The notes beneath the pieces are model-generated. The model ran no database searches and was not told the origin of the DNA. It was given only the letters and a program-made list of their open reading frames with translations. Of a DNA stretch of 64,000 nt, positions 1 to 64,000 are shown one piece after another (the stretch's first letter is position 1; the number at the start of each line of letters is the position of its first letter). Origin of the DNA: Burkholderiaceae bacterium (GTDB taxonomy: Bacteria > Pseudomonadota > Gammaproteobacteria > Burkholderiales > Burkholderiaceae_C); contig JAKLLA010000004.1 in the NCBI GenBank assembly GCA_023150375.1, positions 62,001-126,000 on the forward strand. Direction: 5' to 3'. A program made the position numbers and the translations under genes.

Positions 1-516
1 ATCATCGCCCCGCGCGGCCTGGAAGTGGGTCAGACGGTCCTGAGCGGCGCCGAGTCGCCGATCAAGGCTGGCAACACGCTGCCCATCCGCAACATCCCCG
101 TGGGCTCGACCATCCACTGCGTCGAGATGCTGCCCGGCAAGGGGGCGCAGATCGCCCGTTCGGCCGGCACCTCGGTGACGCTGATGGCGCGTGAAGGCAC
201 CTACGCGCAGGTCCGCCTGCGCTCCGGCGAAGTGCGCAAGATCCACATCGACTGCCGCGCCACGATCGGCGAGGTGTCGAACGAAGAGCACAACCTGCGC
301 CAGTACGGCAAGGCCGGTGCGATCCGCTGGAAGGGCATCCGCCCGACCGTGCGCGGCACCGCCATGAACCCGATCGACCACCCGCACGGTGGTGGCGAGG
401 GCCGTACCGGCGAGGGCCAGGCTCCTGTGTCGCCGTGGAACACGCTGACCAAGGGCTTCCGCACTCGCAGCAACAAGCGCACGCAGACGTTCATCGTCTC
501 GCGTCGCAAGAAGTAA
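1..516 (+). CDS. rplB: 50S ribosomal protein L2, 5' end cut by the window
   Basis: The open frame runs from base 1 (reading [11 protein letters not shown]) to TAA at 514-516, giving the last 171 residues of a protein of about 274. It contains the conserved C-terminal segment [18 protein letters not shown], whose histidine lies near the peptidyl-transferase centre in known ribosomes, and ends in a basic tail with KR and RRKK clusters. An internal GTG at 25 is only an in-frame valine. It is the first of seven tightly packed ribosomal genes in S10-operon order. The call is secure; the true start lies outside the window. Confidence 0.98.
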
Positions 517-531
517 GAGGGGAGCGCAGCA

Positions 532-807
532 ATGTCTCGTTCGCTCAAGAAGGGCCCCTTCGTCGATCACCACCTGCTCGACAAGGTCGAGAAGGCCGTG
601 GCCACCAAGGACAAGAAGCCGGTCAAGACCTGGTCGCGTCGCTCGACCATCCTGCCCGAGTTCATCGGCATCACGATCGCGGTGCACAACGGCCGCCAGC
701 ACGTGCCGGTGTACGTGACCGACCAGATGGTCGGCCACAAGCTCGGCGAGTTCGCGCTGACCCGTACGTTCAAGGGTCACCCCGCGGACAAGAAGGCCAA
801 GCGCTGA
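532..807 (+). CDS. rpsS: 30S ribosomal protein S19
   Basis: A 91-residue protein of normal S19 length, starting [18 protein letters not shown] and carrying the family core [14 protein letters not shown] and the basic C-terminal HPADKKAKR. It binds 16S rRNA in the head of the small subunit. The ATG follows a GGGGAGCG ribosome binding site 15 bases after rplB and is the only sensible start. It is cotranscribed with rplB and rplV. Confidence 0.98.
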
Positions 808-820
808 GGAGCCCGACGCA

Positions 821-1150
821 ATGGAAACCAAAGCAATCGTCCGTGGCGTGCGCCTGTCCTGCGACAAGGGCCGCCTCGTGGCCGACATGATCCGCGGCAA
901 GCCGGTGGATCAGGCGCTGAACATCCTGACGTTCTCGCCCAAGAAGGCCGCCGGGATCATCAAGAAGGCGCTGGAGAGCGCGATCGCCAACGCCGAACAC
1001 AACGACGGCGCGGACATCGACGAACTGCGCGTGACCTCGATCTACGTGGAGCAAGGTGCCACGCTGAAGCGCTTCACGGCCCGTGCCAAGGGCCGTGGCA
1101 ACCGCATCAGCAAGCCCACCGCGCATATCTACGTGACGGTCGGCAACTGA
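821..1150 (+). CDS. rplV: 50S ribosomal protein L22
   Basis: A 109-residue L22. It begins [27 protein letters not shown] and contains the extended hairpin region with [20 protein letters not shown], the segment that lines the peptide exit tunnel in known structures and where macrolide-resistance changes occur. A GAGGAG-type ribosome binding site lies before the ATG, 13 bases after rpsS. Nothing unusual is seen. Confidence 0.98.
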
Positions 1151-1167
1151 AAGGCTGGTAGAAGACC

Positions 1168-2022
1168 ATGGGACAGAAAATCCATCCGACCGGTTTCCGC
1201 CTGCCTGTCACGCGCAACTGGTCGTCGCGCTGGTACGCCGGCAACCGTCAGTTCGCCGGCATGCTGGCCGAGGACATCGAGGTTCGCGAGTTCCTGAAGA
1301 AGAAGCTCAAGAACGCGGCCGTCTCGCGCATCCAGATCGAGCGCCCCGCCAAGAACGCGCGCATCACCATCTTCTCGGCGCGTCCGGGCGTGGTGATCGG
1401 CAAGAAGGGCGAGGACATCGAGAACCTGAAGGTCCAGCTCGCCAAGATGCTGGGCGTGCCGGTGGCGGTGAACATCGAGGAAGTGCGCAAGCCCGAAGTC
1501 GATGCCCAGCTGATCTCCGAGTCGATCACGCAGCAGCTCGAGAAGCGCATCATGTTCCGCCGTGCGATGAAGCGCGCGATGCAGAACGCCATGCGTCTGG
1601 GCGCCCTGGGCGTGAAGATCATGTCGTCGGGTCGCCTGAACGGCATCGAGATCGCCCGCACCGAGTGGTACCGTGAAGGCCGCGTGCCGCTGCACACCCT
1701 GCGTGCGGACATCGACTACGGCTTCTCGGAGGCCAAGACCACCTACGGCGTCATCGGCGTCAAGGTGTGGGTCTACCGTGGCGATCGCCTGGCCAACGGC
1801 GAGGCGCCGGTGATCCGTGGCGAAGACCGTCCGGAAGACGACCGTCGCCGCCGTGGTCCGCGCAGCGACCGCCCCGGTGATCGTCGTGGCCCGCGTGGCC
1901 CGGGTGGCCCCGGCGCAGGTCGCGGCCCGCGTGGCGAAGGTGCCGGCCCGGCCGCCGAAGGCGCAGGTGCCAAGCGCGTCGTGCGTGCCGCCGCCCCGGC
2001 CGCTGCCGCGAAAGGAGAATAA
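1168..2022 (+). CDS. rpsC: 30S ribosomal protein S3 with long Arg/Gly/Pro/Ala C-terminal tail
   Basis: At 284 residues this is about 50 longer than E. coli S3. The N-terminal part ([12 protein letters not shown]) and the KH domain with [14 protein letters not shown] near residues 75-90 are standard, as is the C-terminal domain through [22 protein letters not shown]. After about residue 212 comes a low-complexity tail with RRRRGPR, repeated [14 protein letters not shown]-like units and an Ala-rich end. Such tails are known in betaproteobacterial S3, so this is likely genuine. The protein forms the mRNA entry site and has helicase function in the ribosome. Confidence 0.97.
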
Positions 2023-2025
2023 GGA

Positions 2026-2442
2026 ATGTTGCAACCGTCCCGTCGCAAGTTCCGCAAGGAACAGAAGGGCCGCAACACCGGCGTCGCCACCCGTGGCGCC
2101 GACGTGTCTTTCGGCGAATTCGGCCTGAAGGCGACCGAGCGTGGCCGCATCACGGCCCGCCAGATCGAAGCGGCCCGTCGTGCCATCTCGCGCCACATCA
2201 AGCGCGGTGGCCGCATCTTCATCCGCATCTTCCCGGACAAGCCGATCTCCCAGAAGCCGGCCGAAGTCCGGATGGGTAACGGCAAGGGCAACCCCGAGTA
2301 CTACGTGGCCGAGATCCAGCCGGGCAAGGTCCTGTACGAGATCAACGGCGTGCCCGAGGCCCTGGCCCGTGAGGCCTTCACCCTGGCTGCCGCGAAGCTG
2401 CCGCTGCGCTGCACCTTCGTGACGCGCGGCTTCGGCGCCTGA
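2026..2442 (+). CDS. rplP: 50S ribosomal protein L16
   Basis: A 138-residue L16 that starts [17 protein letters not shown], as the family does, and contains [19 protein letters not shown] and [11 protein letters not shown] at the end. It sits near the A-site tRNA elbow. Only three bases separate it from the rpsC stop, and the ribosome binding site (AAAGGAGAATAAGGA) overlaps the end of rpsC, implying translational coupling. Confidence 0.98.
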
Positions 2443-2459
2443 GCCCAAGGAGCATAGAG

Positions 2460-2657
2460 ATGAAAGCATCCGAACTCCGCGCCAAGGACGTCGCTGCCCT
2501 CGAGAAGGAAATCAGCGAACTGCTCAAGGCCCACTTCGGCCTGCGCATGCAGAAGGCCACCCAGCAGCTGACCAACACCGGCGTGCTGAAGCAGACGCGT
2601 CGCGACATCGCGCGCGCCCGCACCATCCTCGCCGAGAAGAAGAAGGGAGCCGCGTGA
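2460..2657 (+). CDS. rpmC: 50S ribosomal protein L29
   Basis: A 65-residue protein, the usual size, beginning [18 protein letters not shown] and ending in a Lys/Ala tail. It carries the two-helix signature [17 protein letters not shown] and [13 protein letters not shown]29 sits at the tunnel exit and is part of the docking site for trigger factor and SRP. Its TGA stop overlaps the following ATG by one base (TGATG). Confidence 0.97.
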
Positions 2658-2938
2658 TGAGCGAAGCCCAAGCCACCACCCCCGCCAAGGTCAAGCGCAC
2701 CCTGGTCGGCAAGGTCGTCAGCGACAAGCGCGCCAAGACCGTCACCGTGCTGGTCGAGCGCCGTGTCAAGCACGAGCTCTACGGCAAGATCGTGGCCCGT
2801 TCGCGCAAGTACCACGCCCACGACGAAAAGGGCGAGTACAAGATGGGCGATCTGGTCGAGATCGCCGAGAGCCGCCCGCTGTCCAAGACCAAGAACTGGG
2901 TCGTGACCCGTCTGGTCGAGAAGGCGCGCGTGGTCTGA
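2657..2938 (+). CDS. rpsQ: 30S ribosomal protein S17
   Basis: A 93-residue S17 with the OB-fold core [20 protein letters not shown] and [23 protein letters not shown] at 2654 would add one residue, but the ATG at 2657, overlapping the rpmC stop, is the better start; the upstream AGAAGGGAG serves as ribosome binding site. It is the last gene before a strong terminator, so rplN and later genes of the usual S10-spc array do not follow here. Confidence 0.97.
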
Positions 2939-2993
2939 CACCGCACTGAAAGCACGCGGCGCGTCGGGGTCATCCAGACCCCGGGCTCCGAGG

Positions 2994-3034
2994 AAACCGG
3001 CTCGCTGGGATACTGGCGGCCGGTTTTTGTTTTT
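2994..3034 (+). terminator. Intrinsic terminator ending the S10 ribosomal operon
   Basis: AAACCGG at 2994-3000 pairs with CCGGTTT at 3020-3026, followed by the T-rich run TTTTTGTTTTT. A second small hairpin, GGGGTC/GACCCC at 2966-2982, precedes it. The position just after rpsQ fits operon-end termination. Confidence 0.85.
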
Positions 3035-3069
3035 CGGCCCATCGGTCATCCAACGAGGAGCGCAACGCC

Positions 3070-3576
3070 ATGTTGAAAGTCGGGGACAAGCTGCCCGCCG
3101 TCACGCTGTACGAATTTATCGACGTGCCCACCGAGGGCTGTTCGCTGGGCCCCAATCCGGTGGACGTCGCCAAGGCGGCGGCCGGCAAGACCATCGCGCT
3201 GTTCGCGCTGCCCGGTGCCTACACCCCGACCTGCTCGGCCCAGCATGTGCCGGGCTACGTCGCGCAGGCCGAGGCCCTGAAGGCCGCCGGGGTCGACGAG
3301 ATCTGGTGCCTGTCGGTCAACGATGCCTTCGTGATGGGCGCCTGGGGGCGGGAGCTGGGCACCGCGGGCAAGGTGCGCATGCTCGGCGACGGCAGCGCCG
3401 ACTTCGCCCGGGCCACCGAGCTGACCCTGGACCTGACGGCCAAGGGCCTGGGCCTGCGCTCGCAGCGCTACTCGGCGCTGATCGAGGACGGCGTGGTGCA
3501 GACCCTGAACATCGAGGGCCCCGGTAAGTTCGAGGTCAGCGACGCCGCGACGATGCTGGCGCAGGCGAAGGGCTGA
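3070..3576 (+). CDS. Peroxiredoxin of the Prx5 (redoxin) family
   Basis: A 168-residue cytosolic thiol peroxidase that reduces H2O2 and alkyl hydroperoxides. The peroxidatic cysteine is C55 in GAYTPTCSAQHVPGY, the family's P-x-x-x-T/S-x-x-C motif, and VDEIWCLSVNDAFVMGAWG is the typical Prx5 segment that carries a further cysteine. The ATG at 3070 follows AACGAGGAG. It stands alone between two terminators and is convergent with mnmA, so it is probably a single-gene transcript. No glutaredoxin domain is fused. The family is certain; the reductant cannot be told from sequence. Confidence 0.93.
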   Translation: MLKVGDKLPAVTLYEFIDVPTEGCSLGPNPVDVAKAAAGKTIALFALPGAYTPTCSAQHVPGYVAQAEALKAAGVDEIWCLSVNDAFVMGAWGRELGTAGKVRMLGDGSADFARATELTLDLTAKGLGLRSQRYSALIEDGVVQTLNIEGPGKFEVSDAATMLAQAKG

Positions 3577-3604
3577 GGCCGGCGAGGACGCCTTCCTGAT
3601 CCGG

Positions 3605-3640
3605 CGACGAGGCGCCCTGCGGGGCGCCTCGTCGTTTCCG
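3605..3640. terminator. Hairpin terminator between convergent peroxiredoxin and mnmA
   Basis: A perfect 13-bp stem (CGACGAGGCGCCC at 3605-3617 with GGGCGCCTCGTCG at 3622-3634) and a four-base loop. On the plus strand a short TTT follows. Its placement between two convergent stops suggests it may serve both transcripts, although neither side has a strong T-tract. Confidence 0.7.
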
Positions 3641-3664
3641 GGCCGGGCTGCGCGGGGCGGCGGT

Positions 3665-4777
3665 TCACGCCACCGACGCGATGAAGCCGCCGCCCAGGCA
3701 GACCTCGCCGTCGTAGAGCACCGCCGACTGGCCCGGCGTGACGGCCCATTGCGGGCCCTCGAAGTCCAGTCGCAGGCGGTCCGGGGTGTCGTCCAGCGTG
3801 AGGCGGCAGGCCTCGTCGGCCTGCCGGTAGCGGGTCTTGGCCGAGAGGCGGCCCGTCGCCGGCGGCACGCCGGCGCACCAGTGCACCCCGTCGGCCTGCA
3901 GCGAGCGGCTGAGCAGCCAGGGGTGGTCGTGTCCCTGCACGACGTACAGGGTGTTGTTCGCCAGGTCCTTGCGCGCGACGAACCAGGGCGCATGCTCACC
4001 GCCGCCGCGCCGGGCACCCTTGTCCTTGACGCCGCCGATGCCGATGCCCTTGCGCTGGCCCAGCGTGTAGAAGCTCAGGCCCACGTGTTCGCCCAGCAGG
4101 CGCCCGCGGTCGTCGCGGATCGGGCCGGGGGTCTTGTTCAGATAGCGGTTCAGGAACTCACGGAAGGGGCGTTCGCCGATGAAGCAGATGCCGGTGGAGT
4201 CCTTCTTCCTGGCGTTGGGCAGGCCGATCTCGGCGGCGATGCGGCGCACCTCGGTCTTCGGCAGCGCGCCGACGGGAAAGAGCGTCACGGCCAGCTGGGC
4301 CTGGTTCAGGCGGTGCAGGAAGTAGCTCTGATCCTTCGTCGGGTCGCAGCCCTTGAGCAGTTCGTGCCGGCCGGACGCGGCATCGACGCGGGTGCGCGCG
4401 TAATGGCCGGTGGCAATGCGCTGTGCGCCCAGGCGCATCGCATGGTCCAGGAAGGCCTTGAACTTGATCTCCGCGTTGCAGAGGATGTCCGGATTCGGGG
4501 TGCGGCCGGCCTGGTACTCGCGCAGGAATTCGGCGAACACCCGATCCCTGTACTCGGCGGCGAAATTGACATGCTCGATCTCGATGCCGATCACGTCGGC
4601 CACCGCGGCCGCGTCGAGGAAGTCCTGACGGGACGAGCAGAACTCGCTGTCGTCGTCGTCTTCCCAGTTCTTCATGAAGATGCCGACCACTTCGTGGCCC
4701 TGCTGCTTGAGCAGCCAGGCGCTGACGGCCGAATCGACGCCGCCGGACAGGCCGACGACCACGCGGGAGGGTTTCAT
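3665..4777 (-). CDS. mnmA: tRNA-specific 2-thiouridylase MnmA
   Basis: A 370-residue enzyme that thiolates U34 of tRNA-Lys, -Glu and -Gln using ATP and persulfide sulfur. The PP-loop SGGVDS lies at residues 10-15, followed by [16 protein letters not shown]. Both catalytic cysteines are visible, in [15 protein letters not shown] and [11 protein letters not shown], and the C-terminal [16 protein letters not shown] is standard. I place the start at 4777 ([16 protein letters not shown]) because upstream codons lack family similarity. Its start overlaps the nudJ stop by four bases (ATGA), the same pairing seen in E. coli. Confidence 0.96.
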
Positions 4778-5292
4778 CGCCCCGATTCTCCCCCGGGCGC
4801 CGGGCCGCGGTCGGCGTCCGTGACCGACGCATGGGTGAGGATCAGGTCGAGCGGAAAGCGCCGCCCGGCCAGGTGATCCGCCAGGCACTGCAGGACCAGC
4901 GGGCTGCGCAGCCGGTCCGAGCGGGCCCGGATCTCGTCGGGCCGCAGCCACAGGGTGCGCACGATGCCGGTATCGAGACGCCTGCCGGGCAACGGCTCAC
5001 CGACCGTGCCGACGAAGGCGAAGCGCAGGAATGTCAGATCCTCGCAACGCTCGGGGGCGCGCATGCGGGACAGATAGATGCCCAGCAGGTGGCTCGGCTG
5101 CAGGGCTCGGGCGGTTTCCTCCAGGGTCTCGCGCACCACGGCCTGCAGCGGAGACTCGCCTTCGTCGAGGTGTCCGGCCGGATTGTTCAGCCGCAGGCCA
5201 TCGACTGTCTCTTCTTCGACCAGCAGATAGCGTCCGGCTTCCTCGACGATGGCCGCAACGGTGACATGGGGCTTCCAGCGCAATCCAGACAT
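4774..5292 (-). CDS. nudJ: Nudix hydrolase, probable phosphatase NudJ
   Basis: A 172-residue Nudix protein. It starts [18 protein letters not shown], close to the NudJ pattern of KPHVTVA followed by an EET segment, and has a complete Nudix box, [20 protein letters not shown], around residues 40-60. NudJ in E. coli dephosphorylates HMP-PP and nucleoside di/triphosphates and lies directly upstream of mnmA, as here. Overlap of four bases with mnmA indicates one operon. Substrate is inferred from family and synteny, not visible in the sequence. Confidence 0.85.
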
Positions 5293-5330
5293 GCCCGCAT
5301 CCTAAGCGCAGTGGCGCAGCAACCCCGGGG

Positions 5331-5342
5331 TGATCCGGATCA
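5331..5342. promoter_or_regulatory. FNR/ANR-like palindrome upstream of pntAB
   Basis: TGATCCGGATCA is a perfect 12-bp palindrome matching the core of the FNR/ANR site TTGAT-N4-ATCAA; only the outermost base on each side differs. It lies between divergent nudJ and pntA, about 80 bases before the pntA start, with TAAGCT at 5374 as a possible -10. The factor is inferred. Confidence 0.45.
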
Positions 5343-5420
5343 TTCGCAGCGTGGTTTCAGCGCAGGAACACGTGTAAGCTAAATTGTTTGTGGAGCAGGA
5401 CCTCGCGAGGAGGGGACAAC

Positions 5421-7007
5421 ATGCGGATCGGAGTTCCGAAGGAAACGGCGCCGGGCGAGAAGCGCGTCGCCACCGTGCCCGACGTGGTGGGCAAGCTGAT
5501 CAAGCTGGGTTTCTCGGTCGCGGTGGAAAGCGGCGCCGGGGATGCGGCGAACTTCGCCGACGAGACCTACGTCGCCGCCGGTGCCAGCGTGCTACCCCGC
5601 GCCGCCGACATCTGGGGCGGCAGCGACATCGTCTTCAAGGTGCGACCGCCCAGCCTGGACGAGGTGGCGATGCTGCGCGAGGGCGCCACGCTGATCGGCT
5701 TTGTCTGGCCGGCACAGAACCCCGAGCTGATGGCGGCGCTGCAGGCGAAGAAGGCCACGGTGCTGGCCATCGACTGCCTGCCGCGCCAGCTCAGCCGCGC
5801 GCAGAAGATGGACGCGCTGACCTCCATGGCCGGCGTCAGCGGCTATCGCGCGGTGGTGGAGGCGGCCAACGCCTTCGGCCGCTTCTTCAACGGCCAGATC
5901 ACCGCCGCGGGCAAGATCCCGCCGGCCAAGGTGTTCATCGCCGGCGCCGGCGTGGCGGGCCTGGCGGCCATCGGTACCGCGGCCAACCTGGGCGCGATCG
6001 TGCGCGCCAACGACACCCGCGCCGAGGTGGCCGACCAGGTGACCTCGCTGGGCGGCGAGTTCGTCAAGGTCGACTACGAGGAAGAGGGCTCGGGCGGCGG
6101 CGGCTACGCGAAGGTGATGAGCGAGGGCTTCCAGGCTGCGCAGCGGGCGATGTATGCCCAGCAGGCCAAGGAATGCGACATCATCGTCACCACCGCGCTG
6201 ATTCCCGGCAAGCCCGCGCCGCGGCTGATCACCGCCGAGATGGTGCAGAGCATGAAGCCCGGCAGCGTGATCGTCGACATGGCGGCCGAGCAGGGCGGCA
6301 ACTGCGAGCTGACGGTACCCGGCGAGGCCGTGGTGCGCCACGGCGTGACCATCGTCGGCTACACGGATCTCGCCAGCCGGCTGGCCAAGCAGAGCTCGAC
6401 GCTGTACTCCACCAACCTGCTGCGTCTGGCCGAGGAGCTGTGCAAGACCAAGGACGGCGTCATCGACGTCGACTTCGGCGACGACGCGATCCGTGGTCTG
6501 ACCGTGATCAAGGCCGGCGAGCTGACCTGGCCCGCCCCGCCCCCGAAGCTGCCGGCCGCCGCCCCCAAGCCCAAGACCGCCGCGGTGGCGGCACCGGCCG
6601 CCAAGGGCCACGGCCACGGCGCCGGCGAGCCGATGTCGGCGAAGTCGCTGGCCATCGTCTTCGGCGTCGGTGCGCTGCTGTTCTGGGGCGTGGGCGCCAC
6701 CGCGCCGGCGAGCTTCCTGTCGCACTTCACGGTCTTCGTGCTGGCCTGCTTCGTCGGCTACATGGTGGTGTGGAACGTGACGCCCTCGCTGCACACGCCG
6801 CTGATGAGCGTGACCAACGCGATCAGCTCGATCATCGCCATCGGGGCGCTGGTGCAGGTGGCGCCGCCGCTGGACGCCGCCGGTGCGGTCGACCGCCCGA
6901 ACGGGCTGATCCTGGGGCTGGCGGTGTTCGCGCTGGTGCTGACGGCCATCAACATGTTCGGCGGCTTCGCGGTGACGCGGCGCATGCTGGCCATGTTCCG
7001 CAAGTGA
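5421..7007 (+). CDS. pntA: NAD(P) transhydrogenase alpha subunit
   Basis: A 528-residue inner-membrane protein. The N-terminal NAD(H)-binding domain (about 1-375) starts [17 protein letters not shown] and contains the Rossmann turn [18 protein letters not shown]; a Pro/Ala/His-rich linker follows (about 375-410, with GHGHG), then about four hydrophobic helices forming part of the proton channel. It is therefore a single-chain PntA rather than a split PntAA/PntAB. The ATG at 5421 follows GAGGAGGGGA. It is transcribed with pntB and makes NADPH at the expense of the proton gradient. Confidence 0.96.
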
Positions 7008-7032
7008 ACAAGCACGAGGCACAGGAGCGGAC

Positions 7033-8451
7033 ATGAGCAGCAGTCTCTCGACGATGGCCTACATCGGGGCCACCATCCTCTTCATCCTCAGCCTGGGCGG
7101 GCTGAGCAACCCGGAGACCGCACGGCGCGGCAACCTGTTCGGCATGGTCGGCATGGCGATCGCGGTGCTGGCCACGGTGCTGGGCCCGCGGGTGACCGCC
7201 GGGGGCATCCCCTACATCGTCGCCGCGCTGGTCGCGGGCGGCGCCATCGGCCTCTTCGCGGCGAAGAAGGTGCAGATGACGCAGATGCCCGAGCTGGTCG
7301 CGCTGATGCACAGCCTGGTCGGCCTGGCGGCCTGCCTGGTGGGCTTCGCCAGCTACGTCGACACCTCGACGGTGTTCCCCACGCCGGCCGAGAAGGTGAT
7401 CCACGAGGTGGAGATCTATGTCGGCATCCTGATCGGCGCGGTGACCTTCTCCGGCTCGATCGTCGCTTTCGGCAAGCTCTCCGGCAAGATCGGCGGCAAG
7501 CCGCTGCTGCTGCCCGCGCGCCACTGGCTCAACCTGGCAGCGCTGCTGGTGGTGGTCTGGTTCGGCCGCGAGTTCCTGGCCGCGCACGACATCGCCGCGG
7601 GCATGACGCCGCTGCTGGTGATGACGGTGATCGCCCTGCTGTTCGGCATCCACATGGTGATGGCCATCGGCGGCGCGGACATGCCGGTGGTGGTGTCCAT
7701 GCTCAACAGCTACTCCGGCTGGGCGGCCGCGGCCACCGGCTTCATGCTCAGCAACGACCTGCTGATCGTCACCGGCGCGCTGGTGGGCAGTTCGGGTGCG
7801 ATCCTGAGCTACATCATGTGCCGCGCGATGAACCGCAACTTCATCAGCGTGATCGCCGGCGGCTTCGGTGGGGGCGCGCCCGCGCCCAAGGCGGCGGGCG
7901 GCGAGGCCGCCCAGCCGCAGGGCGAAGTGGTGCCGGTCAGCGCGGTGGAGACCGCCGAGCTGCTGCGCGAGGCCAGGAGCGTGATCATCGTGCCGGGCTA
8001 CGGCATGGCGGTGGCGCAGGCCCAGCACACGGTCTACGAGATCACCAAGCTGCTGCGCGACAAGGGCGTGAACGTGCGCTTTGCCATCCATCCGGTGGCC
8101 GGCCGCATGCCCGGCCACATGAACGTGCTGCTGGCCGAGGCCAAGGTGCCCTACGACATCGTGATGGAGATGGACGAGATCAACGAGGACTTCCCGGAGG
8201 CGGACGTCTCGATGGTCATCGGCGCCAACGACATCGTGAACCCGGCCGCCCAGGACGACCCGGGCAGCCCGATCGCGGGGATGCCGGTGCTCGAGGTCTG
8301 GAAGGCCCGGACGTCGATCGTGATGAAGCGCTCGATGGCCAGCGGCTACGCCGGCGTGGACAACCCGCTGTTCTACAAGGAGAACAACCGGATGCTGTTC
8401 GGTGACGCCAAGAAGATGCTCGACGAGGTGCTGGGCGCCCTGAAAGCCTGA
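7033..8451 (+). CDS. pntB: NAD(P) transhydrogenase beta subunit
   Basis: A 472-residue partner of PntA. Eight or nine hydrophobic segments occupy the first 270 residues, then an NADP(H)-binding domain with [37 protein letters not shown] and [13 protein letters not shown], all diagnostic for domain III. A CAGGAG ribosome binding site precedes ATG 7033, 25 bases after pntA. Together they pump protons coupled to hydride transfer between NADH and NADP+. No terminator with a T-tract follows. Confidence 0.97.
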
Positions 8452-8497
8452 CAGGGCGCGGTCGGACGGGCGGCGCAGGTCCGCTGCGCCGGGCGCT

Positions 8498-8542
8498 GTC
8501 ACCCCGGATCTTCCCCTGAGCAATCCCGGGGGTCGGGGTGAC
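8498..8542. promoter_or_regulatory. Inverted repeat upstream of fadD, possible operator
   Basis: GTCACCCCG at 8498-8506 is exactly mirrored by CGGGGTGAC at 8534-8542, with 27 bases between. It lies 50 bases before the fadD start and just after pntB. It could be a repressor site for a fatty-acid regulator or a weak pntB terminator; no T-run is present. Confidence 0.3.
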
Positions 8543-8591
8543 GGGGCTGGCGCAGAATCGTCGGCGACGCAGCAGCGACCCGCCCCTGGTC

Positions 8592-10271
8592 ATGGATCCC
8601 GTCTGGTTGAAACAGTACCCCGCCGGCGTGCCGGCGCAGATCGAGCCGAGCGCCTGCGCCACGCTGGTGGCGCTGATGGAGGAGGCCTTCGCCCGCCATG
8701 CGGCGCGGCCCGCGCTGCGCTACATGGGGCAGGATTTCAGCTACCGCCGCCTCGACGAGGCCTCGCGTGCGCTGGGGGCCTGGCTGCAGGCCCAGGGCCT
8801 GGGGCGCGGCGATCGCGTGGCGATCATGCTGCCGAACGTCCCGCAGTACCCCGTGGCGGTCGCGGCAGTGCTGCGGGCCGGCTTCGTCGTCGTCAACGTC
8901 GATCCGCTCTACACCCCGCGCGAGCTGGCCCACCAGCTGTCCGACAGCGGCGCCAAGCTGCTGATCGTCCTGGAGAGCGTCGCGCACATCTACGAGCAGA
9001 TCCGCGCCGAGGTGCCGGTGCAGCAGGTCGTGCTGGCGTCGCTGGGCGAAATGCTGGGCTTTCCGAAGTCGATCGTCGTCGATGCGGTGGTGCGGCATGT
9101 CCGCAAGCTCGTGCCGCCGTTCCGGCTCCCCGACGCGGTGCGCCTGCGTGACGCCCTGTCCGCCGGTGCCGCCCTGACGCTGCGGCCGGCGCAGCCCGGC
9201 CCGCAGGATGTCGCGGTGCTGCAGTACACCGGCGGCACCACCGGGGTCAGCAAGGGGGCGGTGCTGCTGCACCGCAACCTGGTCGCCAACGTGCTGCAGT
9301 GCGAGGCCTGGTACCAGCCTGCGCTGCGCCGCATCCCGCCCGGCGAGCAGCTCACCCAGGTCTGTGCCCTGCCGCTCCATCACATCTTCGGCTTCAACAC
9401 CAACCTGATGCTGGGCCTGCGCGTGGGGGCCTGCAACCTGTTGATTCCCAACGTGCGCGATCTGCCGGCGCTGTTCAAGACGCTGGCGGGCGAGCGCTTC
9501 CACAGCTTTCCGGCGGTCGATACCCTGTTCCACGCCATGGCGCATCATCCCGACTTCGCCACGGTCGACTGGACCCACCTGAAGATCTCGGTGGGCGGGG
9601 GCATGTCGGTGCACCAGGCCACCGCACGGCTGTGGCTGCAGAAGACCGGCTGCCCGATCTGCGAGGGCTACGGACTGTCGGAGACCTCTCCCACCGTCAC
9701 CTGCAACCCCACCGACAGCACCCTGTTCACCGGCACGGTCGGCCTGCCGCTGCCCGGCACCGAACTGCGCCTGCTCGACGACGCCGGTCAGGAGGTTGCC
9801 CTCGGCCAGCCCGGCGAGATCGCGGTGCGCGGGCCGCAGGTCATGGCCGGCTACTGGCAGCGTCCCGACGAGACCGCCCGGGTGATGACCACCGACGGCT
9901 TCTTCCGCACCGGCGACATCGGCCTGATCGACGAACGCGGCTACCTGCGCATCGTCGACCGCAAGAAGGACATGATCCTGGTGGGGGGCTTCAACGTCTA
10001 CCCCAACGAGGTCGAGGATGTGCTGACGCAGATGCCGGGCATCCTGGAGTGTGCGGTGGTCGGCGTGCCCGACGAGCGCAACGGCGAGACCGTCAAGGCG
10101 GTGGTGGTGCGCCGCGACACTTCGGTCACGGAGGCGGACATCCGTGCCTACTGCGAGCAGAACCTCACCGGCTACAAGCGCCCGCGGCTGATCGAGTTCC
10201 GCGACGGGCTGCCCAAGAGTGCGGTGGGCAAGGTGCTGCGCCGCCAGCTGAGGGCCTCGGCCACCGTCTGA
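8592..10271 (+). CDS. fadD: Long-chain fatty-acid-CoA ligase
   Basis: A 559-residue member of the AMP-forming acyl-CoA synthetase family, matching E. coli FadD in length (561). The ATP/AMP signature YTGGTTGVSKGA, the adenine-binding YGLSETSPTV and the C-terminal GYLRIVDRKKDMILVGGFNVYPNEVE with catalytic-lysine region KSAVGKVLRR are all present. It activates fatty acids on the inner face of the membrane for beta-oxidation. I chose ATG 8592 (MDPVWLKQYP) over an upstream ATG at 8538 because homologues begin with such a segment. Confidence 0.93.
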   Translation: MDPVWLKQYPAGVPAQIEPSACATLVALMEEAFARHAARPALRYMGQDFSYRRLDEASRALGAWLQAQGLGRGDRVAIMLPNVPQYPVAVAAVLRAGFVVVNVDPLYTPRELAHQLSDSGAKLLIVLESVAHIYEQIRAEVPVQQVVLASLGEMLGFPKSIVVDAVVRHVRKLVPPFRLPDAVRLRDALSAGAALTLRPAQPGPQDVAVLQYTGGTTGVSKGAVLLHRNLVANVLQCEAWYQPALRRIPPGEQLTQVCALPLHHIFGFNTNLMLGLRVGACNLLIPNVRDLPALFKTLAGERFHSFPAVDTLFHAMAHHPDFATVDWTHLKISVGGGMSVHQATARLWLQKTGCPICEGYGLSETSPTVTCNPTDSTLFTGTVGLPLPGTELRLLDDAGQEVALGQPGEIAVRGPQVMAGYWQRPDETARVMTTDGFFRTGDIGLIDERGYLRIVDRKKDMILVGGFNVYPNEVEDVLTQMPGILECAVVGVPDERNGETVKAVVVRRDTSVTEADIRAYCEQNLTGYKRPRLIEFRDGLPKSAVGKVLRRQLRASATV

Positions 10272-10376
10272 CGGCGGCCCGGTCCCTGCGTTGCCGCCCG
10301 CGCTTCGAAACAAGCGCATGTCCCGGTTGCGCAATGTTGCGCATCGAAGTCAGCCCCGCGGGCATGATGCCGACCG

Positions 10377-11222
10377 ATGGCCGAGTACTTCCGCAAGACC
10401 GACGCGGGCCGACGTGAGCTTCGCGAACGTCGCCTCGGCCTGCCGCGCGTGGCGCGCAACCTGCTGCTGATCATCGACGGCACGCGCAGCGTGCGCGACT
10501 GGGTCGGCATGATCCAGGGCGCGTCGCTGCAGGATGCGGCTGCGCTGCTGGACCTCGGCCTGATCGAGGAGGGCCGCGGGCGACCGGCCGGTGACAGCGA
10601 GCTGGCGGGGCTGGCCCCGACCGGACCGGCAACGCTGAGCGGTGCTCTGCCGACTCTGCCGGCCGCCTGGACCCGTCCGGGAAGGCTCAGCGAGCTGGGC
10701 GGGCTGCCCTCGCCGGGCGCACAGCCCCGCCACGCCGCAGCGCTGGGCGGCGACCTTCCTACCCTGCCGGTGGCGCTGGAGACGCAGCCCGCCGGGCTGG
10801 GCGAGGCTGGCTCCTGGCGCCTGTCGCATCAGGCCCTGGCCGATGGGGTGCCGGAGGGGGCGCTGCCGGCGTCGGCACGGCCGGCCTCCGGCCGCCACGG
10901 TGCTGCGGCGCAGGACGAGGACGCACCCTCCACCCTGCCGGGGGAATGGGACTCGGGCGCGGCGGGCTTCGTCCCCCTCGATGCCGGCGCTGCCGGGCGC
11001 AGCGGCCTGAGTCACGCCGAATTGCACGCGCGCCTGAGCGCGCTGGTGCGAGAGACGCTCGGCCTGCTCAAGGGCTACCGTTACACGCTGCGCATCGAGC
11101 GGGCCGGCAGCCTCCTCGAGCTGGAGGCGGTGGCCATGGCCTTCGTGGTCGAGGTGCGACGCCTGCGGGGCGACGCGATGGCGCGACGCGTCGAGCGCGC
11201 GCTCGGACTGGCGCAGGGCTAA
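10377..11222 (+). CDS. Conserved hypothetical protein with disordered middle region
   Basis: A 281-residue protein I do not recognise. Residues 1-65 (MAEYFRKTDAGRRELRERRL, then LLLIIDGTRSVRDWV) look like a compact helical domain that might be winged-helix-like. Residues 65-205 are Ala/Gly/Pro-rich with several similar short segments ending in LPTLP. The last 75 residues form a charged helical region (HARLSALVRETLGLLKGYRY). There is no signal peptide. It ends 10 bases before mtnN, so the two may be cotranscribed. Codon usage resembles its neighbours. Confidence 0.7.
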   Translation: MAEYFRKTDAGRRELRERRLGLPRVARNLLLIIDGTRSVRDWVGMIQGASLQDAAALLDLGLIEEGRGRPAGDSELAGLAPTGPATLSGALPTLPAAWTRPGRLSELGGLPSPGAQPRHAAALGGDLPTLPVALETQPAGLGEAGSWRLSHQALADGVPEGALPASARPASGRHGAAAQDEDAPSTLPGEWDSGAAGFVPLDAGAAGRSGLSHAELHARLSALVRETLGLLKGYRYTLRIERAGSLLELEAVAMAFVVEVRRLRGDAMARRVERALGLAQG

Positions 11223-11232
11223 GCTGCGGCCC

Positions 11233-12072
11233 ATGTCCGAACTGCATCCTTCCCCGCCCGCCGCCCTGCCCGTCGACGCTCGGCCCGGCGCCGGATCCGG
11301 CGGCCCCACGGCCGTGGTGGCCGCGATGGCGCAGGAGCTCGACGCCCTGCTGGCGCACCCGCAGGCCGACTTCCGCGTCGAGACCCACGCCGGCCGGCGC
11401 TTTCATATCGGCCGGCTGCACGGCGAACCGGTGGTGCTGGTGCTCTGCGGCATCGGCAAAGTGGCCGCAGCCACCACCGCGGTGTTGCTGGCCGAGCGCT
11501 ACCGGGTGGCCCGGCTGATCTTCACCGGCGTGGCCGGCGGGCTCGGGGCCGGCGTGCGGGTCGGCGATGTCGTGGTGGCCCAACAGCTGCTGCAGCACGA
11601 CATGGACGCCTCGCCGCTGTTCCCGCGCTGGGAGGTGCCGCTGACCGGTCGCAGTCACTTTCCTGCCGATGCGGAACTGAGCGCCGCCCTGGCCGAGGCG
11701 GCCGCGCAGGTGCTGGCCGAGCCGGGCCACTACGGAGCCGAGGCCCGGGCCGAGGAGGTGCACGCCCTGGGCGTGCACGCGCCGCAGCTGCACCGCGGCC
11801 TGATCGTCAGCGGCGACCGCTTCGTCGCCTCGGCCGACGAAAGCCGGGCCCTGCAGGCCGCGCTGCCGCAGGCGCTGGCCGTCGAGATGGAGGGCGCGGC
11901 CATCGCCCAGGTCTGCCACGACCTGGGCCTGCCCTTCGCGGTGCTGCGCACCGTCTCCGACCGGGCCGACGACAGCGCGCATGTGGACTTCCTGCGCTTC
12001 ATCGAGGTCGTGGCCGCGCATGCCAGCGCCGCCATCGTCGGCCGCTGGCTGAAGCGCCGAGTGAAGCGCTGA
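11233..12072 (+). CDS. mtnN: 5'-methylthioadenosine/S-adenosylhomocysteine nucleosidase
   Basis: A 279-residue nucleosidase that hydrolyses MTA and SAH to adenine plus the thioribose. Visible family marks are AMAQELDALL near the base site, GIGKVAAATTA, FTGVAGGLGAGVRVGDVVVA, and the catalytic EMEGAAIAQVC followed by RTVSDRADDSAHVDF carrying the general-acid aspartate. It has an extra N-terminal stretch of about 28 residues, so a later start is possible, though no better ATG is evident. It recycles SAM by-products, thematically related to metX-metW downstream. Confidence 0.9.
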   Translation: MSELHPSPPAALPVDARPGAGSGGPTAVVAAMAQELDALLAHPQADFRVETHAGRRFHIGRLHGEPVVLVLCGIGKVAAATTAVLLAERYRVARLIFTGVAGGLGAGVRVGDVVVAQQLLQHDMDASPLFPRWEVPLTGRSHFPADAELSAALAEAAAQVLAEPGHYGAEARAEEVHALGVHAPQLHRGLIVSGDRFVASADESRALQAALPQALAVEMEGAAIAQVCHDLGLPFAVLRTVSDRADDSAHVDFLRFIEVVAAHASAAIVGRWLKRRVKR

Positions 12073-12127
12073 GGGCGGACCCGGCCGAGCCGCTGCGCGC
12101 CGGGCGGCCAGGCAGCTGGGGAGCGAC

Positions 12128-13176
<1,049 letters not shown>

Positions 13177-13180
<4 letters not shown>

Positions 13181-14163
13181 GCTGCGGCCCCCGGGGCATG
13201 CAGCCAGCAGGCCGCGCGCGTGCGCCCGGCGTCCATCAGCTCCGGGCGGGCCTGCCGGCAGCGCGCGATCGCGCGGTCGCAGCGCGGGTGGAAGGCGCAG
13301 CCGGTGGGAATCGCATGCAGCCGCGGCATGGCGCCGTCGATCTGCAGCAGCCGCTCGCGGTCCTCGTGCATCGCGGGAATCGAGCCCATCAGGCCTGCCG
13401 TGTAGGGGTGTGCGGGGTGGTGGATGATGTCGGCCACCGGGCCGATCTCGGCGATGCGCCCGGCATACATCACCGCGACGCGGTCGCTGGTCTCGGCGAT
13501 CACGCCCATGTCGTGGGTGACCAGCATCACTGCGGCGCCATGGTCGCGGCACAGGCGGCGCAGCAGGGTGATGATCTGGGCCTGGATCGAGACGTCCAGC
13601 GCGGTGGTGGGCTCGTCGGCGACGATCAGCCTCGGCTCGGCCGCCAGCGCCAGGGCGATCACCACCCGCTGGCGCATGCCGCCGGAGAACTGGTGCGGAT
13701 AGTGGTCGATGCGCGCTTCGGCCGCCGGGATGCCGGTGTCCTGCAGCAGCCGGATGGCCCGCTCGCGCGCCTGCGCGGCCGACAGCGGCAGGTGGGTGCG
13801 GATGGTCTCCACCAGCTGCTGCCCGACGGTGTAGAGCGGGTTCAGCGAGGTCAGCGGATCCTGGAAGATCGCGCCGATGCGCCGCCCGCGGATGCGGCGC
13901 ATCGCCTCGGGGCCGAGCTGGTCGATGCGCTCGCCCTCCAGGCGGATCTCGCCGCCGGCGATGCGCCCGGGCGGCTCCAGCAGGCCGATGATGGCCGCGC
14001 CGGTGAGCGACTTGCCCGCGCCGGACTCGCCGACCACGCCGAGCACCTCGCCGGCGCGGATGTCGAAGGACACATCGTCCAGCGCACGCAGCGTGCCTTG
14101 CCGGGTGGGAAACTCGACGCGCAGTCCACGCACCTCGAGCAGCGGGGGAGAGGAGTTAGTCAT
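13177..14163 (-). CDS. Peptide ABC transporter ATP-binding protein, DppD/OppD type
   Basis: A 328-residue ATPase with Walker [14 protein letters not shown], signature [15 protein letters not shown], Walker [14 protein letters not shown] and the C-terminal [20 protein letters not shown], which in DppD/OppD relatives can bind an iron-sulfur cluster. The start at 14163 ([14 protein letters not shown]) is favoured; an alternative ATG lies at 14184. It overlaps the DppF-like gene by four bases. It energises the peptide importer encoded upstream. Confidence 0.92.
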
Positions 14164-14214
14164 TGCGGTGGTTCTGCCCGACATGCGCGAGCGGTGACGC
14201 GAGTGCCCCGCGTG

Positions 14215-14300
14215 ACCCGGCAGTCGCCGCGGAACCGGCTTTGCAGGGCCGCGGGCGACGCCCCCCTGGGGGGGGGCGGCGAAGCCGCTACGGGGGGGAG
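14215..14300. repeat. G/C-run intergenic palindrome of a type common in Burkholderiales
   Basis: The spacer between the DppD- and DppC-like genes holds CGACGCCCCCCT followed by a run of nine G and GGCGGCGAAGCC, then GCTACGGGGGGGAG. The C6/G9 segment can fold and GGCTTTGC/GCGAAGCC flank it. Similar spacers with C-runs and G-runs recur in related genomes as I remember them; copy number cannot be checked here. Confidence 0.4.
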
Positions 14301-15212
14301 TCATCTCAGCCGGGGGTTGAGCGCGTCGCGCAGCCAGTCGCCCAGCAGGTTCACCGACAGCGCGATCAGCACCAGCATCAGGCCGGGGAAGATGGTGATC
14401 CACCATTCGCCGGAGAACAGGAAGTCGTTGCCCACCCGGATCAGCGTGCCCAGCGAGGGCTGCGTCGGCGGCACGCCCACGCCGAGGAAGGACAGCGTGG
14501 CCTCGGTGATGATGGCCAGCGCCACCTGGATGGTGGCCAGCACCAGCACCGGACCCATCACGTTGGGCAGCACGTGGCGGAACATGATGCGCAGCGGATG
14601 CACGCCCACCACGCGGGCGGCCTGCACATACTCCTTCTGCCGCTCCACCAGCGTCGAGCCGCGCACCGTGCGGGCGTACTGCACCCAGTAGCTCAGCGAG
14701 ATGGCCAGGATCAGCACCGCGAAGGCCAGTTCCTCGTGCGCCTCGGGGAACATGGCCCGGCCGGCCCCATCGATCAGCAGCGCGATCAGGATGGGCGGGA
14801 AGGACAGCATGACGTCGCAGACCCGCATGATCACCGCGTCCACGCGCCCGCCGACGAAGCCGGCCAGCAGCCCCAGGCCCACGCCCACCACCACCGACAG
14901 CAGCACCGAGGCACCGCCCACCAGCAGCGAGATGCGTGCGCCGTACATCAGTGCCGACAGGATGTCGCGGCCCTGGTCGTCGGTGCCCAGCAGGTAGCGG
15001 GCCTGGCCGCCTTCCTGCCAGGCCGGCGGCAGCCGGGCGTCCGACAGCTCGAGCGAGGCCAGGTCGAAGGGATCGTGCGGCGCGACCCAGTCGGCGAACA
15101 GCGCGCAGAAGATGCACAGCGCGGCCACCGCCGCCGCGATCATCGCCACCGGCGAGGTGCGGAAGCTGTACCAGACATCGCCGGCGAAGAAGCGTCGAAG
15201 GGCAGCGCGCAT
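14301..15212 (-). CDS. Peptide ABC transporter permease, DppC/OppC type
   Basis: A 303-residue inner-membrane permease. It begins with a cytoplasmic RRFFAGDVWYSFRTSP lead and a first membrane helix, has the OppC periplasmic motif LLGTDDQGRDILSALMYGARISL, and the EAA loop EYVQAARVVGVHPLRIMFRHVLPN that contacts the ATPases. About six membrane helices are apparent. It forms the channel with the DppB-like subunit. A 137-base spacer with a G/C-rich palindrome separates it from the first ATPase gene. Confidence 0.93.
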   Translation of the reverse strand: MRAALRRFFAGDVWYSFRTSPVAMIAAAVAALCIFCALFADWVAPHDPFDLASLELSDARLPPAWQEGGQARYLLGTDDQGRDILSALMYGARISLLVGGASVLLSVVVGVGLGLLAGFVGGRVDAVIMRVCDVMLSFPPILIALLIDGAGRAMFPEAHEELAFAVLILAISLSYWVQYARTVRGSTLVERQKEYVQAARVVGVHPLRIMFRHVLPNVMGPVLVLATIQVALAIITEATLSFLGVGVPPTQPSLGTLIRVGNDFLFSGEWWITIFPGLMLVLIALSVNLLGDWLRDALNPRLR

Positions 15213-15272
15213 GGAGGAGGCAGGCAGGTTGGATCGACCGAAGCCGGGTTCAGGCCGGGACAGGGCCGGGGC

Positions 15273-16256
15273 TCAGTGCCCGCCGCTGCTGCCCTCGACG
15301 CGCAGGCGCGGGTCGACGGCGAAGTACAGCAGGTCCACGACGAGGTTGATGACCACGAAGATCAGCGCGATCAGGCAGAGGTAGGCCGCCATCACCGGAA
15401 TGTCGGCGAACTGCACCGCCTGGATGAACAGCAGGCCCATGCCCGGCCACTGGAACACCGTCTCGGTGATGATCGCGAAGGCGATCAGCGAGCCCAGCTG
15501 CAGCCCGGTGATCGTGATCACCGGCACCAGCGTGTTCTTCAGCGCATGGCCGAAGTGCACCGCCCGGTCGCTCAGGCCGCGCGCGCGGGCGAACTTGATG
15601 TAGTCGCTGCGCAGCACCTCGAGCATCTCGGCGCGCACCAGGCGCAGGATCAGTGCCAGCTGGAAGATCGACAGCGTCACCGCCGGCAGGATCAGGTGCT
15701 TCCAGCCATCGGCCGTCAGCAGGCCGGTGCTCCAGCCGCCGATGCGCACCACCTCCCCACGGCCGAAGCTGGGCAGCACGCCCAGCGTGACCGAGAAGAT
15801 CAGGATCAGCAGGATGCCGATCAGGAAGGTGGGCAGCGACACGCCCAGCAGCGACAGGCTCATCACCACCTGCGCCAGCCAGTGGCCGCGCCGCAGCGCC
15901 GCGTAGACCCCCAGCGGGATGCCCACCGCCAGGGCGATCAGCGCGGCGCTGAAGGCCAGCTCCAGCGTGGCCGGGAAGCGCTCGGCGATCAGCTCCGACA
16001 CCTTGCGGCCCTGGCGCAGGCTGGTGCCGAACTCGCCCTGGAGCGCGTTGCCGACGAAGGTGGCGAACTGCACGACGAAGGGCTGGTCCAGCCCCAGGTC
16101 GGCGCGCAGCGCCTCGCGTTCCTCGGCAGTGGCGTCCTGGCCGAGCAGGTTGGTGACCGGATCGCCCACATACTGGAAAAGCATGAAGGCGATGAAGGCC
16201 ACCGCCAGCATCACGGCCAGCGCTTGCGCCAGCCGGCGCAGGATGAAGGCAAGCAT
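15273..16256 (-). CDS. Peptide ABC transporter permease, DppB/OppB type
   Basis: A 327-residue permease starting MLAFILRRLAQALAVMLAVA, the classical OppB/DppB N terminus. DLGLDQPFVVQFATFVGNALQGEFGTS is the family periplasmic segment and DYIKFARARGLSDRAVHFGH the EAA loop. Six membrane helices are evident. It lies ten bases after the binding-protein gene and upstream of DppC, and works with it as a heterodimeric channel. Confidence 0.94.
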   Translation of the reverse strand: MLAFILRRLAQALAVMLAVAFIAFMLFQYVGDPVTNLLGQDATAEEREALRADLGLDQPFVVQFATFVGNALQGEFGTSLRQGRKVSELIAERFPATLELAFSAALIALAVGIPLGVYAALRRGHWLAQVVMSLSLLGVSLPTFLIGILLILIFSVTLGVLPSFGRGEVVRIGGWSTGLLTADGWKHLILPAVTLSIFQLALILRLVRAEMLEVLRSDYIKFARARGLSDRAVHFGHALKNTLVPVITITGLQLGSLIAFAIITETVFQWPGMGLLFIQAVQFADIPVMAAYLCLIALIFVVINLVVDLLYFAVDPRLRVEGSSGGH

Positions 16257-16266
16257 GCCGCGGCGG

Positions 16267-17844
16267 TCAGTTCACCTTCACCAGCCGCAGGTCGATGCGG
16301 TTGTCGGCCCGGTGCACCACGCTCACGTTCTTCTTCATGGCCCAGGGGATCACCTGGTTGTGCAGCGGGATGTGCGAGACGTCCTGGTGGCTCAGCAGCA
16401 GCGCCTGCTCGATCAGGTCGTTGCGGTTCTTCTGGTCCACTTCCTTCTTGATGCGCTCGACCAGCGCGTCCATGCGCGGGTTGCTGTAGCGCCCGACGTT
16501 GTAGTTGCCGTCACCCTGCGCGCCCACCGAGCGCACCAGCGACTGCAGCGAGTACAGCGCGTCGAAGGTCGGCACGCCCCAGCCGAGCATGTAGATGCTG
16601 GCCTCGTAGCGCTGGATCATCGGGAAGTAGGTGGTCAGCGGCAGCGTGCGCAGCTTGGCCTTCACGCCGATCTTGGCCCACATCGCGGTCACCGCCTGGC
16701 AGATTTCCTCGTCGTTGATGTAGCGGTTGTTCGGGCAGGCGAAGTCCACCTCGAAGCCGTCGGGGTAGCCCGCTTCGGCCAGCAGCTTCTTCGCCGCCGC
16801 GACGTCGTAGGGCCAGCGTGTGTCGGCGCGCTGGGTCCAGCCGTTGACCTGCGGGGCGATCAGCGTGCCGGTGGGCTGGGCCAGGCCGCGCATGGTGGTC
16901 TTGGCGATGGCCTGGCCGTCGATGGCCTGGTACAGCGCCTTGCGGACCTTGACGTCCTTGAGCGGGTTCTTGCCCTTGACGTTGCTGCCCGGCAGCTCGT
17001 CGCGGAACTGGTCCATGCCGAAGAAGATGGTGCGGTTCTCGGCGCCGTCGAGCACCTTCAGGCTGCCGCCGCTGCGCAGGCGCGGCAGGTCGGCCGGCGA
17101 GGGGTCGAGCACCAGGTCGACCTCGCCGGACAGCAGCGCGGCCACGCGGGTGGCCTCGGCCTTGATCGGGGTGTAGATCACCTCGGTGACGTTGCCCTCC
17201 ATCTTGCCCCACCAGGCGGGGTTCTTCTTCAGCACCAGCTTGACGTCCTGCTCCCAGCTCTCGAGCCGGTAGGGGCCGGTGCCGTTGGCGTTGCGGTGGG
17301 CGAAGTTCTCGTCCTTGGTCTTGGCGTCCTTGGGCTCGACCGACTTGTTCTTCTCGGCCCAGTCGCGGTCCATCATGCGCAGCTCGGTGAGCTGGCGCAG
17401 CAGCACCGGATTCGGGCCCTTGGTGAAGATGTCCACCGTGAGCGCGTCGACCTTGACCACCCGGTCGATGCCCTGGGTGTAGACGCCGTAGTTCGAGGTC
17501 TTGGCCATCGCCCGCTCGAGCGAGAAGACCACGTCGTCGGCATCGAAGGCCGCACCGTCGTGGAACTTGACGTTCGGGCGCAGCGTCAGGCGCACCTGCG
17601 TGGGGCTGACCTGCTTCCACGCCGTAGCCAGCATCGGCTCGAGCGCGAAGGTGCGGCTGTTGTAGTAGACCAGCGACTCGTACACCGCCGCGTGCACCCC
17701 GTTGCCCAGCGCGTTGTTCTGCGAATGGACGTCCCAGGTGGGGATGTCGCTGGCGCTGGTCCACTTGAAGGTGGCCGCGGCGGCCGTGCCGCCCAGGGTG
17801 CAGGCAGCCAGAGCCGCTGCCAGTGCGATGCGCGAAGGGATCAT
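16267..17844 (-). CDS. ABC transporter substrate-binding protein, family 5
   Basis: A 525-residue periplasmic binding protein. The signal peptide is MIPSRIALAAALAACTLGG with likely cleavage after AAA near residue 23; no lipobox is seen. Family marks are TWDVHSQNN, VYESLVYYNSRTFALEPMLATAW, and LRPNVKFHDGAAFDADDVVFSLERA. The start at 17844 gives a clean signal sequence. It delivers peptides (inferred) to the permeases encoded next. Family-5 proteins also bind glutathione, nickel or opines, so the ligand is uncertain. Confidence 0.93.
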   Translation of the reverse strand: MIPSRIALAAALAACTLGGTAAAATFKWTSASDIPTWDVHSQNNALGNGVHAAVYESLVYYNSRTFALEPMLATAWKQVSPTQVRLTLRPNVKFHDGAAFDADDVVFSLERAMAKTSNYGVYTQGIDRVVKVDALTVDIFTKGPNPVLLRQLTELRMMDRDWAEKNKSVEPKDAKTKDENFAHRNANGTGPYRLESWEQDVKLVLKKNPAWWGKMEGNVTEVIYTPIKAEATRVAALLSGEVDLVLDPSPADLPRLRSGGSLKVLDGAENRTIFFGMDQFRDELPGSNVKGKNPLKDVKVRKALYQAIDGQAIAKTTMRGLAQPTGTLIAPQVNGWTQRADTRWPYDVAAAKKLLAEAGYPDGFEVDFACPNNRYINDEEICQAVTAMWAKIGVKAKLRTLPLTTYFPMIQRYEASIYMLGWGVPTFDALYSLQSLVRSVGAQGDGNYNVGRYSNPRMDALVERIKKEVDQKNRNDLIEQALLLSHQDVSHIPLHNQVIPWAMKKNVSVVHRADNRIDLRLVKVN

Positions 17845-17999
17845 GGTGTGCTCGGGAAGAGTCCGTGAAGGTGGCGAGTTCAGCAAATCACGTGCCGTTG
17901 CGCCAGCGGGGATGCCCGGGGATGCTAGTCTCCCGCCGGTCCGCACCGCCCGGCGGGGCCTCGAGGTGGATCAAGGAACGGTCGTTCGGGCGGCGGGCC

Positions 18000-19493
<1,494 letters not shown>

Positions 19494-19602
19494 GGCAGCT
19501 CGGGCTCCGGACAGGCGCATCGCGCGGGCAGGGCTGCAGTGTAGGCCGCGGCGCCTGCCCCCGGCGCCGACGCTGCCGCCCTGCGGTGGTCCTGCGAACC
19601 CT

Positions 19603-20139
19603 TCAGTGCCAGGCCTGCTCGAGCAGGCGGGGCAGGGCCGCGACCCGCTCGATCAGGGCCGGCGGCAGGCCGTGACCGATCAGGATGCGGTCGTCCTGCC
19701 AGCGCAGCGTGCTGCCCCCGCCGGGCAGGGGGCGCAGCCGCAGCGCCAGGGGCAGTTCCACCGGCGCGTGCTCGTCACGCTGAATCACCGCCGTGGTGTC
19801 ACTGCTGGCGCCCAGCACCAGCCAGCGGCTGCCCCCGCGCGGCTGCAGCGTGGCAAAACAGGGCCAGCCCAGCTCGGCGGCGGCGCGCTGCAACCGCTCG
19901 AGACCCTGCTCCGGCGAGGTCGGCACCCACCAGCCCCAGGTGCCGGTCTCGTCGGCTGCGCCCTCCATGGCCGCGAGGCTCACCAGCGCCAGGCTGCTGG
20001 TCTGCCAGCAGTGCCAGGGGCGGTCGGTGAGCTCGGCGAACGGGGCCTCCAGGGTCAGACCGGCCGGTGCGGCTGCCCGAGGGGCGGGTCGGGCCGGGGC
20101 GGGTCGCAGGGCTTCCAGGGCGGGGCTCAGGGATGGCAT
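19603..20139 (-). CDS. DUF302-like domain protein
   Basis: A 178-residue cytosolic protein. Residues 75-165 follow the DUF302 pattern as I remember it: an amphipathic helix (GLERLQRAAAELGWPCFATL), a strand pair, then AVIQRDEHAPVELPLALRLRPL and a final RWQDD strand. The usual HAAGA motif is replaced by QPRGGSR, so the match is loose. The N-terminal 35 residues are Ala/Pro-rich. It is a lone gene with a 260-base spacer, holding no recognisable signal, before metW. Function unknown. Confidence 0.6.
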   Translation of the reverse strand: MPSLSPALEALRPAPARPAPRAAAPAGLTLEAPFAELTDRPWHCWQTSSLALVSLAAMEGAADETGTWGWWVPTSPEQGLERLQRAAAELGWPCFATLQPRGGSRWLVLGASSDTTAVIQRDEHAPVELPLALRLRPLPGGGSTLRWQDDRILIGHGLPPALIERVAALPRLLEQAWH

Positions 20140-20399
20140 CGGCAGATTCCTCGGTCAGGCTGCATCCCCTGCGGGCGGCGAAACCGCTGCAGACGGGACG
20201 GTTGCGTGCAAAGTGCGCATCCTGATCCCGTTCGCTGACGGGGCTGTGTCAGCCTGTAAGACCGGCGTCAGGCCTGCTGGGGTGGTTCGGGATGCCCCGC
20301 GTGGGCGGCCGCTCCACCGGAGGACGGCCGCCATGCCGGCAGGAGCGGGTGCAGCCCCGGCGTCGGTGCGGGGCAACATCCGCTCACATCACTGGGGGC

Positions 20400-20984
20400 T
20401 CAGCCGCGGGCGATCTTGAACACCGCAGTGCTGGCCCGCAGGTTCGGCAGCCGGCGCACGATGCGCCCCTCGTGCAGGCCGAAGGCTTCCAGCACCTGCA
20501 GGCCGCACTGGCGCGCCAGCACCTCGAAGTCGGCGAAGGTGCCCACGCGGATGTTCGGCGTGTCGTACCACTGGTAGGGCAGGGCCTTGGTCACGGGCAT
20601 GCGCCCGCGCAGCACGCTCAGCCGGTTCGGCCAGTGGGCGAAGTTGGGGAAGGCGACGATGCCGATGCGCCCGACCCGGGCGGTCTCGCGCAGCATGGCC
20701 TCGGCATTGCGCAGGTTCTGCAGGGTGTCGAGCTGCAGCACGACGTCGAAGCTGCCGTCGGCGAAGATCGCCAGCCCCTCTTCCAGGTTGCGCTGGATCA
20801 CGTTGACCCCGCGCTGCACGCAGGCCAGCACCTTGGCGTCGTCGAGCTCGATGCCGTAGCCGCTGCAGCGGCGTTCGCGCATCAGCAGTTCCAGCAGGCT
20901 GCCGCCGCCGCAGCCCAGGTCGAGCACATGGCTGCCCGCGGGCACCAGGTCGGCGATGAGGTGGTCGGTCTGGCGGTCGATCAC
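20400..20984 (-). CDS. metW: Methionine biosynthesis protein MetW
   Basis: A 194-residue protein with a SAM-methyltransferase fold: VLDLGCGGGSLLELL is motif I, followed by GIELDDAKVLACVQRG and DVVLQLDTLQNLRN. C-terminal NIRVGTFADFEVLARQCGLQVLEAF is typical of MetW. I start it at GTG 20984 because AGGAG lies six bases before and no in-frame ATG fits. MetW is required with MetX for homoserine acylation in several bacteria. A 16-codon ORF bridges the gap from the metX stop to this start, implying coupled translation. Confidence 0.92.
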   Translation of the reverse strand: MIDRQTDHLIADLVPAGSHVLDLGCGGGSLLELLMRERRCSGYGIELDDAKVLACVQRGVNVIQRNLEEGLAIFADGSFDVVLQLDTLQNLRNAEAMLRETARVGRIGIVAFPNFAHWPNRLSVLRGRMPVTKALPYQWYDTPNIRVGTFADFEVLARQCGLQVLEAFGLHEGRIVRRLPNLRASTAVFKIARG

Positions 20985-21031
20985 GGCAGGCTCCTGCGCA
21001 GCACCGGGCAGGGGGTTGCGCGTGCGCTCAT
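20981..21031 (-). CDS. 16-codon ORF bridging metX and metW, possible coupling peptide
   Basis: An ATG at 21031 overlaps the metX stop (ATGA), and 16 codons later ([16 protein letters not shown]) the TGA overlaps the metW GTG start (GTGA). The frame differs from both neighbours. A ribosome finishing metX could reinitiate here and be delivered to the metW start. Its peptide shows nothing recognisable, so translation itself is the likelier function. It could be chance in GC-rich DNA. Confidence 0.35.
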
Positions 21032-22161
21032 GCGCCCACCTCCCGGGCCACCCGCTCGAAGTAGGCCCGCACGATGGCGTGGTAGCGCGCATCGTCGAGC
21101 AGGAAGGCGTCGTGGCCGTGCGGCGCATCGATCTCGGCGTAGGCCACGTCGCGGCGGTTGTCCAGCAGGGCCTTGACGATCTCGCGCGAGCGCTGCGGCG
21201 AGAAGCGCCAGTCGGTCGTGAAGCTGACCACCAGGAACTTCGCCGTGGCCCGGGCCAGCGCCGCACTCAGGTCGTTGCCGAAGGGCCGTGCCGGGTCGAA
21301 GTAGTCCAGCGCCCGGGTGATCAGCAGGTAGGTGTTGGCGTCGAAGTACTCGCTGAACTTGTCGCCCTGGTGGCGCAGGTAGCTCTCGATCTGGAACTCG
21401 ATCTCCTGCGTGCTGTAGGCCAGCTCGGCCGAGCGCAGTGCGCGGCCGAACTTCTGCTCCATCGAGTCGTCCGACAGGTAGGTGATGTGGCCGATCATGC
21501 GTGCCACCCGCAGGCCGCGCCGCGGCAGCACGCCATGGGCGTAGAAGTGGCCGCCGTGGAAGTCCGGGTCGGTGATGATCGCGCGCCGCGCCACCTCGTT
21601 GAAGGCGATGTTCTGCGCCGACAGGTTCGGCGCGCTGGCAATCACCAGCGCGTGGCCCATGCGCTCGGGGTGCTGCAGGGTCCAGCTCAGCGCCTGCATG
21701 CCGCCGAGGCTGCCGCCCATCACGGCGGCCAGGCGTTCGATGCCCAGGCGGTCGAGCAGGCGCGCCTGCGCCTCGACCCAGTCCTCGACGGTCACCACCG
21801 GGAAGTCGGCGCCGTAGGGCCGGTCGGTGGCCGGGTTGCGGTGCATCGGGCCGGTCGAGCCGAAGCAGGAGCCTGGGTTGTTCACGCCGATGACGAAGAA
21901 GCGGTCGGTGTCCAGCGGCTTGCCGGGGCCGATCATGTTGTCCCACCAGCCCTCGCTGCGCGGCTGGCCGGCGTAGCTGCCGGCCACATGGTGGCTGGCG
22001 TTCAGGGCATGGCAGACCAGCACCGCGTTGCTGCGCGCGGCGTTGAGCTCGCCGTAGGTTTCGTAGACCAGCGTGTAGTCGGCCAGGCTGGCGCCGCTGC
22101 GCAGCGCCAGCGGTTGGGCGAAGTGCAGGCTCTGGGGGGTGACGTGGCCGAGGGATGCCAT
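21028..22161 (-). CDS. metX: Homoserine O-acyltransferase MetX
   Basis: A 377-residue alpha/beta-hydrolase-fold enzyme that activates homoserine for methionine synthesis. The nucleophile is S151 in [23 protein letters not shown] is the family oxyanion segment and [10 protein letters not shown] carries the catalytic His, with the Asp in the preceding strand. N terminus [17 protein letters not shown] is typical and fixes the start at 22161, although no good ribosome binding site precedes it. Some betaproteobacterial MetX proteins use succinyl-CoA rather than acetyl-CoA; the sequence alone does not decide. Expression is probably riboswitch controlled. Confidence 0.95.
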
Positions 22162-22170
22162 GGCAATCTG

Positions 22171-22213
22171 AAAAAACGAACCCGGCGTCGCAGCAAAGGG
22201 CGACCACCGGGTT
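22171..22213 (-). terminator. Intrinsic terminator in the metX leader
   Basis: Reading the minus strand, AACCCGG (22213-22207) pairs with CCGGGTT (22185-22179), and an inner GTCGC/GCGAC stem extends the hairpin; CG and six T follow at 22176-22171. It ends nine bases before the metX ATG, so it must be bypassed for expression. Confidence 0.8.
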
Positions 22214-22217
22214 GGTT

Positions 22218-22271
22218 TGCCCCTCTTTAGCGGCATTTCTAGAGCGCCCGCAAGTCGGACAAATCGGCGCT
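22218..22271 (-). promoter_or_regulatory. SAM-II-type riboswitch aptamer upstream of metX
   Basis: On the minus strand, AGCGC and GCGCT form P1 around a 19-base loop beginning CGATTTG and ending TTGCGG, followed by AGAAATGCCGCTAAAGAGGG. Against the SAM-II (SAM_alpha) aptamer as I remember it, loop and tail align without gaps, including the GATTT block, CCG, TTGC and the tail AAATG..GCTAAA.AGGG. It directly precedes a terminator and metX. SAM-II is known mainly from alphaproteobacteria, upstream of met genes. The alignment is from memory; the pseudoknot pairing was not resolved. Confidence 0.72.
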
Positions 22272-22278
22272 GCCCGGC

Positions 22279-22308
22279 AGTATAGGGGAGCCTCCGGCCT
22301 GGCGGGAA
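22279..22308 (-). promoter_or_regulatory. Probable sigma-70 promoter of metX-metW
   Basis: The minus strand has TATACT (22284-22279) as a -10 box and TTCCCG (22308-22303) 18 bases upstream as a poor -35. The predicted start is about seven bases downstream, at the beginning of the riboswitch P1 stem, which fits a short aptamer-first leader. Confidence 0.55.
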
Positions 22309-22498
22309 CGGCCCCGCGCACGCAAAAGGATTCACGGCCGATGGCCGGTCTCCCCGTGAACCCGGGATGGGCCCGACGGGGGGTCGAAGCGGAAAATTCT
22401 CACGAACGGCGTCCAGGGTCGGGCCCGTCCCGCCGGGGCGGCCTGACGTCCGGGATGCGCGCGCAGGGTGCGCGCGACACAGGCAGGAGGAGTTGCGC

Positions 22499-23524
22499 AT
22501 GAGTGCCGTACCCGGCTGGCAGCCGACCATCGTCGCGCCGCTGCCGACCGACAGCGAGGCCGCCGCGCCGGCTGTGCCCGGACCGCGTCGCCGCGGTCCG
22601 GCGGGCGGCAACGGGTGGGTGGTCGGCGTCGTGCTGCTGGCGGCCGCCCTGGCGGCGTGGCCGCTGTGGCCGGTGCTCGGCGTGGGCCAGGCGCTGGTCT
22701 GGCTGGGGTGTGGGCTGCTGGCCGCCGGACTGGTCTGGCGCTGGCAGGCGACGCGGCGGCGCCATGCGCGGGCCCGGCGGCGCCAGTCGGAGCGCCTGCG
22801 CGTGGCCGAGGCGGCCCTGCAGGCCACCCGGGCCCGTCTGCAGCAGCACGACCAGGCCGTGGCGCGCCGTGCCGAGGCGGCCCGGCAGCTGCGCGAACTG
22901 CACGACAGCGTCGGCGCCCGGCTCGTCTCGGCGTTGGCACTGGCGCAGCAGATCCCGGTCCAGCCGGGGGGCCTGATGCCGGAGGCTGCCCCGGCCCTGC
23001 TCACCGAACTGCGCCGGCAGGTCGAGGCGAGCCTGCTGGAGCTGCGCCTGGCCCTGGTGCACCTCGACGAGCAGCCGGGTCGTCCCCTCATCCATGCGCT
23101 GGCCGACCTGCGTGAGCAGGTCGAGCCGATGCTGGCCGAGTCGGGCATCGCGCTGGACTGGACGCTGGGCGAGGGCCTCGATCAGGTCGAACTGGGGGCC
23201 CGCACCACGATGCAGCTGCTGCGTCTGGCGCAGGAGGCGCTGTCCAGCGTGGCCTGCCACGCCGAGGGCGCACGGCGTGCCCGTCTGAGCGTCGATCGGC
23301 TGGAGGGCGAGGCCGGACCACACCTGCGGCTGGTGATCGGCGACGACGGTTCGCCGCCGAAGCCGGTGCAGGGCTTCGCGCCGACCCAGCCGCCGCTGCG
23401 CAGCCAGCTGGGGCCGGCGCGCTGGCAGCGCCATGCCCACGCGCTGGGTGGGCAACTGCTGGAGGTCGAGGCCGACCGCGGCTGGCAGGTCGACCTGGTG
23501 CTGCCGCTGCCGAGCGCGCGCTGA
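22499..23524 (+). CDS. Orphan membrane sensor histidine kinase, HisKA_3 type, degenerate ATPase
   Basis: A 341-residue protein with two membrane helices (about 39-59 and 62-80), a coiled coil (85-130) and a dimerisation/phosphoacceptor helix with [12 protein letters not shown]135 being the expected phosphate site. The ATPase part is altered: the N-box reads [13 protein letters not shown], with Ser in place of the invariant Asn, and the G boxes are reduced ([10 protein letters not shown] lacks a GxG; no GLxxM). There is no receiver gene beside it. The start at 22499 follows AGGAGGAG. It may be a weak kinase, a phosphatase or a pseudokinase. Confidence 0.8.
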
Positions 23525-23547
23525 TCCCGGCCTCGCCGACCCGGGGG

Positions 23548-24168
23548 TCAGGCCGCGGGGGGGAGCGTCTGCGCGAAGCTCGGCCGCTGCGCCAGCTTGT
23601 CGGCCAGGCGCACGAGGTTCGGATGGCGCGCGCGCCAGTCGATCGCGGGAAAGCGGAAATCCAGGTAGCCCAGCGCGCAGCCGCAGGCGATGTCGGCCAG
23701 GCTCAGGTGCAGCCCGCAGCACCAGTTGCGCTCGCCCAGGGCCTTGGACATCGCGACCAGGCTGAGGTCGACCTTGCCGAGCTGGCGCTCGATCCAGGCC
23801 TGCGATCGCTGCTCGGCCGTGCGACCGCCCCAGTGCTGCTCCATGCGCGCGGCGATCGCGGCGTCCATCACGCCGTCGGCCAGGGCCTCCCAGGTGCGCA
23901 CCTCGGCACGCTCGCGCCCCCGCTCCGGGATCAGGCGGCCCACCGGCGACAGGGTGTCGACGTACTCGACGATGACCTTCGAGTCGAACATCGCCTCGCC
24001 GCCCTCGAGCACCAGGCAGGGGACCTTGCCCAGCGGATTGCTCTGCACCACCTTCGGCTGCGCCGACCAGGGGTCGTCCAACTCCAGCTTGTACTCGAGT
24101 TTCTTTTCCGCCAGCACGATGCGCACCTTGCGCACGTACGGGCTGGTGTGGGAACCGATCAGTCTCAT
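23548..24168 (-). CDS. Glutathione S-transferase family protein
   Basis: A 206-residue soluble protein. The thioredoxin-like N-terminal domain starts MRLIGSHTSPYVRKVRIVLAEK and contains the cis-Pro segment GKVPCLVLEGG and the glutathione-contacting FDSKVIVEYVD. The helical C-terminal domain ends in LADIACGCALGYLDFRFP and HPNLVRLADKLAQRPSF. It resembles the YibF/SspA-like group. The start at 24168 matches family N termini. It is convergent with the sensor kinase gene and apparently monocistronic. Confidence 0.9.
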   Translation of the reverse strand: MRLIGSHTSPYVRKVRIVLAEKKLEYKLELDDPWSAQPKVVQSNPLGKVPCLVLEGGEAMFDSKVIVEYVDTLSPVGRLIPERGRERAEVRTWEALADGVMDAAIAARMEQHWGGRTAEQRSQAWIERQLGKVDLSLVAMSKALGERNWCCGLHLSLADIACGCALGYLDFRFPAIDWRARHPNLVRLADKLAQRPSFAQTLPPAA

Positions 24169-24294
24169 GCGGGAAGCCGGGCCGGGGGAGAGGTTGGCGA
24201 GGGGAGGGCGAACACGCCCCGATTCTATCGAGCCCACCCCGGACGGCCGGCCGCCGGGGGGGGCGGTGCCGGCCACGATCCGGGCGCTGTGCCG

Positions 24295-25884
24295 TCAGGC
24301 AGCCTGCAGCCGGCCGCGCAGCGCCGCGTGCAGCGCGTCGTCGCAGCGGCGCATCAGCAGGGCCACCGTGTCGCCCGAGCGCGTCAGCGCGTGGCCGCAA
24401 TGCACCTGCACCTGCAGGCCCTGCGCCAGGGCACTCCAGTCGTGTGTGGCCACGGCATGGGTGATGCGCTCGGCGATGCGGCTGCTTTCCTCGCTGCCGG
24501 AGCGGTGCAGCAGCACGGCGAACTCGTCGTGCGTCCAGCGTGCCGGCAGGTCGCCGCTGCGCAGCAGCTGGCGCAGCAGGGCTGCCACGGTGCAGAGCAC
24601 ACGGTCGCGCACCAGCGGGCCATGGCGGGCCGCGAGCTGGCCCGCATCGGCCACCGCGACGCAGAGCACCGTGCAGCGGGAGCGGCCGACGTCGGCGCGC
24701 TGCAGCAGCCCATCGAGCCGCTGGATGAACTGGTGCCGGTCGGCCAGCCCGGTCAGGCTGTCCTCGCTGGGGCGGGGAACCCCCGCGTGACGCTGCCGCA
24801 GGCGCATGCGCAGCGCCAGCTCGTCGCGGGTGGCCAGCGTCCGCCGGGGCAGGGCGAGCGTGCGGGCCTGGCGGCGCAGCCGGGCGCGTTCGCGCTCGAG
24901 TTCCAGCGCCTGCGCGGGACGTCCGTCCTGCGCCAGCACGCGCGAGAGCAGGCCGGCCGCCAGATCGGCCAGGGCCAGGTGCGACAGCTTCGTGGCCTCG
25001 TGCATCACCTCCCGGGCGGTGGCCTCTGCCTGCGCAGGCAGGTTCAGGGCGCGGGCCACCTCGGCGCTGGCGCACAAAGCCAGCAGGTCCAGCCAGCCGT
25101 GTTCGCGCCGCACCAGCGGGCGGATGCGTCCCAGCAGCTGCTGGGCCAGCAGCGGCTCCCCGGCCCAGCAGGCGTGCAGCACCTGCACCCAGCCGAGCAG
25201 GAAACGCCCGGGACGCTGCGTCACCGCGTTGGGCACGCCCGGGCTGCGCTCGCAGCAGCCCAGCGCCTCTTCGATCACGCTGCCCAGCCGGTCCAGCGCG
25301 GCGCGGCGCTGTGCGGCCGACTGGTCGTCCAGGCTCAGCACCGTGGCCAGTGCGCAGCCACAGGCGCGGTGGATGGCCAGGTGCGCCACCCAGTCGCCGC
25401 GCCCGAGCCTGCGGGCGCGCTCGATGCCGGTCTGGAAGGTCTGTTCGGCGGCTTCGGCCTGGCCGGCCCAGGCCTGCGCGAGGCCGAGCGGATCGGTGGC
25501 CAGCACCAGCGCCAGCGGCTCGGGGCCCTCCTCGGCCAGCGCCTGCGCCTGCAGGCCGCAGTCCAGCGCCTCGTCGAGGCGGTGCAGCGCGGTCAGTGCG
25601 GTGCAGGCCAGCGCCAGCGCCTCGACCTCGCTGTCGGCGACGTCCTCGAGGCCGAACAGGCCGGCCGCCTGCCGGGCCGCGGCCAGGGCGTCCAGGTAGG
25701 CCGCCTCACGCAGATCGCAGCGCGCCTGGTACAACAGGCCGCGGGCTTCCAGGACGGCGTCGTCCACCTCGCGGGCGCGCTGCGCCAGTTGCGTGGCCAG
25801 TGGCCGGCAGCCGGCCACGTGGCCCTCGCGCCACTGGGCCTGGCAGGCGGTGTCGAGCTCGTCCAGACTGAGCAGGTAGGTCAT
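24295..25884 (-). CDS. TPR-like/degenerate GGDEF protein, probable c-di-GMP receptor
   Basis: A 529-residue soluble protein. Residues 1-360 are Ala/Leu-rich helices resembling tetratricopeptide or MalT-like solenoid repeats. The C-terminal 160 residues form a GGDEF fold: DSLTGLADRHQF, then RSGD at 442-445 and THDEF at 451-455. The catalytic GG is thus replaced by TH, while the RxxD inhibitory site with the canonical five-residue spacing to the signature is kept. That pattern, known from inactive diguanylate cyclases that bind c-di-GMP, suggests a receptor. It precedes an intergenic region with a direct repeat. Confidence 0.82.
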   Translation of the reverse strand: MTYLLSLDELDTACQAQWREGHVAGCRPLATQLAQRAREVDDAVLEARGLLYQARCDLREAAYLDALAAARQAAGLFGLEDVADSEVEALALACTALTALHRLDEALDCGLQAQALAEEGPEPLALVLATDPLGLAQAWAGQAEAAEQTFQTGIERARRLGRGDWVAHLAIHRACGCALATVLSLDDQSAAQRRAALDRLGSVIEEALGCCERSPGVPNAVTQRPGRFLLGWVQVLHACWAGEPLLAQQLLGRIRPLVRREHGWLDLLALCASAEVARALNLPAQAEATAREVMHEATKLSHLALADLAAGLLSRVLAQDGRPAQALELERERARLRRQARTLALPRRTLATRDELALRMRLRQRHAGVPRPSEDSLTGLADRHQFIQRLDGLLQRADVGRSRCTVLCVAVADAGQLAARHGPLVRDRVLCTVAALLRQLLRSGDLPARWTHDEFAVLLHRSGSEESSRIAERITHAVATHDWSALAQGLQVQVHCGHALTRSGDTVALLMRRCDDALHAALRGRLQAA

Positions 25885-25975
25885 GCAGGCATCCCCCGGT
25901 GTTGTCGGCCCGGCCGTCGTGCCCGCGGCGCGCGGTCGGCCCTGTGTGGCCTGTGGGCCAAAGTATGGAGGCCTC

Positions 25976-26021
25976 TGCCGGATCGGCACTGTGCAGGAGT
26001 CGACGTTTTTTGCCGGATCGG
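25976..26021. repeat. Direct repeat TGCCGGATCGG upstream of the GGDEF gene
   Basis: TGCCGGATCGG occurs at 25976-25986 and again at 26011-26021, 35 bases apart, in the 176-base spacer between the HDOD stop and the GGDEF start. On the minus strand these lie upstream of CATACT, a possible -10. Spacing of about three helical turns would allow cooperative binding. Regulator unknown. Confidence 0.35.
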
Positions 26022-26060
26022 GCATCGGCCCCTGACCTTCAGGGGCGTGGGCGGCGCACG

Positions 26061-26867
26061 TCAGGCCGGCTGGTCCTGCAGGACCGACCAGGGCCGCTGC
26101 AGCGCCTGCCTCAGGGCCTCGGGCGGGCAGGCCGGGTCGACGCCGCCCTGCCGGGCGGCCAGGTCGAGATCGGCCTCGGCGAGCAGGCTGTCCACTGCGG
26201 CGCCCAGGGCCAGCAGCCGGCGGGTGTGGCGGTCGAGCCCCTGCCACTGCGGCGCAGGACGGACCCGCTCGCGCAGGAAGCGCACCACGCCGCCGGCCAG
26301 TCCCCAGGCGGCGCACAGGGCGCTGCCGTAGGCGGCGTGGTCGACGCCGAAGGCCTGCGCCTCGGCGGCCAGCAGCGCGTCGCGGTCGTGGCCCAGTCCG
26401 GCCAGCAGGGCGCCGTAGCGCTGCGGTGCGTGCGCCAGCAGCACGGCCTGGCCGCTGCGCGAGAACAGGCCGGCGGTGTGGGCATGGAAGGCATCGAGTT
26501 CCAGCGCGGCGGCGCTGCGGCCCATCAGCAGCCCGCAGCGGCTGGCCTGCTGCCAGAGCGCCTGCATGGCCGGCGAGGGCGCAAAGGCAGCGCGCAGCGC
26601 GGTCTCGAAGGTGAGGGCGGCCACCTCGCGCAGGCCGAGGTAGCGCAGCGCCTCGCCCACCGTCTCGACGCGGCGCAGCAGGCCGAACATCGCGCTGTTG
26701 ACCGTGCGCAGCAGCGCGCCGGCCAGCGCCAGGTCGGTCTCGATCAGTGCCGCGATCTCGCCGCCGGGAACCTCGTCGCGCTCGAGCAGCGTCAGCAGGC
26801 GCAGCAGCGTGGCTGGGCAGGCGGGCAGGTCGGCGTCGAGCCGGCGCAGTTCGTCGGGCAGGGGCAT
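26061..26867 (-). CDS. HDOD domain protein
   Basis: A 268-residue protein that is essentially one HDOD domain, a catalytically inactive relative of HD phosphohydrolases. The pattern LPACPATLLRLLTLLERDEVPGG, then IETDLALAGALLRTVNSAMFG and VGEALRYLGLREVAALTFETAL is characteristic. There is no fused output domain. HDOD proteins take part in c-di-GMP and stress signalling by protein contacts, which fits its place beside the GGDEF gene on the same strand. The start at 26867 (MPLPDELRRLD) fits the family. Confidence 0.88.
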   Translation of the reverse strand: MPLPDELRRLDADLPACPATLLRLLTLLERDEVPGGEIAALIETDLALAGALLRTVNSAMFGLLRRVETVGEALRYLGLREVAALTFETALRAAFAPSPAMQALWQQASRCGLLMGRSAAALELDAFHAHTAGLFSRSGQAVLLAHAPQRYGALLAGLGHDRDALLAAEAQAFGVDHAAYGSALCAAWGLAGGVVRFLRERVRPAPQWQGLDRHTRRLLALGAAVDSLLAEADLDLAARQGGVDPACPPEALRQALQRPWSVLQDQPA

Positions 26868-27065
26868 GGCGGGCAGCGGGGAGCGGTCGGCAGCGAAGGG
26901 TCGTCTCGGCTGCGATTGCAGCAGACGGCCGGCCCCTGGCGGCCAGACCCCGGCCGCGCCGCGGGCCGGTCCCGGCCTTTGTTCACGCCGCGCCCCGGCG
27001 ATGGCGGATCGCGCCGTGGGCTGCGGGGCGCGCACCGGGGCTGGCCGGTGCCCGGCCGATCACCC

Positions 27066-28697
27066 TCAGGGCTGCGGCCGTGGCGCCAGCAGCGCTTCGC
27101 ACTGGCGCCGCGGTGGTGAGCCGGCACGCTGCTGCTCGCACACCGGCTGCAGGGCGGCCGCAAGGCGCTCCAGGCGGGCCGGACCGTCGGCGATGCCGGC
27201 CTGCCAGGTCCGCAGCCGGCTGGCCATGCGGGCCAGCTCGCGCACGTTGCGCTCGTGATAGACGTCGGGTTGCCGGCCCAGCTCGGCCAGGATGCTGCCG
27301 GCCAGCTGCTCGATGGCCTCGCCGTCCTCGGGGCTGCTGTCGATCAGCAGGCCGAGGTGGCTGCTGCCCCACTGCAGCCGGGTCGCCGGACCGCGCGCGC
27401 TTTCCCAGGCCTGGCGCGACCAGCGCAGGGCCTCGGCGCTGCGTCCCTGCGTCTGGGCCAGCCGGGCCAGCTGGCCCATCAGGAAGTGCGGCGCCAGGCT
27501 GCGCGGCAGCTCGGCCGTGAGCAGGGCCTGCGCCTCGGCGGTCAGGCCGGCATCGGCCAGCAGGCGCGCCGCGGTGGGGATGACGCTCTGCCGCTCGGCC
27601 GGCTCGCCGGCTTCGCGCGCCACCTGGGCCACGAGCTGGCGGATTTCCTCGCGCAGTGCGGCCGAGACATCGGCCTCGCCGCGCAGCCGGTCCAGCCCGG
27701 CGAGGTCGACCCGTACCTGCAGGGCGCCCAGCCGGTCGGTGCGCGAGAGGGTCGCGTCGCCGGCCAGGCGCCGGGCGGCCTGCTCCCAGACCTGCTGGAG
27801 CTGGCGGCGCTGCGGGCTGCCCGCAGCGGTCAGCGCCTGCAGCAGCAGGGGCGCTTCCTGCGTCACCAGATCCATGTGCTCGCGTGCGCTGCCACCGTCG
27901 CCCAGCAGGCGCAGCAGGGCGGCGCCGGCGGCTTCGCGCAGGGCCTCGTCGGTCAGCAGCCGGCCCCGTTGCGGCTGGGCGGCCGCCGCGACCGCGCGCA
28001 GCAGCAGCCGGGTCTGCGAGGCGCGCAGACCGGCCGGGCAGGCGCGTGCCAGGCGCGCCAGCACGTCGGCCCGGGCCGCTCCGGGCGCGAGCACGCGGTC
28101 GTCGCTGTCCCAGGCGTACCAGGCGAGCTGGCGCCATTCGTGCACCGGCAGGTCGCGCCCGTCCAGCGCGTCGGTCAGCACGGCGCGTACCGGCCGGCTC
28201 GGGCTGCGCGCGGCCGAGCCGCCCAGCACCGAGCGCAGCGCATTGACGTACAGCGCGGCGTCCAGCTCGCCGGGCAGCCGCGTCAGCTCCTCGCCCTGGG
28301 GGCTGAGCAGCAGCATGCTCGGATAGCCGCGTACCCGGAAGCGCTCGCCCAGCCGCTGGGCGCCGGGCAGATCGCCATCGATGTGCACCGCGATGAACTC
28401 GCGCGCCAGCATGCGGAAGTCCTCGCGCACGAACAGCGTGCTGCGCAGGTGCTGACAGGGAGGGCACCACTGCGCGCCCCAGTACAGGAAGAGCGGCTTG
28501 TTGTCCTGCCGGGCGCGGGCCAGGGCCGCGTCCACGTCGGCCGGCCGGGCGGTCTCCAGCCACTGGATGCCCGGCGTGTAGGCCGCAGATGCCGGCCCCG
28601 TGCCGCCGAGCAGGGCGGCGGTCAGCAGCAGTGAGGCCAGCACAGCCGGGCGGCTCGGGCGGGGGCAGGCAGGGGAGCGAGGCGGGGTGCAGGACAT
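27066..28697 (-). CDS. Exported thioredoxin-fold protein with helical repeat domain
   Basis: A 543-residue protein with a signal peptide (hydrophobic 18-31, cleavage near ASA at 36-38). Residues 45-160 are a thioredoxin fold with active site WCPPC at 77-81 and the cis-Pro segment GYPSMLLL. Residues 165-540 are Ala/Leu/Arg-rich helices with no recognisable motif, possibly TPR-like. The short domain resembles thioredoxin_7/DsbD-gamma-like reductases. It probably acts in the periplasm on disulfides, with the repeats binding substrates. It is followed on the same strand by the HDOD gene after 198 bases. Confidence 0.83.
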   Translation of the reverse strand: MSCTPPRSPACPRPSRPAVLASLLLTAALLGGTGPASAAYTPGIQWLETARPADVDAALARARQDNKPLFLYWGAQWCPPCQHLRSTLFVREDFRMLAREFIAVHIDGDLPGAQRLGERFRVRGYPSMLLLSPQGEELTRLPGELDAALYVNALRSVLGGSAARSPSRPVRAVLTDALDGRDLPVHEWRQLAWYAWDSDDRVLAPGAARADVLARLARACPAGLRASQTRLLLRAVAAAAQPQRGRLLTDEALREAAGAALLRLLGDGGSAREHMDLVTQEAPLLLQALTAAGSPQRRQLQQVWEQAARRLAGDATLSRTDRLGALQVRVDLAGLDRLRGEADVSAALREEIRQLVAQVAREAGEPAERQSVIPTAARLLADAGLTAEAQALLTAELPRSLAPHFLMGQLARLAQTQGRSAEALRWSRQAWESARGPATRLQWGSSHLGLLIDSSPEDGEAIEQLAGSILAELGRQPDVYHERNVRELARMASRLRTWQAGIADGPARLERLAAALQPVCEQQRAGSPPRRQCEALLAPRPQP

Positions 28698-28758
28698 GGC
28701 AGCGCGGATTGTGCAAGCGACGCGTCGCCCGCGCAGCCGCTGCCCCCGCGACAGCGGG

Positions 28759-29643
28759 TCAGCCGCTGTCGACGCAGCGCGCCGCGCCGCCGGCCCCCAG
28801 CCAGAGCTGCGCATCGCCGGCGTACGCCGTGGGGGTGGCCCGCGCCAGCGCCATCCAGATGCCGAAGGGCAGGCCGGCCTCGTGCGACAGGGCGCGGGTG
28901 GGGGCCGGGCGCAGCAGCTCGAGCCGGGCGGCGGGGGTCTCGTCGCCCTGGGTGGGGTCTGGCGCGGCATCGACCGGCCAGGCGCGCAGCACGCCGCATT
29001 CGGGGGGGATGTCGTCGGCTTCGCCGATGCCGGCGGCCAGCACGTAATACAGCGCGCCGGCCATCTGCAGGTAGGCCTGCCGCTTGGTCGGCCGCCGCAG
29101 GTCGGCCAGCAGGTCGGCGCGGCGCACCTTGATTTCGTGCACCACCGGCTGCAGGTAGGCGGCCACGCTGGTGTGCCGAACCGAGTAGACGTCGGGCATG
29201 GCCATCTGCCAGCGCTCCTGACCCGGTTCGCCCACGCGGGCGCGCAGCGACAGGCCGCACCAGGCGATGCGCCCTTCGCGCGCCAGCGCACGCGCTACCT
29301 GTGCCACCAGGTCCTCGTGGGCATCGCGCGCGCGTCGGTTGTGCTGGGCGGTCGCGGCAAGCCAGCGCAGCCCGGCATCGCTCAGGCGCAGGGTGGTACG
29401 GCCGTCGCGGTCGGTCTGCCGCTCCAGCAGGCCGGCGACAAGCAGCTCGGCTTCGATCAGGTCCTGGCTGGGCCAGCCGGCCGAGCGCCAGATCTCGCGC
29501 AGCCGCCGTCGGTGCGCAGCGCCGAGCAGCGGGGCCGCCGGCGTCCGGATCGGCACCCCGGTCGGACCGGCGGCAGGGACGGCCGGCGGGGCGTCGGGCG
29601 GGACGTCGGACTGGACGTCAGGCGGGGGGGCGGCGGCGCGCAT
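28759..29643 (-). CDS. Winged-helix plus PD-(D/E)XK nuclease-like protein (MmcB-like)
   Basis: A 294-residue protein. After a Pro/Ala-rich lead (1-40), residues 42-105 look like a winged helix (LREIWRSAGWPSQDLIEAEL and a hairpin). Then a PD-(D/E)XK core: P150-D151 (MPDVYSV), and E170-I-K172 in VVHEIKVRRADLLADL, followed by helical TKRQAYLQMAGALYYVLAAG. The EIK..RADLL..D pattern resembles MmcB, an alphaproteobacterial DNA-damage protein. It is 61 bases upstream of the thioredoxin gene on the same strand. Function is inferred from fold only. Confidence 0.65.
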   Translation of the reverse strand: MRAAAPPPDVQSDVPPDAPPAVPAAGPTGVPIRTPAAPLLGAAHRRRLREIWRSAGWPSQDLIEAELLVAGLLERQTDRDGRTTLRLSDAGLRWLAATAQHNRRARDAHEDLVAQVARALAREGRIAWCGLSLRARVGEPGQERWQMAMPDVYSVRHTSVAAYLQPVVHEIKVRRADLLADLRRPTKRQAYLQMAGALYYVLAAGIGEADDIPPECGVLRAWPVDAAPDPTQGDETPAARLELLRPAPTRALSHEAGLPFGIWMALARATPTAYAGDAQLWLGAGGAARCVDSG

Positions 29644-29698
29644 GCCGCCAGCCTAGCGCAGCCGGCGGCGTGGCCGGCTGTCGGCGCCAGGCGGCAGC

Positions 29699-29944
29699 TC
29701 AATGCAGCTCGCCCAGCAGGCTCTGGAAGGTGTCGAAGTCCACGCCGTCGGGCAGCAGGTGCTCGGTGATCTCCAGGCCGTCCGCCGGGCTGCCGCCTTC
29801 CAGCCAGGCCCAGCTGCGCTCGACCCGGATCGCCGTGCCGCGGCTGGCCGGGCGCAGGCTCTGCCGCAGCAGGCGCGACAGGGCGGCGTCGATCCGCACG
29901 GACTCGGGGATCGTCAGGTCGAAGGCGGCGCTGCTGGGGATCAT
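29699..29944 (-). CDS. Small conserved-looking hypothetical protein
   Basis: An 81-residue acidic protein, unrecognised. It starts MIPSSAAFDLTIPESVRID at 29944 with GGAG eight or so bases before, and continues through RVERSWAWLEGG and GLEITEHLLPDGVDFDTF. It has no signal peptide, membrane segment or metal motif. An in-frame upstream ATG (30016) would add a lead unlike a natural protein. It is 55 bases upstream of the MmcB-like gene on the same strand. Confidence 0.6.
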   Translation of the reverse strand: MIPSSAAFDLTIPESVRIDAALSRLLRQSLRPASRGTAIRVERSWAWLEGGSPADGLEITEHLLPDGVDFDTFQSLLGELH

Positions 29945-30094
29945 GGGAGGCTCCTGCTGCGGTGGGTGGGGGGCGATGGCGTGATCTTGGCGCAGCACCA
30001 GCAGCCTGCCCATCACCCCGCGGTGGGGACGAAGGGGGTGGGGCCGGCTCCCCCGCTGCCCGAGGTGCCCCCCCCCTGAATGGGGGGTGAGGGC

Positions 30095-31456
30095 TCAGCT
30101 GCCGGGCGGCAGGGTGGCCAGGAAGTCCTGGACGGCCTTGGCGAAGGCGTCTGGCTGCTCGATGACACTCAGGTGTGCGGTGGGCAGCCTGCGGCAGGTG
30201 GCGCCGGTGATGGCGGCGGCGATGGCTTCGGAGAGCGCGGGCGGTGTGCCGCTGTCCTCGCTGCCGGCCAGCACCAGGGTCGGGCAGCGGATCGCGCCGA
30301 TGCCTGCTTCGAGGTCCAGCCCCGCCACTGCATGGCAGCAGCCGATGTAGCCCTGCGCGTCCTGGCTGACGAGGCGGCGGCGGATGCGCGCCACGGTGGC
30401 CGGCTGCGCGGCGCGGAAGGTCGGGGTGAACCAGCGCTGCAGCGTCGCGTCGGCGATCGCCTCCAGGCCGCCGGCCTCGACGCTGGCGATGCGCTGCGCC
30501 CAGACCGCGCCGGCGCCCTCGGGGAGGCGGGCGCTGGTGTTGGCCAGCACCAGCGCCTCCACCCGGTGCGGCTGTCGCAGCGCGAGCGTCTGCGCCACCA
30601 TGCCGCCCAGCGACAGGCCGACGAAGACCACCGGCGTGCCGGCCGGCAGGGCCGCGTCGATCACCCGGGCGGCGTCGTCGGCCAGCGCTTCCAGTGTGTA
30701 CGGGCCGGTCGGGGCGGCGCTGTCGCCGTGGCCGCGGTGGTCGTAGACCAGCACGTGGTGCCGCTCGCTGAGGGCCACGGCCAGTTCGTCCCACATCATG
30801 CGGTCCGCACCCAGCGCGTGACTGAGCACGATGTGGCGCGGCGCCGGGCCGGCGTTGCCGGGCCGGCGCGGCTCGAACAGGCTGTAGGCGATCGTCGGGC
30901 CGGGCCCTGCCGTGCGGCCCGGTCGGCCGATCCCCGGGTGGGTCGCGGCGGTGGCGGACTTCGGCGCCACGGCGGCGGCGAAGTCCGCGGCCTGCGGTGT
31001 GTCGCCGGCGGCCAGTTCGCGCAGCAGCCGGGCGGTGATCGCATGGGCGGTGTTGGCCGCAGGCACGCCGGCGTAGATCGCGGTCTGGATCAGGGCCTCG
31101 CGCAGTTCCTCCGGACTGAGCCGGGTGTCCGGCTCGCCGCCGGCCAGCGCGGCGCGGCAGTGCAACTCGAACTCCTCCCAGCGGCCCAGCGCGGTGGTGA
31201 TGACCAGCACGAGCAGGCGGCGTGTCTTCGCGTCCAGACCGGGCCGGCCCCAGACCTCATGCCAGGCGTAGCGGGTGATGAAGGCCTGGAAGTCCGCCGT
31301 GAAGGCGCTGGCGTTGCCGATCGAGCGGTCCACCCAGGCGTCGCCCAGGATCCGGCGCCGGTTGCGCATGCCGCGTTCGAGGTCGGTGTCGAAGCCGGGC
31401 CGGGTCGTGGCCCCGGTCGGTGGTGGCGAGGCGTCGTGCGGTTCCATGCCGGTCAT
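30095..31456 (-). CDS. Fused 4-carboxymuconolactone decarboxylase / 3-oxoadipate enol-lactonase
   Basis: A 453-residue fusion. Residues 20-150 are a PcaC domain (ILGDAWVDRSIGNASAFTADFQ, EEFELHCRAALAGG, IYAGVPAANTAHAI). After a Pro/Ala linker, residues 187-453 are a PcaD alpha/beta hydrolase with nucleophile S282 in VFVGLSLGGM, an Asp in LVLAGSEDSGTP, and His in TAHLSVIEQP. Together these convert 4-carboxymuconolactone to 3-oxoadipate. Actinobacterial PcaL has the reverse order. It is divergent from the IclR gene and near pobA. An alternative ATG lies at 31447. Confidence 0.9.
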   Translation of the reverse strand: MTGMEPHDASPPPTGATTRPGFDTDLERGMRNRRRILGDAWVDRSIGNASAFTADFQAFITRYAWHEVWGRPGLDAKTRRLLVLVITTALGRWEEFELHCRAALAGGEPDTRLSPEELREALIQTAIYAGVPAANTAHAITARLLRELAAGDTPQAADFAAAVAPKSATAATHPGIGRPGRTAGPGPTIAYSLFEPRRPGNAGPAPRHIVLSHALGADRMMWDELAVALSERHHVLVYDHRGHGDSAAPTGPYTLEALADDAARVIDAALPAGTPVVFVGLSLGGMVAQTLALRQPHRVEALVLANTSARLPEGAGAVWAQRIASVEAGGLEAIADATLQRWFTPTFRAAQPATVARIRRRLVSQDAQGYIGCCHAVAGLDLEAGIGAIRCPTLVLAGSEDSGTPPALSEAIAAAITGATCRRLPTAHLSVIEQPDAFAKAVQDFLATLPPGS

Positions 31457-31530
31457 GCTGCCGCAGCCGGCGTCGGGCCGAGCGCTGGCGGGGGAGCTGG
31501 GTGCCTGAAGTGTGCGCATAGCGCCCGGAC

Positions 31531-31545
31531 GTTTGAATATCGAAC
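31531..31545. promoter_or_regulatory. Probable IclR-family operator between pcaCD fusion and iclR gene
   Basis: GTTTGAATATCGAAC is a near-perfect 15-bp palindrome (GTT.GA.T.TC.AAC) in the 151-base divergent spacer, the A/T-rich part of an otherwise GC-rich stretch. PcaR/PobR-type IclR proteins recognise similar palindromes. It lies 75 bases from the fusion gene start and 63 from the regulator start, so it could serve both. Confidence 0.55.
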
Positions 31546-31607
31546 AATGGATCGCTAAGCTTGATCCAGGCCAAACTTCGACGACGCCCGCTCCTGCGCA
31601 GCCCCCC

Positions 31608-33720
<2,113 letters not shown>

Positions 33721-33833
33721 GGCCCCGACCCGTCGCGCCCGAGGGGGAGCCGGATCCACGGCGGCGACGTGCCGCGTGACAGCGGCGGCGGCGGGGTTCG
33801 GGCGGCAGGGGCTTGTGGCAGGATGTGCGGCCC

Positions 33834-35630
33834 ATGGTTCCTGCCGAAGCGCACGATGATCTGCCGGCCTGGCGACGGCGCCTGAGGTGGCTGCTGGGCG
33901 ACTGGGTCGACGAGGTCGACCGCGCCAGCCTGCGCGCCGACCTCACGGCCGGCCTGCTCGGCGCGCTGCTGGTGCTGCCGCAGGGCATCGCCTTCGCCGC
34001 GCTGGCGGGGCTGCCGCCGCAGTACGGGCTGTACTCGGCCATCGTGCCCTGCATCGTGGCCGCGCTGGCCGGCTCGAGCCGGCATGTGATGTCCGGGCCC
34101 ACCAACGCCAACTCGCTGGCGCTGGCGGCCATGCTGGCGCCGCTGGCGGCCACCGGCAGCCCGGCCTACATCGAGCTGGCGCTGGCCGTGACCCTGCTGG
34201 TCGGGCTGATGCAGCTGGCCGTCGGCCTGCTGCGCCTGGGCGCGCTGGCCAACTTCATCTCCCCGGCGGCCCTGCTGGGCTTCACCAGCGGCGCGGCGCT
34301 GCTGATCGCCATCCATGCGCTGCGTGACGCGCTGGAGTCCGGCGTGCCGGGCGGGCTGGGGGCCCTGGCCACCCTCGGCGCGCTGGCCGGTTCGCTGCCG
34401 GCGCTGCATCCCGCCGCCCTGGCCGTGGCGCTGGTCGCGCTGGGTGGGGCCGTGGCGGTGCGCCGGCTCTGGCCCCGGGCGCCGAACCTGCTCGCCGGGC
34501 TGGTGCTGGCCAGCCTGCTCGGCTGGGGCCTGGGGCAGGGCGGCGGCGTGCCGCTGGCGCTCACCGGGGCGCTGCCGGCGGTGCTGCCGCCGCTGCACTG
34601 GCCGCAGGTGGACTGGACGCTGCTGCCCGCGCTGTTCGACAAGGCGCTGGCGCTGGCGGTCATCGCGCTGGGCCAGTCGTTGTCCATCGCCAAAGTGCTG
34701 GCGGCGCGCTCGGGCCAGCGCCTGGACGTCAACCGCGAGTTCGTCGGCCAGGGCCTGTCCAACGTGGTCGGCGGCGTCTGGTCCTGCTACCTGTCCTGCG
34801 GATCGCTGAACCGATCGCTGCCCAACCTGCAGGCCGGCGCGCGCACGCCGCTGGCGGCGGTGGCCTCGTCGCTGTGGCTGCTGCTGGGGGTGGCGCTGCT
34901 GGCCGAGCCGCTGGCGCAGGTGCCGCGCGCGGCCATCGCCGGGCTGCTGCTGCTGGTGGCCTGGAGCCTGATCGACTTCACCCAGTGGCGCCGGCTCTGG
35001 CGGGTGGACCGTGCCGAGGCTGCCGTGGCGGCGGCCACCCTGGCCGCCACGCTGACGCTGCGCCTCGAGAGCGCGATCCTGCTCGGCGCCGGGCTGGCGC
35101 TGCTGGTCTACCTCTGGCGCAGCGCCCGGCCGGCCATGCGCGTGATGGGCTTCGAGCACGACGACCCGCAGCGCCGCTTCGTGGTGCTGGCACAGGCCCG
35201 GCAGGCGCTGCCGGAGTGCCCGCAGCTGCGCCTGTTGCGCATGGAGGGCTCGATCTTCTTCGGTGCGGCCGCCCATGTCACCGAGCGCCTGCATGCCTTG
35301 CGCAGCAGGCCGGACGCGCCGCGCCACCTGCTGGTGATGGCCAAGAGCATGAACTCGATCGACCTGGCCGGCCTGGAGGTCTGGGAGGCCGAGCTGCGCG
35401 AGCGTCGCGCGCTGGGCGGCGACCTCTACTTCCACCGCCCGCGTCCGCAGGTGCTGCAACTCTGGCGGCGCAGCGGCTTCCTCGACCGGCTCGGCGCCGA
35501 TCACGTCTTCCCGGACAAGCGCAGCGCGCTCGCGGCCATCCATCCCCGGCTCGATGCCGCGCGCTGCGCCGGCTGCCGCATCCGCCTGTTCCGCGAATGC
35601 CAGCGTGACGACCCGGCCGCCGCGATCTGA
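33834..35630 (+). CDS. SulP-family anion transporter with STAS domain
   Basis: A 598-residue membrane protein. About 10-12 hydrophobic helices occupy residues 35-430, with the family segments LVLPQGIAFAALAGLPPQYGLYSAIVP and GSSRHVMSGPTNANSLAL. The C-terminal 150 residues are a STAS domain (MEGSIFFGAAAHVTERLH, MNSIDLAGLEVWEAEL) followed by a Cys-rich end (ARCAGCRIRLFRECQ). It may carry sulfate, bicarbonate or another anion. It lies 113 bases after pobA on the same strand; a role in uptake of an aromatic acid is conceivable but unsupported. Confidence 0.9.
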   Translation: MVPAEAHDDLPAWRRRLRWLLGDWVDEVDRASLRADLTAGLLGALLVLPQGIAFAALAGLPPQYGLYSAIVPCIVAALAGSSRHVMSGPTNANSLALAAMLAPLAATGSPAYIELALAVTLLVGLMQLAVGLLRLGALANFISPAALLGFTSGAALLIAIHALRDALESGVPGGLGALATLGALAGSLPALHPAALAVALVALGGAVAVRRLWPRAPNLLAGLVLASLLGWGLGQGGGVPLALTGALPAVLPPLHWPQVDWTLLPALFDKALALAVIALGQSLSIAKVLAARSGQRLDVNREFVGQGLSNVVGGVWSCYLSCGSLNRSLPNLQAGARTPLAAVASSLWLLLGVALLAEPLAQVPRAAIAGLLLLVAWSLIDFTQWRRLWRVDRAEAAVAAATLAATLTLRLESAILLGAGLALLVYLWRSARPAMRVMGFEHDDPQRRFVVLAQARQALPECPQLRLLRMEGSIFFGAAAHVTERLHALRSRPDAPRHLLVMAKSMNSIDLAGLEVWEAELRERRALGGDLYFHRPRPQVLQLWRRSGFLDRLGADHVFPDKRSALAAIHPRLDAARCAGCRIRLFRECQRDDPAAAI

Positions 35631-35663
35631 TGCCGAGGGCTTCCGACGGCCTCCGACGGGTGC

Positions 35664-36188
35664 CTAGATCCGCCAGCCCATCAGCAGGCCGATGCGGTGC
35701 GAGCCGGCCTTGAAGCGCGTGCCCCAGGCCTCGAAGTCGGGCGCGCGGGTCAGCTTGCCCTCCACCCCCATCGAGAAGCCGCCGCGACCCACCGCCCACA
35801 TCGCGCCGGCGCGGGCGTACCAGCCGTCGCTGCGGTCGCGGTTGGCGCCCCAGTCCATGCGCAGATTGGCATAGCCGCCGCCCAGCCAGATCCGGGCGGT
35901 GTCGCCGGCCGGCCACTCGCTGCGCAGCCCGGCGGTGATCTCCTGGTCCTCGCCCGCGAAGAGCGGGAAGAACTTGGTCTCGTAGCCCAGCTCGGGCTGC
36001 ACCCACCAGCCGGCCGGCTGGAGGCTGAGCGTGCCGGCCAGCGAGACCAGCCGGTCGCCCTCGCGCTGCCAGGCGCGGCCGACCACCAGATCGAGCCCGA
36101 GGTCCAGGTCCTGGGCGGCCACCGGCGCGGCCAGGGCCAGGCCCAGCAGCGTGATCAGGCCGCAGCGGTGCAGGCGGGAGGAGGTCAT
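35664..36188 (-). CDS. Exported, probably outer-membrane beta-barrel protein
   Basis: A 174-residue protein with a signal peptide (MTSSRLHRCGLITLLGLALAAPVAAQ, cleavage after VAA). The mature part alternates short strands rich in Gly, Trp, Tyr and Arg (GWWVQPELGYETKFFPLFAGE, ARIWLGGGYANLRMDWGA, GWYARAGAMWAVGRGG), fitting an 8-stranded barrel, and ends in GLLMGWRI. No named family is recognised; it has an acyloxyacyl-hydrolase/PagL-like or OmpW-like look. The start at 36188 gives the signal sequence. Confidence 0.65.
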   Translation of the reverse strand: MTSSRLHRCGLITLLGLALAAPVAAQDLDLGLDLVVGRAWQREGDRLVSLAGTLSLQPAGWWVQPELGYETKFFPLFAGEDQEITAGLRSEWPAGDTARIWLGGGYANLRMDWGANRDRSDGWYARAGAMWAVGRGGFSMGVEGKLTRAPDFEAWGTRFKAGSHRIGLLMGWRI

Positions 36189-36256
36189 CGTGGTCTCCAG
36201 GCTGTGACGAAAATCACAGGCTAGCACCGCGCCGGATGCGCGCGACGCGATCTGGA

Positions 36257-37351
<1,095 letters not shown>

Positions 37352-37420
37352 GGTGGGGATCTCGGAAAGGGCGCTGCGGCGCGCGCAGCGCGCGCCGTCC
37401 GGCAGGGCAGGAAGCCCCGG

Positions 37421-37479
37421 ATTGTAGGTGGGTGCTCCCGCGCCGGCCGGCCGGGCGTCACCGCCTGGCTGCCTACAAT
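37421..37479. promoter_or_regulatory. Divergent TACAAT -10 boxes for ychF and the UbiH-family gene
   Basis: TACAAT is present on the plus strand at 37474-37479, nine bases before the UbiH-family ATG, and on the minus strand at 37426-37421, facing ychF. Both are preceded or followed by CC and GGG. No convincing -35 hexamers are seen. The plus-strand box would leave a nearly leaderless message, since the ATG is at 37488. Confidence 0.4.
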
Positions 37480-37487
37480 CGGGCGCC

Positions 37488-38645
37488 ATGAGTCCTGCCC
37501 TCGATCCTGCCCTGGCGGCCGAAGCGCCGCAGGTGTGCATCCACGGCGCCGGTGCGGTGGGGGCCTGCCTGGCGCTGGCCCTGTCGCGCCGCGGCGTGCC
37601 GGTCGCGCTGGTCGATGCCGCGCTGCAGCGCCCGGCAGGCAGCAGCCCGCGCGAGGATGTGCGCACCTACGCGCTCAACGCCGAATCGGTGCAGCTGCTG
37701 CGCCAGCTGCGCGTCTGGGACGCCCTGCCGGCCGATGCCCGCACGGCGGTGCTGGAGATGGCGGTGGCAGGCGACGCGGGCGGCTCGATCGGCTTTTCCG
37801 CCTGGCAGCAGGCGGTCACCGAGCTGGCCTGGATCGTCGATGCCGCCGCGCTCGACCAGGTGCTGGCCGAGGCGCTGCGCTACGCGCCCCATGTGCACCG
37901 GGTGGCCGCGCCCGTGGCGGCGCCGCTGCAGGCCATCTGCGAGGGCCGCGCCTCGGCAACCCGGGCGGCGCTGGGGGTGCGCTTCGAGCAGCAGCCCTAT
38001 CACCATGTCGCGGTGGCCGCGCGCCTGACCAGCGACCGGCCCCACCTCGGCGTGGCCCGGCAGTGGTTCCAGAGCCCGGCGGTGCTGGGCCTGCTGCCCT
38101 TCGACCGGCCGCAGGCCGGCCACAGCTGGGGGCTGGTCTGGTCGCTGCCCGAGCCACAGGCGCAGCAGTGGCTGGTCGCCGAGCCGGCCGAGTTCGAGGC
38201 GGCGCTGAACGCGGCCACGGGCGGCGTGGCCGGCACGCTGCGGCTGGCCTCGGCGCGGGCCGGCTGGCCGCTGATCACCGGCCGGGCCGCGCACAGCGTG
38301 GGCGAGGGCTGGGTGCTGCTGGGCGACGCCGCGCATGCGATGCACCCGCTGGCCGGCCAGGGCCTGAACCTGGGCCTGGGCGACGTGGCCTGCCTGGCGC
38401 CGCTGCTGGCCGAGGCGCGCGCCCGCCAGCCCTGGCGCAGCCTGGGCGACGCGCGCACGCTGCGCGACTACCAGCGCCGCCGGGCCGCCCCCACCGAGGC
38501 GATGACCCGGATGGTCGACGGTCTGTGGCAGCTTTTTTCCCGCGAGGAGGCGCCGCTGCGGGAACTGCGCAACCGCGGCATGACTCTGGTGGATCGTCTG
38601 CCGCCGCTGAAGCGCTGGCTGACGCGCCAGGCGCTGCACGGCTGA
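37488..38645 (+). CDS. UbiH/UbiF/UbiM-family FAD-dependent ubiquinone hydroxylase
   Basis: A 385-residue flavin monooxygenase. [27 protein letters not shown] is the Rossmann segment, [20 protein letters not shown] the family N-terminal motif, and [29 protein letters not shown] the FAD/DG-type motif diagnostic of the ubiquinone hydroxylase family. It hydroxylates the ubiquinone ring; which position cannot be told, since UbiH, UbiF, UbiM and UbiL overlap. It is upstream of dsbC with a 63-base gap. Confidence 0.88.
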
Positions 38646-38708
38646 GACGCTGCGGACCTGCGAACGCCCGCCGCCCTTCCGAACCGGCCCATCCAGGAGC
38701 CCCCGACG

Positions 38709-39452
38709 ATGTCCTTCGCCCCCTCCCGCCTGCTGCGTGCCGGCCTGCCCCTCGTCGGCCTGCTGGCCGGGCTGTTCGGCGCGGCCGTCCAGGCCGACGA
38801 GGCCACCATCCGCAAGACGCTGGCCGAGCGCTACCCCAACCTGCCGAAGGTCGACGAGGTGCGCCCGGCGCCGGTGGCAGGCCTCTGGGAGCTGCGCTTC
38901 GGCACCGAACTGATGTACAGCGATGCCCGCGGCAACTACCTGATCCAGGGCGAGATCATCGACACCGCGGCCAAGCGCAACCTGACCGAGGAGCGCCTCG
39001 AGAAGCTCACCGCGATCGACTTCTCCACCCTGCCGCTGAAAGACGCCATCGTCTGGAAGACCGGCAACGGCAAGCGCCGCATCGCGGTGTTCGCCGACCC
39101 CAACTGCGGCTACTGCAAGAAGTTCGAGCGCGACCTGCTGGCCGTCAAGGACCTGACGGTCTACACCTTCCTGCTGCCCATCCTGGGCGGCGATTCGCCC
39201 GAGAAGTCGCGCGCCATCTGGTGCGCCAAGGACAGCACCGCGGCCTGGCGCAACTGGATGGTCGAGGGCCAGAACCCGCCGCGGGTGATGGGCCAGTGCG
39301 ACAGCAGCGCGATCGAGCGCAACCTGGCGCTGTCGAAGAGGCACAAGGTCAACGGCACGCCGGCCATCGTCTTCGAGGATGGCAGCCGGGCGCCGGGGGC
39401 GATTCCGCCGGCCGAACTCGAGAAGCGCCTGGCGGCCTCCGGCAAGTCCTGA
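38709..39452 (+). CDS. dsbC: Thiol:disulfide isomerase DsbC
   Basis: A 247-residue periplasmic protein with a signal peptide ending VQADE near residue 30. Residues 31-110 are the dimerisation domain (ATIRKTLAERYPNL, VAGLWELRF), and the thioredoxin-like domain carries the C133-G-Y-C136 active site in DPNCGYCKKFER; NGTPAIVFEDGSRAPG includes the cis-Pro loop. Two further cysteines (WCAKD and GQCDS) match the structural disulfide of DsbC. It corrects wrong disulfides, kept reduced by DsbD. Length is normal. Confidence 0.95.
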   Translation: MSFAPSRLLRAGLPLVGLLAGLFGAAVQADEATIRKTLAERYPNLPKVDEVRPAPVAGLWELRFGTELMYSDARGNYLIQGEIIDTAAKRNLTEERLEKLTAIDFSTLPLKDAIVWKTGNGKRRIAVFADPNCGYCKKFERDLLAVKDLTVYTFLLPILGGDSPEKSRAIWCAKDSTAAWRNWMVEGQNPPRVMGQCDSSAIERNLALSKRHKVNGTPAIVFEDGSRAPGAIPPAELEKRLAASGKS

Positions 39453-39503
39453 GCCGGGGCCGGCCGGGCCGCGTCCACGGCGGGCGCCGCAGCGCCCGGT
39501 GGT

Positions 39504-40298
39504 TCAGCGGTGCGTGAAGTTCGGCGCGCGCTTTTCCAGGAAGGCGCCCATGCCTTCCTTCTGGTCGGCGCTGGAGAACAGCGCGTGGAAGAGCCGGCGT
39601 TCGAACAGCAGGCCCTCGGCCAGCGGGGCCTCGTAGGCGCGGTTGATGCTCTCCTTCACCGCCATCAGCGCCAGCAGCGAGTAGCCGCACATGGCCTGCG
39701 CGGCCTTGGCCGCCTCGGCATGCAGATCGGCGGCCGGCACCACGCGGGCGACCAGGCCGGCGCGCTCGGCCTCCGCGGCATCCATCATGCGCCCGGTCAG
39801 GGCCAGGTCCATGGCCTTGCTCTTGCCCACGGCGCGCGGCAGGCGCTGCGTGCCGCCGGCGCCGGGGATGATGCCCAGCTTGATCTCGGGCTGGCCGAAC
39901 TTGGCGGTGTCGGCCGCCAGGATCATGTCGCAGGCCATCGCCACCTCGCAGCCGCCGCCCAGCGCGAAGCCGCTCACCGCGGCGATCACCGGCTTGCGCA
40001 CCTGGCGGATGGTGTCCCAGTTGCGCGAGATCAGGCCCTTGCGGTAGGCATCGGGGAAGTTGAAGGGGTTCATCATCGCGATGTCGGCGCCGGCCGCGAA
40101 GGCTTTCTCGCTGCCGGTCACCACGATGCAGGCGATGCCCTCGTCGGCGTCGAAGGCCAGCAGCGCCGCGCCCAGTTCGTCCATCAGCGGGTCGTTCAGC
40201 GCGTTCAGCGCCTTCGGGCGGTTCAGCGTGATCCAGCCGTAGCGCAGCGGGCCTTCGCCGCGGGTCTCGACCAGGATGTTCTCGTAGACAGTGCTCAT
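39504..40298 (-). CDS. Enoyl-CoA hydratase
   Basis: A 264-residue crotonase-family enzyme. The two catalytic glutamates lie in [17 protein letters not shown] and [20 protein letters not shown], and oxyanion-hole residues in [11 protein letters not shown]. The second motif is the classical hydratase form, so 2-enoyl-CoA hydration (short-chain FadB-like, EchA/PaaF-like) is likely. Residues [11 protein letters not shown] and [10 protein letters not shown] are typical. Start 40298 matches family lengths. It is convergent with dsbC and has a 350-base upstream region. Confidence 0.93.
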
Positions 40299-40648
40299 CG
40301 TCGGGGGTCCTCGCTCGGTGTTCGCGGCGCAGCCGCTTGGCGGCGGACTATACGGGGCACGGCGCGCCGGTTGCGGGGCACGGGGCGACCTGTCGTGCGA
40401 GTCCCGGCAGGGGTCGACTGTCGCCCGGGCGCCACGCGGGCGCAACAGGCCGGGGCGATCGACCGGAACTGTTGCGAATCTGCATCGAGATCGGGGGTTC
40501 GATCTGACCTGCATCAAGCGCGCCGGGGCGCGGGCCGTTGCCTTGGCGCGAATTGCGCTCACTCAAGGTGACAGGCGGGGTCCGGCGGTGCAATGCGCAC
40601 CAGCCCCGGCAACACCGACCGGGTCCCACCTACCTACCGGAGTCGTTC
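40299..40648. other. 350-base intergenic region between the enoyl-CoA hydratase gene and ompW
   Basis: It separates divergent genes. I see no ORF with a coding look. It holds a weak FNR-like site (TGACCTGCATCAA, 40505-40517), CTATAC at 40350, and an imperfect inverted repeat CCTTG..CAAGG at about 40540-40567 flanking GCGCGAATTGCGC. These are probably ompW promoter elements. Confidence 0.5.
40504..40517. promoter_or_regulatory. Weak FNR/ANR-like site upstream of ompW
   Basis: CTGACCTGCATCAA matches TTGAT-N4-ATCAA fully in the second half and at TGA in the first. It lies about 130 bases before the ompW start. OmpW genes are often under oxygen control in related bacteria. Only a half-site match, so low weight. 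Confidence 0.3.
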
Positions 40649-41245
40649 ATGAAGAAGCTCAGTCTCACCCTGCTCGCCCTGGCCGCCGCTGCCGTCGCTC
40701 CCGCCGTCCAGGCGCAGGCCGCCGGTGATCTGGTCGCACGTGCCCGCCTGGTCTACCTCGACCCGGCCAACAAGGACGACATCGCCGGTCTGGACGTCAC
40801 GGTCAACAGCAAGGTCATCCCCGAGGTCGACTTCACCTACTACGTGACCCCGAACTTCGCCGCCGAGCTGATCCTGACCTATCCGCAGAAGCACAACGTC
40901 AAGGCCAACGGCACCAAGGTCGGCACGCTCAAGCACCTGCCGCCGGTGCTGACCGCCCAGTACCACTTCACCGGCATGGGCGCCTTCAAGCCCTACCTGG
41001 GCGCCGGCATCAACTACACCCGCTTCATGAGCGTGGACCTGCCCACCGGCCTGGAAATCGAGAAGAACAGCTTCGGTCTGGCCCTGCAGGCCGGCATGGA
41101 CTTCGCGCTGGACAAGCAGCTGTCGCTGAACGTGGACATCAAGAAGGCGATGATCCGCACCGACCTGAGCGCCGGCGGTACGAACCTGGGCACGATCAAG
41201 GTCGATCCGCTGCTGGTCGGCGTGGGCGTCGGCTACAAGTTCTGA
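40649..41245 (+). CDS. ompW: OmpW family outer membrane protein
   Basis: A 198-residue eight-stranded barrel. The signal peptide MKKLSLTLLALAAAAVAPAVQA ends near residue 23; then GDLVARARLVYLDP, VIPEVDFTYYVTPNFAAELILTYPQKH and KHLPPVLTAQYHF follow the OmpW pattern, including the hydrophobic lateral exit region, and the last residue is Phe (VGVGYKF), the signal for BAM-mediated insertion. OmpW channels small hydrophobic molecules. Start 40649 has GGAG 8-10 bases upstream. It is single-gene, ended by a strong terminator. Confidence 0.94.
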   Translation: MKKLSLTLLALAAAAVAPAVQAQAAGDLVARARLVYLDPANKDDIAGLDVTVNSKVIPEVDFTYYVTPNFAAELILTYPQKHNVKANGTKVGTLKHLPPVLTAQYHFTGMGAFKPYLGAGINYTRFMSVDLPTGLEIEKNSFGLALQAGMDFALDKQLSLNVDIKKAMIRTDLSAGGTNLGTIKVDPLLVGVGVGYKF

Positions 41246-41367
41246 TGACCTGAGCCGCAGGCGGTTGCCGGGGCGATGCCGGGGGGCGTCGCCCGTCACG
41301 GACCGCATGCGGCAGAATCTCGAGGAGGGGGCCATCGGCGGCTCGAGGCTGCCGGTGCTGCACCAGG

Positions 41368-41408
41368 GCCGGCTGCGGCGACGGGGGTCGCTGCAGCCGG
41401 CATTTTTT
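41368..41408 (+). terminator. Intrinsic terminator downstream of ompW
   Basis: GCCGGCTGCGGCGAC (41368-41382) pairs with GTCGCTGCAGCCGGC (41387-41401) with a single G-T wobble and a four-G loop; ATTTTTTT follows. It stands 120 bases after ompW and 50 before the convergent 5-FTHF cyclo-ligase stop. Confidence 0.88.
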
Positions 41409-41454
41409 TGTCTGCCGTCGCCCCGGGCTGGCGGCGGTGCTGCCCGCCTGCTGC

Positions 41455-42051
41455 TCAGGCGTCACGCTGCCAGAACACCCCGTCCTCGGTGAGCATCGCG
41501 TCCAGCGGCACGTCGTGCGCCTCGGCTTCGAGCCAGGGGATGTAGCCGTGGCCGTAGCCGATGCCGGCGGTGTAGGGGCGCGGCCGCAGGGTCGCCAGGG
41601 TGCGGTCGTAGAAGCCGCCGCCGTAGCCCAGGCGCACCCCCTTCGGGCCGAAGCCCACGCAGGGCGCCAGCAGCAGCTCGGGGTGGAACTCCTCGGTGTC
41701 CTTGGGCTTGAGGATGCCGAAGGCGTCCTCCTCCATCGGGCAGCCCGGGTACCAGACATGAAAGCGCAGCTGCTTGGTCTGACGGTCCATCACCGGCAGG
41801 CCGATGCGGCGCTGCGCTTGGGCCTCGCTCCAGCGGTACAGGGCGGGCAGGGCGTCGAATTCGCCCTTGATGGCCCAGAAGGCGCCGATGGTCCGCTCCG
41901 GCCGGCTCAGCAGCCACACCCGCAGCACCTCCTGCAGGTGCACGCTGCGCTGGTGGCGGTCGCTCATGGCCAGGCGTTCGGCCTGCAGCTGGCGGCGCAG
42001 CGTGAGCTTGTCGCGGGGGGGCTCGGGCAGCTTGAATCCAGGGATCGTCAT
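41455..42051 (-). CDS. 5-formyltetrahydrofolate cyclo-ligase
   Basis: A 198-residue enzyme that turns 5-formyl-THF into 5,10-methenyl-THF with ATP. The family signature is GFGPKGVRLGYGGGFYDRTL near residue 135, and the N-terminal KLTLRRQLQAERLAM plus GEFDALPALYRWSEAQ are typical. In gammaproteobacteria this gene follows 6S RNA; I could not identify 6S RNA in the short upstream spacer here. Start 42051 (MTIPGFKLPEPPRDKL) is the first good ATG. Confidence 0.92.
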   Translation of the reverse strand: MTIPGFKLPEPPRDKLTLRRQLQAERLAMSDRHQRSVHLQEVLRVWLLSRPERTIGAFWAIKGEFDALPALYRWSEAQAQRRIGLPVMDRQTKQLRFHVWYPGCPMEEDAFGILKPKDTEEFHPELLLAPCVGFGPKGVRLGYGGGFYDRTLATLRPRPYTAGIGYGHGYIPWLEAEAHDVPLDAMLTEDGVFWQRDA

Positions 42052-42184
42052 GGCGGCGGGGCGGACAGACCGGGTGCCGGCGATTGTGCGGGCACGGCCG
42101 GGCCAGGGCAAATCCAGCCGGGCCTGTCGGCCGCGCCGGCCGCCGGCCTGTCGGCGTGGGCCCACAGACGGTGTGCAGGCCATG

Positions 42185-42217
42185 AAAAAGCGGGCGATGC
42201 CCCAGGGGCATCGCCCG
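42185..42217 (-). terminator. Intrinsic terminator for the small membrane-protein gene
   Basis: CGGGCGATGCCC (42191-42202) and GGGCATCGCCCG (42206-42217) form a 12-bp stem around a three-base loop. On the minus strand it is followed by CTTTTT, so it terminates leftward transcription from the gene starting at 42571. Confidence 0.85.
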
Positions 42218-42286
42218 TCACGAAGGCGGCACGGTGCCGGCCTATCGATCGACTCATCACTGAAGCGGGACCGGTTCCCGCCTGCG

Positions 42287-42571
42287 TCAGATCCGGCGCG
42301 CGGAGGCGGGTTCCACCGGCTCGGCGGCGGCACTGCGCGCGCTGCGACGACCGGTGATCACGACGGGTTCGAGCACGGTCACCGTGACCGTGGCAGCCTC
42401 GGTGGATGCTGTGGCGCCGCTCGCGCGGGGCGTCGTGTCGGCCGGAGCCTGCAGCAGCGCCAGGGGCAACACCAGCAGCCCGGCGGCCATCGCCAGCAGC
42501 GTGGCCGCGAAGACGCGGTCGTTGCGACGGTCAGGGGTCTGGAAGGTCGGGCTGCGCAGGTCGGTGGTCAT
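42287..42571 (-). CDS. Small single-span membrane protein, unknown
   Basis: A 94-residue protein, unrecognised. A polar N terminus (MTTDLRSPTFQTPDRRNDRV) precedes one hydrophobic helix (about 21-42, FAATLLAMAAGLLVLPLALL), then a Thr/Val-rich segment EAATVTVTVLEPVVITGRR and a charged end. The start at 42571 follows CCAGGAG, and a strong terminator follows 70 bases after the stop, supporting a real gene. TVLEPVVITGRR recalls the start of TonB-box-like sequences but no barrel follows. Confidence 0.65.
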   Translation of the reverse strand: MTTDLRSPTFQTPDRRNDRVFAATLLAMAAGLLVLPLALLQAPADTTPRASGATASTEAATVTVTVLEPVVITGRRSARSAAAEPVEPASARRI

Positions 42572-42838
42572 GAGGGGCTCCTGGGAGTTCGCGGTGGCGG
42601 TGTCGATGGAGGGCACTGTAGGCAGGCCCTGCCGATGCGCCCAGCCGTCTGCGACGAACGCCGCGCCGCGGCGCATGAACTGCATGCAGCGCCGATGAAT
42701 GCACGGGCAGGATCCCGGCCCGATCCGGTCCGACCCGGACAGTCGCCCGCAACTGCGCTACAACCGGGTCCTGTACACGCCGCCGACGCGGTCGGGATGA
42801 GCCCGGCCGCTGCCGCCGGCTCTGGATCCGCACCGCGA

Positions 42839-44917
42839 ATGAACCGATCGATCCCGCTGCTGCGCAAGGGGAGCGCAGCCTTTGTCCTGCTGGCCCTGGC
42901 CGCCCTGCCGGCCTGGAGCCAGCCGGCGCCTGCCGAGCCCGCACCTTCCGGGGCTGCCGCCGCCGCGCCCGTGCTGTCGGAGCTCGACGCCCGCGTCGTC
43001 GACGCCCAGGACGCCTGGCGCAAGCGCGACCGGCCGCGCCTGGTCGCGCAGCGCGATGCCCTGGTCGCCGCGCGGCACCCCTTGGCCGGCTGGGCCGACT
43101 ACTGGGCCCTCAATGCGCGGCTGAACGAGGCCACGCAGGAGGAGCTGAACGCCTTCTGGGCCCGCTGGCCGGGCAGCTACGTGGAGGACCGGCTGCGCAA
43201 CGACTGGCTGCTCGAGCTGGGCAGGCGGCGCGACTGGCGCAACTTCGCCGCCGAGTACCCGCGCTTTCGCATGAACGACGACCGCGAGGTCGGCTGCTAC
43301 CACCTGCTGCTGCGGCACCAGGCCGGCGAGGAGGTGCGCGAGGCGGCCCTGCGCCACTGGCAGGCCCAGCGCGAGGCCGACGACGGCTGCGCGCTGCTGG
43401 CCGCCTCGCTGCTGGCGGCCGGTCGGTTCACGCCGGCCGAGGTCTGGCAGCGTGCCCGCCAGAGCGCCGAAGCCGGCCGGCCGCGCCCGCTGCGCCAGGC
43501 CGTCGCGCTGCTGCCCGATGCGCCCGCCGATCGCAGCGTCACCGAGGCCTACGAGCAGCCGCAGCGTTTCCTGACCCGTGCTGCGGCCGCGGCGGGCCGC
43601 CCGCCCGCCGAGCTGGTCCTGATCGCGCTGGTGCGCCTGGCCGCCGGTGATCCCGCGGCGGCCGCGCAGGCGCTGCAGACCCAGTGGCAGGCCCAGCTGC
43701 CGGGCGAGGCGCAGGCCTGGGCCTGGGCGGCGCTGGCCAAGCAGGCGGCCTGGAAGCTGCTGCCCGAGGCCGATGCCTGGTTCCAGCAGGCCGCGGCGCT
43801 GTCCGCACCCGGGCAGCCGGGGCGGGCGATGACCTGGAGCGACGACACCCTGGCCTGGCGGGCCCGCGCTGCATTGCGCGCGCCCGATGCGCAGCGCTGG
43901 CAGCGCGTGCTGGACGCGATCCAGGCCATGGGCGCGGTGCCGCAGGCCGATCCGACCTGGGTGTACTGGAAGGCGCGTGCCCTGCAGGCCCTGGCCGGCG
44001 ACGGCCCGCAGGGCGATGCCCGGCGCGTCGCGGCGCAGGTGCTGTTCGAGCGCATCGCCGGGCAGTACCACTTCTACGGCAAGCTCGCCGCCGAGGCGCT
44101 GGGCCGCACGCAGCCGCTGCCGTCGCGGCCGGCCGCGCTCACCCCGGCCGAACGTCGCGCGGTCGACGAGCACCCCGGCCTGGGCCGTGCACTGGCGCTG
44201 ATCGCCCTGGGTCTGCGCAGCGAGGGCGTGCGGGAGTGGAACTACAGCCTGCGCGATCTGAACGAGCGCGAACTGCTGGCCGCCGCGCAGAGCGCCTGCG
44301 ACCGCGAGATCTGGGACCGCTGCATCCATACCAGCGAGCGCACCCGCCTCGAGGTGGACATGGCGCAGCGCTTCCCGATGCCCATGCGTGCGTCGGTGCA
44401 GGCCGCGGCGGCGCAGGCCGGGCTCGATCCGGCCTACGTCTACGGCCTGATCCGGCAGGAGTCGCGCTTCGTCGCCGATGCCCGCTCCGGCGCAGGGGCC
44501 TCCGGCCTGATGCAGGTGATGCCGGCCACCGCGCGCTGGACCGCGCGCCGCCTGGGGGTGCCCTTCACGCAGGAGATGATCACCGACCGCGACACCAACC
44601 TGCGCATCGGCACCGCCTACCTGAAGTTCGTGCTGGACGACTTCGGCGGCTCGCCGGCGCTGGCCTCGGCGGCCTACAACGCCGGGCCGAACCGGCCGCG
44701 CCGCTGGCGCGAGGGGCCGGTGCTCGAGGTGGCGGCCTGGGCCGAGAACATTCCCTTCAACGAGACGCGCGACTACGTCAAGAAGGTGCTCTCCAACGCC
44801 AGCTACTACAGCGCGCTGATGAAGGGTGAGTCGGCGGTGCAGCTCGGCGCCTGGCTGGGACCGCCGGTGGGGCCCCGCCCGCCCGAGGCCACCCCGGAAA
44901 ACCGCGAGCTGCCGTGA
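42839..44917 (+). CDS. slt: Soluble lytic murein transglycosylase
   Basis: A 692-residue periplasmic muramidase. A signal peptide (residues 1-28, MNRSIPLLRKGSAAFVLLAL, cleavage after AWS) is followed by a long helical superhelix (45-500) and the catalytic lysozyme-like domain. There GLIRQESRFVADARSGAGASGLMQVMPAT holds the catalytic Glu and the ES/GLMQ motifs, and AAYNAGPNRPRRW the third. It cleaves glycan strands to 1,6-anhydro ends. An upstream in-frame ATG at 42797 would spoil the signal peptide. It overlaps or abuts cca. Confidence 0.94.
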   Translation: MNRSIPLLRKGSAAFVLLALAALPAWSQPAPAEPAPSGAAAAAPVLSELDARVVDAQDAWRKRDRPRLVAQRDALVAARHPLAGWADYWALNARLNEATQEELNAFWARWPGSYVEDRLRNDWLLELGRRRDWRNFAAEYPRFRMNDDREVGCYHLLLRHQAGEEVREAALRHWQAQREADDGCALLAASLLAAGRFTPAEVWQRARQSAEAGRPRPLRQAVALLPDAPADRSVTEAYEQPQRFLTRAAAAAGRPPAELVLIALVRLAAGDPAAAAQALQTQWQAQLPGEAQAWAWAALAKQAAWKLLPEADAWFQQAAALSAPGQPGRAMTWSDDTLAWRARAALRAPDAQRWQRVLDAIQAMGAVPQADPTWVYWKARALQALAGDGPQGDARRVAAQVLFERIAGQYHFYGKLAAEALGRTQPLPSRPAALTPAERRAVDEHPGLGRALALIALGLRSEGVREWNYSLRDLNERELLAAAQSACDREIWDRCIHTSERTRLEVDMAQRFPMPMRASVQAAAAQAGLDPAYVYGLIRQESRFVADARSGAGASGLMQVMPATARWTARRLGVPFTQEMITDRDTNLRIGTAYLKFVLDDFGGSPALASAAYNAGPNRPRRWREGPVLEVAAWAENIPFNETRDYVKKVLSNASYYSALMKGESAVQLGAWLGPPVGPRPPEATPENRELP

Positions 44918-44937
44918 GCCTGCCGCCGAACGAGACG

Positions 44938-46197
44938 ATGAGCGAGATGCAGATCTACCTGGTCGGCGGCGCGGTGCGCGACGAACTGCTCGGCCGCCCG
45001 GCCGGCGACCGCGACTGGGTGGTGGTGGGCGCCACGCCCGAGGCGATGGCCGCGGCCGGCTACCTGCCGGTGGGGCGGGACTTCCCGGTCTTCCTGCACC
45101 CGGCCACGCACGAGGAGTACGCGCTGGCGCGCACCGAACGCAAGACCGCGCGCGGCTACCACGGCTTCGTGTTCCAGACCGGCGCGGGCGTGACCCTGGA
45201 GGACGACCTGGCGCGCCGCGACCTGACCATCAACGCGATGGCCCGCGATGCCGAGGGCCGCCTGGTCGACCCCTGGGGTGGCGCGCGCGACCTGGCCGAG
45301 CGTCGCCTGCGCCACGTCGGCCCGGCCTTCGCCGAGGACCCGGTGCGCATCCTGCGGCTGGCCCGCTTCGCGGCACGCTGGCCGGACTTCCACGTCGCGC
45401 ACGAGACGCTGGCGCTGTGCCGCCACATGGTCGCGATGGGCGAGGTCGACGCCCTGGTGCCCGAGCGCGTCTGGCAGGAGCTGTCGCGCGGGCTGCTGGA
45501 GCCGCGCCCGTCGCGCATGATCGAGGTGCTGCGCGACTGCGGCGCGCTGGCGCGCCTGCTGCCGGAGGTGGAGGCCCTGTTCGGCGTGCCGCAGCGCGCC
45601 GACTACCACCCCGAGGTGGACAGCGGCGTGCACACCCTGATGGTCATCGACATGGCCGCGCGGCTGCAGACCGCGCTGCCGGTGCGCTGGGCCGCGCTGG
45701 TGCACGACCTGGGCAAGGCCACCACGCCGCCGCAGGTGCTGCCGCGCCACATCGGCCACGAGCAGCGCAGCCTGGACCTGCTGGGGCCGCTGTCGCAGCG
45801 CCTGCGCGTGCCGGTGGACTGCCAGGGCCTGGCCGAGCTGGTGGCGCGCGAGCACGGCCATGTGCACCGCTGCGAGGGCATCGGCGCGGCCGCGCTGGTG
45901 CGCCTGCTCGACCGCTGCGACGCCTGGCGCCGCCCCGAGCGCTTCGAGCAGATGCTGCAGGCCTGCGAGTGCGACGCGCGCGGCCGCCTGGGCTTCTCCG
46001 AGCAGCCCTACCCGCAGGCCGACCGGCTGCGCGCCGCCTTCGCCGCCGCGCGGGCGGTGGACAGCGCCGCGGTGGCCCGCGCCGTCGTCGCGGCCGGCCA
46101 GAGTGGTCCGGCGGTGGGCCGGGCCCTGCATGCGGCGCGCTGCGACGCGGTGGCGGCCTGGCTGGAGGCCGCGACGGTGTCCCCCGCGTCCGGCTGA
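44938..46197 (+). CDS. cca: CCA-adding enzyme (tRNA nucleotidyltransferase) with HD domain
   Basis: A 419-residue enzyme, bacterial class II type as in E. coli. IYLVGGAVRDELLGRPAGDRDWVVVGAT carries the nucleotidyl-transferase G and DxD motifs, RRDLTINAMARD the template motif, and HPEVDSGVHTLMVIDMA with WAALVHDLGKATTPP the HD phosphohydrolase domain. It builds or repairs 3'-CCA ends. Possible starts are GTG 44914 (overlapping slt), ATG 44938 and ATG 44947; homologues begin near the last. I use 44938. It is coupled to slt. Confidence 0.94.
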   Translation: MSEMQIYLVGGAVRDELLGRPAGDRDWVVVGATPEAMAAAGYLPVGRDFPVFLHPATHEEYALARTERKTARGYHGFVFQTGAGVTLEDDLARRDLTINAMARDAEGRLVDPWGGARDLAERRLRHVGPAFAEDPVRILRLARFAARWPDFHVAHETLALCRHMVAMGEVDALVPERVWQELSRGLLEPRPSRMIEVLRDCGALARLLPEVEALFGVPQRADYHPEVDSGVHTLMVIDMAARLQTALPVRWAALVHDLGKATTPPQVLPRHIGHEQRSLDLLGPLSQRLRVPVDCQGLAELVAREHGHVHRCEGIGAAALVRLLDRCDAWRRPERFEQMLQACECDARGRLGFSEQPYPQADRLRAAFAAARAVDSAAVARAVVAAGQSGPAVGRALHAARCDAVAAWLEAATVSPASG

Positions 46198-46243
46198 AGC
46201 CGGTCCCGCCCCCGGGGACGTGGCGTCGCGTCCTCCCGGCCGT

Positions 46244-46435
46244 TCAGAGCCAGCGCGCGATCAGCGCGGCCAGCAGGCTCAGCAGCACCGCCGATCCGAA
46301 GGGGAAGTACCACTCCCGGCCGCGCACGCGCAGGGTGAAGTCGCCCGGCAGCCGGCCCAGGCCGATCTTCTCCAGCCAGCCGCGCAGGCCGTTGAACACC
46401 ACGAAGGCGGCCAGGGTGATCAGCAGCCAGCGCAT
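46244..46435 (-). CDS. DUF2905 small membrane protein
   Basis: A 63-residue protein with two membrane helices (MRWLLITLAAFVVFNGL and AVLLSLLAALIARWL) around the conserved GLGRLPGDFTLRVRGREWYFPFGSA, the hallmark of DUF2905. The function is unknown. It is convergent with cca and lies 31 bases downstream of the MidA-family gene on the same strand. Confidence 0.9.
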   Translation of the reverse strand: MRWLLITLAAFVVFNGLRGWLEKIGLGRLPGDFTLRVRGREWYFPFGSAVLLSLLAALIARWL

Positions 46436-46466
46436 GGGATCACGGCGACGCCGCCGCGCAGGGAGG

Positions 46467-47636
46467 TCATAGGGTGTGGGTGCGGTCGCCCTGGGCGAAG
46501 CCGATCGGCTCGAAGTCGGTGCCCGCCGCGCCCAGCGCCAGCACCTTGAACAGCTCGCCCATCTCGTGCTCGGTGACCAGCTTCAGGGCCATCGCGCGCT
46601 CGCGCAGGTCGGCCGCCTCGAGGTCGGCCAGCAGGCCGCAGTTGAACAGGAAGCGCGCCTGGCTGGTGTAGCCCAGCACCGCCATGCCGGCCTCCTGCGC
46701 GGCCAGCGCCATCGCGGTGAAGTCGACGTGGGCGGTGAGGTCCTTCAGGCCGACCTCCACCAGCGGATCGGCGTCGGCGCGGTGGCCGCGGTGGCACATC
46801 AGCGTGCCGCCGCTGCGCTGCGGGTGGTAGAACTCGTGCTCGGGAAAGCCGTAGTCGACGAAGAAGGCCGCGCCGCGCTTCAGCCGCGCGGCCAGCGTGC
46901 GGATGAAACCCGCGGCGATGCGCGGCAGCTCGGTCACCGTGCCGGGCACGAAAGGGCCCTCGACCGGCAGGCGCAGGCCGGTGGGGCGGTCGGCCCAGCC
47001 GAAGGCGCCGCCGGGCTGCAGCGTCACGCCGCGCTCGAACCACTGCGCGCCGTCCCAGTGCAGCAGCGCCACCGGCATGGCGTCGAGCACCTCGTTGCCG
47101 ACCACCACGCCCTCGACCGCCTCGGGCAGCTCGCTCACCCAGTGCACCCGGTCGGCCAGCGCCGGGACCCGTTCGGCCAGGGTGCGGGCTTGACGCGCGC
47201 GCAGGGTGCCCGACAGGTCGACGATGGTGTAGCGCTGCGGCGCGCAGCCCAGCGCGTCCAGCGTCTGCAGCAGCTGGGCCGCCAGGGCCCCGGTGCCGGC
47301 GCCGAACTCCCACACCTCGTGCACGGCGCAGGCCTGCAGGGCCTGCGCCACCTGGCGCGCCAGCGCGCGGCCGAACAGCGGCGAAAGCTCCGGCGCGGTG
47401 ACGAAGTCGCCCCCGCTGCCGTCGGCGCGCGGCATCTGGCCGAACTGCCGGTCGTCGCGGCAGTAGTAGCCCTGCCCGGGGGCGTAGAGGGCCAGCGCCA
47501 TGAAGCGCTCGAAGCCGATCCAGCCGCCCGCGGCCTCGATCTCCCCGCGGATGAGGCGGGTCAAGTCCGACGCCGCCGACGCGTCCGGGGGGCTGGCTAC
47601 ACTGGCGGATTGCCCGCGACGATCCTCGTTGTCCAC
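46467..47636 (-). CDS. SAM-dependent methyltransferase, MidA/NDUFAF7 family
   Basis: A 389-residue class I methyltransferase of the family that includes human NDUFAF7. IGFERFMALALYAPGQGYYCRDDRQFG is the conserved N-terminal segment, DFVTAPELSPLFGRALARQ another, and EFGAGTGALAAQLLQTL the SAM motif I. VVGNEVLDAMPV, FVDYGFPEHEFYHPQR and GLKDLTAHVDFTAM complete it. Bacterial role uncertain; the mitochondrial enzyme methylates an arginine of complex I. I start at GTG 47636 with GGCAG-type upstream. It is divergent from the SDR gene by only 78 bases. Confidence 0.87.
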   Translation of the reverse strand: MDNEDRRGQSASVASPPDASAASDLTRLIRGEIEAAGGWIGFERFMALALYAPGQGYYCRDDRQFGQMPRADGSGGDFVTAPELSPLFGRALARQVAQALQACAVHEVWEFGAGTGALAAQLLQTLDALGCAPQRYTIVDLSGTLRARQARTLAERVPALADRVHWVSELPEAVEGVVVGNEVLDAMPVALLHWDGAQWFERGVTLQPGGAFGWADRPTGLRLPVEGPFVPGTVTELPRIAAGFIRTLAARLKRGAAFFVDYGFPEHEFYHPQRSGGTLMCHRGHRADADPLVEVGLKDLTAHVDFTAMALAAQEAGMAVLGYTSQARFLFNCGLLADLEAADLRERAMALKLVTEHEMGELFKVLALGAAGTDFEPIGFAQGDRTHTL

Positions 47637-47714
47637 CTGCCGATTGTAGGGAGCCCCGCCTTGTCCCCCGCCGCCGCCCGCCCCGCCCCGGCCGAACCGG
47701 CCGAACCCGCGCCA

Positions 47715-48500
47715 ATGCCGCTGCGTCCCTGCACCCTGGTGACCGGTGCGGCGCGCCGCGTGGGCCGCGAGATCGCCCTCGAGCTGGCCCGCGCCGGCCA
47801 CGACATCGCGCTGCACTACCGCGGCGCCCAGGCCGAGGCCGAGGCCACCGCCGCCGAGCTGCGCGCGCTGGGCGGCGATGTGGAGCTGTTCCAGGCCGAC
47901 CTGGCCGACGAGGCCGCCTGCCGTGACCTGGTGCCGCGGGTGCTGGCCTGGTCGGGCCGGCTCGATGCGGTGGTCAACAACGCCTCGCTGTTCGAGCACG
48001 ACGACGCCGCCAGCTTCGGCCATGCGGCGATGGAGCGCCACTGGCGTGCCAACACCGCCCCGGCGGTGCTGCTGGCCCAGGCGCTGCATCGCCACCTGGA
48101 GGAATGGGGCAGCTCGGGCTGCGTGGTCAACCTGCTCGACCAGAAGCTGGCGCAGCTGAACCCGGACCACTTCTCGTACACCCTGTCGAAGGCCGCGCTG
48201 CAGGCGGCCACGCAGATGCTGGCGCTGGCGCTGGCGCCGCGCCTGCGCGTGGTCGGCGTGGCCCCGGGCGTGACCCTGCCCTCCGGCCCGATGACCGAGG
48301 CCGAGTTCGCCGCCGCGCACCGCCTCACGCCGCTGGGCCGCTCGTCCACGGCGCAGGACGTGGCGCGGGCGGTGCGCTTCGCCCTCGAGTCGCCGGCGCT
48401 GACCGGCAGCACGCTGTGGATCGACGGCGGCCAGCACCTGCTCGGCCAGCCGCGCGATGTCTTCTACCTCCTGCCCCGCGAGGCGGCGCCCGCGGCGTGA
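47715..48500 (+). CDS. SDR family oxidoreductase, pteridine reductase-like
   Basis: A 261-residue short-chain dehydrogenase. TGAARRVGREIALELARAG is the cofactor motif (TGxxRRxG, as in FolM/pteridine reductase), NNASLFEHDD the NNAS motif, and YTLSKAAL the catalytic YxxxK. C-terminal IDGGQHL is standard. It lies 28 bases before folB, and pteridine reductase is a natural companion, so dihydromonapterin or dihydrofolate reduction is plausible. The ATG at 47715 has no ribosome binding site; TTG at 47661, with GGGAG upstream, would add 18 Ala/Pro-rich residues and may be the true start. Confidence 0.85.
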   Translation: MPLRPCTLVTGAARRVGREIALELARAGHDIALHYRGAQAEAEATAAELRALGGDVELFQADLADEAACRDLVPRVLAWSGRLDAVVNNASLFEHDDAASFGHAAMERHWRANTAPAVLLAQALHRHLEEWGSSGCVVNLLDQKLAQLNPDHFSYTLSKAALQAATQMLALALAPRLRVVGVAPGVTLPSGPMTEAEFAAAHRLTPLGRSSTAQDVARAVRFALESPALTGSTLWIDGGQHLLGQPRDVFYLLPREAAPAA

Positions 48501-48528
48501 ACGCCGCCTCCCCGAAGGAACCTTCCCC

Positions 48529-48927
48529 ATGATCAGCCAGCTTGCCCATCCCTCGCTGATGGACTGCCGCCGCCTCTTCCTGCGCAACTACGAGGTCTGG
48601 ATCAACATCGGCGTGCACGACTTCGAGAAGCGCGGCGAGCAGCGCGTGCTGATCAACGTGGAGCTGTACGCGCCGCTGGCCGAGACCACGCCGCAGCACG
48701 ACCAGCTCGACGAGGTGGTCGACTACGACTTCATCCGTCGCAGCATCGCCGAGCGCGTCGCGCGTGGCCACATCCACCTGCAGGAGACGCTGTGCGACGA
48801 TGTGGCCGCGCAGATGCTGGCGCACCCCAAGGTGCGCGCGGTGCGCGTCTCCACCGAGAAGCCCGACGTCTACCCGGACTGCGAGAGCGTCGGGGTGGAA
48901 GTCTTCAAGATCAAGCCCGCCGCCTGA
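48529..48927 (+). CDS. folB: Dihydroneopterin aldolase
   Basis: A 132-residue folate enzyme converting 7,8-dihydroneopterin to 6-hydroxymethyl-dihydropterin. [34 protein letters not shown] is the family N-terminal half, split by a catalytic Glu near the end, and [18 protein letters not shown] plus [17 protein letters not shown] follow. The ATG at 48529 follows GAAGGAACC. It lies between the SDR gene and ttcA in one operon. Confidence 0.93.
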
Positions 48928-48938
48928 AGGTTGCCCAG

Positions 48939-49925
48939 ATGAATGCGATGAACGAGTCGGTTGCTCCCGTCGATGCGCAGTCCGGGCCGGCCCCGGACGC
49001 GGCGGCCGCCCGCCGGGCCGCCCACGAGATCAACAAGCTCAGCAAGCGGCTGCACCGCCAGGTGGGCGAGGCGATCACCGACTTCAACATGATCGAGGAG
49101 GGCGACCGCGTCATGGTCTGCCTCTCCGGCGGCAAGGACAGCTACGGCCTGCTCGACATCCTGCTGGGCCTGCAGCAGCGCGCACCGATCCGCTTCTCGA
49201 TCGTGGCGGTGAACCTGGACCAGAAGCAGCCGGGCTTCCCGGCGCACATCCTGCCGGAGTACCTGCGAAGCCGCGGTGTCGAGTTCCACATCGAGAACCA
49301 GGACACCTACAGCATCGTCAAGCGTCTGATCCCCGAGGGCAACACCATGTGCAGCCTGTGCTCGCGGCTGCGCCGGGGCATCCTGTACCGCGTGGCCGGC
49401 GAGCTCGGCGCCACCAAGATCGCGCTGGGCCATCACCGCGACGACTTCCTCGGCACCATCTTCCTGAACATGTTCTTCGGCGGCAAGCTCAAGGGCATGC
49501 CGCCCAAGCTGGTCAGCGACGACGGCCGCCACACCGTGATCCGCCCGCTGGCCTACGTGGCCGAGAAGGACCTGGAGCGCTGGGCCGCGCACCGCCAGTT
49601 CCCGATCATTCCCTGCAGCCTCTGCGGCAGCCAGGAGAACCTGCAGCGCGTGCAGATGAAGCAGATGCTGCGCGAATGGGACCAGAAGCACCCCGGGCGC
49701 ATCGACAACCTGCACCGCGCCTTCGCCCACGTGGTGCCCTCGCACCTGATGGACCGGAACCTCTACCCCTTCACGACGATCCGACCCACCGGCGTGGCCG
49801 ATCCGGCGGGGGACCACGCCTTCGACGAGGACGACGACGAGAGCTGTGCCTCGCCCGCCGGCGTCGCGGCGGGCGAGTCCGCCGTGCCGGCCGAAGCCCC
49901 CATCGCCTTCATGACGCGGCGCTGA
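48939..49925 (+). CDS. ttcA: tRNA 2-thiocytidine biosynthesis protein TtcA
   Basis: A 328-residue PP-loop ATPase that thiolates C32 of some tRNAs. The PP-loop is [11 protein letters not shown] at about residues 64-74; the cysteine pairs [10 protein letters not shown] and [12 protein letters not shown] coordinate the Fe-S cluster, and [21 protein letters not shown] is typical. The C-terminal 45 residues are acidic and variable. It starts 12 bases after folB at ATG 48939; an internal Met at 48948 is possible. Confidence 0.95.
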
Positions 49926-50005
49926 GGGCGGGGCGGCCCGAGCCGCCCGCCTGCCGACGCAGCGCCATCCCGCCTGCCTGCCAGGCCGACCACCGAGGAG
50001 TTGCC

Positions 50006-50695
50006 ATGACCGCCCCTGCCCCCGCGAGACTGCCCCGCCTGCCATCGCGCCGCCGCCTGGGCGGCGGCCTGCTGGCCCTGGCCGCGCTGGCGGCGCTGGG
50101 CGGCTGCGCCTCGATGAACCAGATCACCGTCGACGTGGCCAGCTTCGGCAGCTGGCCGGCCGGGCGGGCGCCGGGCCAGTACGCGATCGAGCGGCTGCTG
50201 TCGCAGAGCCAGGGCAGCGTCGAGCAGCTGCGCCTCGAGGCGGCTGCGCGCGCTGCGCTCGAGCGGGCGGGCTTCCGGGCCGCGGCCGATGCCGCCTCGG
50301 CCGACGTGCTGGTGCAGGTGGGCAGCCGCGAGGGCCGCGTGCTCGACCCCTGGGCCGACTTCAACTGGGGCTGGCGCCTGGGCCTGTGGCGCGGCTTCGG
50401 CCCGCCGGGGCTGCGCCATGGCGGCGCCTTCGGCTGGTCCATCGGCGGCGCCTGGCCGGTCGAGGCCACCCGCGACGTACGCGAGGTGGCGCTGCAGCTC
50501 CTCGACCGGCCCACGCGCCGCCCGCTCCTCGAGGCGCATGTGCGCTACGAGGCCCGCGTGGTCGGCGACCAGGTGCTGCCCGCGCTGTACGACGCGGCGC
50601 TGCAGGGCTTTCCGAACCTGCCCAGCGGCGAGCGCCGGGTCACCGTCTCGCTGCTGCCCGGGGCTGCGGCGCCGGCGCCGGCGGCTTCGAAGTGA
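50006..50695 (+). CDS. DUF4136 family lipoprotein
   Basis: A 229-residue lipoprotein. A twin-Arg-rich lead and hydrophobic segment end in the lipobox LGGC (LAALAALGGCASMNQI), so it is probably anchored to a membrane facing the periplasm. The mature part has the DUF4136 look: FGSWPAGRAPGQYAIE, AALERAGFRAAADAASADVLVQV, DPWADFNWGWRLGLWRGFG and ALYDAALQGFP. Function unknown. The GGAG before ATG 50006 fits. It ends directly against the DUF6279 stop, the two stops forming TGATCA. Confidence 0.85.
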   Translation: MTAPAPARLPRLPSRRRLGGGLLALAALAALGGCASMNQITVDVASFGSWPAGRAPGQYAIERLLSQSQGSVEQLRLEAAARAALERAGFRAAADAASADVLVQVGSREGRVLDPWADFNWGWRLGLWRGFGPPGLRHGGAFGWSIGGAWPVEATRDVREVALQLLDRPTRRPLLEAHVRYEARVVGDQVLPALYDAALQGFPNLPSGERRVTVSLLPGAAAPAPAASK

Positions 50696-51625
50696 TCACT
50701 CGCCGGCGGTGGCCAGCGCGTGCCGCGCGGCCCCGCGGGCGGCCACCGGCGTGAAGCTGCGCAGGTCGCGCGCCCAGCCGCGCAGGGTCTCGGCGGCCTG
50801 GGCGCGCTGTGCCGGGGTGGTGCGGTTGTGCAGCTCGGCGGCGAAGCGGCACTGGTGGCGGAACAGCTCGCTGCGGTAGCGCTGCATCGCCTCGCTGCTC
50901 GGGCGCACGATGCGCAGCAGGGTCTCGCGCGTGGCGTCGGTGCGGGCCTTGTCGGGCGGCGCGGCGGCGGTTGCCGGTCGCGCCCCGCTGCCCTCGGCGG
51001 CGGCCAGCCGTTCGAGCAGGGCCAGCATCTCGCGCTGGTCGGTCTGGCGCTCGCCCAGCCAGCGCTGCGCGTCCCAGGGCGAGGCGCGGCTGCGCTCGGC
51101 CACGAAGTCGCGCTGGGCCCGGTCGAGCCGCCCGTAGAGCATCTCGGCACGCTCGATCACCCGCTCGGCTGCCGCGCGCTCGCGCGCCTGCGGGTCGGCG
51201 GGCAACTGCTCCTCGCGCCACTCCTGGTTGAGGCGTTCGAAACGCTGCGCGAGGTGGGTGCGCTGCGCCGCGCTCAGGCGGGCGCCGATCGTGGCCACGG
51301 CCGGGGCGGCCTGGGTCAGGTAGAGGTCGCGGCGTCGCTCCAGCGTCTCGATCCAGCCGCAGGCCTGGGCCTCGCCGGCATCGCGCAGCGCCTCGCCGGC
51401 GGCCTGTTCGAGCAGGGCCGCGTCCTCGGCCAGCGCCGCCTGGCGGTGCCAGGCCAGCCACTGCGCCAGCGCGGCGCGTACCGCCGGGGTCTGGGCGTCG
51501 TCGAAGTCGACGTAGCGGTCCAGCCACCAGTAGCCCAGCCACTCGGCCTGCCCGTAGCCCAGCTTCAGTGTGCTGCAGCCGCCCAGCGCCAGGGCCAGCA
51601 AGGCGGCGGTGAGCAGGGCGCGCAT
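50696..51625 (-). CDS. DUF6279 family lipoprotein
   Basis: A 309-residue lipoprotein with signal MRALLTAALLALALGGCSTL, lipobox LGGC, and the family opening LKLGYGQAEWLGYWWLDRYVDFDDAQTPAVR. The rest is mainly charged helix (ETLERRRDLYLTQAAPAV, ERLNQEWREEQLP), ending with RGWARDLRSFTPVA. It is likely periplasmic. The start at 51625 gives a complete signal peptide. It is divergent from glmU. Confidence 0.87.
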   Translation of the reverse strand: MRALLTAALLALALGGCSTLKLGYGQAEWLGYWWLDRYVDFDDAQTPAVRAALAQWLAWHRQAALAEDAALLEQAAGEALRDAGEAQACGWIETLERRRDLYLTQAAPAVATIGARLSAAQRTHLAQRFERLNQEWREEQLPADPQARERAAAERVIERAEMLYGRLDRAQRDFVAERSRASPWDAQRWLGERQTDQREMLALLERLAAAEGSGARPATAAAPPDKARTDATRETLLRIVRPSSEAMQRYRSELFRHQCRFAAELHNRTTPAQRAQAAETLRGWARDLRSFTPVAARGAARHALATAGE

Positions 51626-51703
51626 CGGCCCTTTGCGGCGCCCCAGCGTGCGCCGTGTCACGGCCGACCTGCGCTGCGGCCCGGCACCGTCATGCGGCCG
51701 GCC

Positions 51704-51709
51704 GATAAT
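51704..51709 (+). promoter_or_regulatory. Probable -10 box of glmU
   Basis: GATAAT at 51704-51709, 40 bases before the glmU ATG and in the divergent spacer, is the clearest -10-like hexamer. No matching -35 was found in the GC-rich stretch upstream. Confidence 0.4.
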
Positions 51710-51749
51710 GGCAGATTCTTCGCAAGGCAAGCATTCCAAGGATCTGCGC

Positions 51750-53156
51750 ATGAGCCTCGACGTCGTGATCATGGCCGCCGGCAAGGGCACCCGGATGAAA
51801 TCGTCGCGGCCGAAGGTGCTGCACACCCTGGCCGGTCGGCCTCTATTGCAGCACGTTCTCCAGATGAGTGCAGGCCTGGGCGCCGAACGCCTCATCACCA
51901 TCACCGGCCATGGCGCCGAAGCCGTCGAGGCCGAGATGCGCGCCGCGCTGCCCGACGCCCCGCTGGCCTTCGTGCGCCAGGAGCCCCAGCTGGGCACCGG
52001 CCACGCCGTGCAGCAGGCCGTGCCGGAGCTGGCCGAGTCCGGCAGCACCCTGATCCTCAACGGCGACGTGCCGCTGGTGCGCGCCGAGACCGCCCGCGCG
52101 TTGATCGAGGCCTGCGGTGGCGAGCGGCTGGTGCTGCTCACCGTGCTGCTGGCCGACCCCAGCGGCTACGGCCGCATCCTGCGCGATGCCAGCGGCGAGC
52201 GCGTGCTGGCGATCGTGGAGCACAAGGACGCCACGCCCGAGCAGCGCGCCATCCGCGAGGGCTACACCGGCATGATGGCCGCCCCCACCGCCCACCTGAA
52301 GCGCTGGCTGGCCAACCTGAAGAACGAGAACGCGCAGAAAGAGTACTACCTGACCGACATCGTCGCGATGGCCGAGGCCGAGGGCGTGCCGGTGGTGGCC
52401 ACCCTGGCCTCGGGCGAGACCGAGGTGCTGGGCGTGAACAGCCCGGTGCAGCTGGCCGACCTGGAGCGCCGCTTCCAGCAGCAGCAGGCCGAGGCGCTGA
52501 TGGAGGCCGGCGTGCGCCTGCGCGACCCGGCCCGCTTCGACCTGCGCGGCGCGCTGCGCTGCGGCCGCGACGTGGAGATCGACGTCAACTGCATCTTCGA
52601 AGGCGAGGTCGAGCTCGGCGACGAGGTGCGCATCGGCGCGAACTGCGTGATCCGCAATGCGAAGATCGCCGCCGGCGCGGTGATCCACCCCTTCACCCAC
52701 ATCGATGGCGAGGCCGCCGGCGTCGAGATCGGCGAGGGCGCGCTGATCGGCCCCTTCGCCCGGCTGCGCCCCGGTGCCCGGCTGGGGGCGCAGGTGCACA
52801 TCGGCAACTTCGTCGAGGTGAAGAACTCGACGCTGGCGCGCGGCGCCAAGGCCAACCACCTGGCCTACCTGGGCGACGCGGTGGTCGGCCAGCGCGTCAA
52901 CTACGGCGCCGGCAGCATCACGGCCAACTACGACGGTGCCAACAAGCATCGCACCACCCTCGGGGACGATGTGCATGTCGGCTCCAACTGCGTGCTGGTC
53001 GCGCCGGTGACCGTCGGTGCGGGCGCGACCATCGGCGGCGGCTCGACCATCACCAAGGACGTGCCCGCCGGCCAGCTCGCCGTGGCGCGTGGCCGCCAGG
53101 CCTGCCTGAGCAACTGGACCCGCCCGGTCAAGGCCGCCGGGAAGCCGGCCGACTGA
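51750..53156 (+). CDS. glmU: Bifunctional N-acetylglucosamine-1-phosphate uridyltransferase / glucosamine-1-phosphate acetyltransferase
   Basis: A 468-residue enzyme. The pyrophosphorylase domain has VVIMAAGKGTRMKSSRPKVLH and QLGTGHAVQQAVPEL; from about residue 255 the left-handed beta-helix with hexapeptide repeats (DVEIDVNCIFEGEVELGDEV, VRIGANCVIRNAKI), HLAYLGDAVVG and NYGAGSITANYDGANKHRT follow. It makes UDP-GlcNAc for peptidoglycan and LPS. Start 51750 matches the family. glmS in the same window supplies glucosamine-6-phosphate. Confidence 0.97.
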   Translation: MSLDVVIMAAGKGTRMKSSRPKVLHTLAGRPLLQHVLQMSAGLGAERLITITGHGAEAVEAEMRAALPDAPLAFVRQEPQLGTGHAVQQAVPELAESGSTLILNGDVPLVRAETARALIEACGGERLVLLTVLLADPSGYGRILRDASGERVLAIVEHKDATPEQRAIREGYTGMMAAPTAHLKRWLANLKNENAQKEYYLTDIVAMAEAEGVPVVATLASGETEVLGVNSPVQLADLERRFQQQQAEALMEAGVRLRDPARFDLRGALRCGRDVEIDVNCIFEGEVELGDEVRIGANCVIRNAKIAAGAVIHPFTHIDGEAAGVEIGEGALIGPFARLRPGARLGAQVHIGNFVEVKNSTLARGAKANHLAYLGDAVVGQRVNYGAGSITANYDGANKHRTTLGDDVHVGSNCVLVAPVTVGAGATIGGGSTITKDVPAGQLAVARGRQACLSNWTRPVKAAGKPAD

Positions 53157-53205
53157 CGATGCCGCGCAGGCACCCGTGCGGCCGCGCCCCGGCGGGGCTG
53201 CCGAG

Positions 53206-53670
53206 ATGACGCGGGCCGTGCCCACCGCGGCGGCGGCGCGTGCGGCCGAGCTCGACGCCGAGGTCGAGCGCCACCGTGGCGCGCTGCCCGACGGCCCGGT
53301 GGCCGACGATGCACCGCTCACGCTGCCGCTGCCGCTCGATCCCACCCATTACGCCCTGCTCGGTCTCGAGGAGCAGGCCGACGCCGCCGCGGTCGACGCG
53401 GCGGTGCAGCGCCTGGCCGCCTCCGGCGAGGCGTCGGATGCCGCCCGGCGTCTGGCTGCGGCGGTGCTGTCCGACCCGCTGCGCCGTCCGGTCTACGACG
53501 CCTGGCTGGCCCGCGAGCGCGACTGGCAGCGCCGCGCCACGCCGGCGCCCGGGCTGCGCGGCCAGCTGCAGGCGGTACGGCGCCGCCTGCGGGCGCTGCT
53601 GCCGATCCTGCTGACCGCTGCCTTCGGGCTGGGCCTGCTGGCCTGGCTGCTGGCCGGGCGTTCGGCCTGA
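53206..53670 (+). CDS. J-domain-like membrane-anchored protein lacking HPD
   Basis: A 154-residue protein. Residues 48-110 recall a J domain: HYALLGLEEQADAAAVDAAVQRLAA, then RRLAAAVLSDPLRRPVYDAWLARE. The HPD tripeptide needed to stimulate DnaK is absent (the place reads QRLAASGEASDAA). A single membrane helix, LRALLPILLTAAFGLGLLAWLLAG, ends the protein. It follows glmU by 49 bases and may be cotranscribed. Tethering of a non-canonical J-like domain is the best reading; no family name is known to me. Confidence 0.6.
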   Translation: MTRAVPTAAAARAAELDAEVERHRGALPDGPVADDAPLTLPLPLDPTHYALLGLEEQADAAAVDAAVQRLAASGEASDAARRLAAAVLSDPLRRPVYDAWLARERDWQRRATPAPGLRGQLQAVRRRLRALLPILLTAAFGLGLLAWLLAGRSA

Positions 53671-53719
53671 GGTGCGCAGCGCGCGCCTCGGGACGGCCTT
53701 GCCTGCGATCCTTGCATCG

Positions 53720-54208
53720 CTAACCCGGCGGGGCCGGCGGCAGCGTGATGGCCAGCCCCGCCTTGGCCCGGTGCACGCTGAAGAAGCAGCGCACATTGCG
53801 CACATTGGCGTCGTCGGTGAACAGCCGCCTGGCCAGCGCCTGGTAGGCCGGCATGTCCGCCACCTGGGCAATCAGCACGAAATCCGGCCCCCCATTCGTC
53901 CGATAACACTGCTGCACACCCGCATCGGCCACCGCGCGGGCCTCGAAGGCGGCCAGCCGCTCGGCCGACTGGGTGTCCAGCGTCACCTCCACGATCGCGG
54001 TCAGCCCGTGGCCCAGCGCCTGCGGCGACAGCACCGCCACGGTGCGCTCGATCACCCCGGCCTCGGCCAGCCGGCGGATGCGCCGCAGCCCGGTGGCCGG
54101 CGACACATGGGCCGCCTCCGACAGGGCCTGGTTCGAGCGGCCCGCGTCGCGCTGCAGTTCGGCCAGCAGGCGCAGGTCGATGGCGTCCACCGAGATCGGG
54201 GGGGTCAT
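53720..54208 (-). CDS. Lrp/AsnC-family transcriptional regulator
   Basis: A 162-residue regulator. The N-terminal HTH (DAIDLRLLAELQRDAGRSNQALSEAAHVSPATGLRRIRRLAEAGVI) and the RAM/ligand-binding domain (AIVEVTLDTQSAERLAAFEARAV, TNGGPDFVLIAQVADMPAYQALARRLF) are complete. The start at 54208 is chosen; an upstream ATG at 54253 adds 15 residues that overlap a probable operator. It is divergent from glmS. Ligand unknown; an amino acid is typical of the family. Confidence 0.93.
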   Translation of the reverse strand: MTPPISVDAIDLRLLAELQRDAGRSNQALSEAAHVSPATGLRRIRRLAEAGVIERTVAVLSPQALGHGLTAIVEVTLDTQSAERLAAFEARAVADAGVQQCYRTNGGPDFVLIAQVADMPAYQALARRLFTDDANVRNVRCFFSVHRAKAGLAITLPPAPPG

Positions 54209-54281
54209 GCAATAAAACTCCAAACGACTGTCGATCGTGAACGATACGTGCATCGCACTGCTGCGTCGAGGAATTATTGCG
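54209..54281. promoter_or_regulatory. Inverted repeat GCAATAA/TTATTGC at the Lrp/AsnC gene, possible autoregulatory site
   Basis: GCAATAA (54209-54215) touches the regulator's start codon, and TTATTGC (54275-54281) mirrors it 59 bases away. The stretch is the most A/T-rich part of the region. Lrp-type octamers often bind such spaced symmetric sites; this could also affect glmS (start 54392). Confidence 0.45.
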
Positions 54282-54391
54282 TGAACCGTGACATTTGGAT
54301 GATTCCTTTCATGCGGACCCGCCTACCATCGCGGCCAGCCGGATGCGCGGGGTGCGCGTCCCTTTCACCCGTCGTCCAGGGGTAGCGTCTC

Positions 54392-56251
54392 ATGTGTGGC
54401 ATCGTCGGCGCCGTCAGCCAGCGCAACATCGTTCCCATCCTCATCCAGGGCCTGCAGCGTCTCGAGTACCGCGGCTACGACTCCTGCGGCGTCGCGGTGC
54501 ACCAGGGCGGCGAGCTGCGCCGCAGCCGCAGCACCTCCCGCGTGGCCGAGCTCGGCGCGATGGTGCAGCAGGACGGCATCGAGGGCCTGGTCGGCATTGC
54601 CCACACCCGCTGGGCCACCCACGGCGCCCCGGCAGTGCACAACGCCCACCCGCACTTCAGCCACGGCGTCGGCCAGGAGGCCAAGAGCGCCCGTGCCGGG
54701 CGCATCGCGCTGGTGCACAACGGCATCATCGAGAACCACGAGGAGCTGCGTGCCGACCTGAAGGCGCGTGGCTACGAGTTCACCAGCCAGACCGACACCG
54801 AGGTCATCGCCCACCTGATCGACTCGATCTACGAGGGTGACCTGTTCGACGCGGTGCAGCGCGCCATCGTCCAGCTCCAGGGCGCCTACGCCATCGCCGT
54901 GTTCTGCCGCGAGGAGCCGCAGCGCGTCGTCGGCGCCCGCGAGGGCTCGCCGCTGGTGCTGGGCGTGGGGCAGGGCGAGAACTTCCTGGCCTCCGACGCG
55001 ATGGCGCTGGCCGGCGTGACCGACCAGATCATCTACCTCGAGGAGGGCGACGTGGTCGACCTCCAGCAGGGCAAGTACTGGGTCACCGCCCGCCAGGGCG
55101 ATGCCTTCGTGCGCGTCGAGCGGCCGGTGCGCACCGTGCATGCCCACAGCGGCGCGGCCGAGCTCGGCCCCTACCGCCACTACATGCAGAAGGAGATCTT
55201 CGAGCAGCCGCGCGCCATCGCCGACACGCTCGAGGGCATCGAGGCCATCACCCCGACGCTGTTCGGCGACAAGGCCGCCGAGATCTTCCCGCAGATCGAC
55301 CGCGTGCTGATCCTGGCCTGCGGCACCAGCAGCTACGCCGGCCTGACCGCCAAGTACTGGCTCGAGAGCATCGCCAAGATGCCCTGCGCGGTCGAGATCG
55401 CCAGCGAGTACCGCTACCGCGAGAGCGTGCCCGACCCGCGCACCCTGGTCGTCACCATCAGCCAGAGCGGCGAGACCGCCGACACCCTGGCCGCGCTCAA
55501 GCACGCCCGCGCCCAGGGCATGACGCACACGCTGACCATCTGCAACGTCGCCACCAGCGCGATGGTGCGCGAGTGCGAGCTGGCCTTCATCACCCACGCG
55601 GGCGTCGAGATCGGCGTGGCCTCCACCAAGGCCTTCACCACCCAGCTGGTGGCGCTGTTCCTGCTGACCCTGGTGCTGGCCAAGCAGCGCGGCAGCATCC
55701 CCGAGACCGGCCTGGAAGCCGGCCTGCGCAACCTGCGCCACCTGCCCGCCGCGGTGCAGTCGGTGCTGGCCCTCGAGCCGCAGATCATGGCCTGGGCCGA
55801 CGGCTTCACCGGCAAGCAGCACGCCCTCTTCCTGGGACGCGGCCGGCACTACCCGATCGCGCTGGAAGGTGCGCTCAAGCTCAAGGAAATCAGCTACATC
55901 CACGCCGAGGCCTACCCCGCCGGCGAGCTCAAGCACGGCCCGCTGGCGCTGGTCGATGCCGAGATGCCGGTGGTCACCATCGCCCCGGCCGACGACCTGC
56001 TGGAGAAGCTCAAGAGCAACATGCAGGAAGTGCGCGCCCGCGGCGGCCAGCTCTACGTCTTCGCCGACGCCGACACCCGCATCGTCGGCAGCGAAGGCGT
56101 GCACGTCATCCGCATGCCCGAGCACTACGGCGCCCTCAGCCCCATCCTGCACGTGGTGCCGCTGCAGCTGCTGGCCTACCACACCGCCTGCGCACGCGGC
56201 ACGGACGTGGACAAGCCGCGCAACCTGGCCAAGAGCGTGACGGTGGAGTGA
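54392..56251 (+). CDS. glmS: Glutamine:fructose-6-phosphate aminotransferase (isomerizing)
   Basis: A 619-residue enzyme. Catalytic Cys2 in [12 protein letters not shown] opens the glutaminase domain (1-240, with [10 protein letters not shown] and [11 protein letters not shown]); two SIS domains follow ([55 protein letters not shown]), ending in [13 protein letters not shown]. It makes glucosamine-6-phosphate, the first step towards UDP-GlcNAc. The upstream spacer shows an Lrp-like repeat but no glmS ribozyme. Slightly longer than the E. coli enzyme (609). Confidence 0.97.
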
Positions 56252-56255
56252 GGGG

Positions 56256-56281
56256 AGGAGCGGCGCGGGAGCGCCGCTCCT
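56256..56281. terminator. Hairpin downstream of glmS
   Basis: An 11-bp perfect stem (AGGAGCGGCGC at 56256-56266 with GCGCCGCTCCT at 56271-56281) and a four-base loop five bases after the glmS stop. There is no T-tract, so efficiency is doubtful. Confidence 0.45.
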
Positions 56282-56364
56282 GGCCGACAAGGCCGTGGGC
56301 TTCGACGGTGCTGCTCAGCTTGGCGCGGTCGGAACCCGACATCACCCGCATCAGGTCGAACTGG

Positions 56365-56515
56365 CTCTTCGAGCCGGCCCTTCTGGCCGTGCGGGCCACC
56401 CGCCCCAGGTGGGCTGGCAAGGCGCGGGCGATGGCCTCGGCGATCAGGGTGCCGGGGTCGCGGCGGGTGTCTGCCCACAGATCCACGTACACCACCTCGA
56501 CAAAAACAGGGAGTC
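56365..56515 (-). pseudogene. Scrap of an AAA-type ATPase gene
   Basis: On the minus strand about 45 residues (VEVVYVDLWADTRRDPGTLI, then AEAIARALPAHLGRVARTARR) resemble the segment after Walker A in a family of predicted P-loop ATPases (YVDLWADT-x-RDP). Neither the P-loop upstream nor Walker B downstream is present. The frame is open but has no start. I read it as a residue of an eroded gene beside the truncated nuclease. Confidence 0.55.
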
Positions 56516-56548
56516 GGCGGTCCCGCGCATCGCGGTCACCGCGCCCCG

Positions 56549-57187
56549 TCAGCGCTTGATGAGCTTGAAGCTCACCTGATAGCGGTAGAAGCTGATGCTG
56601 GGCACGGCCACCAGGGCCCAGTGCAGCTTCTGGTCGTCGTCCAGCGCAATGATCGCGCCCTCCACGGTCTGGTGCGGCTCGGCGATCTGCTCCATCACAT
56701 AGCCCATGTAGCGCAGCGTCTGGCCCACCACCGCGTCCGATGCGCGGCCGCGCTTGAGTTCCACCACCAGCAGGTGCTTGCCGTCCTTGCTGATGGCGAG
56801 GATGTCGATGGGCCCCGCGTCGGTGCCGTACTGCTGGCCCACCAGCTCGCCGTCCTCCTCGTAGATCTTGAAGTCCTGGGCCAGCTCGGTCTGCGCCCAG
56901 TTCTTCACCAGGAAGTCCTCCAGGTGCTTCTCCATCGCAAAGGCCACCGGGTCTTCCACCACCGGGTCGGTGGCGACGATGCGGGGCGCGGCCTGGCCGG
57001 GCAGGGCGGCCAGGAACTGCTCGATCTCCTGGTGGTACTCGGTGATGGTGCTCACCGTGCCGATGGATCCGGTGGAGTTGCGCAGCGCCTCGCTCATGGC
57101 CGCGCGGGCTTCGGCACGGCGATGCCATTCACGCGTCATGCTCGGGGCGTGGCCAGTGAACGGCAGGTTGTGGTCGCGCGGACCCAT
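56549..57187 (-). CDS. NucS-like PD-(D/E)XK endonuclease, probably N-terminally truncated
   Basis: A 212-residue frame. The C-terminal half is a NucS/DUF91-type nuclease: EKHLEDFLVKNW, GPIDILAISKDGKHLLVVELKRG with D128, E143 and K145, then VGQTLRYMGYV with Q156. Relatives that I recall have another 130 or so residues before the ALRNSTGSIGT segment, which is near residue 34 here; the preceding part lacks similarity. So the gene probably lost its 5' end, though the nuclease domain looks intact. Start uncertain (57187, 57139 or 57097). Confidence 0.7.
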   Translation of the reverse strand: MGPRDHNLPFTGHAPSMTREWHRRAEARAAMSEALRNSTGSIGTVSTITEYHQEIEQFLAALPGQAAPRIVATDPVVEDPVAFAMEKHLEDFLVKNWAQTELAQDFKIYEEDGELVGQQYGTDAGPIDILAISKDGKHLLVVELKRGRASDAVVGQTLRYMGYVMEQIAEPHQTVEGAIIALDDDQKLHWALVAVPSISFYRYQVSFKLIKR

Positions 57188-57357
57188 CGGCCTTTACCGG
57201 AAGGGGGTGTCGAAATGCTGCCCTGGGCCCCCGGCGGGTACAGGACCATCGCTCTGAATGGGCAGAGCGCCGTGCGGGCCGCGGGCACGTTCAACGCGCG
57301 ACCCCAGTGGCGCATGGCGCCGAATCGCGGCCGGCCCGGCCCGACGCACCGGATCGG

Positions 57358-57580
57358 GTGACCTCCGCTCCTTCCCCGCCACGCTCGCCGCGCTGGAGGC
57401 CGGCAAGATCGTCGGCGAGGGCGAGGTGCCGGAGGTCATCGACATCTGCGACTTCGCGGTCGGTCTGTCGCGCCAGCTGTGCGGCCTCACGATCGCCAGC
57501 GAACGCTCCGGCCGCCGCAGGATGTAGAAGTGGCAGCTGCCTGGGCGTGATCAGCGCGCTTGGCAGGGCCCGGTCTGGCC
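57358..57580 (+). pseudogene. Remnant of an ALDH7-type aldehyde dehydrogenase gene
   Basis: The plus strand reads [20 protein letters not shown], then [18 protein letters not shown], matching piperideine-6-carboxylate/aminoadipate-semialdehyde dehydrogenases (LESGK..GEGxGEVQE and [16 protein letters not shown]). At the equivalent of the MMETWHPLG motif a TAG replaces Glu, and one extra base shifts the frame, after which LGVISAL continues for a few residues. Start and end are missing. This is a clear degraded gene between the nuclease and gcvR-like genes. Confidence 0.72.
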
Positions 57581-57656
57581 TCGGGGATCCCCACCCTGTC
57601 CACCGTCGCCGCCGCGCGGCACACTGGCGGCCCTGCCTGATCCCGGAGCGACCCCG

Positions 57657-58193
57657 ATGCCCACCCATCTCGTGCTGACCGTCATCGCCGCCGACCGGCC
57701 CGGCCTGGTCAGCCAGCTGTCGGACACCATCACCGCCGGCGGCGGCAACTGGCTGGATGCGCGCATGGCCAGCCTGGCCGGGCAGTTCGCCGGCATCCTG
57801 CTGGTGGGGGTGGCCGAGGAGCGGGCCGATGCGCTGGCCGCGGCGCTGCAGGCGCTGCCCGGCCTGCGGCTGGTGGTGCACAAGAGCGCCGCGGACGCGG
57901 CCGGGCCGGGCTCGGCGGCCGAGCCCGCCGGGGCGACGCTGCGCCTCGAGCTGCTCGGCCAGGACCGGCCGGGCATCGTGCGCGACATCTCGCGCGCGCT
58001 GGCCGACCGGCAGGTCAGCATCACCGACTTCCAGACCGAGCGCAGCAGCGGCTCCTTCTCCGGCGAGGCGATGTTCAAGGCCCGGGCGCTGCTGCAGCTG
58101 CCGCCCGGGCTCGATCCCTTCGACCTGCGCCAGGCGCTCGAAGGCCTGTCCGACGAGTGGATGGTCGACCTGGGCGTGCCGCCGGCGGCCTGA
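57657..58193 (+). CDS. ACT-domain protein, GcvR-like
   Basis: A 178-residue protein made of two ACT domains: [21 protein letters not shown] at the start, and [29 protein letters not shown] from about residue 98. This is the architecture of the glycine cleavage system repressor GcvR, which binds glycine and antagonises GcvA. The adjacent serine deaminase gene supports a link to glycine/serine metabolism. Start 57657 has GGAGCGAC upstream. No GcvA partner lies in the window. Confidence 0.88.
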
Positions 58194-58248
58194 AGGTCGG
58201 CCGCGGAATCGGATCATCGGCCGCGCCGCGGGCGCGACGGAGGGGGAC

Positions 58249-59628
<1,380 letters not shown>

Positions 59629-59727
59629 GCACCCTGCGGACGGGCCCGCCGAGAACCCGTGCGCCGGCGCGGCCTGGGCGGCGTCGGCACACTTCGCGTT
59701 CCCATCCGCCCGCCTGCCCGCCCCGCC

Positions 59728-61296
59728 ATGCCCCGCTTCGGTCTCGAACATTCCTACGCGCGCGAGCTGCCCGGCTGCAGCGTGCCCTGCAGGCCGGTGC
59801 CGGTGGCCGCGCCGCGGCTGCTGTATGTCAATGCGCCGCTGGCCGAGGAGCTGGGGCTCGACCCCGGCCCGTGGCAGGGCGAGGTCGGCGACGCCCTGTT
59901 CGCCGGCAATCGCCTGCCCGACGATGCCGAGCCGATCGCGCAGGCCTACGCCGGGCACCAGTTCGGTGGCTTCTCGCCGCAGCTGGGTGACGGGCGCGCA
60001 CTGCTGCTGGGCGAGCGCATCGACGGTGCCGGCCGGCGCCGCGACATCGCCTTCAAGGGCTCGGGGCGCACGCCCTTCTCGCGCGGGGGCGACGGGCGCG
60101 CCGCGCTGGGGCCGATGCTGCGCGAGGTGCTCATCGGCGAGGCCCTGCATGCGCTGGGCATTCCGACCACCCGGGCGCTGGCGGTGGCGGCCACCGGCGA
60201 GGAGGTCTGGCGTGACCGCCCGCTGCCCGGTGCGGTGCTGACCCGGGTGGCGGCCAGCCACCTGCGCGTGGGCACCTTCCAGTTCTTCGCCGCGCGCGGG
60301 GCGGTCGAGCCGCTGCGCCGTCTGGTCGACTACGCCATCGCCCGCCACGACCCGGCGCTGGCCGCGGCGCCCGACCGTGCCCTGGCGCTGCTGCGCGCGG
60401 TGGCGCAGCGCCAGGCCGAGCTGCTGGCCCAGTGGCTTTCGGTGGGTTTCATCCACGGCGTGATGAACACCGACAACATGACGATCTCCGGCGAGAGCAT
60501 CGACTTCGGTCCCTGCGCCTTCCTGGAGGCCTACGATCCGGCCACGGTATTCAGCAGCATCGACCACGGCGGACGCTACGCCTACGGCAACCAGGCCGCG
60601 ATCGCGCGCTGGAACCTGGCCCGCTTCGCCGAGGCGCTGCTGCCGCTGGCACTGCCGCCCGGTGCGGCCGAGGAAGGGCCCGAGCAGGAGGCCGCCCTGC
60701 GCCAGGCCGCCGAGCGGGCCGGCGTGGTGATCGACGCCTTCCCCGCCTGGCACGCCGCGGCGCTGCGTCGGCGCTGGCGCGCCAAGCTCGGGCTGGATGG
60801 CGCGTCCGGTCGGGACGATGCCGCGCTGGACGCGGCCGACGATGCCCTGCTGCGCGACTGGCTGGCGCTGCTGCAGGCCCAGGCGGTGGACTTCACGCGG
60901 GCCTGGCGCCACCTGGCCGATGCCGCCGAGGGGCGCGAGGCGCCGCTGGCGGCGCTGTTCGCCGAGCCTGCCGCGCTGTCGCCCTGGCTGGCGCGCTGGC
61001 GTGCGCGCTGCGAACAGGACGATGTCGCCAGCGGCCGGCTGGACCCGGCCGCGGCGGCCCGCGAGCGTGCCGCGCGGCTGCGCGCCGTGAACCCCTGGAT
61101 CATCGCGCGCAACCAGCGCGTCGAGGAGGCGCTGGCCGCAGCCACCGACGCCGGCGACCTCGGGCCCTTCGCGCAGCTGCTGCAGGCGCTGCGCGAGCCC
61201 TTCACCGAACGGCCCGATCGCCCCGACCTGGCGCGCCTGGCCGAACCGGCGCCGACGGCCTTCACGGCGGCCTACCGCACCTTCTGCGGCACCTGA
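59728..61296 (+). CDS. selO: Protein adenylyltransferase SelO
   Basis: A 522-residue pseudokinase-fold enzyme (YdiU) that AMPylates proteins. AYAGHQFGGFSPQLGDGRALLLGE is the nucleotide-binding segment, DIAFKGSGRTPFSRGGDGRA follows, GFIHGVMNTDNMTISGESIDFGPCAFLE carries the catalytic Asp pair, and NPWIIARNQRVEEAL precedes the end. The C terminus ...FCGT retains the redox-active Cys position that is Sec in some relatives. It is longer than most proteobacterial forms by a few dozen residues. Function: response to oxidative stress. Confidence 0.95.
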   Translation: MPRFGLEHSYARELPGCSVPCRPVPVAAPRLLYVNAPLAEELGLDPGPWQGEVGDALFAGNRLPDDAEPIAQAYAGHQFGGFSPQLGDGRALLLGERIDGAGRRRDIAFKGSGRTPFSRGGDGRAALGPMLREVLIGEALHALGIPTTRALAVAATGEEVWRDRPLPGAVLTRVAASHLRVGTFQFFAARGAVEPLRRLVDYAIARHDPALAAAPDRALALLRAVAQRQAELLAQWLSVGFIHGVMNTDNMTISGESIDFGPCAFLEAYDPATVFSSIDHGGRYAYGNQAAIARWNLARFAEALLPLALPPGAAEEGPEQEAALRQAAERAGVVIDAFPAWHAAALRRRWRAKLGLDGASGRDDAALDAADDALLRDWLALLQAQAVDFTRAWRHLADAAEGREAPLAALFAEPAALSPWLARWRARCEQDDVASGRLDPAAAARERAARLRAVNPWIIARNQRVEEALAAATDAGDLGPFAQLLQALREPFTERPDRPDLARLAEPAPTAFTAAYRTFCGT

Positions 61297-61433
61297 GGAG
61301 CGGTGGCCCGCGCCCCTTCCCGCCGGTGCGGTGGCCCGCGGATCGCGTAACCTCGCGGGGCCACACCTTGTGACATCTTCACGCCGCCCCATCTATGCGG
61401 CACCGATCCATCGAACCCGGAGGTTCCGCGGCC

Positions 61434-61844
61434 ATGAACCAGCTTGTCTCCACCGATGCCCCCGAGGGCACGCTGCGCATGATGCACATCGTCTACGCCC
61501 TGCATGCGCTGGGGCTGGTGATCGGGGCCTTCGGCGCGGCCAGCGTGCTGGGCTCCTTCCTGTTCGGCTGGCCGTCGATCATCGCGGTGATCCTGAGCTA
61601 CCTGAAGCGCGGCGAGGCCCGCGGCACCTGGCTCGAGTCGCACTACGACTGGGCGATCCGCACCTTCTGGTTCGCGCTGCTGTGGGCGATCCTGGTCGCG
61701 CTGGTCTCGATCCCGCTGGCGGTGGTGCTGGTGGGCATCGGCACCTGGGTGCTGGGCATGTTCCTGCTCGGCCTGTGGGCGATCTACCGCATCGCGCGCG
61801 GCTGGCTGCGGCTCAAGGACGGCCAGGCGATGCCGGCGCGTTGA
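61434..61844 (+). CDS. DUF4870-like membrane protein
   Basis: A 136-residue protein with about three membrane segments: MHIVYALHALGLVIGAFGAA, SFLFGWPSIIAVILSYL and a long hydrophobic stretch FWFALLWAILVALVSIPLAV running on to GTWVLGMFLLGLWAIYRIARGWL. Between them is SHYDWAIRTFW, a motif shared with small DUF4870-like proteins (HxxWQIRTFW). Start 61434 follows CCGGAGG. Function unknown. A terminator-like hairpin follows. Confidence 0.8.
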   Translation: MNQLVSTDAPEGTLRMMHIVYALHALGLVIGAFGAASVLGSFLFGWPSIIAVILSYLKRGEARGTWLESHYDWAIRTFWFALLWAILVALVSIPLAVVLVGIGTWVLGMFLLGLWAIYRIARGWLRLKDGQAMPAR

Positions 61845-61850
61845 GTGTGC

Positions 61851-61894
61851 GGCGGCGCGGCCGCCCGAGCCGCGCCGCCTTCTTTCCCTTTGTT
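61851..61894 (+). terminator. Terminator after the DUF4870-like gene
   Basis: GGCGGCGCGGC (61851-61861) pairs with GCCGCGCCGCC (61869-61879); an interrupted T-rich tail, TTCTTTCCCTTTGTT, follows. It ends 24 bases before the gstA start. Confidence 0.7.
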
Positions 61895-61917
61895 CCCCAC
61901 CTTGCAAGGATGTCCCG

Positions 61918-62532
61918 ATGCCGCTGAAGCTGTTCCTCAAACCCGGCGCCTGCTCGCTGAGCCCGCACATCGCCCTGGAAGAAGCCGGCCTGCCCTACGA
62001 GACCGAGTCGGTCGACCTGGCCCGCAAGGTCACCGCCTCCGGTGGCAACTTCTTCGAGATCAACCCCAAGGGCTATGTGCCGGCGCTGCGGCTGGAGACC
62101 GGCGAGCTGCTCACCGAAGGCCCGGCGATCGTGCAGTACATCGCCGACCAGGTGCCCGAGCGGCAGCTGGCTCCGGCCCACGGCACGATCGGGCGCTATC
62201 GCCTGCAGAGCTGGCTGAACTACATCGGCACCGAGCTGCACAAGTCCTGCAGCCCCTTCTTCAACCCGATGGCCAAGGACGACTGGAAGGCCGCTGCCCG
62301 CGCCAACCTGGAGCGCCGCCTGCGCCATGTCGACGACCACCTCGGCGCCGGTTCGGCCTACCTGCTGGGCGACCACTTCAGCGTGGCCGACGGCTACCTC
62401 TTCACCGTGCTGAGCTGGATGAAGCCGATCGGCTTCGACCTGTCGCCCTATCCGAACCTGCAGGCCTTCCAGGCCCGTGTCGCGGCCCGTCCGGCCGTGC
62501 AGGCCGCGCTGAAGGCCGAAGGGCTGGCCTGA
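61918..62532 (+). CDS. gstA: Glutathione S-transferase, beta class
   Basis: A 204-residue GST. The N-terminal domain begins MPLKLFLKPGACSLSPHIAL, with the beta-class Cys10-equivalent in PGACS, NPKGYVPAL as cis-Pro loop and LTEGPAIVQYIAD contacting glutathione. The C-terminal domain has SAYLLGDHFSVADGYLFTVLSW. It conjugates glutathione to electrophiles and may bind xenobiotics. The ATG follows AAGGATGTCC. A palindromic repeat starts one base after its stop codon. Confidence 0.93.
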   Translation: MPLKLFLKPGACSLSPHIALEEAGLPYETESVDLARKVTASGGNFFEINPKGYVPALRLETGELLTEGPAIVQYIADQVPERQLAPAHGTIGRYRLQSWLNYIGTELHKSCSPFFNPMAKDDWKAAARANLERRLRHVDDHLGAGSAYLLGDHFSVADGYLFTVLSWMKPIGFDLSPYPNLQAFQARVAARPAVQAALKAEGLA

Positions 62533-62691
62533 GAGGCTGAGAGTCTTTCACCCATGCCCACCTCGCACCCCAAAGCGCCCCCGCTCGTCGTTGCAAATGC
62601 TCGCCATAGCTCGGGCTATGGCAGCGCTTTGCGCCTGGATCCGGGACGCTTCGAGGTGCCTTTCGGTCAAGGCCGAAAAACTCTCAGCCCC
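62533..62691. repeat. 159-bp palindromic, MITE-like element with about 21-bp terminal inverted repeats
   Basis: GAGGCTGAGAGTCTTTCACCC (62533-62553) is mirrored at the right end (62671-62691), whose complement reads GGGGCTGAGAGTTTTTCGGCC, 16 of 21 equal. Inside, CACCTCG and CGAGGTG are paired, CAAAGCG meets CGCTTTG, and the centre is CCATAGC-TCG-GGCTATGG. The unit folds into one long hairpin. No coding potential is seen. It begins directly after the gstA stop, so it may also end that transcript. Copies elsewhere cannot be tested here. Confidence 0.6.
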
Positions 62692-62836
62692 TGATCCGGC
62701 GGTCGGGCCCGAACCGGCATCGACCGGCGGGCTCGGCCGCGGCGCTGCGACTTCCTGCGCAGCCGATGGCATGGCCGGCCGGGGCGACCGACCCGGGGCG
62801 GCGCGGAACCCGGCGCCCGCCCGCGACAATCGGCCG

Positions 62837-64000
62837 ATGCGTTTGCCCGTCCCTTCGTCCGTCCCGTCCTTCACCCTCGGGCCAGCGATCCTGCCTGCGC
62901 CCGCCCCGCGGCCCCAGCGGCGTCCGGTCCTGCACCTGGCGGCGCTGGCCGCCCTGATCGGGCTGGTCGGCTGCAGCACGCCGCCGACGCTGCCGCCGGC
63001 GCCCGAACCGACCCCGGTCCCGGTCCCGGTCCCCGTTCCTACGCCGGCTCCGGCTCCGGCTCCGGCCCCAGCTCCGCTGCCGCCGCCAGCCCCGGCCCCC
63101 GTGCCGCCGCCATCTCCCGCACCGGCGCCCCTGCCACCCCCCGCGCCGCTGCCGCCGCTGCCACCGGCGCCGCCGCCTCCGGCGCCGCCGGCGCAGGTCA
63201 GCCCCTTCGAGGTGCTGGAGGTGGCGCTGCGGGTGCTGCCGCCGGGGTTGAAGCAGCGCCGCGCCTGGGCCGAGGACATCGCCACCAGCTTCGCGGCGCT
63301 GTCGATTCCGGCGCAGCCGCACAAGGTCTGCGCGCTGGCGGCCATCATCGAGCAGGAGTCGACCTGGCAGGCCGATCCGCCGGTGGCCAACCTCTCGCGC
63401 ATCGCCCGCGCCGAGCTGGAGAAGAAGCGCGAGCGCTTCGGGATTCCGAAGCTGGTCTTCGACCTGGCGATGCGCAAGACCTCGCCCGACGGGCGCAGCT
63501 ACCAGCGGCGCCTGGACACGCTGCGCACCGAACGCGAGCTGTCCGACCTGTTCGAGGACATGATCCGCGAGGTTCCCTTCGGCGCGCAGATCTTCGAGGG
63601 GCAGAACCCGGTGCGCACCGGCGGCTCGACCCAGGTGAGCATCGCCTTCGCGCAGCAGCTCATGCGGGAGCGTGCGTACCCCTGGCGCCCGGCGGGTCCG
63701 GCGCGGCAGGAGGTGTTCCAGCGGCGCGGCGGGTTGTACTTCGGCGCGGCGATGCTGCTGGACTATCCGGTGTCCTACAACCGCATGCTCTACCGCTTCG
63801 CGGACTACAACGCCGGTCGCTACGCCAGTCGCAATGCCGCCGTGCAGGCCTTGCTGGCGCAGCTGACCGGGCAGGCCATCGTCCCGGACGGCGACCTGCT
63901 GCGCTACCAGGGCAGCGAGCCGTTGTCGCCGCGCAGCGCGCCCAGCCAGGCCTGGCGTGCCCTGCTGGCGCTGCAGCCCGAACTGGGGGTGGGGGCCGCG
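62837..64000 (+). CDS. DUF1615 lipoprotein, transglycosylase-like, 3' end beyond the window
   Basis: An open frame of 388 codons running off the right edge. A lead of about 35 residues and a hydrophobic segment end in the lipobox LVGC (LAALAALIGLVGCSTPP). Residues 50-117 are a Pro/Ala/Val tract with PVPVPVP and PAPAPAP repeats. The folded part has QPHKVCALAAIIEQESTWQADP and, later, LYRFADYNAGRYASRN, like the catalytic Glu and YNAG motifs of lytic transglycosylases. It matches DUF1615. Probably an outer-membrane lipoprotein reaching the wall through the Pro-rich tether. Confidence 0.87.
   Translation, partial: MRLPVPSSVPSFTLGPAILPAPAPRPQRRPVLHLAALAALIGLVGCSTPPTLPPAPEPTPVPVPVPVPTPAPAPAPAPAPLPPPAPAPVPPPSPAPAPLPPPAPLPPLPPAPPPPAPPAQVSPFEVLEVALRVLPPGLKQRRAWAEDIATSFAALSIPAQPHKVCALAAIIEQESTWQADPPVANLSRIARAELEKKRERFGIPKLVFDLAMRKTSPDGRSYQRRLDTLRTERELSDLFEDMIREVPFGAQIFEGQNPVRTGGSTQVSIAFAQQLMRERAYPWRPAGPARQEVFQRRGGLYFGAAMLLDYPVSYNRMLYRFADYNAGRYASRNAAVQALLAQLTGQAIVPDGDLLRYQGSEPLSPRSAPSQAWRALLALQPELGVGAA

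Follow-up and report, generated by a model that had tools for sequence, protein, structure and literature searches.

Identity of the metX leader

The leader of metX and metW, on the minus strand of the 64,000-nucleotide stretch of Burkholderiaceae DNA analysed here (the window), raises the question of which regulatory RNA it encodes and how that RNA would act on the genes behind it. A first-pass annotation, made from the letters alone, had read it as a SAM-II riboswitch controlling metX-metW. Direct reading finds all of the blocks that it named (P1, GATTTG, CCG, TTGC, AAATG and the tail GCTAAAGAGGGG) in place, and confirms the TATACT box, which is separated from P1 by seven bases (Table 1). 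When the leader at 21900-22600 (701 bases) is scanned against all 4227 Rfam families, SAM-II (RF00521, SAM_alpha) is the sole family matching at E values up to 10, with a match at 22206-22280 on the minus strand that spans model positions 1-79 at 33.6 bits (E 8.9e-6). The expected score above the gathering threshold was narrowly missed, the match lying 2.4 bits below the gathering score of 36, so that standard automatic Rfam annotation of the window reports nothing. The alignment to the SAM-II consensus is also not gapless, as had been claimed, since the P1 loop has four positions fewer. Across the whole genome (4.63 Mb) the window copy is the top RF00521 match (E 1.4e-5), and as the next two matches stand at about E 7 (the better one at E 6.7), there is one credible SAM-II in the genome. 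P2 could form in the window through the pairs C22258-G22222, C22257-G22223, C22254-G22225, G22251-C22230 and C22250-G22231. The register of P2 is that of the SAM-II crystal structure, in which the SAM-contacting bases lie in the GAUUUG, UUGC and GCUAAA blocks. With a match to the full model, a single copy in the genome and conservation in congeners and across the order, the proposal is supported, and the leader RNA is, judged from its sequence, very probably a SAM-II riboswitch aptamer ahead of metX-metW.

Table 1. Features of the metX-metW leader and its genes in the window
Feature	Position	Strand	Remarks
-10-like box TATACT	22279..22284	minus	Read directly; expected transcription start at about the first P1 base
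SAM-II aptamer	22221..22271	minus	RF00521 match; 51 bases
P1, AGCGCC/GGCGCT	22271-22266 with 22248-22243	minus	Six pairs, read directly
Block GATTTG	22265-22260	minus	Read directly
Block CCG	22258-22256	minus	Read directly
P2 5' strand	22258-22250	minus	
Block TTGC	22253-22250	minus	Read directly
Block AAATG	22238-22234	minus	Read directly
P2 3' strand	22231-22222	minus	
Tail GCTAAAGAGGGG	22231-22220	minus	Read directly
Candidate antiterminator	22189..22232	minus	22232-22213 (P2 3' strand and spacer) pairs with 22206-22189 (terminator 5' arm and loop)
Intrinsic terminator hairpin AACCCGG...CCGGGTT	22179..22213	minus	Minimum free energy -20.8 kcal/mol
T6 tract of terminator	22171..22176	minus	Read directly; nine bases before metX ATG
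metX	21028..22161	minus	377 aa; start codon at 22161; NF047916 675 bits, cut-off 560
metW	20400..21023	minus	Start codon provisional; TIGR02081 233 bits, cut-off 189.5, over 20403-21023

A consensus promoter scan of the window leader returned no full sigma-70 site, which points to a weak -35 element; among 129 related leaders, 107 have a TATAAT-like hexamer whose first base lies 22 to 6 bases ahead of P1, compared with 12 of at most 129 for an equivalent search 100 bases further upstream. The terminator hairpin of the window is more stable than all of its shuffled versions (0 of 200 as stable, z -3.5), and a consensus terminator scan did not report it. By NCBIfam NF047916 the metX product is a homoserine O-succinyltransferase, and its closest named relatives are the MetX proteins of an Ideonella MAG and of Caldimonas caldifontis, at 84% identity. 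A succinyl-type MetX would fit with the O-succinylhomoserine sulfhydrylase (MetZ) that the same element leads in relatives. The same genome also holds two SAH riboswitches (RF01057) above cut-off, at G000:C37:10045-10141 (L171) and G000:C2:11398-11517 (L172).

Conservation and range

RF00521 scores at least 36 bits in 12 of the 12 congeners searched, each reaching 36.3 or more, and passes its cut-off in 30 of 120 genomes taken from the own genome, genus, family and order (the own genome is included in this set as in the sets of 399 and 276 genomes below). In an alignment of 31 copies (A1), the window copy among them, GATTTG, TTGC and GCTAAA are invariant. The model R1, built from A1, gives the window copy 76.1 bits, a score to which that copy itself contributed, and, of 80 named Burkholderiales loci, detects the element ahead of metX in 74. 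Three of these 74 matches are partial (L086, L061, L051), at least four named loci (L053, L055, L071, L101) apparently come from genomes that supplied R1 sequences, and the R1 rows for L080 and L077 (minus strand, E 0.45 and 0.73) were counted as noise. The Rfam threshold reports 23 of the same 80 loci (10, 6, 3 and 4 in four batches) and hence hides about two thirds of the elements that R1 finds before named Burkholderiales metX genes.

With E values up to 0.01, a cut-off at which some matches are weak, R1 finds the element in 283 of 399 genomes and 127 of 165 genera of the order (a few of these genomes also gave sequences to R1), often with two to four matches per genome. At the same cut-off it is found in 145 of 276 genomes of the wider class, or in 142 of 273 when the three members of the window's own family (G000, G120, G162) are set aside; 5 of 20 class loci picked from the R1 matches pass the Rfam threshold. 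MetJ, searched for with a view to mutual exclusion with SAM-II, is present in only 2 of the 276 class genomes. The first-pass annotation had called a SAM-II outside the alphaproteobacteria a notable occurrence; given this range, and the reports of SAM-II in beta- and gammaproteobacteria in 2005, 2007 and 2009, that description does not hold.

Six named loci have metX and no aptamer (L057, L066, L072, L080, L085, L095), four of them from Rhodoferax; by eye, all six carry a TATACT-like box shortly before metX, and they could serve as natural controls for what the switch does. Several hundred bases ahead of metX, a manganese riboswitch (RF00080) is present in L046, L047, L052, L054, L062, L068, L081 and L089 and in the further Burkholderiales loci L092, L093, L096, L103, L104, L108 and L109, and downstream of metX in L084.

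Covariation in the copies is good for P1 and only partly shown for P2. The outer P1 pair forms in 103 of 130 distinct copies (AT 62, CG 23, TG 11, TA 3, GC 2, GT 2) and in 21 of 26 dissimilar copies (those less than 0.85 alike), and in both sets none of 5000 shuffles scores as high. For P2, the pair L-5:T3 forms in 101 of the 130 copies (CG 53, TA 30, TG 10, AT 7, GC 1) and the pair L-4:T2 in 89, again with 0 of 5000 shuffles as high for either. Since these two were chosen from a table of all column pairs and the 130 copies are related, a check on the 26 dissimilar copies was added: here L-5:T3 forms in 17 (CG 5, TG 5, TA 4, AT 3), with 403 of 5000 shuffles as high, and L-4:T2 in 18, with 1541 of 5000 as high, which is uninformative. 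Among the 130 copies the pair L-1:T0 is borderline (220 of 5000 shuffles), L-6:T4 is unsupported, and P2a is almost invariant and shows no covariation; the comparison of the whole loop with its own and with swapped whole tails gives no signal (z +0.6).

Genes behind the element

Downstream genes were assigned as the first recognised gene by tblastn in the right frame, and the identities of MetZ, MetK and MetH were confirmed on one example each (for MetH an N-terminal part, below the whole-protein cut-off). Among 154 loci, in which L115, L116 and L117 duplicate L005, L006 and L016, the gene is MetX in 119, of the MetZ family in 24, MetH in five, MetK in four and none of these in two; two of the 24 (L142, L151) have only about 34% identity to the MetZ query and may be MetZ relatives. 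MetX follows the motif in all 74 named loci that carry it, and in the own genome and its relatives (31 loci) the counts are MetX 27, MetZ three and none one. The 49 further loci of the order divide into MetX 18, MetZ family 21, MetH five, MetK four and none one, shares that are not those of a random sample because 20 of the 49 (L143-L162) were picked by hand from genomes with several matches. Outside the order, among 28 loci picked from R1 matches (three of them repeats), MetZ is directly downstream in 22, MetK in two, a more distant MetZ-like gene follows further on in one (L188), and three have none of the four genes, one of which (L191) reads as MetE-like by eye.

SAM-II thus stands before metH in L119, L129, L134, L147 and L152, before an apparent metE in L191, and before metK in L122, L127, L135 and L120 of the order and in L168 and L184 of the class. 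The accessible text of Leyn et al. 2014 (PMC4239095) states that none of the known methionine regulators controls metK in beta-proteobacteria. One locus (L198, genome G722) has two SAM-II copies about 1.24 kb apart, where, by eye, the gene behind the first copy resembles a homocysteine methyltransferase and the one behind the second is MetZ/MetY-like; in L188 (G512) the MetZ-family match lies at a distance similar to this spacing.

A further group of loci has tandem leaders, in which a canonical SAM-II is followed by a terminator and then by a second, divergent SAM-II-like aptamer (L187, L193-L196 in G683, L197/L213 in G567, L203 in G540, L209 in G583, L024 in G092 and L133 in G427). The second aptamer scores 44.1 bits with R1 in L197, 25.4 in L133 and about 15 to 23 in the others that were scored; in L203 and L209 it was found by eye, and the first copy of L209 is cut by the contig start. 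Eight R1 matches occur in G683, of which five were read. The open reading frames behind the tandem leaders hold no recognisable methionine genes: that of L197 is a MoxR-type AAA ATPase, and those of L187, L195, L024 and L133 give no Pfam match apart from an HD-domain protein further on in L195. Three other matches to the second-aptamer pattern (L199, L201, L214) lie inside genes and look like chance. Tandem SAM-II with a terminator followed by translation control is already described in the accessible passages of PMC2704228 and PMC9481103.

Terminator pairing and mode of control

Of 121 distinct leaders, 110 have a terminator-like hairpin behind the aptamer, and none was detected in the other 11. 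Hairpins of -14 kcal/mol or better are found in 109 of the 121, compared with 18 of 121 dinucleotide-shuffled sequences and 7 of 121 upstream stretches. An attenuator would require a structure that competes with this terminator. The candidate antiterminator of the window is the predicted fold of the truncated leader, and is no better than in shuffles (z -0.14). In many species, the tail strand GCTAAAG and the variable bases next to it are complementary to the terminator in its 5' arm and loop, as in L006, where CTAAAGCG pairs with CGCTTTAG. The duplex of tail and terminator was compared across 46 dissimilar representatives of 109 leaders (the 121 minus 11 without a terminator and one with a gap over 45), and here tails pair better with their own terminators than with swapped ones (mean duplex energy -16.57 vs -13.43), a value that none of 20000 permutations reached. 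No preference for the own terminator is seen with five other leader segments. Both halves of the tail contribute to the preference (conserved half 0 of 10000, variable half 14 of 10000), which is repeated outside the order in 15 dissimilar loci (21 of 10000). This covariation of tail and terminator across relatives supports transcription attenuation, as read from sequence comparison. The duplex of the window itself is ordinary, with a rank of 0.56 among all loci and 0.47 among the representatives and a shuffle z of -0.79; as the pairing is present and not unusually strong, antitermination is supported for the family, and we infer it for the window member.

The order of events that these features suggest is as follows. 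Transcription would start near P1, and with plentiful SAM the ligand would bind in a pocket made of GAUUUG, UUGC and GCUAAA and fix the pseudoknot P2, in which the tail GCUAAAGAGG is paired with the P1 loop. With the tail locked in P2, the terminator hairpin would form with its U6 tract, RNA polymerase would stop some ten bases short of the metX ATG, and metX would be off. With scarce SAM, the free tail would instead pair with the terminator's 5' arm and loop, and formation of this antiterminator would allow metX-metW to be transcribed. For the window, we infer the binding of SAM, SAM-dependent termination, the exact antiterminator pairs and a single metX-metW transcript, and we hold it highly likely that the SAM-II riboswitch turns metX-metW off by transcription attenuation. 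The mechanism of SAM-II was not experimentally established as of 2007, according to the accessible text of Barrick and Breaker 2007, and the pairing of tail and terminator offers a concrete antiterminator model for this class.

The same aptamer could also act mainly on translation, with P2 hiding a GAGGGG ribosome-binding sequence that serves metX at a distance and with a constitutive terminator. This is the arrangement reported for metA of Sinorhizobium meliloti, where, in the accessible part of PMC9373788, a Shine-Dalgarno sequence inside the SAM-II P2 matters for initiation 74 nucleotides downstream and the intervening terminator is not predicted to be SAM-dependent. The window does have GAGGGG in P2 and no obvious Shine-Dalgarno sequence before the metX ATG, and AGG, GGA or GAG occurs within the first eight bases after GCTAAA in 84 of 129 related tails. 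However, only 19 of the 129 tails begin with GAGG, so the sequence is not strictly kept, and a constitutive terminator leaves unexplained why terminators are present in most related leaders and covary with the tail. Mainly translational control at this locus is accordingly unlikely.

The metXZ element and the standing of the window copy

A second alternative concerns the ligand. As far as the accessible text goes, Leyn et al. 2014 (PMC4239095), scanning with Rfam profiles, saw SAM_alpha in no groups other than Rhizobiales and Rhodobacterales, and described a novel element, metXZ, which in 35 genomes of betaproteobacteria precedes metXW or metZ. This element has six conserved regions, of which 1 with 4 and 2 with 6 form a pseudoknot and 3 and 4 are GC-rich, an A-or-C letter in its consensus, and terminators behind it whose sequence is not conserved. 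Were metXZ an unrelated regulator, as its description as new would have it, the window RNA could be that element and respond to another ligand. This is very unlikely, as the metX leader RNA aligns with SAM-II from end to end with the three pocket blocks unchanged in the aligned copies, more than a quarter of the named loci pass the Rfam threshold itself, and the published text description of metXZ fits the RNA before metX. By that description, the metXZ element appears to be the same RNA as SAM-II, which would have gone unrecognised because of the Rfam cut-off. No paper linking metXZ with SAM-II is among the matches listed in a search of the open-licence literature, and the link seems unreported.

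Decay of the window copy to a leader that no longer switches would be in line with its Rfam score, the lowest in the genus, and with a tail-terminator pairing that is not special. Against this, its pocket blocks, P1, both P2 pairs, terminator and -10-like box are all intact, its five-base loop TCCGA has the same length in other loci (TCCGG), and its R1 score is high, with the reservation that R1 is partly built from it; loss of function is thus hardly probable. The possibility that a GC-rich leader looks like the SAM-II consensus by accident, for which only the score below the gathering score could speak, is already refuted in practice by the genome-wide E value, the position exactly before a methionine gene and the conservation in genus and order.

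Taken together, the data make it likely that the orphan metXZ element is SAM-II, and that SAM-II, mostly unseen at the Rfam threshold, is a main attenuator of methionine genes in Burkholderiales and in much of the wider class, standing before metX, metZ, metH, metK and once an apparent metE and acting through its SAM-binding strand, GCUAAAG, which would base-pair with the terminator in its 5' arm and loop. If true, this would supply the ligand for a regulatory RNA described in 2014 without one.

Comparison with known systems

The SAM-II class, its taxonomic range and its arrangement with terminators are already known. In the accessible text of Corbino et al. 2005 (PMC1273637), SAM-II is described in alphaproteobacteria with few occurrences elsewhere, many copies have putative terminators, and Bordetella bronchiseptica is named in the legend of the alignment; SAM-II with terminators in beta-Proteobacteria is discussed by Barrick and Breaker 2007, again in the part accessible. 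The window RNA resembles the metA element of Corbino et al. (RF00521) in P1, in the complementarity of P2, in the GAUUUG, UUGC and GCUAAAG blocks, and in its place before a methionine gene, with a promoter-like box just ahead of P1 and a terminator past P2. It differs from the Rfam SAM-II in the P1 loop shorter by four positions, in a score under the curated cut-off, and in that its aligned relatives have a nearly fixed GCGC in P1 and TTGCGGGCGC. The metZ and metA leaders of S. meliloti likewise combine SAM-II with an intrinsic terminator, whereas control of metA, as given in the accessible part of PMC9373788, is translational at a distance with a terminator not predicted to be SAM-controlled, unlike the model for the window. 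SAM-V and the tandem SAM-II leaders of PMC2704228 and PMC9481103 have, by the passages accessible, a pocket similar to that of the window RNA, and differ from the window leader in that the latter has one SAM-II aptamer.

The element also resembles metXZ, which shares, in the accessible description of PMC4239095, the position before metXW or metZ in betaproteobacteria, a pseudoknot and a terminator after it. The invariant blocks of A1 can be matched to its six regions as GCGC, GATTTG, (A/C)TTGCGG, GGCGC, AAAT and GCTAAAG, with the third and fourth adjoining, and an A or C precedes TTGC in 130 of 130 copies. Leyn et al. propose regions 3 and 4 as the antiterminator partners, whereas the covarying partner found here is the last block, and they give a single copy per genome, whereas many genomes here have two to four matches; the accessible text makes no connection of metXZ with SAM-II. 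The single occurrence in the window is ordinary; what deserves attention is the new reading of metXZ, together with the covariation of tail and terminator.
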